Below, one piece after another: positions 1-41,537 of a DNA stretch of 41,537 nt (positions within the stretch are counted from its first letter, which is position 1; each line of letters starts with the position of its first letter). A program made the position numbers and the translations under genes. The notes below the pieces were generated by a model. That model had not been told where the DNA came from. It searched no databases and saw only the letters and a program-made list of their open reading frames with translations. The stretch spans positions 1-41,537 of the IMG/VR virus record IMGVR_UViG_3300036859_000304; one strand, given 5' to 3'. This stretch comes from a virus.

Positions 1-127
1 TTGTGCTAGGCCTCGGTCTTAACTTCCTTTTCGGCCTTGGTTTGGATGATGCTGGCCACCTCGTGGCGGACAAACCACCTCAGCCACCCCGACGAAGGTT
101 CCTGTTTCCCCGACTTGGGAAGACTCG
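1..127. repeat. terminal direct repeat, left copy (contig closure)
   Basis: The first 127 bases are identical to the last 127 (41411-41537). The repeat cuts through the family A copy 1 gene rather than lying between genes. A perfect overlap of exactly 127 bases equals a common assembler k-mer size, so this is most likely the signature of a circular assembly graph from a circularly permuted or otherwise closed genome, not a biological terminal repeat. Confidence 0.9.
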
Positions 128-410
128 GCGCCTTCTTGGTCGTGGCATCCAGGTATTCCTGCGCCGGCTTCCCGTCGTGGGCCTTCAGCTCCTCGTACCA
201 CGCCTGACGGGCACCGCGGAAGTTCAGGCCATCCTTCACCTTCAGCACACCCACGACCTTGGTGACGACCTTCGGCTTGTCCCCTTGCTTTTCGGCCGCT
301 GGTGTGGTATTCGACGGGGGGCTTGCACTGTCAGCCACAGGTGTGCTAGTCGCCGTTTTCGCTTCCAGTTTCGCCTGTACGCGAGCGCGCTTTTCTGCCT
401 TGCTTACCAT
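6..410 (-). CDS. family A protein, copy 1 (basic, disordered tail plus conserved WY/GW domain)
   Basis: This 134-residue protein has a Lys/Ala-rich N-terminal tail of about 60 residues, then a compact domain carrying FRGARQAWYEELK, DGKPAQEYLD, and PSSGWLRWFVRHEV. The same domain occurs at 26764-27228 and 37157-37495, so the phage carries three paralogues. The ATG at 410 is chosen over an upstream GTG because AGGTGA lies about five bases before it. The gene is monocistronic, with a promoter at 483-510 and a strong terminator at 41381-41412 across the contig junction. Its function is unknown. The basic tail suggests nucleic-acid or partner binding, which is inference only. Its last third is duplicated at the window end because of the contig overlap. 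Confidence 0.85.
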   Translation of the reverse strand: MVSKAEKRARVQAKLEAKTATSTPVADSASPPSNTTPAAEKQGDKPKVVTKVVGVLKVKDGLNFRGARQAWYEELKAHDGKPAQEYLDATTKKAPSLPKSGKQEPSSGWLRWFVRHEVASIIQTKAEKEVKTEA

Positions 411-482
411 AATGTTCACCTACGTTGGTAAAGAATCCGCCACGCGCGGAGCGGGCGGGCCCGGAGCAACAGTGCACCGGGC

Positions 483-510
483 ATAGTAAGATATGCAGTA
501 TCCGTGCCAA
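483..510 (-). promoter_or_regulatory. sigma70-like promoter of family A copy 1
   Basis: Read on the minus strand, TTGGCA (510-505) and TACTAT (488-483) are separated by 16 bases. This matches the host-type -35 well and the -10 moderately. Transcription would start near 476, giving a leader of about 65 bases before the ATG at 410. The repeated 19-bp element begins only three bases upstream of the -35. Confidence 0.5.
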
Positions 511-513
511 CTA

Positions 514-659
514 CGTAAGTGCTTGTTTTATAACACAATCCTGGTTATGTTAACCTAGAAAGTGTAAAAGAAACCGTCACTTCTATGGGAGAAGAATCAA
601 GTTCTTAGCGTAAGTGCTTGTTTTATAAGGGGGATTAGGTGTAAAGGAAACCGTCACTT
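514..659 (-). repeat. duplicated two-part regulatory module
   Basis: Two conserved blocks each occur twice in the same order. Block A, 19 bp (CGTAAGTGCTTGTTTTATA), is at 514-532 and 609-627. Block B, 21 bp with a single mismatch (core AAACCGTCACTT), is at 562-582 and 639-659. The gap between A and B differs (29 versus 11 bases). On the minus strand block B precedes block A, and copy 1 of A abuts the promoter at 483-510. The 13-bp imperfect palindrome GGTTATGTTAACC (543-555) lies inside the first copy. An activator or replication-protein binding site is plausible, but the function is unknown. Confidence 0.65.
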
Positions 660-896
660 GTCATAATCCGTCAACCGACGTCTTATGACAAATGGTCCCC
701 CTCCCCCTTCGTAAAAATGCATTATGTAAAATCGGGCTCCCTCCCCCACCTGAATTTTCTCTTGATTTTGAGATTCTTAATTCTTCTTTCTCTTGATTTC
801 GGTTGATATTCAAAGCATAAGGTTCCACAGAAAATTGGTTTCTTACATCTGACTCCCTTTATTCTTCGTCTACAGATCATGAATTTCCATCTTATA

Positions 897-1112
897 CTAC
901 AGAGTGTGATACTGATTCTTCGGGTGTTTGAGGGCGTACTTGCCGACCGTCGTATATTTCGGCCTCCCCACCGTATATACCATCTTCTTACATAGGAGAT
1001 AATCTTCTATTATTTCTCTTCTCTTTATTAGACTTCTACTTCCAAACTGTTGCTTCCTACACTTGTTGAGGTATGCCCTATTGGCGAGCATACCTATCCG
1101 GTAGTCCCTCAT
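897..1112 (-). CDS. small basic protein, unknown
   Basis: This 71-residue Lys/Arg/Tyr-rich protein is the last of six leftward genes coupled by short overlaps. Its ATG overlaps the stop of the preceding gene in an ATGA arrangement. An internal ATG at residue 8 is preceded by GGATAGGT and could be the true start. I recognise no family. Support comes only from gene order, coupling and the absence of a competing frame. Confidence 0.55.
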   Translation of the reverse strand: MRDYRIGMLANRAYLNKCRKQQFGSRSLIKRREIIEDYLLCKKMVYTVGRPKYTTVGKYALKHPKNQYHTL

Positions 1113-1459
1113 TTCACCGCAACCCTAACCCGCTTCAAGACTCCGTTTTCATCAGGCCTAACTGTCATTACGTATCGAGTCTTCGGCCTTGGGTCAATGC
1201 CTAGGTTCGCCAACAGTGAGCTGACTTGTTCCCCAATGAGGTGGGTAAATAAGACAAGTGCTACGAGCAAAGGTATTCCAAAAGCTACTGTCATCATCGC
1301 ACAGAGTATCGATGCCACCATATTCGGGGTGGATCGTAGGCTATTTATCCACAGAGCTAGCATCCACACCCCCACCCCTATCACACCAACCACCACAATA
1401 CCGATCAGCGATTCAGTGATTTCTCTTCTTGGTTCCACTCGAATATTTGACAGTGCCAT
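1109..1459 (-). CDS. two-helix membrane protein, unknown
   Basis: This 116-residue protein has two strongly hydrophobic segments, about residues 16-37 (GIVVVGVIGVGVWMLALWI) and 46-74 (around VASILCAMMTVAFG and PLLVALVLF). Polar N- and C-terminal ends follow, so it should sit in the inner membrane. Its ATG overlaps the upstream stop as TGATG, with GAGGAG about eight bases before. It could be holin-like by topology, but its place in a small-gene operon far from the lysis cluster argues for another role. No family is recognised. Confidence 0.65.
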   Translation of the reverse strand: MALSNIRVEPRREITESLIGIVVVGVIGVGVWMLALWINSLRSTPNMVASILCAMMTVAFGIPLLVALVLFTHLIGEQVSSLLANLGIDPRPKTRYVMTVRPDENGVLKRVRVAVK

Positions 1460-1644
1460 CAGTGTTTCTCCTCAGAATTTCGCTGTACCACCGAGAAATC
1501 TATCCCCGGTATGATTTCCATCCCAGACCACCCCTTCCGGTAGACTAAGACTTTCCCAAGGTCCTCCAACATCTGCCTGTTACCAGAGGCTAACACCATC
1601 CTCCTCTTTCCACCCTTTTCCCCGATCAAATACCACTTGGTCAT
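1459..1644 (-). CDS. small protein, unknown
   Basis: This 61-residue soluble protein starts with MTKWYLIGEKGGK and has alternating hydrophobic strands, suggesting a small beta-rich fold. An ATG preceded by GAGGGAG overlaps the upstream stop as ATGA, and its own stop overlaps the next start. Translation is therefore coupled on both sides. No family is recognised. Confidence 0.6.
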   Translation of the reverse strand: MTKWYLIGEKGGKRRMVLASGNRQMLEDLGKVLVYRKGWSGMEIIPGIDFSVVQRNSEEKH

Positions 1645-1832
1645 TTTCTCCCTCTAATTCTCTCAGCCCTTCTTATATTCACCTCGTCGATCCATCTCTC
1701 TATTGTCGAATTTCCCGCCTTGTATTTCTTCATTAGCTCTGGCATTTTCGGTTTAGTCCGTAAATATATCTCCTCAAAGTCAGCAGGCATTTGTCTGTAC
1801 ACACGGGGGACACGACCCGTATACTTTGACAT
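1641..1832 (-). CDS. small helix-turn-helix-like protein
   Basis: This 63-residue basic protein has a central stretch that reads like a helix-turn-helix (PELMKKYKAGNSTIERWI, then EVNIRRAER). A Gly sits in the turn and a Trp/Ile closes the recognition helix. It is a candidate DNA-binding regulator. The ATG is chosen over the adjacent upstream GTG because it overlaps the previous stop as TGATG. The targets are unknown, though the duplicated module at 514-659 lies downstream of this operon. Confidence 0.6.
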   Translation of the reverse strand: MSKYTGRVPRVYRQMPADFEEIYLRTKPKMPELMKKYKAGNSTIERWIDEVNIRRAERIRGRK

Positions 1833-2053
1833 CACATAACCCCTGTTGACTTCTTCAACATGGTGCTCCCTACTGTGTATACGATTTCAGCCTCCTGTAC
1901 TTCGTCCTCCAAATTCGACACGGTTGCAGACATACCGTTCGTGTGTATGCAGATAAGGACATATCCGTAGTCTTTGAGACCACTGTTTTCAATTTCTTCA
2001 TCCACAGCACTGGACAAGATGTCTGCCACTCTCTTCACTTGGTCCACATCCAT
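1832..2053 (-). CDS. small acidic protein, unknown
   Basis: This 73-residue protein has an N-terminal amphipathic helix (DVDQVKRVADILSSAVDEE) followed by likely strands (YGYVLICIHT). A strong ribosome-binding site (GGAGGGGT) lies directly before the ATG, which makes the start secure. It is soluble and matches no family I recognise. Confidence 0.6.
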   Translation of the reverse strand: MDVDQVKRVADILSSAVDEEIENSGLKDYGYVLICIHTNGMSATVSNLEDEVQEAEIVYTVGSTMLKKSTGVM

Positions 2054-2060
2054 ACCCCTC

Positions 2061-2246
2061 CTACTCCTTCGCCAGATGCAGTACGCCGTCAGGGCTGCGC
2101 CATGACGACCATCCGAAATTCGCAGTTTCCCATTGCTTCACCGTACTTCCCTTCACCACCAGCTTGCCGCCGAACATAAAGTCACGATCAGCGACAAATT
2201 TCGCCGGGTGTTCCAATTTCTTCCCCTTCCCCTGCCAAAGATCCAT
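2061..2246 (-). CDS. small protein, first gene of the leftward small-gene operon
   Basis: This 61-residue protein is rich in Lys, Gly and Trp (for example QWETANFGWSSWRSPDG). I place the start at the ATG at 2246 because AGGTGG lies five bases upstream. A GTG three codons earlier has no such site. It is the promoter-proximal gene of the operon running down to 897 and faces the late operon across a 51-base divergent gap. The function is unknown. Confidence 0.6.
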   Translation of the reverse strand: MDLWQGKGKKLEHPAKFVADRDFMFGGKLVVKGSTVKQWETANFGWSSWRSPDGVLHLAKE

Positions 2247-2297
2247 AGCAGCCACCTACATTCACGCACGCCCACGCGGGCGCACACGTAGTATAAG
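2247..2297. promoter_or_regulatory. divergent intergenic spacer between small-gene and late operons
   Basis: Only 51 bases separate the leftward operon from the terminase operon. The minus strand contains a good -10-like TATACT (2295-2290), but no matching -35 is visible. The plus strand shows no convincing sigma70 promoter, so late transcription may need a phage factor or start elsewhere. Confidence 0.3.
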
Positions 2298-2738
2298 GTG
2301 GGACCAATAGATGAGCTTGCGTTTTATATCCCAGATGAGTTATACTCCGCCACTATGGACTTTCTACCTAAAGATCCCATTTTCGACGACACCCTCTACT
2401 CTGAGCAGATGCATGACGCTCTGTCGGATACGGCCAAACTCGCCCGTAGTATTCAGAATCCCCCACGTAGGAAATTCGATCGTCTTATATTCCTTGACTC
2501 CATGGTCGAGGCATTTGAGCAGATAGGTGGGGTACGCCGTCTTACTCTGTGGGCAGACAAAAACCCGACTGAGTTTTATCGCCTCCTCAAGGCGACGATA
2601 CCACAGACTCAGTTGCTTGACATTCAAGCTAAGATGCAGATGCAGATACTCCCTGCTCTCGGGCCCAGTCCGCTTGACGATTATATTGACGTAACTCCGG
2701 AGAAATCAGACAATGAGCGTATTGAGAATCAAGACTAA
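2298..2738 (+). CDS. putative terminase small subunit
   Basis: This 146-residue protein is the first gene of the late operon. It contains a helical segment with EAFEQIGGVRRLTLWADKNP followed by FYRLLKATIPQ. This resembles the conserved pattern of small terminase-associated proteins in podophages and lambdoid phages (Gly-Gly, Trp-Ala, Pro, then Phe-Tyr and Leu-Pro). It would recognise packaging DNA and hand it to the large terminase. A stop lies just upstream of the GTG at 2298, and no better start is seen. Assignment rests on position and a short motif. Confidence 0.5.
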   Translation: MGPIDELAFYIPDELYSATMDFLPKDPIFDDTLYSEQMHDALSDTAKLARSIQNPPRRKFDRLIFLDSMVEAFEQIGGVRRLTLWADKNPTEFYRLLKATIPQTQLLDIQAKMQMQILPALGPSPLDDYIDVTPEKSDNERIENQD

Positions 2739-2868
2739 AGCCGGTAATGAGTGTTGGATCGACAGTGAGGATCTCAAGCACTATCGTGAGGCAGAAGTCT
2801 TAGAAGAGGTAGACACTTATAAGGAGATTGAGGATGCCGTATCCGAAGAAGGGGGAGAAGCAGAGTAG
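2713..2868 (+). CDS. tiny acidic protein, unknown
   Basis: This 51-residue protein has a basic first ten residues followed by a very acidic tail (for example VLEEVDTYKEIEDAVSEEGG). It starts at an ATG with GGAG ten bases upstream and overlaps the previous gene by 26 bases and the next by 35. No family is recognised. Dense overlap on both sides supports it as a real coupled gene. Confidence 0.5.
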   Translation: MSVLRIKTKAGNECWIDSEDLKHYREAEVLEEVDTYKEIEDAVSEEGGEAE

Positions 2869-2998
2869 CTACGTTTCTCGTTTCGTGTCTTCGGGGGAGG
2901 CTAGGGACAGCTTCCCCGACAAGAAACAGAGACTAGCTGTCGCATACTCCATCTACAGACAGAAACACACAGCGAAGCGCGTACGTGAGCGAAAGTGA
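2834..2998 (+). CDS. small phage protein with FPDKKQRLAVAYS motif
   Basis: This 54-residue basic protein begins MPYPKKGEKQSSYVSRF and contains FPDKKQRLAVAYSIYRQ. Short proteins and domains with this 'SRF...FPDKKQRLAvaYS' pattern recur near the packaging and head genes of many tailed phages. Their function is not established. A good ribosome-binding site (AAGGAG plus GAGG) precedes the ATG. It overlaps both neighbours. Confidence 0.65.
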   Translation: MPYPKKGEKQSSYVSRFVSSGEARDSFPDKKQRLAVAYSIYRQKHTAKRVRERK

Positions 2999-3746
2999 AT
3001 TCAAGGTAAGTAGGCCCAAGGCACCGACAATCCCCGCCATGCGGTTGATGATCAATTCTCTTCGCAACGCACGCGAAAAGCATCCCGCAGTAGACACTGC
3101 TGTAGAAAGTCTACCTATTGTCGGTGCCTTGGGGGCTGGGTTGGACATTACTGACCCAAATGCTTCTAACTTCACCAAGACTATGGCTTTAGCTTCAATC
3201 GTACCGGGGGGTAAGCTTGCTGGAGTAATCGCCAAGCGGCTTCGTGGTCTTGAAACAAGACTTCCTGCCAAGGTGGTTGACAAGCTTGCCGGGGCTCATC
3301 CTCCAGCACCTGATGAAATCACATTCACCCCAGAAGAGATCTTCAGCAACCGGACAAAGCCAGAAGTTGTGAAGTCAGCCAACGACGCTTACATCAAGCA
3401 ACTTCTGGAAGAGGAAGCAAATCGTTACAAGGCCCCTGAGGGGTATTCTATTCGCGAGCATGAGCCGGGCATATATCATGCACTCGATGCAGAAGGAAAT
3501 AAGATTGGTGAACTTGGTACTGAGGGAGAAATTCCGGCTTGGGTTGATGTAGACGAAGGACATCGTAGAAAAGGCATAGCATCTGCTTTGTTTGAGGCTG
3601 CGCAGAAGGACAATCCTAACTTTCATCATGGAACTATACAGACCACTCTTGGAGAGGCATGGTCAGATGGACGATTGAATAAGTTAGTTGCAGAAGGTCT
3701 TTCAGATAAAGCATTCAAGGAAAGACCGAGAAAAGTAGGTGAGTGA
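2985..3746 (+). CDS. GNAT-like acetyltransferase-domain protein between terminase genes
   Basis: This 253-residue protein has two parts. Residues about 30-90 are hydrophobic and Gly/Ala-rich (SLPIVGALGAGLDITDP, then MALASIVPGGKLAG), like membrane-active or virion-internal segments. The C-terminal part carries VDEGHRRKGIASALFEAA, the acetyl-CoA-binding R/Q-x-x-G-x-G/A motif of GNAT enzymes. The GNAT region is short, so it may be a degenerate or minimal fold. The GTG at 2985 overlaps the previous gene, and no strong ribosome site marks it. A later ATG near 3039 is an alternative. The role is unknown, and virion incorporation is possible. Confidence 0.6.
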   Translation: MSESEFKVSRPKAPTIPAMRLMINSLRNAREKHPAVDTAVESLPIVGALGAGLDITDPNASNFTKTMALASIVPGGKLAGVIAKRLRGLETRLPAKVVDKLAGAHPPAPDEITFTPEEIFSNRTKPEVVKSANDAYIKQLLEEEANRYKAPEGYSIREHEPGIYHALDAEGNKIGELGTEGEIPAWVDVDEGHRRKGIASALFEAAQKDNPNFHHGTIQTTLGEAWSDGRLNKLVAEGLSDKAFKERPRKVGE

Positions 3747-5112
3747 TCAAGATGGCATTCTTAAGATTAACTATGAACCTCGTAAAGCGTTCATGGGATT
3801 CCATTCTAGGCGGACTCGTTTCGCTTGTATGGTCTGCCATCGCCGCGCAGGTAAGACTGTTGCGAGCATCAACGAGATTGTGCATCGCGCTATCTACTGT
3901 AAGAAAAAGCGACCGCGTTTCGCTTACCTCGCTCCTCTACTTAAGCAGGGTAAGAAAATCGCATGGGAATATCTTAAGGAATACACTCAAGGTTTAGAGA
4001 AAAAGAAACCTTCTGAGTCAGAACTTAGCATTATTCTTCGGCACAACGATGCCGAAATAGGAATTTATGGTGCAGACAATCCAGATGCTCTCCGCGGACA
4101 ATACTTTGACGGAGTTGTCCTTGACGAATATGGAGATATGTCCCCGTCTGTGTGGGGTAAAGTCGTATTTCCCACTCTATCTGACCGCAATGGCTGGGCG
4201 GTCTTTATCGGCACATTCAAAGGGAAGAACCACTTCTATCGTATCTTCCGTCGTTCACAGGGCCTTGACCTTCCCGAGGGATCAGATCCGGTAGTTTGGA
4301 AAGCTCGCTGGTATAATCTTCTCTTAAAGGCTTCTCAATCTGGAATCTTGCCTGCTGAGCAGTTAGAAATTGCTCGCGGTGAGATGGAAGATGAGGAATA
4401 TCGGCAAGAATATGAGTGTGATCCGAATGCTGTCGTCAAGGGGACGTACTATGCACGACTTATTGCTCAGCTTGAAGCAAAAAAGCAGATATTTACTGAG
4501 ATCGAATTCGAGCGGGATCAGCCCGTTGACGTTTATTTTGATCTTGGTTATGGGGATTCTACTGCTGCTTGGTTTATACAGCCTAGATTTGATGGTTTCG
4601 CAATCCTCGACTACCTAGAAGACCATGGAAAACCCCTCGACTTCTATTTCGACGAACTTGACAAGCGTGGCCACCGATATGGAACTATCTGGCTTCCTCA
4701 TGACGCCAAGGCACATACGTTGGCTGCAAAGAGGACTATCATTCAGCAGTTCTTGGACGCGAAATATCCGGTTCGTATCGGTCCCAAGCTGGCAGTCGAC
4801 GATGGGATCGCGGCCGTTAGGAAAATTTTGCCGAAATGCCACTTTCATGTACGATGCGAAGATGGAGTTGAGGCCCTTCGTGCGTACAAACGTGACTATG
4901 ATGACGAAAAAGATGTATTCAGAGACACTCCGACGCATGATTGGTCGTCCCATGGCTCAGACGCGTTTCGTTATTTCGCCGTTGTTGGAGCTGACATAGT
5001 TTCTGATCCTGATGAAGAAAATAAGATTGTAGTAGCGACGCCACAAATGTGCTTAGAAGAACTTTTTCAACATCGCGAGGCGCAGGTGCGTCGCATGAGG
5101 TTTCATAGATGA
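3739..5112 (+). CDS. terL: terminase large subunit (ATPase/nuclease)
   Basis: This 457-residue DNA-packaging motor cuts concatemers and pumps DNA into the prohead. The Walker A is CHRRAGKT with Lys39. The Walker B is GVVLDEYG at about residue 125-132, and a coupling-type IGTFKGKNHF follows. The RNase H-like nuclease domain begins with FDLGYGDST near residue 267, giving the first catalytic Asp, and a late Asp lies in SHGSDAFRYF. The length is typical. The GTG start overlaps the upstream gene by eight bases, and the stop overlaps the portal ATG (ATGA). The packaging type, headful or otherwise, cannot be read from this. Confidence 0.95.
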   Translation: MSDQDGILKINYEPRKAFMGFHSRRTRFACMVCHRRAGKTVASINEIVHRAIYCKKKRPRFAYLAPLLKQGKKIAWEYLKEYTQGLEKKKPSESELSIILRHNDAEIGIYGADNPDALRGQYFDGVVLDEYGDMSPSVWGKVVFPTLSDRNGWAVFIGTFKGKNHFYRIFRRSQGLDLPEGSDPVVWKARWYNLLLKASQSGILPAEQLEIARGEMEDEEYRQEYECDPNAVVKGTYYARLIAQLEAKKQIFTEIEFERDQPVDVYFDLGYGDSTAAWFIQPRFDGFAILDYLEDHGKPLDFYFDELDKRGHRYGTIWLPHDAKAHTLAAKRTIIQQFLDAKYPVRIGPKLAVDDGIAAVRKILPKCHFHVRCEDGVEALRAYKRDYDDEKDVFRDTPTHDWSSHGSDAFRYFAVVGADIVSDPDEENKIVVATPQMCLEELFQHREAQVRRMRFHR

Positions 5113-7340
5113 GCGCCGATACCCTTGATGCTGAGGAGAATACCGAATATTCGCCAAGGGGCGAATATGATCGTTGGCAGAAGGAAATTTCTGCTGCGAA
5201 AATTTGGTTTCGTAGATTTCATAAACGCGGCAAGCAGGTCAACAAAGCCTTTCTTGACGAGCACAAGCAGGATGATGAAGTTTTGATGGTGACGGTTAGT
5301 CGTCTCAATCTTTTTCATGCCAATATCGTAACCCTATGCGCGATGCTGTATGGACAAGTACCAAAAGTTGAGGTTGGTCGACGATTTGCTGACGCAGATG
5401 ACGACGTTGCTAGAGTCGCTGGACTCATGCTCACCAGAATTCTTAACAATGACATTGAAGTTGCAGGGGAAGATCTCGCTTCGGTATACCGAAGCTGTCT
5501 TCAGGACAGATTACTTCCCGGGCTTGGGACGGCGCGTCTCCAGTATCAATTTCTTGCCGACGAGGACGGGGTTGAGCACGTAGAAGCTACTGTAGGGCCA
5601 GATACAGAAAAAAGTATGTCTTCGGAAGAGGATAATGAGGAGTATGACGACTCTCAGCAGGTAATTACTGAAGAATGGGTGGACATTATCTACACCCATT
5701 GGGAAGATCAGCTTTGGTCCCCCGCCCGAACCTATCCAGAAGTCCGCTGGAAGGCGTATAGGTCGTATCTAACTAAGAAACAGATAAAGAAAAGGTTTCC
5801 GAAGGTAGATCTGCGAAAAGTTAGCTTTTCGCAGAAGGGTCCGCTTGGAAAAGATAAAGAAAGTCTTGAAAATGTCCCAGAAGAGGCTCAGGCCGAGGTT
5901 TGGGAGATTTGGGATAAGACAAATCTTTGTGTCTACTGGTGGCACGAGGGTTATGGTGAGATTTGGGACCATAAAGAGGATCCACTTGAGCTAGACGGCT
6001 TCTGGCCTGATCCGCCGCCATTGATCGCCAACGCTACGACGTCAAAGTACCTTCCCAAGTCTGATTATGACATGGCGAAGGACCTTTATCGTGAAGTTGA
6101 TGAACTTGAAACAAGAATCACGATGCTTACTCAGGCGTGTAAGCTTGTTGGAGTTTACGATCAGGCAAACAAGGGAATTCAGCGTATTTTCAATGAAGGT
6201 GTTGAAAATCAGCTTATCCCAGTGGATAATTGGGCCGCGTTCGCCGAAAAAGGCGGTCTTAAGGGTGCGGTGGAGTGGATTCCGCTTGCTGACGTCGCCA
6301 GCACCATCCAAATTCTTACACAGAAGCAAAACGACAAGATTCAGCAGCTTTATCAAGTCACAGGCATGAATGACGTGATGAGAGGCGCTGCGCAGCAGGA
6401 GGGAACTCCTGTTTCTGCCACAGAACGGAAAATTCAGGCGAACTATGGTTCTATTCGCATTGAAGCTCTGCAGAATGAGTTCGCGCGATGGGTAACTGAC
6501 ACACAGTGCATCAAGGCGGAAATTATCGGTAAGCACTACCAGCCGCAGAGTATCATACAACAGTCAAACATCATGGAGTCGCCAGACGGCCAGAACCAAG
6601 AATTGGTCATGGCTGCGGTCCAACTTATTCAAGATCCGTCTCGTTCGAAGTGGAAGATTTCTGTACGTCCGGAATCTCTTGCTATTGCTGACTATGCGCA
6701 GCTCAAGGCGGACAGAATTGAATTCATCATGGGTATGGCTCAGTTTCTTCAATCAGCGGCCCCGTTGGTTGAACAGCAGCCAAACTCAATGCCTACGCTC
6801 CTCAAACTCTTTAAGTGGAGTATGGCTGGCTTCAAGGGTTCCTCTGAAGCAGAGGCGATTCTAGACCAGCAAATTGCTCAGATAGAGAAGCAGCCTCCAC
6901 AGCAGAAGCCTGATCCTGAAGCTAAGAAAGCTCAGCTTGAGATGCAGAAAATGCAGGGCGAAATGCAGATGGCTAAGGAGGAGCATACTGCCAAGCTACG
7001 TCAGGATCAGTTGAAATTCCAGATGGAAATGCAGCAGATGCAACAGGAATTCATTCTAAAGATGAAAGAAATGCAGATGGAATTGCAGATGAAGCAACAA
7101 GAATTTCAGCTTGAGATTGCAAAGTTGAAAGCTACCCTTGGATTCCAGGTGAAAGAGCAAGCTATCAGCACCGAAATGAAAGCTGTGCAGCAGGCTAACG
7201 AAATACAAATGAAAGCTGAGGATAGAGAACATGAAGCGAACGTACAGATGGAATCAGGAGACGCGGAGCTTGCAAGAGATCGTGAAAGAGCAAAACTTCA
7301 TCCAGCAGGAAAGCCCGATGGTGATGCCGGATCTTCCTGA
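5109..7340 (+). CDS. portal protein
   Basis: This 743-residue protein immediately follows the large terminase and has the size of P22-type portals. It would form the dodecameric ring at the capsid vertex through which DNA passes. The N-terminal two thirds resemble portal wing and stem regions (LFHANIVTLCAMLYG, DVMRGAAQQEGTPVSATE). The last 150 residues are a long Gln/Met/Lys/Glu-rich coiled coil (many MQMQ and KMKEMQ repeats), consistent with a P22-like helical barrel. Its end overlaps the next gene by 110 bases. Confidence 0.9.
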   Translation: MSADTLDAEENTEYSPRGEYDRWQKEISAAKIWFRRFHKRGKQVNKAFLDEHKQDDEVLMVTVSRLNLFHANIVTLCAMLYGQVPKVEVGRRFADADDDVARVAGLMLTRILNNDIEVAGEDLASVYRSCLQDRLLPGLGTARLQYQFLADEDGVEHVEATVGPDTEKSMSSEEDNEEYDDSQQVITEEWVDIIYTHWEDQLWSPARTYPEVRWKAYRSYLTKKQIKKRFPKVDLRKVSFSQKGPLGKDKESLENVPEEAQAEVWEIWDKTNLCVYWWHEGYGEIWDHKEDPLELDGFWPDPPPLIANATTSKYLPKSDYDMAKDLYREVDELETRITMLTQACKLVGVYDQANKGIQRIFNEGVENQLIPVDNWAAFAEKGGLKGAVEWIPLADVASTIQILTQKQNDKIQQLYQVTGMNDVMRGAAQQEGTPVSATERKIQANYGSIRIEALQNEFARWVTDTQCIKAEIIGKHYQPQSIIQQSNIMESPDGQNQELVMAAVQLIQDPSRSKWKISVRPESLAIADYAQLKADRIEFIMGMAQFLQSAAPLVEQQPNSMPTLLKLFKWSMAGFKGSSEAEAILDQQIAQIEKQPPQQKPDPEAKKAQLEMQKMQGEMQMAKEEHTAKLRQDQLKFQMEMQQMQQEFILKMKEMQMELQMKQQEFQLEIAKLKATLGFQVKEQAISTEMKAVQQANEIQMKAEDREHEANVQMESGDAELARDRERAKLHPAGKPDGDAGSS

Positions 7341-7596
7341 GTTTCAAGCTCCTGATGGAACAATTATTAGTGGACGAGTCGCCTACAACCGCTATTGTAA
7401 GGAGCGAGGAGTTACGAACCCCGCTGACTTCAAAGAAGAGTGGGCTAAAGCTGAATCTCAGAGGAATAAGATTCGGGTGCCTGGAAGTGGATACGACTCT
7501 GATCGAAGACGGGCTGAGTTGGCTCGTAACTATAAAGAGTTCCCCACATACGGTGAGTACAGACAAATGATTGAGAATATTGGACGGAGAAAATAA
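7231..7596 (+). CDS. small head-region protein, unknown
   Basis: This 121-residue protein starts MKRTYRWNQETRS, a pattern typical of small conserved podophage proteins located between portal and scaffold. GAGG lies nine bases before the ATG at 7231. A second ATG at 7318 also has a ribosome site (GGAAAG) and would avoid the long overlap with the portal gene, so both starts are possible. The C-terminal half has many Tyr and Arg residues. The function is not known. Confidence 0.6.
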   Translation: MKRTYRWNQETRSLQEIVKEQNFIQQESPMVMPDLPEFQAPDGTIISGRVAYNRYCKERGVTNPADFKEEWAKAESQRNKIRVPGSGYDSDRRRAELARNYKEFPTYGEYRQMIENIGRRK

Positions 7597-8741
7597 TGGT
7601 TGACAAGACGCGCCGAGAACTCCTTTCTGAAGCCTTCGACAAGATGGAGGAGGGAGATGATGAAGAAGTCGTCGTTGCTGAGCCAGAAAATGATTCAGCT
7701 TTGGTTGACGACACTGACAAGTCCGAAGCCAGACCTGATACTGGTGAGCCTGAAGTACAAGAATCTGATGGAGAGACTGTTGAGCGGAAGAAAACTCCCA
7801 AGACTGAAAAAGTCGGAAAGAAGCCTGCGCCAACAGAAGAGGAAAAGCAAGAGGCTGAAGCTGCACGAAAAGATGCAGAAGGAAAGACTGGAGAAGAAGG
7901 AAAGTCAGTACCCGTTACGGATAAAGCTCCCAATTCTTGGAAACCAGCGGTAAGGGAGGCGTGGGCGAAGATTCCAGCGGAGGCACGTGCAGAAATTACA
8001 AGACGAGAACGAGAGATTGAGACAACTCTCTCACAGACTGCAAACATTCGCAAATTTGCAGGTGATTTTGCGGCTGTTGTCAATCCTTTTTCTCATCTTA
8101 TTCGCTCGCAGAATAGTACTCCTTTACATGCTGTTCAAAACTTGATGACGACAGCGGCCGGGCTGATGACTGGTAATGACGACCAGAAAGCCTCTATTGT
8201 CGCTGAAATTATTCAGAATTATGGCGTGAACTGTGAAACGCTGGATAACATCCTTGCTGCCATTTCACAGAAAAACGGTGGGAGAATTCCTAATCGTCAG
8301 CAGGCACGGCCGATGGAACAGGTTCCGTCTTGGGCTCAGCCTATCCTTGCCTCTCATAAGAGAATGGAAACTCTACAACATCAGCACGAGCAGCGGATGC
8401 AGCAAGAGGCAGATGAAGAGATTTCAAAGGTTGAGGCTGAACCCTACTTTCACGATCTTAGAGATGATGTGGCAGATATCATGGAAGTGGCGGCGAATCG
8501 AAATCGTAAGATAACGGTAAGAGAAGCTTACCAGATGGCTGTGAAACTTCATCCTGAAATCAGTAAGTTGGTGTCGCGACAGAAAACTGTTGTACCGAAA
8601 CAGAATATTACTCGCGCACGCCGGGCTGCTTCCTCCATCTCTGGATCCCCTTCTTCTGGATCTGGCGTTGGAGCGAAGCGTGGCGAGAAAATGAGTCGCC
8701 GTGAGATGCTTTCTGAAGCTTGGGACGAAGCTGGCGAGTAA
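7596..8741 (+). CDS. scaffolding protein
   Basis: This 381-residue protein sits between portal and major capsid. It has a very acidic Glu/Lys-rich N-terminal 110 residues, then helical Gln/Glu-rich regions, as expected for an internal capsid scaffold that leaves the prohead. The two ends echo each other: RRELLSEAFDKMEEGD near the N-terminus and SRREMLSEAWDEAGE at the C-terminus. The duplicated helix could be a capsid-binding motif shown at both ends of the scaffold. Its ATG overlaps the previous stop by one base. Confidence 0.8.
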   Translation: MVDKTRRELLSEAFDKMEEGDDEEVVVAEPENDSALVDDTDKSEARPDTGEPEVQESDGETVERKKTPKTEKVGKKPAPTEEEKQEAEAARKDAEGKTGEEGKSVPVTDKAPNSWKPAVREAWAKIPAEARAEITRREREIETTLSQTANIRKFAGDFAAVVNPFSHLIRSQNSTPLHAVQNLMTTAAGLMTGNDDQKASIVAEIIQNYGVNCETLDNILAAISQKNGGRIPNRQQARPMEQVPSWAQPILASHKRMETLQHQHEQRMQQEADEEISKVEAEPYFHDLRDDVADIMEVAANRNRKITVREAYQMAVKLHPEISKLVSRQKTVVPKQNITRARRAASSISGSPSSGSGVGAKRGEKMSRREMLSEAWDEAGE

Positions 8742-8764
8742 AGATTTCCCTTGCAAACCGGCAA

Positions 8765-8835
8765 ACGGGGGTGTAGTCTCTCACCCCCGTGAGCTGAAGG
8801 CTAGAGCATCCCACCCGCTCCGGGAGATGTCTCCC
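8765..8835 (+). promoter_or_regulatory. capsid-gene leader with two hairpins
   Basis: In the 144-base gap before the capsid gene, ACGGGGGTG (8765-8773) pairs with CACCCCCGT (8782-8790), and GGGAGA (8822-8827) pairs with TCTCCC (8830-8835). No T-run follows either stem, so they are poor terminators. They may be 5' mRNA structures that protect or tune the capsid transcript. Confidence 0.5.
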
Positions 8836-8885
8836 AAGACGTAAGCTGTCGTAGAACAGAGTGTCTTAACCTAACGGAGATATCA

Positions 8886-9848
8886 ATGGCGTTCCCAAAC
8901 GTGACAGATCTTGTCGCAACTACGATTGAGAATCGTAGCGGTGAGATTGCTGATAACGTCACGAAGAACAACGCCCTGCTTTCTCGCCTCAACAAACGCG
9001 GTAATGTCCGGACTTTTGACGGCGGTACTGTGATTTTTGAGGAGTTGTCGTTCCGCGAAAACGGCAACGCGGGATACTACTCCGGATATGACCTCCTGCC
9101 CGTTGCGGCGCAGGATGTTCTCTCCGCTGCTCAGTATTCCATCAAGCAGGCTGCTGTTCCTGTCGTGATGTCCGGCCTGGAAATGCTCCAGAATGCTGGT
9201 AAAGAGAAGATCATCGATATGCTCGATGGTCGTATGGATGTTGCAGAAGCATCCCTCGCCAATTTGCTTGCTGGTGGTGTGTACGCTGATGGAACTGGTT
9301 TTGGTGGTAAGGAAGTGACGGGCCTTGGTGCCGCCGTCCCCCTCAACCCTACGACTGGAACCTACGGCGGCATCGACCGAGCTTCTTGGCCCTTCTGGCG
9401 TAACGCGTTCACTGATACGTCAGGCATTACTGCCGCGACCATTCAGGCATCTTGGAATGCCATGTGGGCGCGTCTTGTTCGTGGTATGGATCGACCAGAC
9501 CTTATTGTAGTGGATGCCCTCACTTGGGCGATCTATTTGCAGTCCCTTCAGGCTCTTCAGCGCTTCACCGGAACTGAATCGGCGAAACTCGGGTTTCCCA
9601 CCGTACAGTTCATGGACGCTGACGTTGTTCTGGATGGTGGTATCGGTGGGTTCTGCCCTGCGAACACTGCGTTCTTTCTTAATTCTAAATACATTTTCTG
9701 GCGTCCACACAGCCAGAGAAACATGGTACCTCTGTCCCCGAATAAGCGATACGCGATCAATCAGGACGCTGAGGTCCAAATCATCGCTTGGGCGGGCAAC
9801 CTCACTACCTCCGGCTCACAGTTCCAGGGTCGCTGGGACAACAACTAA
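8886..9848 (+). CDS. major capsid protein
   Basis: This 320-residue protein follows the scaffold gene and is read as the head shell subunit. It shows the conserved phage capsid pattern with an N-terminal helix (VTDLVATTIENRSGEIAD), FDGGTVIFEELSF, then a Gly/Ala-rich A-domain region and RPDLIVVDALTWAIYL. The C-terminal NKRYAINQDAEVQIIAW closes the shell fold. GGAGATATCA gives a good ribosome site. The length fits a small HK97-fold capsid. The fold assignment is from pattern and context. Confidence 0.85.
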   Translation: MAFPNVTDLVATTIENRSGEIADNVTKNNALLSRLNKRGNVRTFDGGTVIFEELSFRENGNAGYYSGYDLLPVAAQDVLSAAQYSIKQAAVPVVMSGLEMLQNAGKEKIIDMLDGRMDVAEASLANLLAGGVYADGTGFGGKEVTGLGAAVPLNPTTGTYGGIDRASWPFWRNAFTDTSGITAATIQASWNAMWARLVRGMDRPDLIVVDALTWAIYLQSLQALQRFTGTESAKLGFPTVQFMDADVVLDGGIGGFCPANTAFFLNSKYIFWRPHSQRNMVPLSPNKRYAINQDAEVQIIAWAGNLTTSGSQFQGRWDNN

Positions 9849-9863
9849 AAGGAGGTATAAGTC

Positions 9864-10613
9864 ATGGCCTTTAAGTCTGATGACGCAGTTTCTGGCTACC
9901 CAGTCTTTGAAGATGTGGTACCAGTTCCTACGCCTTCTGTTCCTCTTACCTGGAGTCCGGGATTTATGCTTCCGGCAGAGGATCCCGTTTGGGGACCTGC
10001 TGAGTTGATTTTTGCCCGAGCCGGCGGTGCTATTCCTCTCGCAAATCTGTGTGTGCTGACCCCTGTTTGGGACGCAACCAATAAGGTCTTCACATACAAC
10101 ATGACGGCCTGTCCCAATACGGCCAATCTTGGTCGTGCGGTGTATGTCTATATCGGACGTACGGCGCTTACGACTGGTCAGTATGGTTGGTTCATGATGA
10201 CTGGCAGATACCCTGTCAGCAGCAACGCCTCTGTTGCGGCTGATACAACTGCCGGCATCGTGGCCGCTGGACAGATCGGTGCAGTTTCTGCCGGCAAACA
10301 GCTTCTGAACGCTCGTGTGATGACACCTGCGACTCAGACGGTTGTGGCGGCGGCAGTTTCCGGCATCGCTTCTGATACTCGTATTTTTCTGGCAAACACG
10401 GCGGGGTTCTTCCCCGGTGCGTATGTGTCGGGTACAGGTGTTGGTGCGGCGGCGATTGTGAGTGCGGTTGACCCTCTGGGACGGTACATTGATGTCACGG
10501 TAGCCAACTCTGCGGCGGTTACCGGAAACGTCACTGCGACCTACAATAACGCGACTATCTTCTACAACGTTCTGGAGATGAATCGCGTATTTGCTCAGGG
10601 TCAGATCACCTAA
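9864..10613 (+). CDS. capsid cement/decoration protein (putative)
   Basis: This 249-residue Ala/Gly/Thr/Val-rich beta protein lies directly behind the capsid gene, with AAAGGAGG before its ATG. It contains RAGGAIPLANLCVLTPVW and GQYGWFMMTGRYPV, and a Gly/Ala-rich C-terminal half. The first half resembles the small cement proteins (DUF2190 type) that bind the outer shell of HK97-fold capsids. The extra 100 residues may be a second beta domain. A terminator follows immediately, consistent with high capsid-linked expression. Confidence 0.5.
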   Translation: MAFKSDDAVSGYPVFEDVVPVPTPSVPLTWSPGFMLPAEDPVWGPAELIFARAGGAIPLANLCVLTPVWDATNKVFTYNMTACPNTANLGRAVYVYIGRTALTTGQYGWFMMTGRYPVSSNASVAADTTAGIVAAGQIGAVSAGKQLLNARVMTPATQTVVAAAVSGIASDTRIFLANTAGFFPGAYVSGTGVGAAAIVSAVDPLGRYIDVTVANSAAVTGNVTATYNNATIFYNVLEMNRVFAQGQIT

Positions 10614-10620
10614 GAAACCT

Positions 10621-10646
10621 AGCCCCCAGAAATTGGTCTGGGGGCT
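10621..10646 (+). terminator. intrinsic terminator after the cement gene
   Basis: AGCCCCCAGA (10621-10630) and TCTGGGGGCT (10637-10646) form a perfect 10-bp stem with a six-base loop, followed by TTCGGG. The T-run is short, so it may be leaky and step down expression of downstream tail genes relative to capsid genes. Confidence 0.7.
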
Positions 10647-10661
10647 TTCGGGAGAATTTTG

Positions 10662-10862
10662 ATGGCTCAAACAGCTAGTGCTCTTGCAACGAAATTGGCT
10701 GCTCAGGCTGCTGGGGTCGCAGCGGCTATGGCTGGGGGTACGACGGCGGCGGAAGTTTCTGGTCTGGCAGATCTTATGTCAACTCTCGGGAAATACCCAA
10801 CGTTTTTGATTCCACCTCTTCTTTTGGGCGATCAAACGAAAACTCAGGTGGTTCCCGGGTAA
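10662..10862 (+). CDS. small Ala-rich protein, unknown
   Basis: This 66-residue protein is mostly Ala, Gly and Thr (for example LAAQAAGVAAAMAGGTTAAE), with a hydrophobic C-terminal third ending FLIPPLLLGDQTKTQ. GGGAG lies eight to nine bases before the ATG. It could be a small virion or membrane-associated peptide. No family is recognised. Confidence 0.5.
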   Translation: MAQTASALATKLAAQAAGVAAAMAGGTTAAEVSGLADLMSTLGKYPTFLIPPLLLGDQTKTQVVPG

Positions 10863-11197
10863 TGCTTGTTCCTGGAGTTATATTTGTCACTGATGCAGTG
10901 GATATAACCACTGGACCCGGCATAACTCCAGATTTCATAAACCAAGGGTTCGGCTTTATGAATAGTGGGGCGCTGGCTGTTGACGTAAGCGCTCCATCGG
11001 GTAATTTTTTCGTGAAGGGATTCCGTATGAATGCTTCCGGAGCTGTTTTTGGAGTTTTAGCTCCTGCTACCGTGGCAGCTTACATTGAGGGAATTCCCAT
11101 CACTAGTGAAGGTCAATTGATTTTTGATGTAGCTGCGACGGTTACATTTTCCAGTAGAAATCCAATAACAGCGGCGGGGAATTTCTCCGCAGTATAG
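10862..11197 (+). CDS. putative small virion protein, beta-rich
   Basis: This 111-residue protein has regularly alternating hydrophobic and Gly/Asn/Thr residues (GFGFMNSGALAVDVSAPSG), indicating an all-beta fold. It starts at the last base of the preceding gene. It lies among head-completion genes and could be a minor capsid or head-fibre protein. No family is recognised. Confidence 0.5.
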   Translation: MLVPGVIFVTDAVDITTGPGITPDFINQGFGFMNSGALAVDVSAPSGNFFVKGFRMNASGAVFGVLAPATVAAYIEGIPITSEGQLIFDVAATVTFSSRNPITAAGNFSAV

Positions 11198-11206
11198 GAG
11201 CGACAA

Positions 11207-11803
11207 ATGAGAACAGCAGAAGCAGAATATGGAGTCACAGCTCAAGCTCTAGACTCTATGAATGGCAATCATTCAAACCCTGATGATCGTCTTCGCATTC
11301 AGTTTGGCCTTTTCCCGGAAATTGATCAGGCTGCCACGACTACAGAAGGTCGTCCAATTTACAAAGACGCTGAATACATCACTATCATGATTCCTGGTGA
11401 GAGAGACGTAGTTCATCGTCGGGTGTGGGAGAAAGATCTCGAAAGATTTCCACGCCAGTATGCTGCCTTCAAGAACAAGCAAAATCAAGATGCTGTCAGT
11501 GGTACGCCGTTGAAAATGGTGCCTTGGCTGACACTTGGTCAGGTAAAGGAACTTGAATTCTTCAACTGTATGACCCTTGAACAACTGGCGAATATGCCAG
11601 ACTCAACGTCCGCTAAATTCCTTCAGATCCAGAAACTGAAGCAGCTTGCAAAAGATCATCTTCAGGCTGCGAAAGAAGCTGCACCTCTGGTTCGTATGCG
11701 AGCTGAGCTCGATGAGCGTGACAATCAGATTTCAACTCTGCAGAAGCAGGTGGCTGATCTAGTCAAGGCTGTTGAAAATCTCAGGGAAGAAGCGGAGGCG
11801 TAA
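11207..11803 (+). CDS. conserved-type head/connector region protein, unknown
   Basis: This 198-residue protein has an N-terminal folded part with GRPIYKDAEYITIMIPGERD and RRVWEKDLERFPRQYAAFK. A middle helix follows, and the C-terminal 60 residues form a coiled coil (RAELDERDNQISTLQKQVAD). The pattern of an 'HRRVWEKDLERFP' segment plus coiled coil is common for an uncharacterised protein upstream of the head-tail adaptor in podophages. GGAGCGAC precedes the ATG. Confidence 0.55.
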   Translation: MRTAEAEYGVTAQALDSMNGNHSNPDDRLRIQFGLFPEIDQAATTTEGRPIYKDAEYITIMIPGERDVVHRRVWEKDLERFPRQYAAFKNKQNQDAVSGTPLKMVPWLTLGQVKELEFFNCMTLEQLANMPDSTSAKFLQIQKLKQLAKDHLQAAKEAAPLVRMRAELDERDNQISTLQKQVADLVKAVENLREEAEA

Positions 11804-12546
11804 TGTCTAGATACGAAACAGCAGCCCAGATTGTCAATGGCGCAGCCTCTGAGGTCGGCCTCACTGCTGTTTCGGATCCCTACGCCAGTACAGATCCTGC
11901 ATTCATACAGTTGTGCACTCTCCTGTCTTCAGCTGGACAGGAGATGTTGGCTCTTTTTGAGTGGCAGAAACTAGTAAAAGTTCACAGTCTTACTACTAAT
12001 GTCCCCCCAGACACAGGGAACTACGACCTTCCAGCTGACTTTGGATACATGATTGATCAGACAGGCTGGACCCCAACCAACGCAGGGTCCGGTCTTCCAT
12101 TGGGCGGTCCTCTTTCAGAGCAGGACTGGACCTATTTGATCAATACGAATCTGGCTAACGCAACGATCTATGTTAGCTTTAAGATTGCTGAAGAACAGTT
12201 GCAGGTTCTTCCACAACCTCCGCCAGACAATATTGAGATCAATTTTGAATACATAAGTCGGTGGTGGGTCGCTAACCCAGCAACTACGACTCCAGCCAAG
12301 CCGGCACCCACTCAGTCTACAGACGTCATTCTTTATGAACCTATTCTCATAAAGAAATTTCTAAAGCTTCGCTTCTTGGAGGCCAAGGGTTTTGATACGA
12401 CCGCAGCAGTTGGTCAATTTCTCACTATGTTCAACGCATGGACAGGGCGTGACACTACTGCACAGATTCTTAACATGGCTCGGTCGCGGTTCTTCCCCTA
12501 CCTCGGTTATCGCAACATTCCTGAAACCAACTATGGACTTCCGTAA
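11803..12546 (+). CDS. head-tail adaptor / tail accessory protein
   Basis: This 247-residue protein overlaps the previous gene by one base. The start (RYETAAQIVNGAASEVGL) and the segment LCTLLSSAGQEMLALFEWQ are typical of the podophage connector protein that docks onto the portal (P22 gp4-like or T7 gp11-like role). Later it has WEYLI-type and FEYISRWWVANP segments. The role follows from position between capsid genes and the nozzle-like protein. The exact family is not settled. Confidence 0.6.
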   Translation: MSRYETAAQIVNGAASEVGLTAVSDPYASTDPAFIQLCTLLSSAGQEMLALFEWQKLVKVHSLTTNVPPDTGNYDLPADFGYMIDQTGWTPTNAGSGLPLGGPLSEQDWTYLINTNLANATIYVSFKIAEEQLQVLPQPPPDNIEINFEYISRWWVANPATTTPAKPAPTQSTDVILYEPILIKKFLKLRFLEAKGFDTTAAVGQFLTMFNAWTGRDTTAQILNMARSRFFPYLGYRNIPETNYGLP

Positions 12547-14192
12547 TGGTATTTCCAGTCAGTGGTTCTCGGGGTCCGAGACAGGCTACCCTTCTCCAAC
12601 CTGCGCCTCCTGAACTAAAGTGCGTTCCAGTCCCGGCTCCAAATTCCGGGATTAATGCAATGGATAATCTCCTCACGATGGGGACCCGATCTCCTGAGGA
12701 TAGCATTTTCCAGTATAATCTTATCCCAGGTCAGTATGGCTGCGAAGTACGTACTGGATATCGAGAATGGTGCACTAATGTCGGGACTAATGGAGTAAAA
12801 AGTCTTTTCCCTTATCAGGGTTCTAGTTCTTCCGCTACTCGGCTGTTCGCTATGGCGAACAATGGCATCTACAATGCGTCTGCCAGTTCTGCGGCACCTT
12901 CTCTTCTAGTCACATTCAGCACAGTTGATGCTACCTCAGGCTACGGTCAGTGGGTGAACTATACGACCATAGCTGGATTTTTCGGCGTGTATTGTGATGA
13001 ATCGAATGGGTACTTCACTTACACTGAAGCTGGAGCTACGTGGCTTCAGGTCACCATGGGTGGTGGGGCTACCCAGATCTCAGGAGTAGATCCAACTCTT
13101 TTTGTTCAAGCTGTCGCCTACAAAGAACGTCTCTGGTTTGTTGAGAAGAATTCTGCTCGCGCGTGGTATCTCACCGCTGGGACCATCTACGGGGCTGCTA
13201 CCGCGTTCAATTTTGGTAGTAAATTCAAAGCCGGTGGTACTCTTGTCGCCCTGTACAATTGGACCGTCGACGGAGGACAAGGCACTAACGATTACCTTGT
13301 CGCAATTAGTTCGGCAGGAGATGTCGTACTGTATTTGGGTTCAGATCCTGCAAGTGCCACTACCTTCACTATCCAAGGGGTGTGGTACATTGGACCGCCT
13401 CCGGCTGGGCGTCGCATTGGAGGCGCCTTTGGCGGTGAACTTTTCCTACTTTCAGCGTATGGAATAATTCCATTAACGAAATTGATTGCTGGTGCGTTGA
13501 TTCAGCAGACAGAGTCATATCTTTCTAGAAAGATTACCCCGTTAATTAATCAGCAGATGCTTCTTGCAAGATCTTCTCTTGGGTGGGAAATCAAACTTCT
13601 TTCTTCAGAAAATCTGTTGTTGTGTTCTGTTCCATTCCAGACTGGGTTTGATTATATTCAATTCGTTCAGTCTCTAAATTCAAAGGGCTGGGCTGTTTAT
13701 CGTGATGTTCCTTATTTCACGGGAGAGACATGGGATGGATCTTTTTACATAGGAACATCTGACAACAAGGTTTTGATACACACAGGCACGCAAGATGCTG
13801 TCGACATCAATGGTGCAAATGGTGTCGCGATAAGCTGGTCTGCGTTATCTGTTTTCAATGAGTATGATGACATTGGAAAGTACAAGATAACTCAGTTTAT
13901 AAGACCTGTGTTTCTTGCTGATCAGGCCCCCTCTTATGCTGTGGAGGCTCGCTATGAGTATAATCTTTCTGAAGTCCTTGCCGTACCCTCTTCTCCAGTT
14001 TTTACTGGTTCTGTATGGGATTCTGGAATTTGGGATCTTAGTCTATGGGGTGGGGATCTTTTTGAAATTGAGTCGCCTGTTGGTGGTTCTGGAATCGGAC
14101 GTAATGTCGCAGTTGCGATTAATGGTAGTTCGTCGACGAATACCATTCTGATACGGTATGATTTGATGTACACCGTCGGGGGCGTGCTGTGA
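12546..14192 (+). CDS. tail nozzle-like / DNA stabilisation protein (P22 gp10-like)
   Basis: This 548-residue, almost wholly beta protein is full of Tyr, Gly, Ser and Thr, with repeated turns such as GPPPAGRRIGGAFGGELF. Its N-terminus (APNSGINAMDNLLTMGTR) matches the usual start of P22 gp10-like tail accessory factors, which plug the portal channel and keep packaged DNA in. It starts one base inside the adaptor gene. It would form the distal part of the short tail. Beta-propeller character is inferred from composition. Confidence 0.6.
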   Translation: MVFPVSGSRGPRQATLLQPAPPELKCVPVPAPNSGINAMDNLLTMGTRSPEDSIFQYNLIPGQYGCEVRTGYREWCTNVGTNGVKSLFPYQGSSSSATRLFAMANNGIYNASASSAAPSLLVTFSTVDATSGYGQWVNYTTIAGFFGVYCDESNGYFTYTEAGATWLQVTMGGGATQISGVDPTLFVQAVAYKERLWFVEKNSARAWYLTAGTIYGAATAFNFGSKFKAGGTLVALYNWTVDGGQGTNDYLVAISSAGDVVLYLGSDPASATTFTIQGVWYIGPPPAGRRIGGAFGGELFLLSAYGIIPLTKLIAGALIQQTESYLSRKITPLINQQMLLARSSLGWEIKLLSSENLLLCSVPFQTGFDYIQFVQSLNSKGWAVYRDVPYFTGETWDGSFYIGTSDNKVLIHTGTQDAVDINGANGVAISWSALSVFNEYDDIGKYKITQFIRPVFLADQAPSYAVEARYEYNLSEVLAVPSSPVFTGSVWDSGIWDLSLWGGDLFEIESPVGGSGIGRNVAVAINGSSSTNTILIRYDLMYTVGGVL

Positions 14193-14584
14193 TTCGTGCA
14201 GCCACCCCTGCCGAGATCGCATTTGTGTGTGGTAAGCTTCCGCTTCCATACAGTCCATCAATGCGAGGAGTACGAAATGAAGGTGCGATGGTTGTCTATG
14301 ATTCTTGGACGCCGAACGCGGTCCAAGTCCACATCTACTCTACCGGTCCCCGTTACCTTCTTAATAGAGTCTTCCTTACAGAAGTTTTCACATATGGTTT
14401 CATCCAATGTGCTAAAGGAAAACTCTTTACTATTACACCTGCGTCGGCAGCAGAAAGTCTCAAGGTATCGGATGCTCTCGGATTTCGGGAGGTATACCGA
14501 CAGATTGACGGATGGGACACCGGGATTGACATGGTGGTCAAAGAAATGACTCGTAAAGAGTGTCGTTATTTGAGGATGCACTAA
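14189..14584 (+). CDS. GNAT-like internal virion/tail-region protein
   Basis: This 131-residue protein starts MIRAATPAEIAFVCGKLP, the usual opening of GNAT-fold proteins. It ends with ALGFREVYRQIDGWD and a basic MTRKECRYLRMH tail. Podophages often carry such a protein at this point, and T7 gp13 is a comparable GNAT-like internal protein. The canonical acetyl-CoA R/Q-x-x-G-x-G/A loop is not evident, so catalysis is doubtful. The GTG start overlaps the upstream stop as GTGA. Confidence 0.5.
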   Translation: MIRAATPAEIAFVCGKLPLPYSPSMRGVRNEGAMVVYDSWTPNAVQVHIYSTGPRYLLNRVFLTEVFTYGFIQCAKGKLFTITPASAAESLKVSDALGFREVYRQIDGWDTGIDMVVKEMTRKECRYLRMH

Positions 14585-15105
14585 TGGGAATTTTCAGCAA
14601 GCTGAAGAAGATCGCAAACCCCGGTGGTACCGCGATCGGTATGCTTGCCGGCAACAACAAGAATTATATCGGCCCCGCCGACTATCTTGTTGACAAGGAC
14701 AAGGCGCCTAAGGGACCTGCTCCTACTCCGTTTGATCCGGGACAGAGAGTTGGGTCTTCCATTAACGGACAGTCTGGAGTTGATCAACCGTCCATGCGTC
14801 TAGGATGGACCAACGGCGGGTATAATTATCACAATTCTCCATTCAACATGGGTGGTGGAATGCCACGTCCGCATGATGCTCCAATGCCACAGCCTATGCC
14901 CCAGCAGCCTGCTCCGCCTATGTCCTTTGGTGGAGGTGGACAGACTGGGATGGGTGCGAGCGGTCCCGGAGCTATGTTGCAAGTCCCTGAGAACGGTGGT
15001 AGCATGCCCTCCGCTGGAGCTCCCGGTCTTCAAGCCGCGCCCACCGCCCCGAATCCTCAAATGCTTCGGGCCATTATGCTTCGTAATGGTAGGACTGCGA
15101 TGTGA
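14584..15105 (+). CDS. Pro/Gly/Met-rich low-complexity virion protein
   Basis: This 173-residue protein has a short N-terminal helix (MGIFSKLKKIANPGG) and a long low-complexity region of Pro, Gly, Gln and Met (PMPQPMPQQPAPPMSFGG). It is likely disordered. The ATG at 14584 overlaps the previous stop as TAATG, with GAGG nine bases upstream. An in-frame codon farther upstream would extend into the prior gene without a ribosome site. Its place before two internal-virion-type genes suggests virion association. Confidence 0.55.
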   Translation: MGIFSKLKKIANPGGTAIGMLAGNNKNYIGPADYLVDKDKAPKGPAPTPFDPGQRVGSSINGQSGVDQPSMRLGWTNGGYNYHNSPFNMGGGMPRPHDAPMPQPMPQQPAPPMSFGGGGQTGMGASGPGAMLQVPENGGSMPSAGAPGLQAAPTAPNPQMLRAIMLRNGRTAM

Positions 15106-16451
15106 GCAAACAGACCCCAGCATCTCCCGACTACACAGGTGCCGCGAATGCGCAGGCGGCTTCCTCTCGTGATGTCACCGAACAGCAGACGTGGGCTAAT
15201 CGTCCAACGATCAATACCCCGTTCGGCCAGCAGACGTGGGAGGTAAAACCGACGTGGGATCCGACCACGGGCACCTATCTTAATTCTTGGACTCAGAATA
15301 CGAATCTGACTCCTGAATCTCAGTCTGCGCTAGATGCGCAGATGAGAATCACACAGGGTAAGTCAAACATAGCTGAGAGCATGCTGGGCCGCTCTCAGAA
15401 TGAATTTGGCCAGGAGATGAATTGGGATGACTTTGCCAATCTTGCTGACACACCTCAGGCGCAGCAGTTTGGTAAAGCCCCTGGAATTCCTGACTACAAT
15501 CCGGAAAATATCCAGCGGGGACTTGATACTTCTAGCTTACAGGGTGTAGATTCTTCTCAGAAGTATGCCAAGAATGCTGAAGATGCGATTTACGGTCAAT
15601 GGTCCAACCGTCAAGAACCTCGCATGCAGCAGGAACTAGACCAGAAACGGACTCAGCTCTACAATCAGGGGTTGAAGGAAGGTGATCAAGCGTTTGACGC
15701 TGAGATGCAGCGCATGCGTGAAGATCAAAATGATGCTCGTACACAGGCTCAGTATCAGGCCACTATTGGTTCTGGTCAAGAAGCCGAGCGTATGTTCGGT
15801 ATGGATCTCGGTAATCGCCAGCAGGGTTTCAATGAAACACAGGCCGGTGGAGCTTTCGCTAATTCTGCTGCGGCGCAGGCCCTCCAGCAGCAGCTTGGTA
15901 TTGGATCACAGAAGTTTAATCAGGAAATGTCTGGTGCTCAACTTGGGGACACGAGGCAGGGTACGAATTTTAATCAGCAGTTGACTTCTGCCAATTACCA
16001 GAACCAGATGCGACAGCAGCAGATTGCTGAGCAGATGCAGAAACGAGGGTTTAGTCTGAATGAGATCAACTCGATCCTCAGTGGTCAACAGATCAGTATG
16101 CCGAACATGCCTTCATTTAATACTGCCAATGCCTCACAGGCAGCTCAGTATAACAATGCAGCACAGAACCAAGGCCAGTATAATCTGGATGCCTTCTCGG
16201 CTCAGCAGGCAGGAATCAACTCTGCCCTTAGCGGGGCTGGCTCTGCGGCAATGATGTTCTCCGATCGCCGCTTGAAGAAAGGAATTATCTTCCTACGGAT
16301 GAAAGACGGAGCGAATTGGTATGTCTTCCAATACAAGTGGGATCCGGAAGGTAAGATCCGCGTGGGCGTGATGGCCGACGAAATTGATCCTTCACTGGTG
16401 GTCCGTCACAAGTCTGGGTACAACATGGTGGATTATGGAAGACTTGGATAA
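15102..16451 (+). CDS. Gln/Asn/Ala-rich virion protein with C-terminal S74 chaperone domain
   Basis: This 449-residue protein has a long Gln/Asn/Ala/Ser-rich helical body (for example AAAQALQQQLGIGSQKFNQ). The C-terminal 65 residues are an intramolecular chaperone of the peptidase S74 type. The cleavage motif is FSDRRLKKGI near residue 386, followed by FQYKWDPEGKIRVGVMADE and VDYGRLG. S74 domains trimerise a spike or fibre and then cut themselves off between the Ser and the preceding residue. The GTG start overlaps the previous stop. Confidence 0.75.
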   Translation: MSKQTPASPDYTGAANAQAASSRDVTEQQTWANRPTINTPFGQQTWEVKPTWDPTTGTYLNSWTQNTNLTPESQSALDAQMRITQGKSNIAESMLGRSQNEFGQEMNWDDFANLADTPQAQQFGKAPGIPDYNPENIQRGLDTSSLQGVDSSQKYAKNAEDAIYGQWSNRQEPRMQQELDQKRTQLYNQGLKEGDQAFDAEMQRMREDQNDARTQAQYQATIGSGQEAERMFGMDLGNRQQGFNETQAGGAFANSAAAQALQQQLGIGSQKFNQEMSGAQLGDTRQGTNFNQQLTSANYQNQMRQQQIAEQMQKRGFSLNEINSILSGQQISMPNMPSFNTANASQAAQYNNAAQNQGQYNLDAFSAQQAGINSALSGAGSAAMMFSDRRLKKGIIFLRMKDGANWYVFQYKWDPEGKIRVGVMADEIDPSLVVRHKSGYNMVDYGRLG

Positions 16452-16842
16452 TCTTTCCGAGGAAGATCTTCAGAAGTTGCTTCAGCTCGGGGTTATACCC
16501 GATGAACAGTCGTCTTTAGATGATCAGATGAAGCAGGCACAGATGATTCGTAACCGTCAGGCTCCGCGAGGAACTGATACAGGTCGTGTCTACGTGGCTG
16601 CCAGTCCTTTAGAACATATAGCCTATGCGATGCAAGGCATCAAGGCTGGTCGTGATATGGATAAACTTAGGGATCAGCAGCAGTCTCTCTTACAACAGCA
16701 GATTTCTGGTCGCCAGTCATACATGGACGCTCTTCTGGGTAGACTTCGTGGTGGGCAGGGAAAGCACTCTTTCTCCATCAAGCGACCTGAAATGGCTAAT
16801 GTTCCGTTTGATGAGTCAACGGTTCCAAGAGTCAACTACTGA
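16435..16842 (+). CDS. small acidic/helical virion-region protein
   Basis: This 135-residue protein starts MEDLDNLSEEDLQKLLQLGV and is mainly helical with a Gln-rich centre (DQQQSLLQQQISGRQ). The ATG at 16435 is chosen because GGTGG lies just upstream and the longer reading would overlap the S74 domain heavily. Such an acidic 'EEDLQKLLQLG' leader is common in proteins beside ejection proteins. The function is unknown. Confidence 0.6.
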   Translation: MEDLDNLSEEDLQKLLQLGVIPDEQSSLDDQMKQAQMIRNRQAPRGTDTGRVYVAASPLEHIAYAMQGIKAGRDMDKLRDQQQSLLQQQISGRQSYMDALLGRLRGGQGKHSFSIKRPEMANVPFDESTVPRVNY

Positions 16843-17783
16843 TGGATAATCTTTACGATTATTTGATTGGGGCTGCTCCAACAGATACTCAAAAGCAGAA
16901 GGCAGTAGCTGAGCAACTTCGGCGTCGTCGCTCTTTTGGAGAACTTGGAGCCCTCACGGGTGATCGGGTTCTCCAACCTTTTGGTCAAAGTATGGCCTCT
17001 AGCGCTGACGCAGCCGCCAAGGAGCTCCAAGATACTCGTCAACATGATATCGACAATGCCCAGACCAAAGAGTATCAGTCCGGCCAACTTCAACACATGA
17101 AGAATGTTGAGGAATTGACTCGTCGTGGACAGACCCTTGACCACATCTATCAAATGATGATGGCGGAGGCTGCCCAGACCAAGGCAGACAAGGCGGGCGA
17201 GACCAAAATTCCCAAGTTACGGCAGGGGGATATTAAGGATCTTCAAGACATTGCTCAGGATATTGGTGAATTCAATAACCTTGAACAATACCTCAAAAGC
17301 GGTGGTAAGTTTGGTGCTGTGAAAGTGTTGACTGACGCTGAAGGAAAGGGGGGCGTACCCATTCCCGGAATGCGTCAGTTGAAAAACCTCGGTGCAAGTA
17401 TGGGAATCGGTAGTGAAGAAGATAAAACTTCCTTTGCTATGAAGCAAAGATTTGATCGCCTCTACAATATTCTCGCCCGTAACCGTCTGTTCGGAGCTAC
17501 TCTCACGGCCAATGAGCAGAAGGCGTGGAATGACGCCAATCCGGCTGTTCGTCAGAGTGATGAGCAGATTGCGAAGGCTCTTCCCACACTTCGTAAGGTG
17601 TTTGAACATCGTCTCGGGAACAAGGCTCGCGGTCTTATGAAAGAAAACTACGACCCTGCCGCCATCGCTGAATATGCTGACCTTGACAGCCTGGGAATGG
17701 ATCTGGAGAAAGATTCTGGCGGTCACGGTCCGGTAAGTAAGAGAATCAAAGTTGATGCTGAGGGTAATGTAATTGGAGATTGA
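16842..17783 (+). CDS. putative internal virion / DNA-ejection protein A
   Basis: This 313-residue protein is mostly helical with RNRLFGATLTANEQKAWNDA and many Gln, Lys and Asp residues. Helical proteins with this 'FGATLT..EQKAW' segment occur in podophages as components ejected with DNA. The ATG overlaps the previous stop by one base. It is followed at once by a second, larger candidate ejection protein. The role is inferred from position and composition. Confidence 0.55.
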   Translation: MDNLYDYLIGAAPTDTQKQKAVAEQLRRRRSFGELGALTGDRVLQPFGQSMASSADAAAKELQDTRQHDIDNAQTKEYQSGQLQHMKNVEELTRRGQTLDHIYQMMMAEAAQTKADKAGETKIPKLRQGDIKDLQDIAQDIGEFNNLEQYLKSGGKFGAVKVLTDAEGKGGVPIPGMRQLKNLGASMGIGSEEDKTSFAMKQRFDRLYNILARNRLFGATLTANEQKAWNDANPAVRQSDEQIAKALPTLRKVFEHRLGNKARGLMKENYDPAAIAEYADLDSLGMDLEKDSGGHGPVSKRIKVDAEGNVIGD

Positions 17784-18906
17784 ACTCCCAGACGGTACAG
17801 TTCTGGATGCCCCTGATGGGGCAGATCCAAAAGCTGTGGTCAAGGGTTATCAGCGAAGTCAGCTGATAGCCAAGAATCCGGCTGAGTACGATCCGAATTC
17901 TAAACAGTTTGAGGAACGGTACGGCCCAGTTCAAGATGCATTTACTGAGGGTGTGGGATCTGGTGCTGTGAGAGTTGCTCGCGGTCTCGGCAACCTCGAG
18001 CAGAAGGCCATCAACCTCCATCCGCTGGCGAAAGTTATTGGCGGAGTAAAGTTACCAGAGGTGTCTGACGAAGAAATTCGTGAACAGGATAAGATGGATT
18101 CACCTCTCGCTCGTACTCGTAGAGGTTCACTCGGTCAGGCTGCGGGACAGGCCATGGCAGCCACGGTTGCCACAGCACCATTGGGAGCCCTCGGAGGGCT
18201 TTCGAAAGGGGGCAGTGTGTTGGGGCGCACCCTAGGTAACCCCACTACCATCGCCGCTCTCGAGGGTGCGGTAGGCGGTGCAGCAGCGGCTGATCCAAAT
18301 GAACAAGGCACTGGAGCAGCCAAGGGTGCGGCTACGAGTGCCATCATTTCTAAGTTTCTTGAGGGTGGTGGCCGCCTTACGAAGGGGCTTGTTAAGAAAA
18401 ATGAGGCTGTAAGAGATCTAGAAGCTGAGGCTGGAAAGAATCTTGACATCCCAATTAGTCAGGCAGCCAGTGACGATGATCTTATCTCACGTGGATTCCG
18501 TGCTGCCTACCAAGAGGGACTTCCTAACGTCATTGGTGTGAAGGGTCAGCTTGCTAGACAATCAAAGCAAGCTCTTTCCAATGCTCAGAACAGCACCAGT
18601 TCTGACTTAGCCGATGCTCTTATTGAGGAAATTTTCAAGGAGCCGGTTACCAGAGGAACTCGCACTGGTAAGATACTTACCACGATTGGTCTAGGCGGAG
18701 CAGGAGTTTACGGAGATCCTGTAGTTCCTTTGGTCACTGTTCTTGGTGGAAACGCAATGGCCACCAAGACGGTACAGCGAGCACTATTGGGGGACACGGC
18801 TGCGCAACGACTTCTTACGAAGGTTGTTGAGAAAGATCCGGGTTTTGGACCGGCTTTACAGAAGTTTATTCGTTCAGTGGGTGGTACTCAGGCAGGATCA
18901 CCATGA
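17773..18906 (+). CDS. putative internal virion / DNA-ejection protein B
   Basis: This 377-residue protein opens with IELPDGTVLDAPDGADP, a short beta domain often found at the N-terminus of phage ejection proteins. A Gly/Ala-rich hydrophobic stretch follows (GQAMAATVATAPLGALGG, AALEGAVGGAAAADP) that could line or span a membrane during DNA entry. The C-terminal part has another hydrophobic patch (VVPLVTVLGGNAMATK). The TTG start is the only one available after an in-frame TAA, and GAGGG lies eight bases upstream. Confidence 0.6.
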   Translation: MEIELPDGTVLDAPDGADPKAVVKGYQRSQLIAKNPAEYDPNSKQFEERYGPVQDAFTEGVGSGAVRVARGLGNLEQKAINLHPLAKVIGGVKLPEVSDEEIREQDKMDSPLARTRRGSLGQAAGQAMAATVATAPLGALGGLSKGGSVLGRTLGNPTTIAALEGAVGGAAAADPNEQGTGAAKGAATSAIISKFLEGGGRLTKGLVKKNEAVRDLEAEAGKNLDIPISQAASDDDLISRGFRAAYQEGLPNVIGVKGQLARQSKQALSNAQNSTSSDLADALIEEIFKEPVTRGTRTGKILTTIGLGGAGVYGDPVVPLVTVLGGNAMATKTVQRALLGDTAAQRLLTKVVEKDPGFGPALQKFIRSVGGTQAGSP

Positions 18907-19085
18907 GTGATGTCATAAGGTATATCATTGAAGCTCTGAGAAATAAACCAATTCCTCAGGGAATTGAATACATCAATGGTAGGCCACGACGAATGGCAGG
19001 GCCAAATCTTTCTGATCAACTTTTGTCCATGGGTAAGAATCCCGCAACTCTAAGAGAACGGATTATAAAAGATGCCTCGGAATAG
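18903..19085 (+). CDS. small protein, unknown
   Basis: This 60-residue basic protein starts MSDVIRYIIEALRNKP. Its ATG overlaps the previous stop as ATGA, and its end overlaps the tail-fibre start by 14 bases. It sits between ejection proteins and fibre. No family is recognised. Confidence 0.5.
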   Translation: MSDVIRYIIEALRNKPIPQGIEYINGRPRRMAGPNLSDQLLSMGKNPATLRERIIKDASE

Positions 19086-20508
19086 TGGTGGAACATATAG
19101 TCTCCCCGCCGGTAATCCGGTCGTAACGGGGACTACAATTTCGTCCACTTGGGCGAATACGACTCTTTCAGACCTCGCCACGGCCATGACAGATTCCCTG
19201 TCCCGTAGCGGGCAGGGAGGTATGACTTCTTCTCTTTCACTCACCAATGGCACCATTGGCGCTCCGGCGTTGAATTGGACTAGTGAAACGAATAGTGGTC
19301 TATATAGAGTGTCCGCTGGGGTATTTTCGTATTCCATTGCGGCTGCTCAAGCTCTTGTCTTAACCTCAAGTCAGCTACGAGTACCCACCGGAGCGGCGGC
19401 AACACCAAGCTTAAGTTTCATTTCTGACACAGATACCGGATTTTACTCTCAGAATCCCAATACAATCGGTATTTCTTCTGGGGGAGCTTTAGTTGGAGTC
19501 ATCACTGGAACACAATTTCAGACAACCTCTTTACAATGGGCGGGTCCTAACGGGAGTGCAGCCACCCCTGGAATTTCTTTCGCTAACGATGCTGACACTG
19601 GGTTCTACTCTCAGAGCGCCAACGTAATCGGTATTGCTTCAAACGGAGCTCTCGTCGGAGTTATAACAGGAACACAATTTCAGACAACTTCTTTACAGTG
19701 GGCGGGACCTGATGGTGGTGTTTCGGCTCCCGGAGTTTCTTTCGCCAACGATTCTGACACGGGCATCTATCGTGCAGTGGCAAATGAAATGAGATTCGCT
19801 GGGGGTGGAGCACTTATTGGGATACTCAACATTAATGGGTTCCAACCTACTGGATCTATTTTTGCACCAGATGGAAGTGCTGGAGCACCTGCTTATCTGT
19901 TTGCCTCTGACACAGACACAGGGATTTACCATAATGGTGCTAATGATATGCGTCTGGTTGCAGGCGCGCAGACGGGAATAATCTTATTTTCTGATGGTGC
20001 ATTTGTCTTAGGTAACGTTTCTGCCACTGTCGCAAATCCATGCTTTACATTCTTTGGGGATCCAGATACTGGTTTCTATCATGATACTGCGAATCAGATT
20101 GGTATTGCTCTTGGTGGGTCCACGGCTGGGCAGATTGCGCAGGGAACCTACACAGGAACCTTCGTTGGCTTCACAACTTCACCAACTCTCACTGTTACTT
20201 ATCAGAGAGTCGGCAAGCTGGTTATGCTGAGTATGCCAACGCTTACCGCGACAAGTAATTCTACATCATTTAGTGTTTCTGGAGCCCCAGCAATTATTCG
20301 TCCCGCATCCGACACTGCTATGGGAGCTTGTGAGGGAGATTTTATTCAAAATGGATCTGCAGACGGTGCCACTGTCCACCAAGCAAAGATGACTTCTGGT
20401 GGGTCTCTTGTATTTTATCGTGGTGGATCTGATGTGGGTTGGAGTTCTTCTGCGACCACTAAAGGAATTCAGATAAACGGGCTACAGTTTGCGTATCTAC
20501 TAAACTAA
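19072..20508 (+). CDS. tail fibre/spike built from repeats
   Basis: This 478-residue, Gly/Ser/Thr-rich receptor-binding candidate has an N-terminal anchor-like start (SGGTYSLPAGNPVVTGTT). At least five repeats follow of the form 'DTDTGFYSQ..N.IGI..GGALVG', spaced 45-55 residues, at about residues 121-290 and again near 335. Two neighbouring units are nearly identical in DNA (around 19498-19550 and 19660-19712). A beta-sandwich-like C-terminal tip (YQRVGKLVMLSMPTLTATS) probably binds the receptor. No S74 domain is present here, unlike the gene at 15102. Confidence 0.8.
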   Translation: MPRNSGGTYSLPAGNPVVTGTTISSTWANTTLSDLATAMTDSLSRSGQGGMTSSLSLTNGTIGAPALNWTSETNSGLYRVSAGVFSYSIAAAQALVLTSSQLRVPTGAAATPSLSFISDTDTGFYSQNPNTIGISSGGALVGVITGTQFQTTSLQWAGPNGSAATPGISFANDADTGFYSQSANVIGIASNGALVGVITGTQFQTTSLQWAGPDGGVSAPGVSFANDSDTGIYRAVANEMRFAGGGALIGILNINGFQPTGSIFAPDGSAGAPAYLFASDTDTGIYHNGANDMRLVAGAQTGIILFSDGAFVLGNVSATVANPCFTFFGDPDTGFYHDTANQIGIALGGSTAGQIAQGTYTGTFVGFTTSPTLTVTYQRVGKLVMLSMPTLTATSNSTSFSVSGAPAIIRPASDTAMGACEGDFIQNGSADGATVHQAKMTSGGSLVFYRGGSDVGWSSSATTKGIQINGLQFAYLLN

Positions 20509-20519
20509 CGAGCGACGAA

Positions 20520-20705
20520 ATGAACGAAGTAAAGATTACCGGAAATAAGAAGATTGAATTTTCCCCTCAGGGCATTAGCTACATCTTAGATATGTTGGCC
20601 AACTGCCCGTGGAAAACAGCTAATCCTCTCATTATGGACATCATGTCACAGTTGAAGATTCAAGAAACCGTAGGTGAGGTGAAAAGTGGATCCGAGTCAT
20701 CTTGA
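20520..20705 (+). CDS. small protein after tail fibre, unknown
   Basis: This 61-residue protein contains FSPQGISYILDMLANCP. The 'SPQG..' plus amphipathic helix pattern resembles one in the 60-residue protein at 25969-26151. Gln/Ser/Glu residues end the protein. ACGAGCGACGAA precedes the ATG. It overlaps the holin candidate. Function unknown. Confidence 0.5.
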   Translation: MNEVKITGNKKIEFSPQGISYILDMLANCPWKTANPLIMDIMSQLKIQETVGEVKSGSESS

Positions 20706-20865
20706 CTTTATCTCAATTCTACAGGCAGGGGGTACTCCCGTCATTGGTGTGGTAGGTTATCTCTTGTGGAAACTCAGTAATCAGATTACTGAGTTAAAAA
20801 CTTCTGTAGATACTCTTGTCAATACAATGCTCCGACTGGTGCCGGGGCTTAAGGAACCTAAATGA
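20686..20865 (+). CDS. one-helix membrane protein, holin or inner-membrane spanin candidate
   Basis: This 59-residue protein begins at a GTG with GGTGAGG seven bases upstream. A single membrane segment (TPVIGVVGYLLWKL, about residues 17-30) is followed by a heptad-like helix (NQITELKTSVDTLVNTML). Its end overlaps the lipoprotein start as ATGA. One membrane helix plus a periplasmic coiled coil next to an outer-membrane lipoprotein suits either a holin or an inner spanin subunit. Confidence 0.55.
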   Translation: MDPSHLDFISILQAGGTPVIGVVGYLLWKLSNQITELKTSVDTLVNTMLRLVPGLKEPK

Positions 20866-21065
20866 AATCAGTAATTCTTCTCGTGACTGCCCTCGCGCTT
20901 TCTGGTTGCGCACTGATTGCGCCAAAGGTGGGTCCACAGGTCGCCAAGGCGATCAATCGCTATTGTCAAGAACCTCTTTCGGAAAGACTTGTTCTCCGTG
21001 AATCGGTAAATTCTCAGATTGCCCCTAACTCAGTGAAAGTCACCTGTTCGGGAGATCCCCAGTGA
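20862..21065 (+). CDS. outer-membrane lipoprotein, o-spanin-like
   Basis: This 67-residue protein has a lipoprotein signal (VTALALSGC, lipidated Cys16), then a short mature part with RYCQEPLSERLVLRESVN and APNSVKVTC. A small lipoprotein beside membrane peptides at the end of the late operon is the usual context of an outer spanin, which joins inner and outer membranes at the last step of lysis. Two further Cys residues may form a disulphide. The lipobox supports a Gram-negative host. Confidence 0.65.
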   Translation: MKSVILLVTALALSGCALIAPKVGPQVAKAINRYCQEPLSERLVLRESVNSQIAPNSVKVTCSGDPQ

Positions 21066-21247
21066 GTAAGTTTCTGGAAGAAATCCATTCTGAGATTAAG
21101 ATCAGATTGGAGGGGTATCAGAGAGAACGGGAAACTCTCAGCAAGGCGACTTCTCGTATCTCAGAACTTGATGCCCTGATCGCTGAAGCAGAAAGTGAAT
21201 TACGCGGGATATCCAGTAGGATTCCTCATGAAGAGAAAGATGAATGA
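21062..21247 (+). CDS. short coiled-coil protein of the lysis cluster
   Basis: This 61-residue protein is almost wholly a charged coiled coil (EIKIRLEGYQRERETLSKAT, then ISELDALIAEAESELRG). Its GTG overlaps the lipoprotein stop. No signal peptide or membrane segment is present. It may be a cytoplasmic partner of the neighbouring membrane proteins. Function unknown. Confidence 0.5.
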   Translation: MSKFLEEIHSEIKIRLEGYQRERETLSKATSRISELDALIAEAESELRGISSRIPHEEKDE

Positions 21248-21332
21248 CCGGGAATACTTCCTGGTCTTGTACAGTCTGCTCGCAGCAATGCTTATTCTGG
21301 CTGCGGCCAGCGCCTTGGTACAGTTAAGCTAA
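21228..21332 (+). CDS. tiny one-helix membrane peptide, holin/antiholin candidate
   Basis: This 34-residue peptide has a basic start (MKRKMNDRE) and one hydrophobic helix (YSLLAAMLILAAASALV). A second ATG four codons later has GAAGAGAAAG upstream, so two products differing by four N-terminal residues, two of them Lys and one Arg, are possible. This is reminiscent of dual-start holins. It is the last gene of the late operon. Confidence 0.45.
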   Translation: MKRKMNDREYFLVLYSLLAAMLILAAASALVQLS

Positions 21333-21336
21333 GGCG

Positions 21337-21393
21337 ATCGAGGCACCTAGCGCGGGGTTGGGCAGGGCTGGGCCCCGCGCTAGGTGCCTCGAT
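21337..21393. terminator. 21-bp perfect hairpin between convergent operons
   Basis: Bases 21337-21357 and 21373-21393 are perfect inverted repeats of 21 bp (core AGGCACCTAGCGCGGGG), with a 15-base G-rich loop. It lies five bases after the late operon's last stop and three bases before the stop of the leftward operon. It can therefore end transcription from both sides. Neither side has a T-run, so it may also act as a strong mRNA 3' end or a roadblock. Confidence 0.75.
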
Positions 21394-21396
21394 AAG

Positions 21397-22179
21397 TTAC
21401 TTCCCGCCGAACAGCTTTTGCATCTGCTCCACTACAGCCAGTTTTTCGCCAAGCCGCGCTACAACCGTCTCGATCTCCGAAACGGCTTCCATCACCTTGT
21501 CCATGGCCTGCTTCAAGGCTTCGGCGTCGGAGCCGGTGGCGGCCAAGGTGGCTATTTTCGGCTTGGTAGCCTCTGTCTTTACCGGGGAAGTAGAATCCGG
21601 ATTCCACTTGTACACGCCAGAACGTACACGGGTGATCAGACCCTTCTTTTCTATCGTGTATGTGGTCTGAGCTACAGACCCCTTGGTCGTACTGAACCCG
21701 TTGGCCTTGAGTCCTTGGAATATATCGTGGTTGGTAAGGTTCGTTGGGTACCGTTTCTTGAGGTAAGTCACAATTGCTTCTTGTGTCTTACCACGTCCGG
21801 CCATCTTCCTAGGCATTTCTTCTATCTCCACTGTTGGTGGTTCTGTTGATTTTGGCAGCTCTTGGACGACCATTGGCTCAGGGGCCAGTGGAGCAGGCGG
21901 TTGCGGAGGCTGCTCTGATTCCACAATCGCCTGTATGAATTGTTTTGGACGTTCCACGTAGATTGTATCCAGTTGAAGACCTGCTTTCTGCAGATCATGT
22001 CTAATCTTCGGCAGCGCCCCTTGGTGATTGACCATGGCACTACTGTGGACAAATGGACCCCGTGGTGGAATCCATCTTAGATGATTGTTCTGTAGTTTCT
22101 GAACTATCCAGTTCTGGCTCCGTGCCACGCGGATTAAATCGCGTATATCCTTGTTCCTGCTAAGTTGCTTTACTGACAC
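21397..22179 (-). CDS. HicA-like fold plus winged-helix protein, putative regulator
   Basis: This 260-residue protein has several parts. Residues about 8-75 (RDLIRVARSQNWIVQKLQNN, HLRWIPPRGPFVH, PKIRHDLQKAG) resemble the small HicA/dsRBD-like RNA-binding fold. A Pro/Glu linker follows, then a winged-helix-like domain (GRGKTQEAIVTYLKKRYP, KGSVAQTTYTIEKKGLITRV, SGVYKWNP). A C-terminal coiled coil ends it (MEAVSEIETVVARLGEKLAV). The GTG at 22179 is chosen because AGGAGG lies nine bases upstream. It is the last leftward gene before the 21-bp hairpin. DNA- or RNA-binding regulation is likely, with the target unknown. Confidence 0.6.
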   Translation of the reverse strand: MSVKQLSRNKDIRDLIRVARSQNWIVQKLQNNHLRWIPPRGPFVHSSAMVNHQGALPKIRHDLQKAGLQLDTIYVERPKQFIQAIVESEQPPQPPAPLAPEPMVVQELPKSTEPPTVEIEEMPRKMAGRGKTQEAIVTYLKKRYPTNLTNHDIFQGLKANGFSTTKGSVAQTTYTIEKKGLITRVRSGVYKWNPDSTSPVKTEATKPKIATLAATGSDAEALKQAMDKVMEAVSEIETVVARLGEKLAVVEQMQKLFGGK

Positions 22180-22254
22180 ATTGGCGACCCTCCTAAAGGC
22201 CGTCTCGTGGACCAACGCCGGTGCCTCACACCCGATCCGGAACGGGCGTAGGTG

Positions 22255-22275
22255 TCTCCGCTAGGCGGGCGGAGA
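22255..22275 (-). other. short hairpin between DUF3310 and HicA-like genes
   Basis: TCTCCGC (22255-22261) and GCGGAGA (22269-22275) form a 7-bp stem with a seven-base loop in the 124-base spacer 22180-22303. There is no T-run. It could be a weak terminator or a leader structure of the downstream gene. No promoter was recognised in this spacer. Confidence 0.35.
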
Positions 22276-22303
22276 GGTAGTGGGCTTACCTGATTTAACC
22301 TGC

Positions 22304-22630
22304 TTAGTCGGATGAAGTAAGTGTCGTTCCCCCATACGCAGGGCGGCAACTAGCTGATCCTTCTCTAACTGTCGTTCTATCTTTCGCCACAGTCTGATAG
22401 ACTTCAGCAGCCTTATCCTTCGCCGTCTTACTCTCCAACTCAATATATTTCTCAAGAACATGTAGGGCTTTCTCCAAATCGGTAACGCCCCCTTTGTTCT
22501 TCCAACGTTCCACATACTTGGTGATTTGAGCCTGGAAGTAGTCGAGTCCGAGTCGGTGCACCCGGTCCCAGTGCTCTTCTCCTCCAATCTTGTAGTGACT
22601 TCCACCTACTTGCCTATCATTCGCTGCCAT
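22304..22630 (-). CDS. DUF3310 protein
   Basis: This 108-residue protein starts MAANDRQVGGSHYK and continues with HRLGLDYFQAQITKYVERW and GGVTDLEKALHVLEKYIEL. This is the signature of the DUF3310 family, often labelled 'nucleotide kinase' in phage genomes without proof. The family typically occurs near nucleotide metabolism genes, as here beside the HAD and thymidylate synthase genes. The ATG at 22630 is preferred, since the invariant 'VGGSHY' motif normally sits near the start. The C-terminal 35 residues are variable. Confidence 0.8.
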   Translation of the reverse strand: MAANDRQVGGSHYKIGGEEHWDRVHRLGLDYFQAQITKYVERWKNKGGVTDLEKALHVLEKYIELESKTAKDKAAEVYQTVAKDRTTVREGSASCRPAYGGTTLTSSD

Positions 22631-22655
22631 TGCTTGGCACCCCTGTATTATAGCA

Positions 22656-23174
22656 TTAGAACAAACCGCGAGCCACCTGGAAGACGGTGTACCCTTTTTC
22701 CCTCCAAGCTTCGACAACACGAGAACGATCTTCAAATACAACGAGGGTATTGGAAGGAAAGTACCCGGATTCTTCTGCCCATCTGGGCTTCAAGATATTG
22801 TCATCAGTCCTGTCTTCTACATCTCTCAATCGTAACGAGTGATATGGAACCGCGTGTTGACGGAGCCATTTTTCCGTAGCATCTTTAACACTAGCATTAC
22901 GACCTGAAAGAATACGGATATTGTACCCATCTTCCCAGAGAAGACGGAGTATATCGATAACGACCCAATTTGGCTCGTCACTTGCACACTCGCTGAAATA
23001 TGAGGTCCAATCTCTTTTCCAGCCACAGTCGCAAAATCCTCTTCCATGGTTTTCTTCGATACTACAACCTTCCTTGTGTGGCGGGTGAAGATAATGATTT
23101 CTATAAATGTCCAAAGCGATGGTTCCGTCGAGGTCACAAATCACCGTATCTTTCTCTCTATCCATTGCCGACAT
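22656..23174 (-). CDS. HAD-superfamily phosphatase (polynucleotide 3'-phosphatase-like)
   Basis: This 172-residue protein carries the four HAD motifs: DLDGT (nucleophile and acid/base Asp), ILSGR (motif II Ser), a Lys in ILKPRW (motif III) and VVFEDRSRVVEAWRE (acidic motif IV). This arrangement matches the phosphatase half of T4 polynucleotide kinase, but the P-loop kinase half is absent. A small insert has four Cys/His residues (GCSIEENHGRGFCDCG). Substrate could be 3'-phosphates or nucleotides. The ATG at 23174 has GGAGG five bases upstream. It overlaps the thymidylate synthase gene by 34 bases. Confidence 0.75.
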   Translation of the reverse strand: MSAMDREKDTVICDLDGTIALDIYRNHYLHPPHKEGCSIEENHGRGFCDCGWKRDWTSYFSECASDEPNWVVIDILRLLWEDGYNIRILSGRNASVKDATEKWLRQHAVPYHSLRLRDVEDRTDDNILKPRWAEESGYFPSNTLVVFEDRSRVVEAWREKGYTVFQVARGLF

Positions 23175-24154
23175 GCTAGCCTCCAATCCTCTGCCTGAAT
23201 TTTTTCAACATAATCTAGTCCATCTCCAGTTTTACAAATTCTAACTCGGTACGCCATATACATCGGCGCAGCTACTTCATTAATCCACTTGGTCCTATAG
23301 ACCGTATTCGCTACTGGTTTCTTTTCATCAATAAAATCTTCACAATCTTGAAGAAGATTTTCTACTGTTTCCTTTCCGTTCAGAAGAGGATACGTATCAA
23401 TTGAATGATAAGGATCCTGACGAACTGGGCCCTTGGAAAAGTTCTGATATACATCAGTTTCAGTGTAGACATGAAGGTTGTTGGTGAATACACGGTAAGT
23501 CCCCATTTCCATGCCTGCGCCATGCGCCACCAGTTCATGGAGATATGTCATGTGGACAATATTCGCCCCTAACATACCCCACAAAAGGTCATTGCTGCGG
23601 TTACAGACAGTCATGTCTAATTGACGGTCACTCACCCCCTCATGTGCTCTGAAATAGATATGAGTATTACAAGGGCGATCTCTTACTTTCGCCCCTAGGT
23701 CCTCCGGAGGATCCCACATAGAAAGTACCACTTGTCTGCTTGAGGGATCTTCTTTCAAGAAAGCAATCGCAAGCTGGATTTGATCCAGGGAGTACCGCCC
23801 ATTCGTCCCGGGGACTTTCCAATGATCCCTCCACCGTTTTCCATACGCCCCATGTACGACACCATCGGCTTCTGCATAGTTCACATATGTAGAATTGAAC
23901 CTTGCAGGGAATCCAACGCGATTTCCTCCCGCTAGCATCCATATAGTCTCCATAACGTGGAAGAATGGATTCGCGTTTCTCTCCACGTCAAAGAGTACGC
24001 GTTCGTACGGCCGGCGTATTTCCAGCACTACAGGCTGAGGAATAGAAAGTACAGGCCCCGCACGAGACTGCTCCGGCTTAGCCCACGTTTTTATCGTCCA
24101 ATACGATTCTACGTACGCCTCCGGCGTGTTGTTAGCTAGGATACTAATCGTCAT
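23141..24154 (-). CDS. thymidylate synthase homologue (TS or dUMP hydroxymethylase)
   Basis: This 337-residue member of the thymidylate synthase fold transfers a one-carbon unit from methylene-tetrahydrofolate to C5 of dUMP. The catalytic Cys is Cys162 in RPCNTHIYF. The phosphate/base region is NRSNDLLWGMLGAN, with Arg186, Asp189 and Asn198. Asn198 is the residue that favours dUMP, whereas dCMP hydroxymethylases have Asp there. HGAYGKRWRDHW is the conserved 'YG..WR' loop. Family members in hypermodified-DNA phages make 5-hydroxymethyl-dUMP, and the neighbours point that way, but sequence alone cannot separate the two activities. The ATG at 24154 has GGAG seven bases upstream. Confidence 0.85.
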   Translation of the reverse strand: MTISILANNTPEAYVESYWTIKTWAKPEQSRAGPVLSIPQPVVLEIRRPYERVLFDVERNANPFFHVMETIWMLAGGNRVGFPARFNSTYVNYAEADGVVHGAYGKRWRDHWKVPGTNGRYSLDQIQLAIAFLKEDPSSRQVVLSMWDPPEDLGAKVRDRPCNTHIYFRAHEGVSDRQLDMTVCNRSNDLLWGMLGANIVHMTYLHELVAHGAGMEMGTYRVFTNNLHVYTETDVYQNFSKGPVRQDPYHSIDTYPLLNGKETVENLLQDCEDFIDEKKPVANTVYRTKWINEVAAPMYMAYRVRICKTGDGLDYVEKIQAEDWRLACRQWIERKIR

Positions 24155-24344
24155 AATCACTCTCCGTAAATCCGCCCCTTTCCTGAATACGGCAAAACTT
24201 CACAGCATCTTCAGCATTGAAATCTCTACAGGCTGGGTAGATAATCTTTGTTTCTAAGTTCGCATTCGGTCCGTAAACCGAAAGTCCGTGTTCTTCAAGG
24301 TATTCTATAACCTTCCGTATTGTACTTCCCCTAGGCTGTGCCAT
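24144..24344 (-). CDS. small protein inside the modification cassette
   Basis: This 66-residue protein contains GSTIRKVIEYLEEHGLSVYG and later NAEDAVKFCRIQER. The ATG at 24344 is chosen because GAGGGGG lies five bases upstream. The longer reading has no ribosome site. It overlaps both flanking genes by 11-14 bases, so it is translationally coupled to the thymidylate synthase homologue and the hypermodification-family gene. No family is recognised. A partner subunit role is possible. Confidence 0.55.
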   Translation of the reverse strand: MAQPRGSTIRKVIEYLEEHGLSVYGPNANLETKIIYPACRDFNAEDAVKFCRIQERGGFTESDYDD

Positions 24345-25191
24345 TATACCCCCTCTTAGATCGTCCGCTACCAGTAGAAACTCTGCAATACTTGTCAAAC
24401 TCACATAAACAATTCTGCAGATCCTGACTATGGACTGGGGGTACTCCAGCAGGCCAGTGAGATTCGGTATAGTATCTGATATCTCTAAAGTGGTCCATGA
24501 AGCTTCTCGTCGTTACCCGGTCCGGTTCCCCATATACGAACCACGAAGCACCTCGGAGACTCCCCGGACCCGGTTCTACGAAGGTGTAAAAATCGTGAAA
24601 ATTTGGATATCCAACCGTATTCTTCAGATCAGCTAGAACCTGCCCGGCGAGGAAAGACCCAATGCCCTCGACGCGTTGGAGCGCCCGACTGGCCACCCCT
24701 AGGTAACCCTGCCGGCACACATTCTTCAGGTGCTCGAGCTGCTTATACACGTCCTCGAGCACGTTCCTGCACAGGTAGGTGGCTTTAGGCATGGGTATGC
24801 CATGAGTCGTGATAACGTAGGCATTTCCCCAGACTTTCTGTCCGTTTCCCGCTATATGTTCCAGTAAGGAGAGAAGACTGTCAGGAGTATGCGCATAGCG
24901 ATAACCGACAAATCCCAAAGTTTCGGGCCAGTTGAGAAACCGAGAAAGAATGATGTTATACTCAAACATAGGATCGTCAACATGAGGCGAGTAATACTCA
25001 CGGATCCACTTCGTAACACGGTCGTCCTCACGGTGAACATTGCAGAAATACGTGGTTTGAAAGACCTTGTCTTCACTCCACGGCTTGGGAAGCCCCTGCT
25101 GCTTCTTTGTCCGGATTTGGTACCTTTCCCGGATCCAGTACATGAGCGCGTCCGGCGGCGTATAGCTGCTTCCATTGACAGGTATAGTCAT
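24331..25191 (-). CDS. hypermodified-thymine biosynthesis enzyme (5-hmdU kinase helical / aGPT-pyrophosphorylase family)
   Basis: This 286-residue protein has the family's block pattern: FCNVHREDDRVTKWI, LSRFLNWPETL, a helix-hairpin-helix-like GIGSFLAGQVLADLK, FVEPGPGSLRG, and DLQNCLCEFDKY near the C-terminus. This is the fold named in phage DNA-modification work both as the helical domain of 5-hydroxymethyl-dU DNA kinases and as alpha-glutamyl/putrescinyl-thymine pyrophosphorylases. Members act on hydroxymethyluracil already in DNA. No Walker A is present, so this copy is unlikely to be a kinase by itself. AAGGGG six bases before the ATG fixes the start. It overlaps the upstream gene by 119 bases. 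Confidence 0.8.
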   Translation of the reverse strand: MTIPVNGSSYTPPDALMYWIRERYQIRTKKQQGLPKPWSEDKVFQTTYFCNVHREDDRVTKWIREYYSPHVDDPMFEYNIILSRFLNWPETLGFVGYRYAHTPDSLLSLLEHIAGNGQKVWGNAYVITTHGIPMPKATYLCRNVLEDVYKQLEHLKNVCRQGYLGVASRALQRVEGIGSFLAGQVLADLKNTVGYPNFHDFYTFVEPGPGSLRGASWFVYGEPDRVTTRSFMDHFRDIRYYTESHWPAGVPPVHSQDLQNCLCEFDKYCRVSTGSGRSKRGYNGTA

Positions 25192-25972
25192 ATCTTACCC
25201 CTTGTTCATTTGCAAGCCACTTGTCTTTGGTTTTTCTGGGTACTACCTTCACGAACCCTGGGAAACGAGTAGCGAGATAAGTGACAGCCTCCCGTTGCAT
25301 TTCGTGAGTACGGTAGATTGAGCACCCCCCATTGGCTTGGCAGGGTCCGTGATCTTGGAAGAACGTTGTGAGGATCGCATTTGCTCGCCCACGTGCCAAG
25401 ATAGTACAATTGAGGACCACGTCAGCCAGAATTGGAAATTGATCCACCTTAACATGTCCAATTTTACTCCTATTCACACCTTGTAGACATATGATACGAC
25501 CATTGAGCACATAGGGTCTAGCCGCGTGCTGACCCATCTGCCGTGGGTGCACCCCCACCAGAGCGTATTCCTCGAGCAGGGTCTCAATTCCCGCCCACAT
25601 GTCCACTGTAGCCTCAGGGTCCTTGATAGATATGAGGCTGTTGGGGGCGAGTGGATCGGACCTAGAACTAAACACGAGATCATCATCAATGATAACAGCT
25701 TTGTCTTGCTTATGTTTTTCATAATCAAGTCTACCTGGAAGCCCGTCTAATATCCATTGAAATTTCTGGCTGTAGTTGGTTACGGTTTCTGGACCGAAAA
25801 GAACTTGAGGTCCTGTCCCGTCATATCGTATACCACCAAGATCTTTCTCGTAATAGTCAAGTACTTCGGCTCTCGGTACGACTAGGACAACTCGGTTTCT
25901 CCATGCCTTTGGTATCCACTTCAGTGTGCTGACCTTCCCCGCGCGCCCGCGTGACATAATATAGATGTTCAT
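25073..25972 (-). CDS. GT-A-type glycosyltransferase-like protein (TET/JBP-associated type)
   Basis: This 299-residue protein begins IYIMSRGRAGKVSTLKWIP followed by VVLVVPRAEVLDYY, the usual nucleotide-sugar side of a GT-A fold. It then has VIIDDDLVFSSR, a DxD-type metal and sugar-nucleotide site. Later CQANGGCSIYRTHEMQ adds possible metal-binding Cys residues. The 'RGR' start plus DDDL pattern is what I associate with the TAGT glycosyltransferases found beside DNA-base modification genes in phages. It would add a sugar to a hydroxymethylated base. The ATG overlaps the previous stop as ATGA. Confidence 0.6.
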   Translation of the reverse strand: MNIYIMSRGRAGKVSTLKWIPKAWRNRVVLVVPRAEVLDYYEKDLGGIRYDGTGPQVLFGPETVTNYSQKFQWILDGLPGRLDYEKHKQDKAVIIDDDLVFSSRSDPLAPNSLISIKDPEATVDMWAGIETLLEEYALVGVHPRQMGQHAARPYVLNGRIICLQGVNRSKIGHVKVDQFPILADVVLNCTILARGRANAILTTFFQDHGPCQANGGCSIYRTHEMQREAVTYLATRFPGFVKVVPRKTKDKWLANEQGVRYDYTCQWKQLYAAGRAHVLDPGKVPNPDKEAAGASQAVE

Positions 25973-26151
25973 GCTACGAGGTTCTCAAGGAATTCAGCCA
26001 ACTTTATCACTCCCTGCGGGCTAATCTTGATATTGTTCCAAACTCCCGCTTTTCCTGCAGACTGTTGAATTTCTAACCCTATTGGTCTACCTTCAAGGTC
26101 GTATAATTCCTCGATCGCAAGGCCCGGCTGAAGTTCGACCTTCTTGGTCAT
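25969..26151 (-). CDS. small protein, possible PC4-like ssDNA-binding fold
   Basis: This 60-residue protein contains LYDLEGRPIGLEIQQSAG, KAGVWNNIKISPQG and a final helix VIKLAEFLENL. A strand-rich body followed by one amphipathic helix recalls the PC4-type single-stranded DNA-binding fold, but the match is weak. Its ATG overlaps the previous stop and its stop overlaps the glycosyltransferase-like start. Confidence 0.5.
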   Translation of the reverse strand: MTKKVELQPGLAIEELYDLEGRPIGLEIQQSAGKAGVWNNIKISPQGVIKLAEFLENLVA

Positions 26152-26447
26152 TTCAAACCCCCCTTCCGTCCAGCCTCCGCCGCTGCCTGACGGTCAATGC
26201 TGAAAGTTCTCTTCTCGGCAGGTACTGATCGCCCACCCTTACGTCCTGCCTCTGCTGCCAAGGCGGGGTTCTGGCTGAATGACCTCTTACTTGGATGGAC
26301 AGACATACCTCCCTTCCTACCGGCCTCCCGTGCCAGCTCACGGTTAAGTGAGTAAGATCTCTTCTCCTTAGAAACAGCCTTCCCACCCATGCGGGCAATT
26401 TCCTTCTGCCGTTCGGGGTCCATGCTCGCAAAACCTTTTCCACTCAT
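26148..26447 (-). CDS. KGG-repeat (GsiB/YciG-like) stress-type protein
   Basis: This 99-residue protein is made of about four tandem repeats of roughly 22 residues, each ending in 'EAGRKGG' (EAGRKGGMSVHPSKRSFS, EAGRKGGRSVPAEKRTFS, and so on). The first is the variant IARMGGKAVSKEKRSYS. These are the KGG repeats of bacterial stress proteins GsiB and YciG, which are highly hydrophilic and largely disordered. The phage role is unknown, with nucleic-acid binding or protein protection possible. ATGA overlaps link it to both neighbours. Confidence 0.8.
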   Translation of the reverse strand: MSGKGFASMDPERQKEIARMGGKAVSKEKRSYSLNRELAREAGRKGGMSVHPSKRSFSQNPALAAEAGRKGGRSVPAEKRTFSIDRQAAAEAGRKGGLK

Positions 26448-26689
26448 AGCTCAACTACCTTCAATTTTATCTGCTTGTAATTCACACTCGGGTAATCTCT
26501 ATGTCTACCCGTGTTAATGCCGACAACGAACACTACGCTTGTTCCGTATTCATTTTCCACTACAAGGCTCTGCCCGTAGTAGAGTTTGGCCCCCTTTCTA
26601 ACTCGGTAGGTATAGACTTTTTCAATGGATCCCTTAGGAAATCTCACATCCACGTAATCAAATCTCTCTTTAGCCGCTTTCTTCTTCAC
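26444..26689 (-). CDS. small beta-rich protein, unknown
   Basis: This 81-residue protein has VDVRFPKGSIEKVYTYRV, GQSLVVENEYGTSVVFVVG and a Lys-rich N-terminus. The pattern of a conserved 'YTYrv..G..l.YGQ.lVVe' barrel occurs in small phage proteins of unknown role. The GTG at 26689 is chosen because GGGGA lies seven bases upstream. It directly follows the terminator of family A copy 2, so its transcription depends on read-through or an unseen promoter. Confidence 0.55.
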   Translation of the reverse strand: MKKKAAKERFDYVDVRFPKGSIEKVYTYRVRKGAKLYYGQSLVVENEYGTSVVFVVGINTGRHRDYPSVNYKQIKLKVVEL

Positions 26690-26709
26690 AATCAATTCCC
26701 CAAATGAAA

Positions 26710-26742
26710 ACGGCCTCCCGGCTCTACAGCGCGGGAGGCCGT
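26710..26742 (-). terminator. intrinsic terminator of family A copy 2
   Basis: ACGGCCTCCCG (26710-26720) and CGGGAGGCCGT (26732-26742) form a perfect 11-bp stem with an 11-base loop. On the minus strand it is followed by TTTTCATTTGG, giving a short U-run. It lies 21 bases after the stop at 26764. CAAATGAAAA also flanks the hairpin at 34998-35033, so the two share a context. Confidence 0.85.
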
Positions 26743-26763
26743 ACGGCTAGGCCGTAGTATACG

Positions 26764-27228
26764 TTAAGTCGCCGGCGGAGTGTTGGCCGAAGCGTCTGTC
26801 TTCGGCTCTTCCTTCTTTGGTTTCGTGCCTCCGGAAAGAGTCACGCTCCCGTCCTGAATGAAAAAGCGGAGCCAGCCACGCGGCGGATCTCCACCTTCCT
26901 TCTTGGTCGCACCGATCCATTCCTGCACCGTCTTGCCCACATGGGCCTTGACGGTGTCGTACCAATCCTTCCGCTGTCCTCGGTACTTGGTGCCCTTTTC
27001 CTCTACAACGGCAATCACGGCGTCGGCACGGAAGCCATAATCCTGTCGCGGTGCACGTTCTTTCTTGGGAGCATTCGGATCTGCGGGGGCCTTTTCGGCC
27101 TTTTCTTTCTTCGGCTTCGACTCTTTTGGAGTACTTGTAGTCGGGCTGTCTGGGGCTCCACCCGCCACGGCCTTGGATGCTTTCGCCGGCTTGCCCGGAG
27201 GCGTCAGGTCGGGAACTGCTGAGTTCAT
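26764..27228 (-). CDS. family A protein, copy 2
   Basis: This 154-residue protein has a Pro/Ala/Lys-rich disordered first half (for example PKKEKAEKAPADPNAPKK). The conserved domain follows: KYRGQRKDWYDTVKAH, GKTVQEWIGATKK, PPRGWLRFFIQDGS. A Lys/Pro/Thr tail ends it. It lacks the nine-residue insert before the Pro-Gly-Trp motif seen in copies 1 and 3 and is the most divergent copy. The ATG at 27228 has AAGGAAAG upstream. Its own promoter (27283-27311) and terminator (26710-26742) bound it. Function unknown. Confidence 0.85.
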   Translation of the reverse strand: MNSAVPDLTPPGKPAKASKAVAGGAPDSPTTSTPKESKPKKEKAEKAPADPNAPKKERAPRQDYGFRADAVIAVVEEKGTKYRGQRKDWYDTVKAHVGKTVQEWIGATKKEGGDPPRGWLRFFIQDGSVTLSGGTKPKKEEPKTDASANTPPAT

Positions 27229-27282
27229 CTTTCTTTCCTTCATAGTTGTTAACCTTGACCAGACCATTGGTCCAGTAGTGTG

Positions 27283-27311
27283 AGTGTAGCACGATCGTAA
27301 TCTTAGTGCAA
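27283..27311 (-). promoter_or_regulatory. sigma70-like promoter of family A copy 2
   Basis: On the minus strand TTGCAC (27311-27306) and TACACT (27288-27283) are separated by 17 bases, with TGC directly before the -10 (extended -10). The start would be near 27276, 48 bases before the ATG. The -35 overlaps the end of the preceding gene. The same TTGCAC-N14-TGC arrangement precedes copy 3. Confidence 0.7.
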
Positions 27312-27572
27312 GGGGGGATTAATAAGCCTTACTGAACCTGACTCAGGCCCAACACCACCAATCTTAAGGCCACTTGGAACAGTTTTTAGGAAGTCTCTTG
27401 GATGGATACCACCCATGTCGTATGCAGTTCGTATTCCAACTGGAATTTCCAACCACTCAACCAAATAAATTGCTCCTGCGCGCGTATAAGCAGCGCAGAA
27501 TACAGTTCCTGCAGGAGGCTTCTGCCAGACAACCACGTCAAACCCCCGGCCATCTGGAACTTTAATCCTCAT
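27303..27572 (-). CDS. small protein after the helicase, unknown
   Basis: This 89-residue protein is beta-rich with Gly and Pro (MRIKVPDGRGFDVVVWQKP, YLVEWLEIPVG). Its ATG overlaps the helicase stop by 11 bases, so it belongs to the replication operon. Its last codons overlap the promoter of family A copy 2. No family is recognised. Confidence 0.55.
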   Translation of the reverse strand: MRIKVPDGRGFDVVVWQKPPAGTVFCAAYTRAGAIYLVEWLEIPVGIRTAYDMGGIHPRDFLKTVPSGLKIGGVGPESGSVRLINPPLH

Positions 27573-28971
27573 AATTATCTCGTCTGTGCGTCGTCAACAT
27601 TTCATTCAATTCCTTTTGTGTAGCTCCTTTCTGCGTTAGAACTTTAACTACCTCCTCATCTTTTGTGTCTTTAGCTATGATGTGGTAAACGAATACAGTC
27701 TTAGCCTTCTGTCCTTGACGGTAAACTCTACGATAGGCTTGGTCGTAGTCATCAAAATCCCAGGGTATGCTGAACCATATAACATGGCTGCACGCTCCCT
27801 GAAGGTTAAGTCCATGACCCATAGATTTGGGATGTCCGGCAAGTCTTTTGAGCTCTCCAGAATTAAACCGCTGACAGATAGAGTTGGTCTTTTCCGGGCT
27901 AATGCCAGACCCCAAAACTTCGAATTCTGGAAACTTGCTAAGAATTCTTTCTCTGTCGTGGTTGAACTCATACAAGAGTAGAACAGGTTGTGCGCCGATC
28001 TCTTCCAGGAGATCTTCCAAAGCGTCCAGTTTGGTGTCATGAATGTGAACCCATTGGCCCGGGATATCTCGGTATACTGCTCCATTTGCAATTTGTCTTA
28101 GTTTTCCCCCTAGCACCGCCTTTGTCCCTGCGATCAATGTTTCGTCTAATGCTACGAAGTCTACTTCCAATTGATCGTAAACTTTCCGGGCAGTAGCAGG
28201 AAGTTGTACTGAAACCACAACATTGACAAGTTCCGGCATTTCTAAGTAGTCTTCCGCTGCCATGCGGAGTACCAGAGGACTTATCCTTTCCACTACCTTT
28301 TCGTACGCGTCTGGGTTTGGGCGCCAGTCGTACAGGGAATACCCCCCAAGATGGAAGAATTCCTTTCTGAAGTGTGTTATGAAGCGCCCCAAGCTCCTCC
28401 CCAAGTCTAAGATATATACTTGTCCAAAAAGGTCCTCCAATCCATTTGGTAGAGGCGTCCCAGTCAGAATCCATCGCCTCTTGAAGCACGGCAGAAACGG
28501 TTTTAAGGATTTGAATCTCTTGCTTTGTGAGTTTTTGAACTTTGTGCTTTCGTCCACTACGAGAAGGTCTAGATGCTCTAGTCTTTGTCTTCCTATTTCG
28601 CTGCTGAACAGCCACGGCAACCCCTCCGGGTTAATCAGGTATATATCCCTTGGCAGTGCTAAATTGTACGCTTTATCAGCTCCATGTACTATAGTGTACG
28701 ATAAATCATTAAAGTCTTCCCATTTTTCTATTTCATCAGGCCACGTCACCATCATCGGTCGTAGGGGTGCCACGATTAGAGCTGCCCTGATCAGACCCTT
28801 CTCCCTCAGGATCTTTATCGTAGCGAGGACCGTCGACGTCTTGCCCAGCCCGGGATCTAGGAATAATCCTCCCGATGCTTGACTCAGTAAGAGCTTTATG
28901 GCTCGCTTCTGATACGGTTTCGGGTTCCAAGGCTGTTTTGAGGATGTTGACTGCTTCAATGTAAGTGTCAC
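27562..28971 (-). CDS. SNF2-type superfamily 2 helicase/ATPase
   Basis: This 469-residue protein has the seven-motif SF2 pattern of phage SNF2-like helicases. The Q-like PYQKRAIKLLL comes first, then Walker A LDPGLGKTST (Lys44). DEST stands in for DEAD/DEAH near residue 136, followed by ILTGTPLPNG (motif III). The C-terminal lobe carries AGHPKSMGHGLNLQGA (motif V) and QAYRRVYRQGQ (motif VI with arginine finger). Such enzymes remodel or unwind DNA in replication or recombination. The GTG start lacks a clear ribosome site. It overlaps the upstream nuclease gene by 236 bases. Confidence 0.9.
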   Translation of the reverse strand: MTLTLKQSTSSKQPWNPKPYQKRAIKLLLSQASGGLFLDPGLGKTSTVLATIKILREKGLIRAALIVAPLRPMMVTWPDEIEKWEDFNDLSYTIVHGADKAYNLALPRDIYLINPEGLPWLFSSEIGRQRLEHLDLLVVDESTKFKNSQSKRFKSLKPFLPCFKRRWILTGTPLPNGLEDLFGQVYILDLGRSLGRFITHFRKEFFHLGGYSLYDWRPNPDAYEKVVERISPLVLRMAAEDYLEMPELVNVVVSVQLPATARKVYDQLEVDFVALDETLIAGTKAVLGGKLRQIANGAVYRDIPGQWVHIHDTKLDALEDLLEEIGAQPVLLLYEFNHDRERILSKFPEFEVLGSGISPEKTNSICQRFNSGELKRLAGHPKSMGHGLNLQGACSHVIWFSIPWDFDDYDQAYRRVYRQGQKAKTVFVYHIIAKDTKDEEVVKVLTQKGATQKELNEMLTTHRRDNYED

Positions 28972-29197
28972 ACCAGTAAGCCGGTATGCTCCTCATACGA
29001 AGTTGTGAGAGACGGAAGTGTTGGATCGGGTCAGGTTTCTTCCCAGGCCGCTTGAATTCAATGAAAATCGTGTGGCCTTTGGGGGAAATGAAAAGTCTAT
29101 CTGGGTAACCTATGTCAACGAATTTTACTTTGACAACGAGAAATTTATTCGCCTCTGCCCAGCGACAAACTGCTCCCTCAATGTCTTTTTCTAGCAT
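28736..29197 (-). CDS. VRR-NUC (PD-(D/E)XK) nuclease
   Basis: This 153-residue protein has the VRR-NUC fold, with GYPDRLFI giving Asp33 and IFIEFKRPG giving Glu47 and Lys49. HFRLSQLRMRSIPAYWCD follows as the usual helix and final strand. Such nucleases cut branched or flap DNA and often accompany SNF2-type helicases in phages. The last 65 residues are polar and low-complexity (KDPEGEGSDQGSSNRG) and are read across the start of the helicase gene. The ATG at 29197 is preferred because the VRR-NUC domain starts there. It follows the hairpin at 29221-29250. Confidence 0.8.
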   Translation of the reverse strand: MLEKDIEGAVCRWAEANKFLVVKVKFVDIGYPDRLFISPKGHTIFIEFKRPGKKPDPIQHFRLSQLRMRSIPAYWCDTYIEAVNILKTALEPETVSEASHKALTESSIGRIIPRSRAGQDVDGPRYDKDPEGEGSDQGSSNRGTPTTDDGDVA

Positions 29198-29220
29198 GGT
29201 CGTTTCTTCCCGCAGGAAAA

Positions 29221-29250
29221 GCATCGTGTAGACCATTCGCTACACGATGC
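29221..29250 (-). terminator. intrinsic terminator/attenuator between the two nuclease genes
   Basis: GCATCGTGTAG (29221-29231) and CTACACGATGC (29240-29250) form a perfect 11-bp stem with an eight-base loop. On the minus strand it is followed by TTTTCC. It lies in the 73-base gap after the Cas4-like gene, so it can reduce expression of the VRR-NUC nuclease and helicase relative to upstream replication genes. Confidence 0.75.
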
Positions 29251-29270
29251 ACCACAAGAACACTGCCAAA

Positions 29271-30038
29271 TTAGAATCGACATGGTCCACCTTTCTGTGC
29301 TGAAAACGGACACCAACGGCAATGAAATCCAGGGTTGGGAATCATTCCTTCAGGACTTTCAAGAGCTTTGAGAAATTTTTGGGCACGAGCATCCCACGCT
29401 GTCCGCAATTCGTGCATCTGGTCACGATGAAAGGTTCTTTCCCTGATTTGTCGCTTATCAACGTAAACGTGGATCGCTCGCACGCTGAACACAGAAGGGA
29501 ATTGGGCGAAGACTGCCCGACTGTAAAGGGATTTCTGATCGTCGTGGTCGGGATATATCCCGCCAGTTTTCCAGTCATAGATGATTGCTTCTCTTGGCGG
29601 TGTAGGTTTGACAATTCCCTTATCACTGACTGGTCCGCCTTCACCTTCGCTTCTTCCATCGACTTGGAGATCGGCTTGTCCCCTTCTGATAACAAGTAGG
29701 TCGAGGATACCTTTGTACCAGTAACTTTCGCCTTCTTTGGTCGGCTGCCAGTCTTCGTTGAGAGTGATGACATGTTCTGGGTAGATTTCATAGTTCCTAA
29801 GCTCTGTAAACCACGATTGATAATACTCAAGATTTGGCGGTAGCGAGGGAGATACCCCAGCGAGGAAATCTTCAATACTCTTATGGAAATCAATTCCCCG
29901 CGATGCCGCTTCACCCCTAGTTTCAGGCACGCGGTCAATGTAACGATACTTCGCCCTGAGCTGGCACTTTTCATACGTCCCCACTGCTGAGAGACTCCAG
30001 CCGGTTCTTCGTACCGGTACGAGTTGTTGCTCACTCAC
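29271..30038 (-). CDS. Cas4/RecB-like exonuclease with predicted 4Fe-4S cluster
   Basis: This 255-residue PD-(D/E)XK nuclease belongs to the Cas4/AddB-like group. An N-terminal Cys (VGTYEKCQLRAKYRY, Cys25) and three C-terminal Cys (HCRWCPFSAQKGGPC) would hold an Fe-S cluster. Catalytic motifs are RGIDFHKSIEDFL (His), KGILDLLVI (Asp), AIIYDWKTG (Asp-x-Lys) and QKSLYSRAVF (Gln/Tyr). It likely degrades or resects DNA ends in replication-linked recombination. No CRISPR genes are near. The GTG at 30038 is chosen because GGAG lies five bases upstream and it overlaps the previous stop as GTGA. Confidence 0.85.
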   Translation of the reverse strand: MSEQQLVPVRRTGWSLSAVGTYEKCQLRAKYRYIDRVPETRGEAASRGIDFHKSIEDFLAGVSPSLPPNLEYYQSWFTELRNYEIYPEHVITLNEDWQPTKEGESYWYKGILDLLVIRRGQADLQVDGRSEGEGGPVSDKGIVKPTPPREAIIYDWKTGGIYPDHDDQKSLYSRAVFAQFPSVFSVRAIHVYVDKRQIRERTFHRDQMHELRTAWDARAQKFLKALESPEGMIPNPGFHCRWCPFSAQKGGPCRF

Positions 30039-30340
30039 AGTGGCTCCACATGATGAAGACAAGAAATTTTCTGTTCTCTGATCTTGTAAATCTTATCTAC
30101 CTTGGCGTTTTCTACTGCGTGTAGAAATCCTGGGTATTGTCTTTCAAGCATGTCAAACATACACATTAGATCCCCACATTCAGAAATCAATTGATGAAAG
30201 TTGTCAATTCCTGGGAGTCTTGGGTGTTCACTTTTCAGCCCGTGGCGTAGAATTTTCCCTACGGCACGCACGATTTCTCCACATTCCTCAGAAAGAATGA
30301 AAAACATTTCTTGTTCAGCGCTGGTTAGTCTGTTGAACAT
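30035..30340 (-). CDS. MazG-like nucleotide pyrophosphohydrolase domain protein
   Basis: This 101-residue helical protein has LSEECGEIVRAVGKILRHG and later LISECGDLMCMFDML. This is the E-x-x-E...E-x-x-D metal-binding pattern of MazG/dUTPase-like all-alpha pyrophosphatases. It may remove an unwanted dNTP or a signalling nucleotide. The ATG at 30340 has GAAGAAGAG upstream. It overlaps the polymerase stop and the nuclease start. Confidence 0.65.
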   Translation of the reverse strand: MFNRLTSAEQEMFFILSEECGEIVRAVGKILRHGLKSEHPRLPGIDNFHQLISECGDLMCMFDMLERQYPGFLHAVENAKVDKIYKIREQKISCLHHVEPL

Positions 30341-32204
30341 ACTCTTCTTCTCCAATGATATCTCCCCAGTTGTCACCGATAAATCCTTCGCTGAGGAAAG
30401 GGACGTCAAATCTGCCACGTTCCATGCACTCCTTCAATTTCGCCATATGTTCAATAGCCGCTTCTCTAGGAGCGCTACCGTTGATCTCATCATGTACTGT
30501 TGCTAAGAAGATGCTTCCCGGCAACTTATTTTCCTCCCAATCTATACAGGCTTCCTTGGTTTGGTCTGCGGCGGAGCCTTGAATGAGGTAGTTGAGGAGT
30601 TTATATTCAAAACTCCTGAGACGCCCTTCAATGATTTTTGGAGGTTCCGTGTAGTATAGACGCCCACCCCACGTCCGAATCGGTAAACCCGCTCTTGCTC
30701 TTCCCTGTACGTCATCCATGAGTTCCTGAATTCCGGGCATAGCTGTGAGATAGGCACTCTTAATTCTTGCTGCTTCATCGTACGGTTGCCCGAGCTGGTG
30801 TGAGAGACCTGTAACTCCCGAACCATAGATAATTGAAAAGCCTGTGATTTTAATTGATTTTCTAGCATAGGAGACCTGAATCATGGCGAAAATAATATCC
30901 TTCGCCATTTGGTGAGGATCTAGCCCCGGATTTGCACGATATGCCTCGCACAAACTGCCGTCTTCAAAGTGGGCAAGAATACGAATTTCCTGAGAAGAGA
31001 AGTCTCGTTTGATCCATACATGTCCGTTGTCAGGTAGGCAATAGCGTCGCATAAGGGGCAACGGATGTAGTCCTTCGGGAACCAAGAGAGGAGTTCCATC
31101 GGAGTAAACGAACTCAGTGGGCACATTTTGAAAGTTAGGGGAGTCTGAAGATAGACGCCCGGTTTGAGTCCCCTTGTTGTCCGTGAGCTTACCCCCTTCA
31201 CGATATTGCTTAACTTGATTCCAATTCGGGTGAACACGGCCATCTTTCTCCGACATTGCCAGCCACGGACGCATGAATGTTTGCAGACAGGTCTTTAGAG
31301 CCGACCTATACTCGTGTAAAATCTTTACTTCGGGATTGTTTATCTGTAAATTTCCCTTCGCCTTAGACTTCTTACCCGTCTTGGTCAGTACCCACTCCGT
31401 AACAAACCCCTTTTGCTCAAGCGCGTCAGCGAACACGCCAGTGTCGTCAAGTGTCCCGCTAGAGACAGACAATGCTTGCTCCAAACGATCAGTAGAGACG
31501 GCCAGACAAGCTTCATACGCAGTGACGTGATGAGAAAGAGTGTCAGTATCAATTCGTATACCACGACGAGTAGCACGATGAAGATGAGGAAATAACCGGC
31601 GTTCTCTATCATAAGCTGCCTCCATTCCATCTGCTACGATGCGTGCATGAAGAAGATCAAATAATCTCCGAGTCCGCACAACGTCACCGATAGCATAAGG
31701 TCCGACCAGCTCAGCTGGAGCCTTTGATATAAAGGCTCCAGCAGTCTTAGGTGTAGCTTCGGGGATGTTTGCCAATATCCACGAATGAAGAGCATCCTGC
31801 TCAGACGGTTCCATCCCAAGGTAACGATCTGCAGAAGGCTTAAGAGAAAGTGTAGATGAATAGGGATCAGCAAGAAAAAGAAGATACATCGTATCATGTA
31901 CTCTCTCCCAGTCATTCCACGGCCAATTGTCTACTCCATCCAAGAAATATTCTGCAGCGACTGTAACATCAAATCCAGCGTGGTGGAAAAGCAATGGAGT
32001 ATTTCCGTGCCATCTAACGATTTTACGTAGATACTCACGGCATTCTTCCCATGTACAGTTATTTCCACTCGGGTGCCCAAATCCAAGATAGGCTGGTTCT
32101 TGTCCAGGCACCCAGACAGCAAGACCAACAGGTCGTGGAGGGTTAACAATGGGATTTCCTACAATGGCTTCAGTTTCGAAGTCCAACGTAATTGGTTCGA
32201 TCAT
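30315..32204 (-). CDS. family A DNA polymerase with 3'-5' exonuclease
   Basis: This 629-residue replicative polymerase has the proofreading domain with TLDFETEAI (motif I), FHHAGFDVTVAAEYF (II) and YAIGDVVRTRRLF (III). Polymerase motifs are TGRLSSDSPNFQNVP, then motif A IKRDFSSQEIRILAHF near residue 400, motif B RKSIKITGFSIIYG near 450, and motif C ATVHDEI near 570. All catalytic carboxylates are present. Phe stands at the position that in Pol I discriminates against dideoxynucleotides. There is no N-terminal 5'-nuclease. AAGGGG five bases before the ATG fixes the start. A structured leader precedes it. Confidence 0.95.
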   Translation of the reverse strand: MIEPITLDFETEAIVGNPIVNPPRPVGLAVWVPGQEPAYLGFGHPSGNNCTWEECREYLRKIVRWHGNTPLLFHHAGFDVTVAAEYFLDGVDNWPWNDWERVHDTMYLLFLADPYSSTLSLKPSADRYLGMEPSEQDALHSWILANIPEATPKTAGAFISKAPAELVGPYAIGDVVRTRRLFDLLHARIVADGMEAAYDRERRLFPHLHRATRRGIRIDTDTLSHHVTAYEACLAVSTDRLEQALSVSSGTLDDTGVFADALEQKGFVTEWVLTKTGKKSKAKGNLQINNPEVKILHEYRSALKTCLQTFMRPWLAMSEKDGRVHPNWNQVKQYREGGKLTDNKGTQTGRLSSDSPNFQNVPTEFVYSDGTPLLVPEGLHPLPLMRRYCLPDNGHVWIKRDFSSQEIRILAHFEDGSLCEAYRANPGLDPHQMAKDIIFAMIQVSYARKSIKITGFSIIYGSGVTGLSHQLGQPYDEAARIKSAYLTAMPGIQELMDDVQGRARAGLPIRTWGGRLYYTEPPKIIEGRLRSFEYKLLNYLIQGSAADQTKEACIDWEENKLPGSIFLATVHDEINGSAPREAAIEHMAKLKECMERGRFDVPFLSEGFIGDNWGDIIGEEEYVQQTNQR

Positions 32205-32218
32205 ATATTCCCCTTAAA

Positions 32219-32297
32219 AATCCGGGAGCGCGCCTTCACACGTTTAAGGGGGGCACAGTCTAGAGCGGGCCCCTGAAGGAGTTTTTCGCCCCGGATT
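32219..32297 (-). promoter_or_regulatory. three-tier nested stem structure in the polymerase leader (attenuator candidate)
   Basis: Three nested inverted repeats occur in the 99-base gap before the polymerase gene. The outer is AATCCGGG (32219-32226) with CCCGGATT (32290-32297). The middle is CCTTCA (32233-32238) with TGAAGG (32274-32279). The inner is GGGGC (32250-32254) with GCCCC (32269-32273). On the minus-strand RNA the outer stem ends directly in a UUUUU run, and the ribosome site AAGGGG follows at once. It could be an attenuator or a translation-control structure for the polymerase. Confidence 0.6.
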
Positions 32298-32303
32298 ACA
32301 GAC

Positions 32304-32531
32304 TTATCGCGTAATGTGCTTCACCGCCCACATCACGGCTTCTTCAATTTTAGTCTTTGCGATCGACAATTCCCTACTTTGTCCAAGGCTTTCCACATAT
32401 TCGTGGAAAGCCAGTCCGTCATCCTTCAGCTTCTGTATCGCAGCTTTTTCAATATCCGAAAGGACACGATAGGCATGACGCATCACGTTATTGACAGTTC
32501 GTTCATCGCTCTTTGAATCTACACTTGACAT
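32304..32531 (-). CDS. Acb2/Tad1-hairpin-like anti-CBASS protein
   Basis: This 75-residue helical protein has LSDIEKAAIQKLKDDGLAF followed by SLGQSRELSIAKTKIEEAV and MWAVKHIT. This helix-hairpin pattern, with a conserved 'SREls.AkTKiEEAvMWa.khI', is that of the Acb2 family (Acb2_Tad1 hairpin). Acb2 hexamers soak up cyclic di- and trinucleotides made by CBASS immune systems. The ATG overlaps the previous stop as TAATG. If correct, the gene protects the phage from cyclic-nucleotide signalling defence. The assignment rests on the motif only. Confidence 0.65.
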   Translation of the reverse strand: MSSVDSKSDERTVNNVMRHAYRVLSDIEKAAIQKLKDDGLAFHEYVESLGQSRELSIAKTKIEEAVMWAVKHITR

Positions 32532-33280
32532 TAGAATTTCCTCGCTTTACCTTCCGCCGGAGCCTTCATCGGGTCACTGCCCGGCACCGTAAGACCTGAA
32601 GAGTCAAACGGAGTGAGAAGAATTTCCTCTGCCTGAGCGATCCTTCCATGGAGCTGACCCAAGAACTCATCGGGAATTTGAGTTACTGTCTTAAACAGAA
32701 CCTCAAACTGGTTGACCGGATGCGGTCTTGCACTGATATTCGCTACCGCTGCCCACGGAGGGATTCCATATTCAGCAGAAAGAGCGTTAACCCAGACTCC
32801 CCAATGTTTAACAGACGTGACAGGTACCGTAAGAACTGCAAGTTCTGCTGTCTTGAAGTTCCCATCCTTGAGTACCGTAGCCGGTAGAAGTGCAAGCCGT
32901 CGGCGCTCCTTACATGCTTTATGATTCTTTCCAGGTCTTTTGGGATTGGGGGACCAATGGAAGTTCGTACAAAGGTCACATCTTTCTGCCTGTCTAGATA
33001 CAGCCTTATCAGAAGGGACCATTTCTTCCCCTGTGATCGACAGGGAAAAACAGTCTGGTGGACTGATGTTGTTTGGGTCAAAGGGCTTTGTGTCATATCG
33101 CTGCTCAGTACAAGATGCGATAATGATGCAGTCCAGATTGTTTCCAGGGATCTGCTGTCCCTGATACATCATCACTCCGGCACGGAGTCCAATCTGGCTG
33201 GTGGAGGGTCTTTCTCTGCTGGCAATCTCCTTAGCGTCTTTCGCTAATTCTTCTTTCCAATTCGTTACTTCTGTGCCCAT
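32531..33280 (-). CDS. ssDNA-binding-like replication protein with zinc ribbon
   Basis: This 249-residue protein contains a metal-binding segment ERCDLCTNFHW, then GKNHKACKERRRLALLP. This 'C..C......GK.kaCk..RRLal' arrangement recurs in phage proteins encoded near DNA polymerase and is taken to be an ssDNA-binding or recombination mediator. The rest is beta-rich (AELAVLTVPVTSVKHW) with a charged C-terminal tail. It lies two genes upstream of the polymerase. A strong terminator precedes it, so an unseen promoter or read-through must drive it. Confidence 0.5.
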   Translation of the reverse strand: MGTEVTNWKEELAKDAKEIASRERPSTSQIGLRAGVMMYQGQQIPGNNLDCIIIASCTEQRYDTKPFDPNNISPPDCFSLSITGEEMVPSDKAVSRQAERCDLCTNFHWSPNPKRPGKNHKACKERRRLALLPATVLKDGNFKTAELAVLTVPVTSVKHWGVWVNALSAEYGIPPWAAVANISARPHPVNQFEVLFKTVTQIPDEFLGQLHGRIAQAEEILLTPFDSSGLTVPGSDPMKAPAEGKARKF

Positions 33281-33299
33281 GAGTTTTGCGCCTATAAAA

Positions 33300-33327
33300 A
33301 AGACCGTGAGGGAAGTCCCACGGTCTT
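33300..33327 (-). terminator. intrinsic terminator upstream of the SSB-like gene
   Basis: AAGACCGTG (33300-33308) pairs with CACGGTCTT (33319-33327). Inner GGGA/TCCC bases extend the stem. On the minus strand a six-T run follows directly (CGGTCTTTTTTATAGG). It lies 18 bases after the stop of the gene at 33346 and should end that transcript efficiently. Confidence 0.85.
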
Positions 33328-33345
33328 AGGAAGTATACGCGTTAT

Positions 33346-33645
33346 TTACTCGGGCTGCAAGTTGACTTTACTCACTCCTTCAGCCGGCAGCCACCCACGA
33401 ATCTGTTCGTAATATTCGATCGGGAGGTCGTTTGACTTGATGGCCGCCCGTCCACTCCACCAAGGGCCTAACCACGCCAGCTCAACTTCCACAGGCCCCT
33501 TGATCCCGGGAACCATGAATTTCCCCAAATCAGTAAACTGTGGGCTTGCCGGAATTGACCCAAGAAGCTTACCCGGATCACAGCAGCAGCGAACCTCTAT
33601 TCTCTGCCCTTGATCAGCTACAGATTCTACTACCCCTAGATTCAT
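33346..33645 (-). CDS. small protein, unknown
   Basis: This 99-residue protein is rich in Gly, Val, Pro and Trp (VEVELAWLGPWWSGRAAIKS) with RCCCDPGKLL near the N-terminus. It is probably beta-rich. AGGTAAAG lies just before the ATG, which overlaps the previous stop as ATGA. The terminator at 33300-33327 follows. No family is recognised. Confidence 0.55.
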   Translation of the reverse strand: MNLGVVESVADQGQRIEVRCCCDPGKLLGSIPASPQFTDLGKFMVPGIKGPVEVELAWLGPWWSGRAAIKSNDLPIEYYEQIRGWLPAEGVSKVNLQPE

Positions 33646-33830
33646 TTCTTTACCTCATTTAAAAATCGTTGTATAGCCGGTTCTTTCGGTTGTTTCCGCG
33701 ATTCACGGATTTGCTCAACCTTGACGTACAGGGAATTTATGTGCGACTCTGATAACCTCTTTATATGAATGGTACTTAGAATTGATTTTCCATAATTTTC
33801 TGGTCTTCCTTTCAGCTTGTACCTCACCAC
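33642..33830 (-). CDS. small basic protein, unknown
   Basis: This 62-residue basic protein (KLKGRPENYGKSILSTIHIK, then RESRKQPKEPAIQRFLNEV) starts at one of two adjacent GTG codons preceded by AAAGGATC. It overlaps both neighbours. No family is recognised. It could be a small nucleic-acid-binding protein. Confidence 0.5.
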   Translation of the reverse strand: MVRYKLKGRPENYGKSILSTIHIKRLSESHINSLYVKVEQIRESRKQPKEPAIQRFLNEVKK

Positions 33831-34066
33831 TTGATCCTTTTCTTCAGTGGTGGCGGTGGCGGGATGGGATTTTTTACGGGAAGACCCACGCCTTGCAGAT
33901 TATCAATCTGCGATGGACTCACCAGTATGTGTTCTCCCACCGCCACATTCTGATTTCTGTCCATAATCAAGACCTGTAAGGTCCACATCCCATGTGGAGA
34001 TCTCACCAGTCTGGTCTTGGCCCACGCGAATTCTTCATCCCTGTAGAGTGTTATGTAGACATTCAT
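33824..34066 (-). CDS. small protein with Pro-rich tail, unknown
   Basis: This 80-residue protein has strands such as MNVYITLYRDEEFAWAKTR and WTLQVLIMDRNQNVAVG, and ends in a run of prolines followed by LKKRIKW. GGGGA precedes the ATG. It is the first gene after the terminator at 34086-34111. No family is recognised. Confidence 0.5.
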   Translation of the reverse strand: MNVYITLYRDEEFAWAKTRLVRSPHGMWTLQVLIMDRNQNVAVGEHILVSPSQIDNLQGVGLPVKNPIPPPPPLKKRIKW

Positions 34067-34085
34067 ACGATTTTCCCCACGAAAG

Positions 34086-34111
34086 GGCCCGACAGTCAGG
34101 GCTGCCGGGCC
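34086..34111 (-). terminator. hairpin terminator after the 151-residue gene
   Basis: GGCCCGACA (34086-34094) pairs with TGCCGGGCC (34103-34111) with one G-U pair and an eight-base loop. On the minus strand CTTTCGTGG follows, so the T-run is short. It lies nine bases after the stop at 34121. Confidence 0.65.
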
Positions 34112-34120
34112 GGAAAGGTT

Positions 34121-34576
34121 TCACACCTTGTTCGCGTTGTGTTCGCTTTCGTCAGTGTAGTCCGCAGGATTGGACACTACCATCGCCCCACGCAGTGCCA
34201 TCGGCTGACGAACCGCCGCGCGCTGGTTGCGAAGCATCTCCTCCGCCCGCAGCAGGTCCAACTCACGGGCCAAGTGAGCTTCTCGTTCCTGCGGCTTGCA
34301 CATCAGCAGTGCCCGCATGATCGTATCGGCTTGCTCCCCAAACACCATTTTCATGTAGTGGTGGGAGAACAGGAGGGTGTCGGCACTCGGCACTTCCTGT
34401 ACATCCCTCCGCCCACCTTCCAGGTCGCGCTTGAACACCAAATGGTGATTAATCACCACCACGGTTCCCTGCCCGAAGGCCCGCTTAAAGAACTCTTCAA
34501 ACACCCCGTAGCCTGCGTGGTTACGATTCATCTCAGACAACACAATGTTGTCGTGGTTGTACACGTATCCAGTCAT
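34121..34576 (-). CDS. 151-residue protein, unknown
   Basis: The N-terminal half is mixed (NHAGYGVFEEFFKRAFGQG, TVVVINHHLVFKRDLEGG, and a His-rich SADTLLFSHHYMKMVF). The C-terminal half is a charged helix (KPQEREAHLARELDLLRAEE) ending in a short acidic tail. The stretch is visibly more GC-rich than the replication genes. It stands alone between two terminators, suggesting separately controlled expression. The function is unknown. Confidence 0.6.
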   Translation of the reverse strand: MTGYVYNHDNIVLSEMNRNHAGYGVFEEFFKRAFGQGTVVVINHHLVFKRDLEGGRRDVQEVPSADTLLFSHHYMKMVFGEQADTIMRALLMCKPQEREAHLARELDLLRAEEMLRNQRAAVRQPMALRGAMVVSNPADYTDESEHNANKV

Positions 34577-34599
34577 TGTTCTAGCCCTTTCAGAAAGAA

Positions 34600-34627
34600 A
34601 AGGGGTACGCCGCCCGGCGTACCCCTT
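34600..34627 (-). terminator. intrinsic terminator between two small leftward genes
   Basis: AAGGGGTACGCCG (34600-34612) and CGGCGTACCCCTT (34615-34627) form a perfect 13-bp inverted repeat with only two bases between the arms, so the real loop opens a few pairs. On the minus strand TTCTTTC follows. It lies six bases after the stop at 34634. Confidence 0.75.
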
Positions 34628-34633
34628 GGTCCA

Positions 34634-34864
34634 TCAACCCATGTCCACCGCGTCAGCGCTCTGCTGGTCGAACTCCCGCACGGCCTCGGCAATCACGCCG
34701 CCACCTTCCGCCTGCTCAATGGCGGCTTCATCAAGGATGGGTGTGGCGCCGGAAATCACACCCCTGCCCAGCGTTTCCTCCGAAGCCAGTTCTACAGCCA
34801 TAGGTCCGCCGTTGCGGATGTCGTTCGCAACCAGCTCTTTCTGCTCTTCCGTCGGTCTATTCAC
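34634..34864 (-). CDS. small acidic protein, first leftward gene from the divergent promoter
   Basis: This 76-residue acidic protein (ELVANDIRNGGPMAVELASE, LDEAAIEQAEGGGVIAEAV) starts at a GTG with AAGGGG eight bases upstream. It is directly downstream of the -10 at 34916-34911, so it is probably among the earliest transcribed genes. It is followed by a terminator. No family is recognised. A host-interacting role is possible from position only. Confidence 0.55.
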   Translation of the reverse strand: MNRPTEEQKELVANDIRNGGPMAVELASEETLGRGVISGATPILDEAAIEQAEGGGVIAEAVREFDQQSADAVDMG

Positions 34865-34910
34865 TTGTCATACCCCTTGCTATATCCGCCCGGTTGGGCG
34901 GGCACGCGCC

Positions 34911-34916
34911 ATTATA
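34911..34916 (-). promoter_or_regulatory. -10 element of the leftward early promoter
   Basis: The minus strand has a perfect TATAAT at 34916-34911, 47 bases before the GTG at 34864. The -35 at the expected place (AACACT) is poor, so an activator or UP-type sequence may assist. It faces the rightward promoter at 34946-34974. Confidence 0.45.
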
Positions 34917-34945
34917 AAGGGTGACATTTTACGAGTGTTTGCGGA

Positions 34946-34974
34946 TTGCTCATGAGGAGGGCGCCGCGTATAAT
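34946..34974 (+). promoter_or_regulatory. sigma70 promoter of the primase-helicase gene
   Basis: TTGCTC (34946-34951) and a perfect TATAAT (34969-34974) are separated by 17 bases. Transcription should begin near 34981, giving a leader of about 130 bases with two hairpins before the ATG at 35114. Together with the leftward -10 at 34911 this forms a divergent promoter pair, the likely starting point of early transcription. Confidence 0.75.
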
Positions 34975-34997
34975 AGTTTCCCACTCTCCAAATGAAA

Positions 34998-35068
34998 AGA
35001 CCCGAACGTCCAAGGGGTAGAACGTTCGGGTCTAGGGGAGGCGGTGACCAAGTGACCGGAATCACCGC
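34998..35068. promoter_or_regulatory. two hairpins in the primase-helicase leader
   Basis: AGACCCGAACGT (34998-35009) and ACGTTCGGGTCT (35022-35033) form a perfect 12-bp stem. GCGGTGA (35041-35047) pairs with TCACCGC (35062-35068). The first stem is followed by a T-run only on the minus strand (TCTTTTCATTTGG), so as a terminator it points leftward, although no leftward gene lies upstream of it. On the plus strand both stems sit in the 5' leader and may regulate the primase-helicase. Confidence 0.6.
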
Positions 35069-35113
35069 AGGAAAATACTACCACCGAATACGTAGAAGTG
35101 CAAGGGGTTTTCT

Positions 35114-37108
35114 ATGAATGATAAAGTGGTCAGCCTAAGACCGCTCCCATTCAAAGTCCCGAAACCTGTAGAGTCTCAATTCTTTCAATACGACGATTCC
35201 AGAAATTTAGAATTCATGCGGAATGACCTTGCTAAGTCAGGTCTTGCTCCGGAGGATATCTATGCTTATACATCAAGTTTTCTCAAGAAAGAAGGTGCCA
35301 CGGCTAGCTATGGGATACCGTACTTCGGCTTGGACGGTAAACCGCTTGTTGACCGGGAAGGATATCCTGTCATGTGGCGTGCTCGGTTTGCCCTGTCTCA
35401 GTATTCCAAAGAAAGCCGATACACCCAACCCAATGCTGAACAACTCCTCAAATATGATCTCCCGTCCCACATCCCATATATTCCACCCAAGCTTTTTGAA
35501 ATAGAGGGGGACACCCTTGTCTGCTGCGAAGGTGAAAAGAAGACCGCTGCTGTCCTCAAATATCTACGTCTACCCGGATTCGGGATTGGTGGATGTCAGA
35601 TGTGGCGTGATCCGGACAAAAGTGGTTCTGTCCATAGATGGATCTTGCAGCTTGCCCGGATCCGAAACATCAAAAAGTTCCTTATCATCCCAGATGGGGA
35701 TGTTATGCGGTACGATATCTGCTCAGCTTATGGAACTTTTGCCCATAGTTTACGAGCAGCCGATTTCCAAGTGGAGATCGTTGATACTGGCGGAAAGATC
35801 GATGACCTTCTCGTGTCATGGGGATGTCTTTCTCGGCAAACTTTTGATAGTTTGCCAAGAATTGATCCTGACACCCTCGTACAGAGCCCAGATTTACTCG
35901 CACGGAAATATAATCTCGCTTTTCGCCAAGACTCTAAAGGAGGAGTTGTCGTTCATCAACACACCGCCAACATAATGAAACTAATGGAGGAACATAATGC
36001 ATTTCCAAGATTGTGGCGAAATACAGATACAAATAGAGTCATGGTGGGCGAGAAAGCTGCTGAGCCTGACCTTACGGAAATGGAAATCGCTAACTATTTC
36101 CAACACAACCTACGATTCGACAAAGTCACTTCCCGGATTGTATATCAGTGCATTCAAGCCCTCGCCAAGAAGAATTCCCGATCCCCATTCCTTGAGTATG
36201 TACGTTCACAAGTTTGGGACGGTCGCAGTAGAATACGCACGTGGATATCTAAACTTTGGGGAACTGAAGATAACGATTACATCCAAGAAGTTTCCGAAAA
36301 GTGGCTTGTCTCGGCGTGCGCACGACTTGACAAACCGGGTACAAAGATAGATTGGATGATGATAGTCATCGGTCCACAGGCGACCGGTAAGACTTCTATG
36401 CCGGGAATCCTATTCAAGGGTTCTAACCTCACTCTATATGGAGAGCAGAATGACAAAGATCTCCATATGTTGATGCATTCGTCACTCTGTGTAGGATTTG
36501 ACGAATTGGACTCCTTCGGTAAGAGGGAGAGCAGTAACCTCAAAGCGATGATAACTAGGAACGAAGATGCATTTAGACCTCCATATGGAGCTTCAGTTGA
36601 AGTGTTTCCACGAAGATTCACTCTTTACGGATGCGGAAACCGCTACGAATTTCTCCAACATGATTCTTCAGGGTACAGACGTTACGCCGTTGTTGAAGTT
36701 TCTAAGCTCCTTAATTTCCATGGACTTGAAAGTGAACGTGATCAACTTTGGGCCGAAGCTTGGCACAGATACCAAGAAGGGGGGCTAGACTATTGGGAAA
36801 TCAAGGACGCGTCATCAGTAGCACAGCGATACGCGATTGCGAATCCTTTTGAGGATTCCATTGCAGAATTCTTTAACAAGAAACGAACAGACAAAATTGG
36901 GGGTTCAAAGGAGTTAACCACCATCTACTTCACCATCAAGGAAGTACTCACCTACCTTGGACACGAACGTGAAAGTAGAAACTCTTCTCTTATCCGGGAT
37001 ATGAGCGAGTCACTGAGAAAGTTCGGCTGTCTAAAGCCTGAGAAATCTACTCGTCATCCTGACACAGGAGTGGTCGGGAAGTGGTATTCGTACGAGTTTA
37101 AGGATTAA
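35114..37108 (+). CDS. TOPRIM-type primase fused to VapE-like SF3 helicase
   Basis: This 664-residue protein would prime and unwind DNA at the fork. The N-terminal part has a TOPRIM-like core: CCEGEKKTAAVLKYL near residue 137, then FLIIPDGD and EIVDTGGKIDDLLV. The C-terminal part is a VapE/virulence-associated-E-type ATPase with Walker A GPQATGKTSM near residue 420, Walker B CVGFDELDSF near 460, and a sensor-type TLYGCGNRYEFL. AAGGGG precedes the ATG. It is a single-gene rightward unit separate from the polymerase operon, with its own promoter and terminator. Confidence 0.85.
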   Translation: MNDKVVSLRPLPFKVPKPVESQFFQYDDSRNLEFMRNDLAKSGLAPEDIYAYTSSFLKKEGATASYGIPYFGLDGKPLVDREGYPVMWRARFALSQYSKESRYTQPNAEQLLKYDLPSHIPYIPPKLFEIEGDTLVCCEGEKKTAAVLKYLRLPGFGIGGCQMWRDPDKSGSVHRWILQLARIRNIKKFLIIPDGDVMRYDICSAYGTFAHSLRAADFQVEIVDTGGKIDDLLVSWGCLSRQTFDSLPRIDPDTLVQSPDLLARKYNLAFRQDSKGGVVVHQHTANIMKLMEEHNAFPRLWRNTDTNRVMVGEKAAEPDLTEMEIANYFQHNLRFDKVTSRIVYQCIQALAKKNSRSPFLEYVRSQVWDGRSRIRTWISKLWGTEDNDYIQEVSEKWLVSACARLDKPGTKIDWMMIVIGPQATGKTSMPGILFKGSNLTLYGEQNDKDLHMLMHSSLCVGFDELDSFGKRESSNLKAMITRNEDAFRPPYGASVEVFPRRFTLYGCGNRYEFLQHDSSGYRRYAVVEVSKLLNFHGLESERDQLWAEAWHRYQEGGLDYWEIKDASSVAQRYAIANPFEDSIAEFFNKKRTDKIGGSKELTTIYFTIKEVLTYLGHERESRNSSLIRDMSESLRKFGCLKPEKSTRHPDTGVVGKWYSYEFKD

Positions 37109-37111
37109 AAA

Positions 37112-37146
37112 GAAGGGCGACAGGGAAATCTACCCTGCCGCCCTTC
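37112..37146. terminator. bidirectional terminator between primase-helicase and family A copy 3
   Basis: GAAGGGCGACAGGG (37112-37125) and CCCTGCCGCCCTTC (37133-37146) form a 14-bp stem with one G-U pair and a seven-base loop. On the minus strand TTTTTAATCC follows. It lies four bases after the plus-strand stop and ten before the minus-strand stop, so it serves both converging genes. Confidence 0.85.
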
Positions 37147-37156
37147 CGCTTCGTGC

Positions 37157-37495
37157 TTACGGTTGGAGAGACATTACACCTTGACGCACGAAAAACCTCA
37201 CCCACCCACTCGGCGGTTCAGCCGCACCGTTCTTGGTACGTGACGGAGGGTTCTCCTTCACGCTGTCCAGAAACTCGCTTTCTGGCTTGCCGTCGTATTC
37301 CTTGATCCGCTGGTACCACGCCTCACGGGCCGTCTTGCCTCGGTAAGTCGCGTCCTTCTTGAGTACCTTGATTTTCTGTGGCCGAGCCGTCGCGGGGGCA
37401 GCCTCTGCTTTCACCTCCGACTTGCTCGCACTTGCAGCGTTCGCCGCCTTAGTCTTCGTTTCCACGTTCTTTGTCACTTTCTTACGGGGTTTCAC
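37157..37495 (-). CDS. family A protein, copy 3
   Basis: This 112-residue protein has a Lys/Ala/Thr-rich tail (KAANAASASKSEVKAEAAP) followed by the shared domain: TYRGKTAREAWYQRIKEYDG, KPESEFLDSVKENPP, and EPPSGWVRFFVRQGV at the end. It is closest to copy 1, sharing the spacer before the Pro-Ser-Gly-Trp motif. The GTG at 37495 is chosen because GGAGG lies five bases upstream. It is monocistronic, with a promoter at 37583-37611 and the strong terminator at 37112-37146. Function unknown. Confidence 0.85.
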   Translation of the reverse strand: MKPRKKVTKNVETKTKAANAASASKSEVKAEAAPATARPQKIKVLKKDATYRGKTAREAWYQRIKEYDGKPESEFLDSVKENPPSRTKNGAAEPPSGWVRFFVRQGVMSLQP

Positions 37496-37582
37496 AATTA
37501 CCTCCAATTCTGCCTTGCGCGGCAGTCATACATCACCCCCGGTACATCGTTGCTCACCAGCTTCTGGGGCCGGCGTAGGCCA

Positions 37583-37611
37583 AGCATGGCATTGGAGTTT
37601 TTAGAGTGCAA
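37583..37611 (-). promoter_or_regulatory. promoter candidate of family A copy 3
   Basis: On the minus strand TTGCAC (37611-37606) is followed after 17 bases by CATGCT (37588-37583), with TGC directly before the -10. This is the same -35, spacing and extended -10 as the promoter of copy 2, which is the main support because the -10 itself is weak. The leader would be about 80 bases. Confidence 0.5.
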
Positions 37612-37752
37612 GTGGGGATTGATCCCCTGCTCGACGGCTCGGAATGGGGGCCTGTGGGGTGGTACGGGGTGTGGGGAAATCGCCGCACCACGGGGCTCAG
37701 AATGCGGCAGGGCTGGCATTCCCTTTGCAACGCGCGCATGCACCCGCTGCGT

Positions 37753-37781
37753 TTGTAAGGTGTGATAACAGAGCATAAAAG
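37753..37781 (+). promoter_or_regulatory. promoter candidate of the rightward small-gene operon
   Basis: TTGTAA (37753-37758) and TAAAAG (37776-37781) are 17 bases apart in an otherwise AT-rich 70-base stretch before the first gene at 37852. Each hexamer matches four of six consensus bases. No better candidate is visible, so the operon's promoter is probably here or close by. Confidence 0.4.
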
Positions 37782-37851
37782 AGTATCATCAAAATATTCC
37801 TATGGCATACTACGCCTAGGCCATACCAGTGACACGTAGGAGCAAAAGACC

Positions 37852-38118
37852 ATGAAAACGATGATTGCAAGCCAGAAATGGGAAGGACACCCAGCCACGG
37901 AAGATGAATTGAAACAGATGATGGGAATACCGGGACGTTACTGGCCTGACGCCGGAGTGCCTGTGGCGGTGGTGCAGGGAGTCAAGGTATGGGTGAAGCC
38001 CATTTACCGGACCCCTGGGAAGAAGAGCAGCAAGCACCGCGCGATGTGCGAGTGTCCGAAGTGCCACAAGGTCCTGTCTGCCGGGCGGCTGCACCAGCAC
38101 GTGTGTGGAGCGAAGTGA
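37852..38118 (+). CDS. small protein with C-terminal zinc-finger-like motif
   Basis: This 88-residue first gene of the rightward small-gene operon ends in MCECPKCHKVLSAGRLHQHV followed by Cys. It thus has CxC-x-x-C plus His-x-His-x-Cys ligands for a zinc finger. The N-terminal part is a short helix and strands (TEDELKQMMGIPGRYWPD). GTAGGAG before the ATG gives a clear start. It may bind DNA or RNA. No named family is recognised. Confidence 0.6.
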   Translation: MKTMIASQKWEGHPATEDELKQMMGIPGRYWPDAGVPVAVVQGVKVWVKPIYRTPGKKSSKHRAMCECPKCHKVLSAGRLHQHVCGAK

Positions 38119-38119
38119 C

Positions 38120-38281
38120 ATGAAAACCCCACACGGTTACGAATGCGGATGCAGTGAATGCCTTGAGTACGAGGGCCCACCTGCCGACATTGCTGGGGAC
38201 AAAGACGCCAGCGCCGGGTGGGCTGAAGAAAGAGCGGAGGCTGACTACTGGGAAGTACCAGCCAAGGAGAATACCAAGTGA
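38120..38281 (+). CDS. tiny Cys-containing acidic protein
   Basis: This 53-residue protein has a cluster YECGCSECLEYEG, a possible metal knot, and an acidic tail with WAEERAEADYWEVP. It starts at an ATG two bases after the previous stop with GGAG upstream. No family is recognised. Confidence 0.5.
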   Translation: MKTPHGYECGCSECLEYEGPPADIAGDKDASAGWAEERAEADYWEVPAKENTK

Positions 38282-38535
38282 ACGAAAAGGAAGTGAACGC
38301 AGCGCTTGAACGCTGCGGGCTCAACCCACCGGCCGCACACGGGACTCCAGTGTGCCAGTTCGCCTGCGAGCACAACTGCACCCTCGTTGGCCATGCATAC
38401 GAGGCCCTACGGTTCCTCAACCAGTGCCTTGAGCACGGCATTGTGAAAACCGCCGTGGAGGGTGACCCCGACTATAACGGACTTTGGAGGGAATTTGGGA
38501 AGTTTATGGCCACGATTAAGCAGAGGGAAAAGTGA
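38278..38535 (+). CDS. small Cys/His-containing protein, unknown
   Basis: This 85-residue protein includes TPVCQFACEHNCTLVGHAYE, with three Cys and a His in 13 residues that could bind metal, followed by helices. AAGGAG lies upstream of the GTG, which overlaps the preceding stop as GTGA. No family is recognised. Confidence 0.55.
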   Translation: MNEKEVNAALERCGLNPPAAHGTPVCQFACEHNCTLVGHAYEALRFLNQCLEHGIVKTAVEGDPDYNGLWREFGKFMATIKQREK

Positions 38536-38723
38536 AGTATGAATTCACCATCCACAGCCCGCAGCCGTTCACGTTCACCGTGGATATGTCAGCAGAAGAC
38601 TGCGACAGGCTAGAGCTGTTTCTGATCATGGGTAGTGACCACGCCATTGAGCGAAGAGAACTGCCCTACCAACCTGAACCTGAAGCCCCATGGCCCATTG
38701 GGCCGACACTGGAGGATATGTGA
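38532..38723 (+). CDS. small protein, unknown
   Basis: This 63-residue protein opens with strands (YEFTIHSPQPFTFTVDMS) followed by a helix (EDCDRLELFLIMGSDHAIE) and a Pro-rich end. Its GTG overlaps the previous stop and its stop overlaps the next start, so it is coupled on both sides. No family is recognised. Confidence 0.55.
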   Translation: MKYEFTIHSPQPFTFTVDMSAEDCDRLELFLIMGSDHAIERRELPYQPEPEAPWPIGPTLEDM

Positions 38724-38899
38724 AATTTCTTATCTTTCTGGTTGTGCTGCTCACGGGCTGCGCCCACCAGACCGAGTGTACCAGGAAGTACAACGCGAAA
38801 ACGTTGTGTGAGTCCAAGGACACCCTGTTGTGCGAACATATGGTTCGCGTTGTGCGTAACTGTTGCGAAACTGCGCAACGAAAGGAGTATTGCGAATGA
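38720..38899 (+). CDS. Cys-rich lipoprotein, possible superinfection-exclusion factor
   Basis: This 59-residue protein has a lipoprotein signal FLVVLLTGC (Cys13 lipidated). The mature part of 46 residues holds six further Cys, likely disulphide-bonded in the periplasm. The GTG at 38720 has GGAGG five bases upstream. It is the first of three lipoproteins in this operon. Small Cys-rich lipoproteins made early are a known way for phages to block later phages, but this role here is inference. Confidence 0.6.
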   Translation: MKFLIFLVVLLTGCAHQTECTRKYNAKTLCESKDTLLCEHMVRVVRNCCETAQRKEYCE

Positions 38900-39201
38900 A
38901 GTATGCAGAAACCTACCCGGCGGTTTTCGCCTTCTTTGATGGTGCGTTCAGCGCCAACAGCGGAGGCCATGCCACTGAAGCAGATTTCCAGCGGTACGCG
39001 TTCAGCCCAGAACGCTTGGCCAAGGCCGAGTATGAGTTGAAAGAATTCTGCGACCCAATGGGCCTCAACTACCGTGCGCTCGGCATAGCAGCGGATGAGG
39101 GATATACCGTCAGTGGACAAACCATGCAGATGGACCGCGAAAACCCGGATGACGACAGACACGACCTGTTAGTGTACGAACTCTTGGACGAGGTGTACTG
39201 A
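38896..39201 (+). CDS. small acidic protein, unknown
   Basis: This 101-residue soluble protein has TYPAVFAFFDGAFSANSGG and YELKEFCDPMGLNYRALGIA. AAGGAG is eight bases before the ATG, which overlaps the lipoprotein stop as ATGA. No family is recognised. Confidence 0.55.
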   Translation: MKYAETYPAVFAFFDGAFSANSGGHATEADFQRYAFSPERLAKAEYELKEFCDPMGLNYRALGIAADEGYTVSGQTMQMDRENPDDDRHDLLVYELLDEVY

Positions 39202-39434
39202 TGTCTACGATTACATTTGTCACGGACATACGTGGCGAAATGGTGACCGTCACGTGTAATGTCTACCGTGACGAACATAGTCAGTTCCAGCTCATGGTTG
39301 AAGAAGAGGTGGTGGTTGAACACCCAGACTGGAATCTGAAAAAGGAAGAACTTCAAGAAATCCGTGACTTAGCAGTCGGTTTTTACACAGAAGGAGATGA
39401 AAATGAAGAAAATTTTCGTCGTGATGGTGCTTAG
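39201..39434 (+). CDS. small acidic protein, unknown
   Basis: This 77-residue protein has N-terminal strands (ITFVTDIRGEMVTVTCNVY) and an acidic helix (LKKEELQEIRDLAVGFYTEG). It starts one base inside the previous stop and overlaps the next gene by 32 bases. No family is recognised. Confidence 0.5.
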   Translation: MSTITFVTDIRGEMVTVTCNVYRDEHSQFQLMVEEEVVVEHPDWNLKKEELQEIRDLAVGFYTEGDENEENFRRDGA

Positions 39435-39585
39435 CGGATGCTCTAGCGGGCATCCGCACTACTGCCCGGAGGGATATGTCCCGGCAGAGCACAAGGTAAC
39501 GAAGCAGAAAGCATGCTTCAAAGGAGGGTACGATCAGGTGCCGACAGATTGGTGGCAGCCTATGCCGGAGATATTGGTCAGATGA
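39403..39585 (+). CDS. short lipoprotein
   Basis: This 60-residue protein begins KKIFVVMVLSGCSSG, a lipoprotein signal with Cys12, followed by a mature part with three more residues of Cys and several Pro. The ATG at 39403 has AAGGAG six bases upstream. A second ATG two codons earlier is less well placed. It is coupled to a second lipoprotein gene downstream. Confidence 0.6.
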   Translation: MKKIFVVMVLSGCSSGHPHYCPEGYVPAEHKVTKQKACFKGGYDQVPTDWWQPMPEILVR

Positions 39586-39785
39586 AAACACTAATCGTAG
39601 GTGTCTTGGTGTTCTCACTCTGTGGTTGCGAAACCTGTCGCGAGCATGCGGGTGCGTGCGCACTGGTCACGAGTATTGCTGTGACCTCAGTAGCTCTCTG
39701 TCTGAAAGACAAGGGAAGTGCCGAACCGCACCGTGGGAGTCCGCTACCGTTGATTTGCCAGAAGGAACCCAACGCATGCAGATAG
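39582..39785 (+). CDS. short lipoprotein
   Basis: This 67-residue protein has signal LVFSLCGCETC, with either Cys14 or Cys16 lipidated. A second hydrophobic stretch (ALVTSIAVTSVALCL) and further Cys follow. Its ATG overlaps the previous stop as ATGA. Two consecutive small lipoproteins suggest a paired function at the outer membrane. Confidence 0.55.
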   Translation: MKTLIVGVLVFSLCGCETCREHAGACALVTSIAVTSVALCLKDKGSAEPHRGSPLPLICQKEPNACR

Positions 39786-39865
39786 CGGCTCGGATTGAGC
39801 TGGCATACTGTCTTATCTGCACCTTGGTCGCGCTTATTGTCTACGGGGTATTCAAAAGGAAGTAG
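39776..39865 (+). CDS. 29-residue membrane peptide
   Basis: The peptide is one membrane helix (IELAYCLICTLVALIVYGVF) with a basic end (KRK). AAGGAA lies ten bases before the ATG and it overlaps the previous gene by ten bases. It would sit in the inner membrane. Function unknown. Confidence 0.45.
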   Translation: MQIAARIELAYCLICTLVALIVYGVFKRK

Positions 39866-39867
39866 AA

Positions 39868-40035
39868 ATGCACTGGAGAATAACGTTTGTCTTGTCTGCT
39901 GTCGCGTCTGGCGCGTTGTCCGCCATTGCGATGATTACTGACGATACTCTGCTTTGTGTCGTATGCTTGTCGTTCGCTGTAGGTCTTGTGAGGGTGGCGT
40001 GGTGGGCTTGGGGGCAAGCTCATGGGGAAGAATAA
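39868..40035 (+). CDS. two-helix small membrane protein
   Basis: This 55-residue protein has two hydrophobic segments (FVLSAVASGALSAIAMI and LLCVVCLSFAVGLV) with a short polar turn, then a Trp-rich end. AAGGAAG lies just before the ATG, two bases after the preceding stop. It is probably an inner-membrane protein. Function unknown. Confidence 0.5.
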   Translation: MHWRITFVLSAVASGALSAIAMITDDTLLCVVCLSFAVGLVRVAWWAWGQAHGEE

Positions 40036-40330
40036 GAAGTTACCCTGCGAGCGCTGCCCATGGATGGAACCACACAGGCCGTTGATAACGGAGGTATCCA
40101 AGAAAGCTGCGGTGGCTGGAGCGTGGTTTGTCTGCATCACAACGTACGAAAAATGTGAAGGAGCGAACGTATATGCGAAAATCCACACCCAAAGCGTTGA
40201 AAAGTATGAAAAGAAAAGAAGGGAAGAAAGTGAAAAGGATGCTCAGAGTCAATATTTGCGTCTACTCAACCGCACCCAGCGACGTGAAGAGGGTACTGGG
40301 GATGTTCGAGGGGAAGCCAAAACGGATTGA
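40022..40330 (+). CDS. small Cys-containing basic protein, unknown
   Basis: This 102-residue protein has NKKLPCERCPWMEPH and later WFVCITTYEKCEG, giving a possible four-Cys metal site. The rest is a charged Lys/Glu/Arg helix. The C-terminal half overlaps a second frame (40173-40385). No family is recognised. Confidence 0.5.
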   Translation: MGKNKKLPCERCPWMEPHRPLITEVSKKAAVAGAWFVCITTYEKCEGANVYAKIHTQSVEKYEKKRREESEKDAQSQYLRLLNRTQRREEGTGDVRGEAKTD

Positions 40331-40385
40331 TGTGATGCATTGGCAAGTTCCCCAAACGTGGGTGGAGTACGAAATTATTCTTTGA
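40173..40385 (+). CDS. small basic protein, unknown; start uncertain
   Basis: This 70-residue frame has a Lys/Arg-rich N-terminus (KALKSMKRKEGKKVKRM) and a structured end (LRVNICVYSTAPSDVKRVLG, MHWQVPQTWVEYEIIL). Three starts have ribosome sites: the ATG at 40173 (GGAG), a GTG at 40230 (AAGGGAAG) and an ATG at 40239. The shorter forms would reduce the overlap with the previous gene. Confidence 0.5.
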   Translation: MRKSTPKALKSMKRKEGKKVKRMLRVNICVYSTAPSDVKRVLGMFEGKPKRIDVMHWQVPQTWVEYEIIL

Positions 40386-40396
40386 AGGAGATGGAG

Positions 40397-40588
40397 ATGG
40401 AATTCTGTCTACATGTTACGACATTTTACATCGGGCTAACGTTCCATCAAGCGATGTGTTTTCCATCATCTGAAAAAAGGGTGGAATGGATTAGGGAAAA
40501 ACAGAAGGAAGAGGTGCAATTTCTCGCGCATCATTGCACTCGGGAAGAATTGATTGAAGAATATGGGCTAATTCTGGAGAAAATATGA
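40397..40588 (+). CDS. small acidic protein, unknown
   Basis: This 63-residue protein has a hydrophobic first part (LHVTTFYIGLTFHQAMCF) and a charged helix (EWIREKQKEEVQFLAHH). AAGGAG six bases before the ATG at 40397 is decisive. It overlaps the next gene by four bases. No family is recognised. Confidence 0.5.
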   Translation: MEFCLHVTTFYIGLTFHQAMCFPSSEKRVEWIREKQKEEVQFLAHHCTREELIEEYGLILEKI

Positions 40589-40701
40589 AAGCAAAGATTG
40601 CTTTTGTCATAATTCTTTTAGGATTTCTCTGTGTTATCGGTGGATTAGTCTACGCGGTTGCGAAAAGCAAATTCGTAAGTGAAGTCGTTATATCTCATTA
40701 G
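40585..40701 (+). CDS. 38-residue membrane peptide
   Basis: The peptide starts KAKIAFVIILLGFLCVIGGL and has one membrane helix ending in a short polar tail (AKSKFVSEVVISH). Basic residues precede the helix. The ATG overlaps the previous stop as ATGA. Function unknown. Confidence 0.45.
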   Translation: MKAKIAFVIILLGFLCVIGGLVYAVAKSKFVSEVVISH

Positions 40702-40939
40702 GGAGTCAGAGGGTGGGGCCTACGAAGTAACTAAATGGGAGGAATGGGGAGGAAAAAGACCAAATGCTCGGTATCTTGTGAAACTGAACAGGGAAGAATG
40801 GGGGGCATGTGGCTGTCTTGGAAACTCTATGCACGGACATTGCAAGCATACGAGTATGGTGCGGAACTGGCTCGCTGAGGGGAGACCGCGTATAATTCCC
40901 ATAGTTGTTGGACTTGGTCCATGGGGATGGGGATTGTAG
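40679..40939 (+). CDS. SWIM zinc-finger-like small protein
   Basis: This 86-residue protein has a CxC...CxH metal pattern, GACGCLGNSMHGHCKHTSMV, matching the SWIM-type zinc finger, in a small protein rich in Trp, Gly and Arg. It begins GGAYEVTKWEEW. SWIM fingers bind DNA or proteins and are seen in several small phage proteins. The GTG at 40679 overlaps the previous gene by 23 bases. Confidence 0.65.
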   Translation: MKSLYLIRESEGGAYEVTKWEEWGGKRPNARYLVKLNREEWGACGCLGNSMHGHCKHTSMVRNWLAEGRPRIIPIVVGLGPWGWGL

Positions 40940-41107
40940 ATGTTTACACCGACTGAAGTAGAATTGATTCGTATTCTTCTCATTAGTGAAAAGAGAAGAC
41001 TACAGGGGCAGATTCTCAAAGGTAGGATTGAACTGCGTGAAAGATTGAAGGAAGTTGAGGGGTTGCTGCGGAAGCTGTCTGTAACTAACGTAACCGCGAG
41101 TAACTAG
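40940..41107 (+). CDS. small coiled-coil protein, last gene of the operon
   Basis: This 55-residue protein starts MFTPTEVELIRILLISEKRR and forms one charged helix (LKGRIELRERLKEVEGLL). The ATG follows the previous stop directly. Its last codons contain three GTAAC motifs of the cluster described at 41081-41250, so the protein end and a DNA element coincide. Confidence 0.5.
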   Translation: MFTPTEVELIRILLISEKRRLQGQILKGRIELRERLKEVEGLLRKLSVTNVTASN

Positions 41108-41250
41108 ACTAGTTACAAAATCTTGTTAGGGAATACAAGGGCTTATATCATCTGTAACCATGTAACTATATACGGTGAGTACATACGCATAAAGATAGAT
41201 TAGAAATTTAAAAAGTTTGTAAATATCTGGTTATTTAGTTACATAGTTAC
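41081..41250. promoter_or_regulatory. cluster of GTAAC/GTTAC motifs with a 17-bp palindrome
   Basis: Eight GTAAC or GTTAC pentamers (reverse complements of one another) occur in 170 bases: at 41081, 41090, 41100, 41112, 41154, 41162, 41238 and 41246. Two of them form GTAACTAGACTAGTTAC (41100-41116), a palindrome with 8-bp arms and one central base. The area is AT-rich. This looks like an operator or iteron-type replication region at the end of the rightward operon. No protein partner is known. Confidence 0.55.
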
Positions 41251-41380
41251 AACCCGTCGAAAGGGCTGTCGAGGGGTCAGACGATTAAATAATCCTCCCA
41301 TTTCCTCCGTTTCCCGAACCGATCATCGCCTCTTTGAACCGATCATCGCTTCAAATCTTGGATCTTTCGCTCCAAAAAGA
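41108..41380. other. non-coding AT-rich region at the operon end
   Basis: No gene is seen in these 273 bases. Besides the GTAAC cluster it has a pyrimidine-rich stretch (TCCTCCCATTTCCTCCGTTT) and a 14-base tandem repeat, GAACCGATCATCGC, at 41316-41329 and 41336-41349 with a 20-base period. Confidence 0.6.
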
Positions 41381-41412
41381 AAGGGCCGACCCCTTGCGGA
41401 GTCGGCCCTTTT
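41381..41412. terminator. terminator at the circle junction
   Basis: AAGGGCCGAC (41381-41390) and GTCGGCCCTT (41401-41410) form a perfect 10-bp stem with a ten-base loop. On the minus strand it is followed by TCTTTTTGG and on the plus strand by TT. After closing the circle it lies five bases past the stop of family A copy 1 (6-410) and ends that leftward transcript. Confidence 0.85.
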
Positions 41413-41537
41413 GTGCTAGGCCTCGGTCTTAACTTCCTTTTCGGCCTTGGTTTGGATGATGCTGGCCACCTCGTGGCGGACAAACCACCTCAGCCACCCC
41501 GACGAAGGTTCCTGTTTCCCCGACTTGGGAAGACTCG
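41411..41537. repeat. terminal direct repeat, right copy
   Basis: These 127 bases are identical to 1-127 and contain the 3' part of family A copy 1 on the minus strand. They should be removed when the genome is closed, leaving 41,410 unique bases. Confidence 0.9.

Follow-up and report, generated by a model that had tools for sequence, protein, structure and literature searches.

A hairpin protein of the Acb2 family encoded beside a phage DNA polymerase: a mobile accessory gene and probable CBASS sponge

In the virus record IMGVR_UViG_3300036859_000304, a gene for a protein of only 75 residues lies between a DNA polymerase gene and the upstream partner of the latter. Is the product a component of the replication machinery, or does it act against a host defence, and if so, against which signal? 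The analysis covered the complete record of 41,537 nt, hereafter the window. The ORF proposed in the first-pass annotation, with both motifs quoted there, is exactly in place (Table 1); its product is MSSVDSKSDERTVNNVMRHAYRVLSDIEKAAIQKLKDDGLAFHEYVESLGQSRELSIAKTKIEEAVMWAVKHITR. It is the only copy of the PF24729 family in the record. The gene is indeed coupled to its upstream neighbour, as had been claimed, by overlapping stop and start codons with a ribosome-site-like GAGGAA directly ahead, and it does lie just upstream of the polymerase, which starts 99 bp further on and has its own AAGGGG sequence ahead of it. The 99-base gap folds no better than its shuffles (z -0.41). Scans of the window for Rfam families, tRNAs, and promoters yielded nothing useful, and neither did PADLOC and NCBIfam searches with the gene itself. 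Upstream of the replication genes, the minus strand carries three strong terminator-like hairpins of 11-14 pairs (33300-33327, 34600-34627, and 34998-35033).

Table 1. Features of the acb2-like locus, in window coordinates
Feature	Position	Strand	Basis
acb2-like gene, 75 aa	32304..32531	-	ORF; PF24729 E=1.9e-17; best Foldseek match is Acb2
Acb2/Tad1 hairpin domain, residues 20-75, helices 26-48 and 53-74	32307..32474	-	Pfam match from residue 20; AlphaFold
TAATG stop/start overlap of the acb2-like gene with the upstream gene	32529..32533	-	sequence
Family A DNA polymerase, downstream neighbour	30315..32204	-	PF00476 E=4.7e-50
Codon of Y21, equivalent to T4 Acb2 Tyr8	32469..32471	-	HMMER alignment to PaP2 Acb2
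Codon of K36, 15 residues after Y21 as in PaP2 Acb2 and Vs.4	32424..32426	-	aligned to Lys of PaP2 Acb2
N-terminal branch motif R11-H19 (R-T-V-N-N-V-M-R-H), just before Y21	32475..32501	-	alignment
Upstream gene, 249 aa, earlier called SSB-like	32531..33280	-	phrog_27714, unknown function

The upstream protein had been called SSB-like. It matches no known single-strand-binding family and has no match of any kind in Pfam, NCBIfam, or PDB, only PHROGs of unknown function. The name is a plausible guess in view of the gene's position and a conserved Cys-containing stretch, with no profile support, and we retain it here as a label. The gene is a recurrent partner of the polymerase, which it also adjoins in four other records (L163, L165, L166, and L167).

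The 75-residue protein is a clear member of the Acb2/Tad1 family, of the Acb2 type. The HMM check suggested in the first-pass annotation, run with hmmscan against PF24729 (Acb2/Tad1 hairpin), gave 63.7 bits over model positions 2-58 of 58, more than twice the curated cut-off of 27 bits. The AlphaFold monomer is a two-helix hairpin with a mean pLDDT of 84, exceeding 90 in blocks from residue 21 on; as in Acb2, there is no extra domain beside the two long antiparallel helices. Residues 1-20, the region where Acb2 has a short N-terminal helix, are modelled at a pLDDT of about 50. When the model was compared with 350,542 PDB chains using Foldseek, the best eight matches were all Acb2 (probability 0.98-1.00), the first being T4 Vs.4 with cGAMP. 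These matches have weak E-values, between 0.1 and 0.5, which is not surprising for a protein of two helices. Matches of the single sequence to individual solved Acb2 proteins are also weak on their own (E about 0.02). A profile built from 51 relatives, in turn, returned only Acb2 or Tad1 entries as its first nine matches among PDB sequences, including Acb2 homolog 43 (9ptq, E=0.0034), T4 Vs.4 (7uq2, 0.0051), PaP2 Acb2 p26 (0.033), and Tad1 (0.088). Hence the family assignment made earlier is confirmed by profile, fold, and a key residue.

Two residues of the Acb2 pocket are retained. The lysine, K36, is present in all 138 homologues; we take its counterpart in PaMx33 Acb2 to be K26, a residue of the binding pocket. 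The tyrosine, Y21, is kept in 134 of the 138. It is aligned to the Tyr of PaP2 Acb2 and matches Tyr8 of Vs.4 in position; Vs.4 has been named T4 Acb2 (PMC12657218). In the T4 protein, the Y8A mutation is reported to abolish or disrupt cyclic dinucleotide binding, and Phe82 stacks on the base (PMC12657218). An ungapped alignment of the second helix places T74 at the position of Phe82, with Thr in 136 of the 138 homologues, and therefore the pocket is not identical to that of T4 Acb2. Still, Phe82 is a feature of T4 Acb2 and, as far as shown, does not define the family, so that T74 does not count against membership. Ahead of Y21, residues R11, N14, N15, R18, and H19 do not vary among the 51 aligned sequences, and each is conserved in at least 95% of about 137 homologues; they lie outside the Pfam model, whose match begins at residue 20. 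These proteins form a new branch, mainly alphaproteobacterial, in which the R-x2-NN-x2-RH-x-Y motif at the N-terminus hardly varies and may give the ligand pocket a different shape.

Like T4 Vs.4 (PDB 7uq2) and PaP2/PaMx33 p26 (PDB 8h2j, 8ixz), the protein is a compact single-domain phage protein with a helical hairpin, a Tyr ahead of the first long helix and, 15 residues on, a Lys within it; with Vs.4 it also shares A-K-T-K...M-W-A in the second helix. Unlike these Acb2 proteins, it has a longer, highly conserved stretch ahead of the Tyr, Thr74 in place of Phe82 of T4, and a shorter inter-helix part, and its branch is found mainly in alphaproteobacterial phages. Acb2 homolog 43, the top solved structure in the profile search, is similarly short and has the same R-E-x-S...T-K-x-E-E-A core, although identity is about 45% and only over the matched 31 residues. 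Tad1 (Thoeris anti-defence 1, PDB 7uav, 8kbf) resembles our protein in its C-terminal hairpin and its S-R-E...E-E-A-x-M-W motif, but its chains of 123-138 residues include an N-terminal beta domain that is missing here, the AlphaFold model containing no strands. Finally, small hairpin proteins of Paenibacillus, Mycobacterium, and Gordonia phages share the core motif and have an N-N...Y-H stretch at the equivalent place (NNFxYHxPK...SREKSLAxTKLEEAVMWANASIARN), while being far more distant (35-40% identity or the core only) and having a different linker. Such a related 61-residue protein occurs in 292 phage records; among those listed (H91-H115, phages of these three host genera), it is annotated as hypothetical in nearly all and as phosphomannomutase in a few; these proteins are likely to be unrecognised sponges of the Acb2/Tad1 type.

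Relatives of the 75-residue protein number 256 in IMG/VR, the best 80 being 64-84% identical to it, and 74 in contigs of bacterial genomes, mostly from alphaproteobacteria with distant ones in Firmicutes. This extends the counter-defence family to a large, mainly alphaproteobacterial set of phages, the nearest annotated of which list the gene as hypothetical. The gene is under purifying selection, with a median dN/dS of 0.22 over 2450 pairs and values of 0.05-0.22 in the six non-saturated pairs that involve the copy in the window. In two relatives (L020 and L050, from about 5001-5222 onward), the frame continues past the hairpin through a segment resembling a membrane helix and reaches 230-242 aa, which may reflect the loss of a stop codon or fusion to a holin-like protein. 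Seven others (L119, L126, L128, L129, L130, L136, and L146, about 6001-6290) have an insertion in the inter-helix loop beside an otherwise conserved core.

Genes for the CBASS nucleotidyltransferase (CD-NTase) are enriched in genomes that carry the acb2-like gene in prophages. PF18144 was found in 10 of 37 carriers as compared to 24 of 294 order-level controls (Fisher p=0.0017), the carriers coming from mixed orders and the controls from one, and PF18144 not covering all CD-NTases. Three carriers with a PF18144 match were removed from the control sample; two that had none (G001 and G011) stayed in it, which hardly altered the result. The difference persists when the carriers are restricted to the same order, as judged from record titles (5/20, p=0.027), and also when all carriers are set against same-order genomes that have at least two phage capsid genes (10/37 vs. 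4/67, p=0.005). The latter comparison was limited to genomes with at least two capsid copies, because in the control order this prophage marker is, we assume, probably confounded by capsids of gene-transfer agents. The type I restriction gene HsdR shows no difference (14/37 carriers, 90/295 controls, p=0.35). A class-level control (3/190) was set aside in favour of the order-level one, as it contained many small genomes. The majority of carriers (27/37) have no PF18144 match. As the sample is small, the species are related, the controls were not screened for the gene, and one CD-NTase family was considered, we regard the link to CBASS as suggestive.

Acb2 inhibits CBASS and binds cyclic di- and trinucleotides, which it leaves uncleaved; it is a hexamer in the solved structures. 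Homology to Acb2 and the suggestive co-occurrence with CD-NTases make a sponge directed against host CBASS the best explanation for our protein, and a very probable one. Several copies of the hairpin would most likely assemble, by analogy with the Acb2 hexamer, and bind cyclic oligonucleotides produced by the host CBASS; the suicide effector would then stay off and the phage would complete its cycle. In the window, such an accessory counter-defence gene would have entered between the polymerase gene and the SSB-like gene, to which it is translationally coupled. However, its unusually low divergence is atypical for an arms-race gene and counts against the sponge explanation.

The first-pass annotation had placed the gene in the replication operon and had read early expression from its position. 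Neither claim is supported by comparison with phages in which the upstream gene and the polymerase of the window are both represented. In the nearest sister (L160, on the same contig as L031; polymerase 77-81% identical), the gene is at the same place as in the window, whereas in L066 and L052 it precedes the SSB-like gene, that is, lies on its other side. Four sister phages keep the SSB-like and polymerase pair without any PF24729 match in their records, namely, L163, the isolate ctUtU524, Pseudoxanthomonas phage PW916, and Stenotrophomonas phage AXL_3, the last two being close relatives of each other and hence not independent; two records found via the SSB-like gene alone (L161 and L162) also have none. 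A core replication protein aiding the SSB-like protein or the polymerase would agree with the translational coupling and with the neighbourhood in the window and in L031/L160, but persistence of the pair in sisters without the gene, its shifted place in L052 and L066, and the absence of an adjoining polymerase in most relatives leave this role with almost no probability, and we reject it. Among relatives, the upstream neighbours belong to 97 different PHROG families, the commonest being portal (9/111), and the downstream ones to 73, with some spurious ORFs included by the simple ORF caller. Adjoining genes encode portal, methyltransferase, recombination, SSB, polymerase, or unknown proteins, and in Sinorhizobium phage Aussie the gene lies between those for the head-tail adaptor and stopper. 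As neighbours and modules vary, late structural ones included, position is in general no guide to early expression. The acb2-like gene is thus a mobile accessory gene within the replication genes and not part of them. In L066 and L052 it is 71-73% identical to the copy in the window, as compared to 41-55% for the polymerase and 28-35% for the SSB-like gene, which would reflect either recent transfer or stronger constraint. Together with its conserved N-terminal motif, such a conserved putative sponge among diverged neighbours raises the question of which nucleotide signal of the host bacteria stays so constant.

Location of some relatives in structural modules, just after portal or between the adaptor and the stopper, together with the very slight divergence of the gene under strong purifying selection, could also point to a small assembly or regulatory protein that shares the fold and has no role in counter-defence. 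This is very improbable, though less so than a replication role: varied neighbours, including methyltransferase, recombination, SSB, and polymerase genes, and absence from sister phages mean that the gene has no fixed partner, and the nucleotide-binding Tyr is retained. Alternatively, the protein may be a sponge with a shifted target, in which the N-terminal R-x2-NN-x2-RH segment reshapes the pocket for mainly some signal other than that of CBASS, such as gcADPR or related Thoeris signals, or cyclic tri- or tetra-adenylate of type III CRISPR. The five nearly invariant polar or charged positions ahead of the binding Tyr, outside the Pfam model, and the replacement of Phe82 by Thr74 would fit this, and Acb2 and Tad1 together bind CDNs, CTNs, and gcADPR (PMC12043709). 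On the other hand, both pocket residues of Acb2, Tyr and Lys, are retained, the N-terminal beta domain of Tad1 is missing, and CD-NTases are enriched in carriers; a shifted target therefore seems unlikely. A further reading, to which we give slightly more but still little credence, is that this distinct, very conserved branch builds from its R-x2-NN-x2-RH-x-Y motif a new pocket for a nucleotide signal not bound by known Acb2, and that it travels between replication and structural modules as a self-contained cassette.

Apart from the acb2-like sponge, which remains our preferred reading, the window contains a run of DNA base hypermodification genes (22656-25972, minus strand). These encode a thymidylate synthase homologue (PF00303) that may be a dUMP hydroxymethylase, a protein with the helical domain of 5-hmdU DNA kinase (PF18723, E=3e-37), a protein matching phrog_842, the beta-glucosyl-HMC-alpha-glucosyltransferase PHROG, and a PNKP-type phosphatase. 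They probably make modified thymine in the phage DNA and would provide a second layer of counter-defence. In addition, two minus-strand genes (26764-27267 and 37157-37507) encode apparent paralogues with a similar Ala/Lys-rich start and no Pfam match, which share a C-terminal stretch (YRGQRKDWYDTVKAHVGK and YRGKTAREAWYQRIKEYDGK, respectively).
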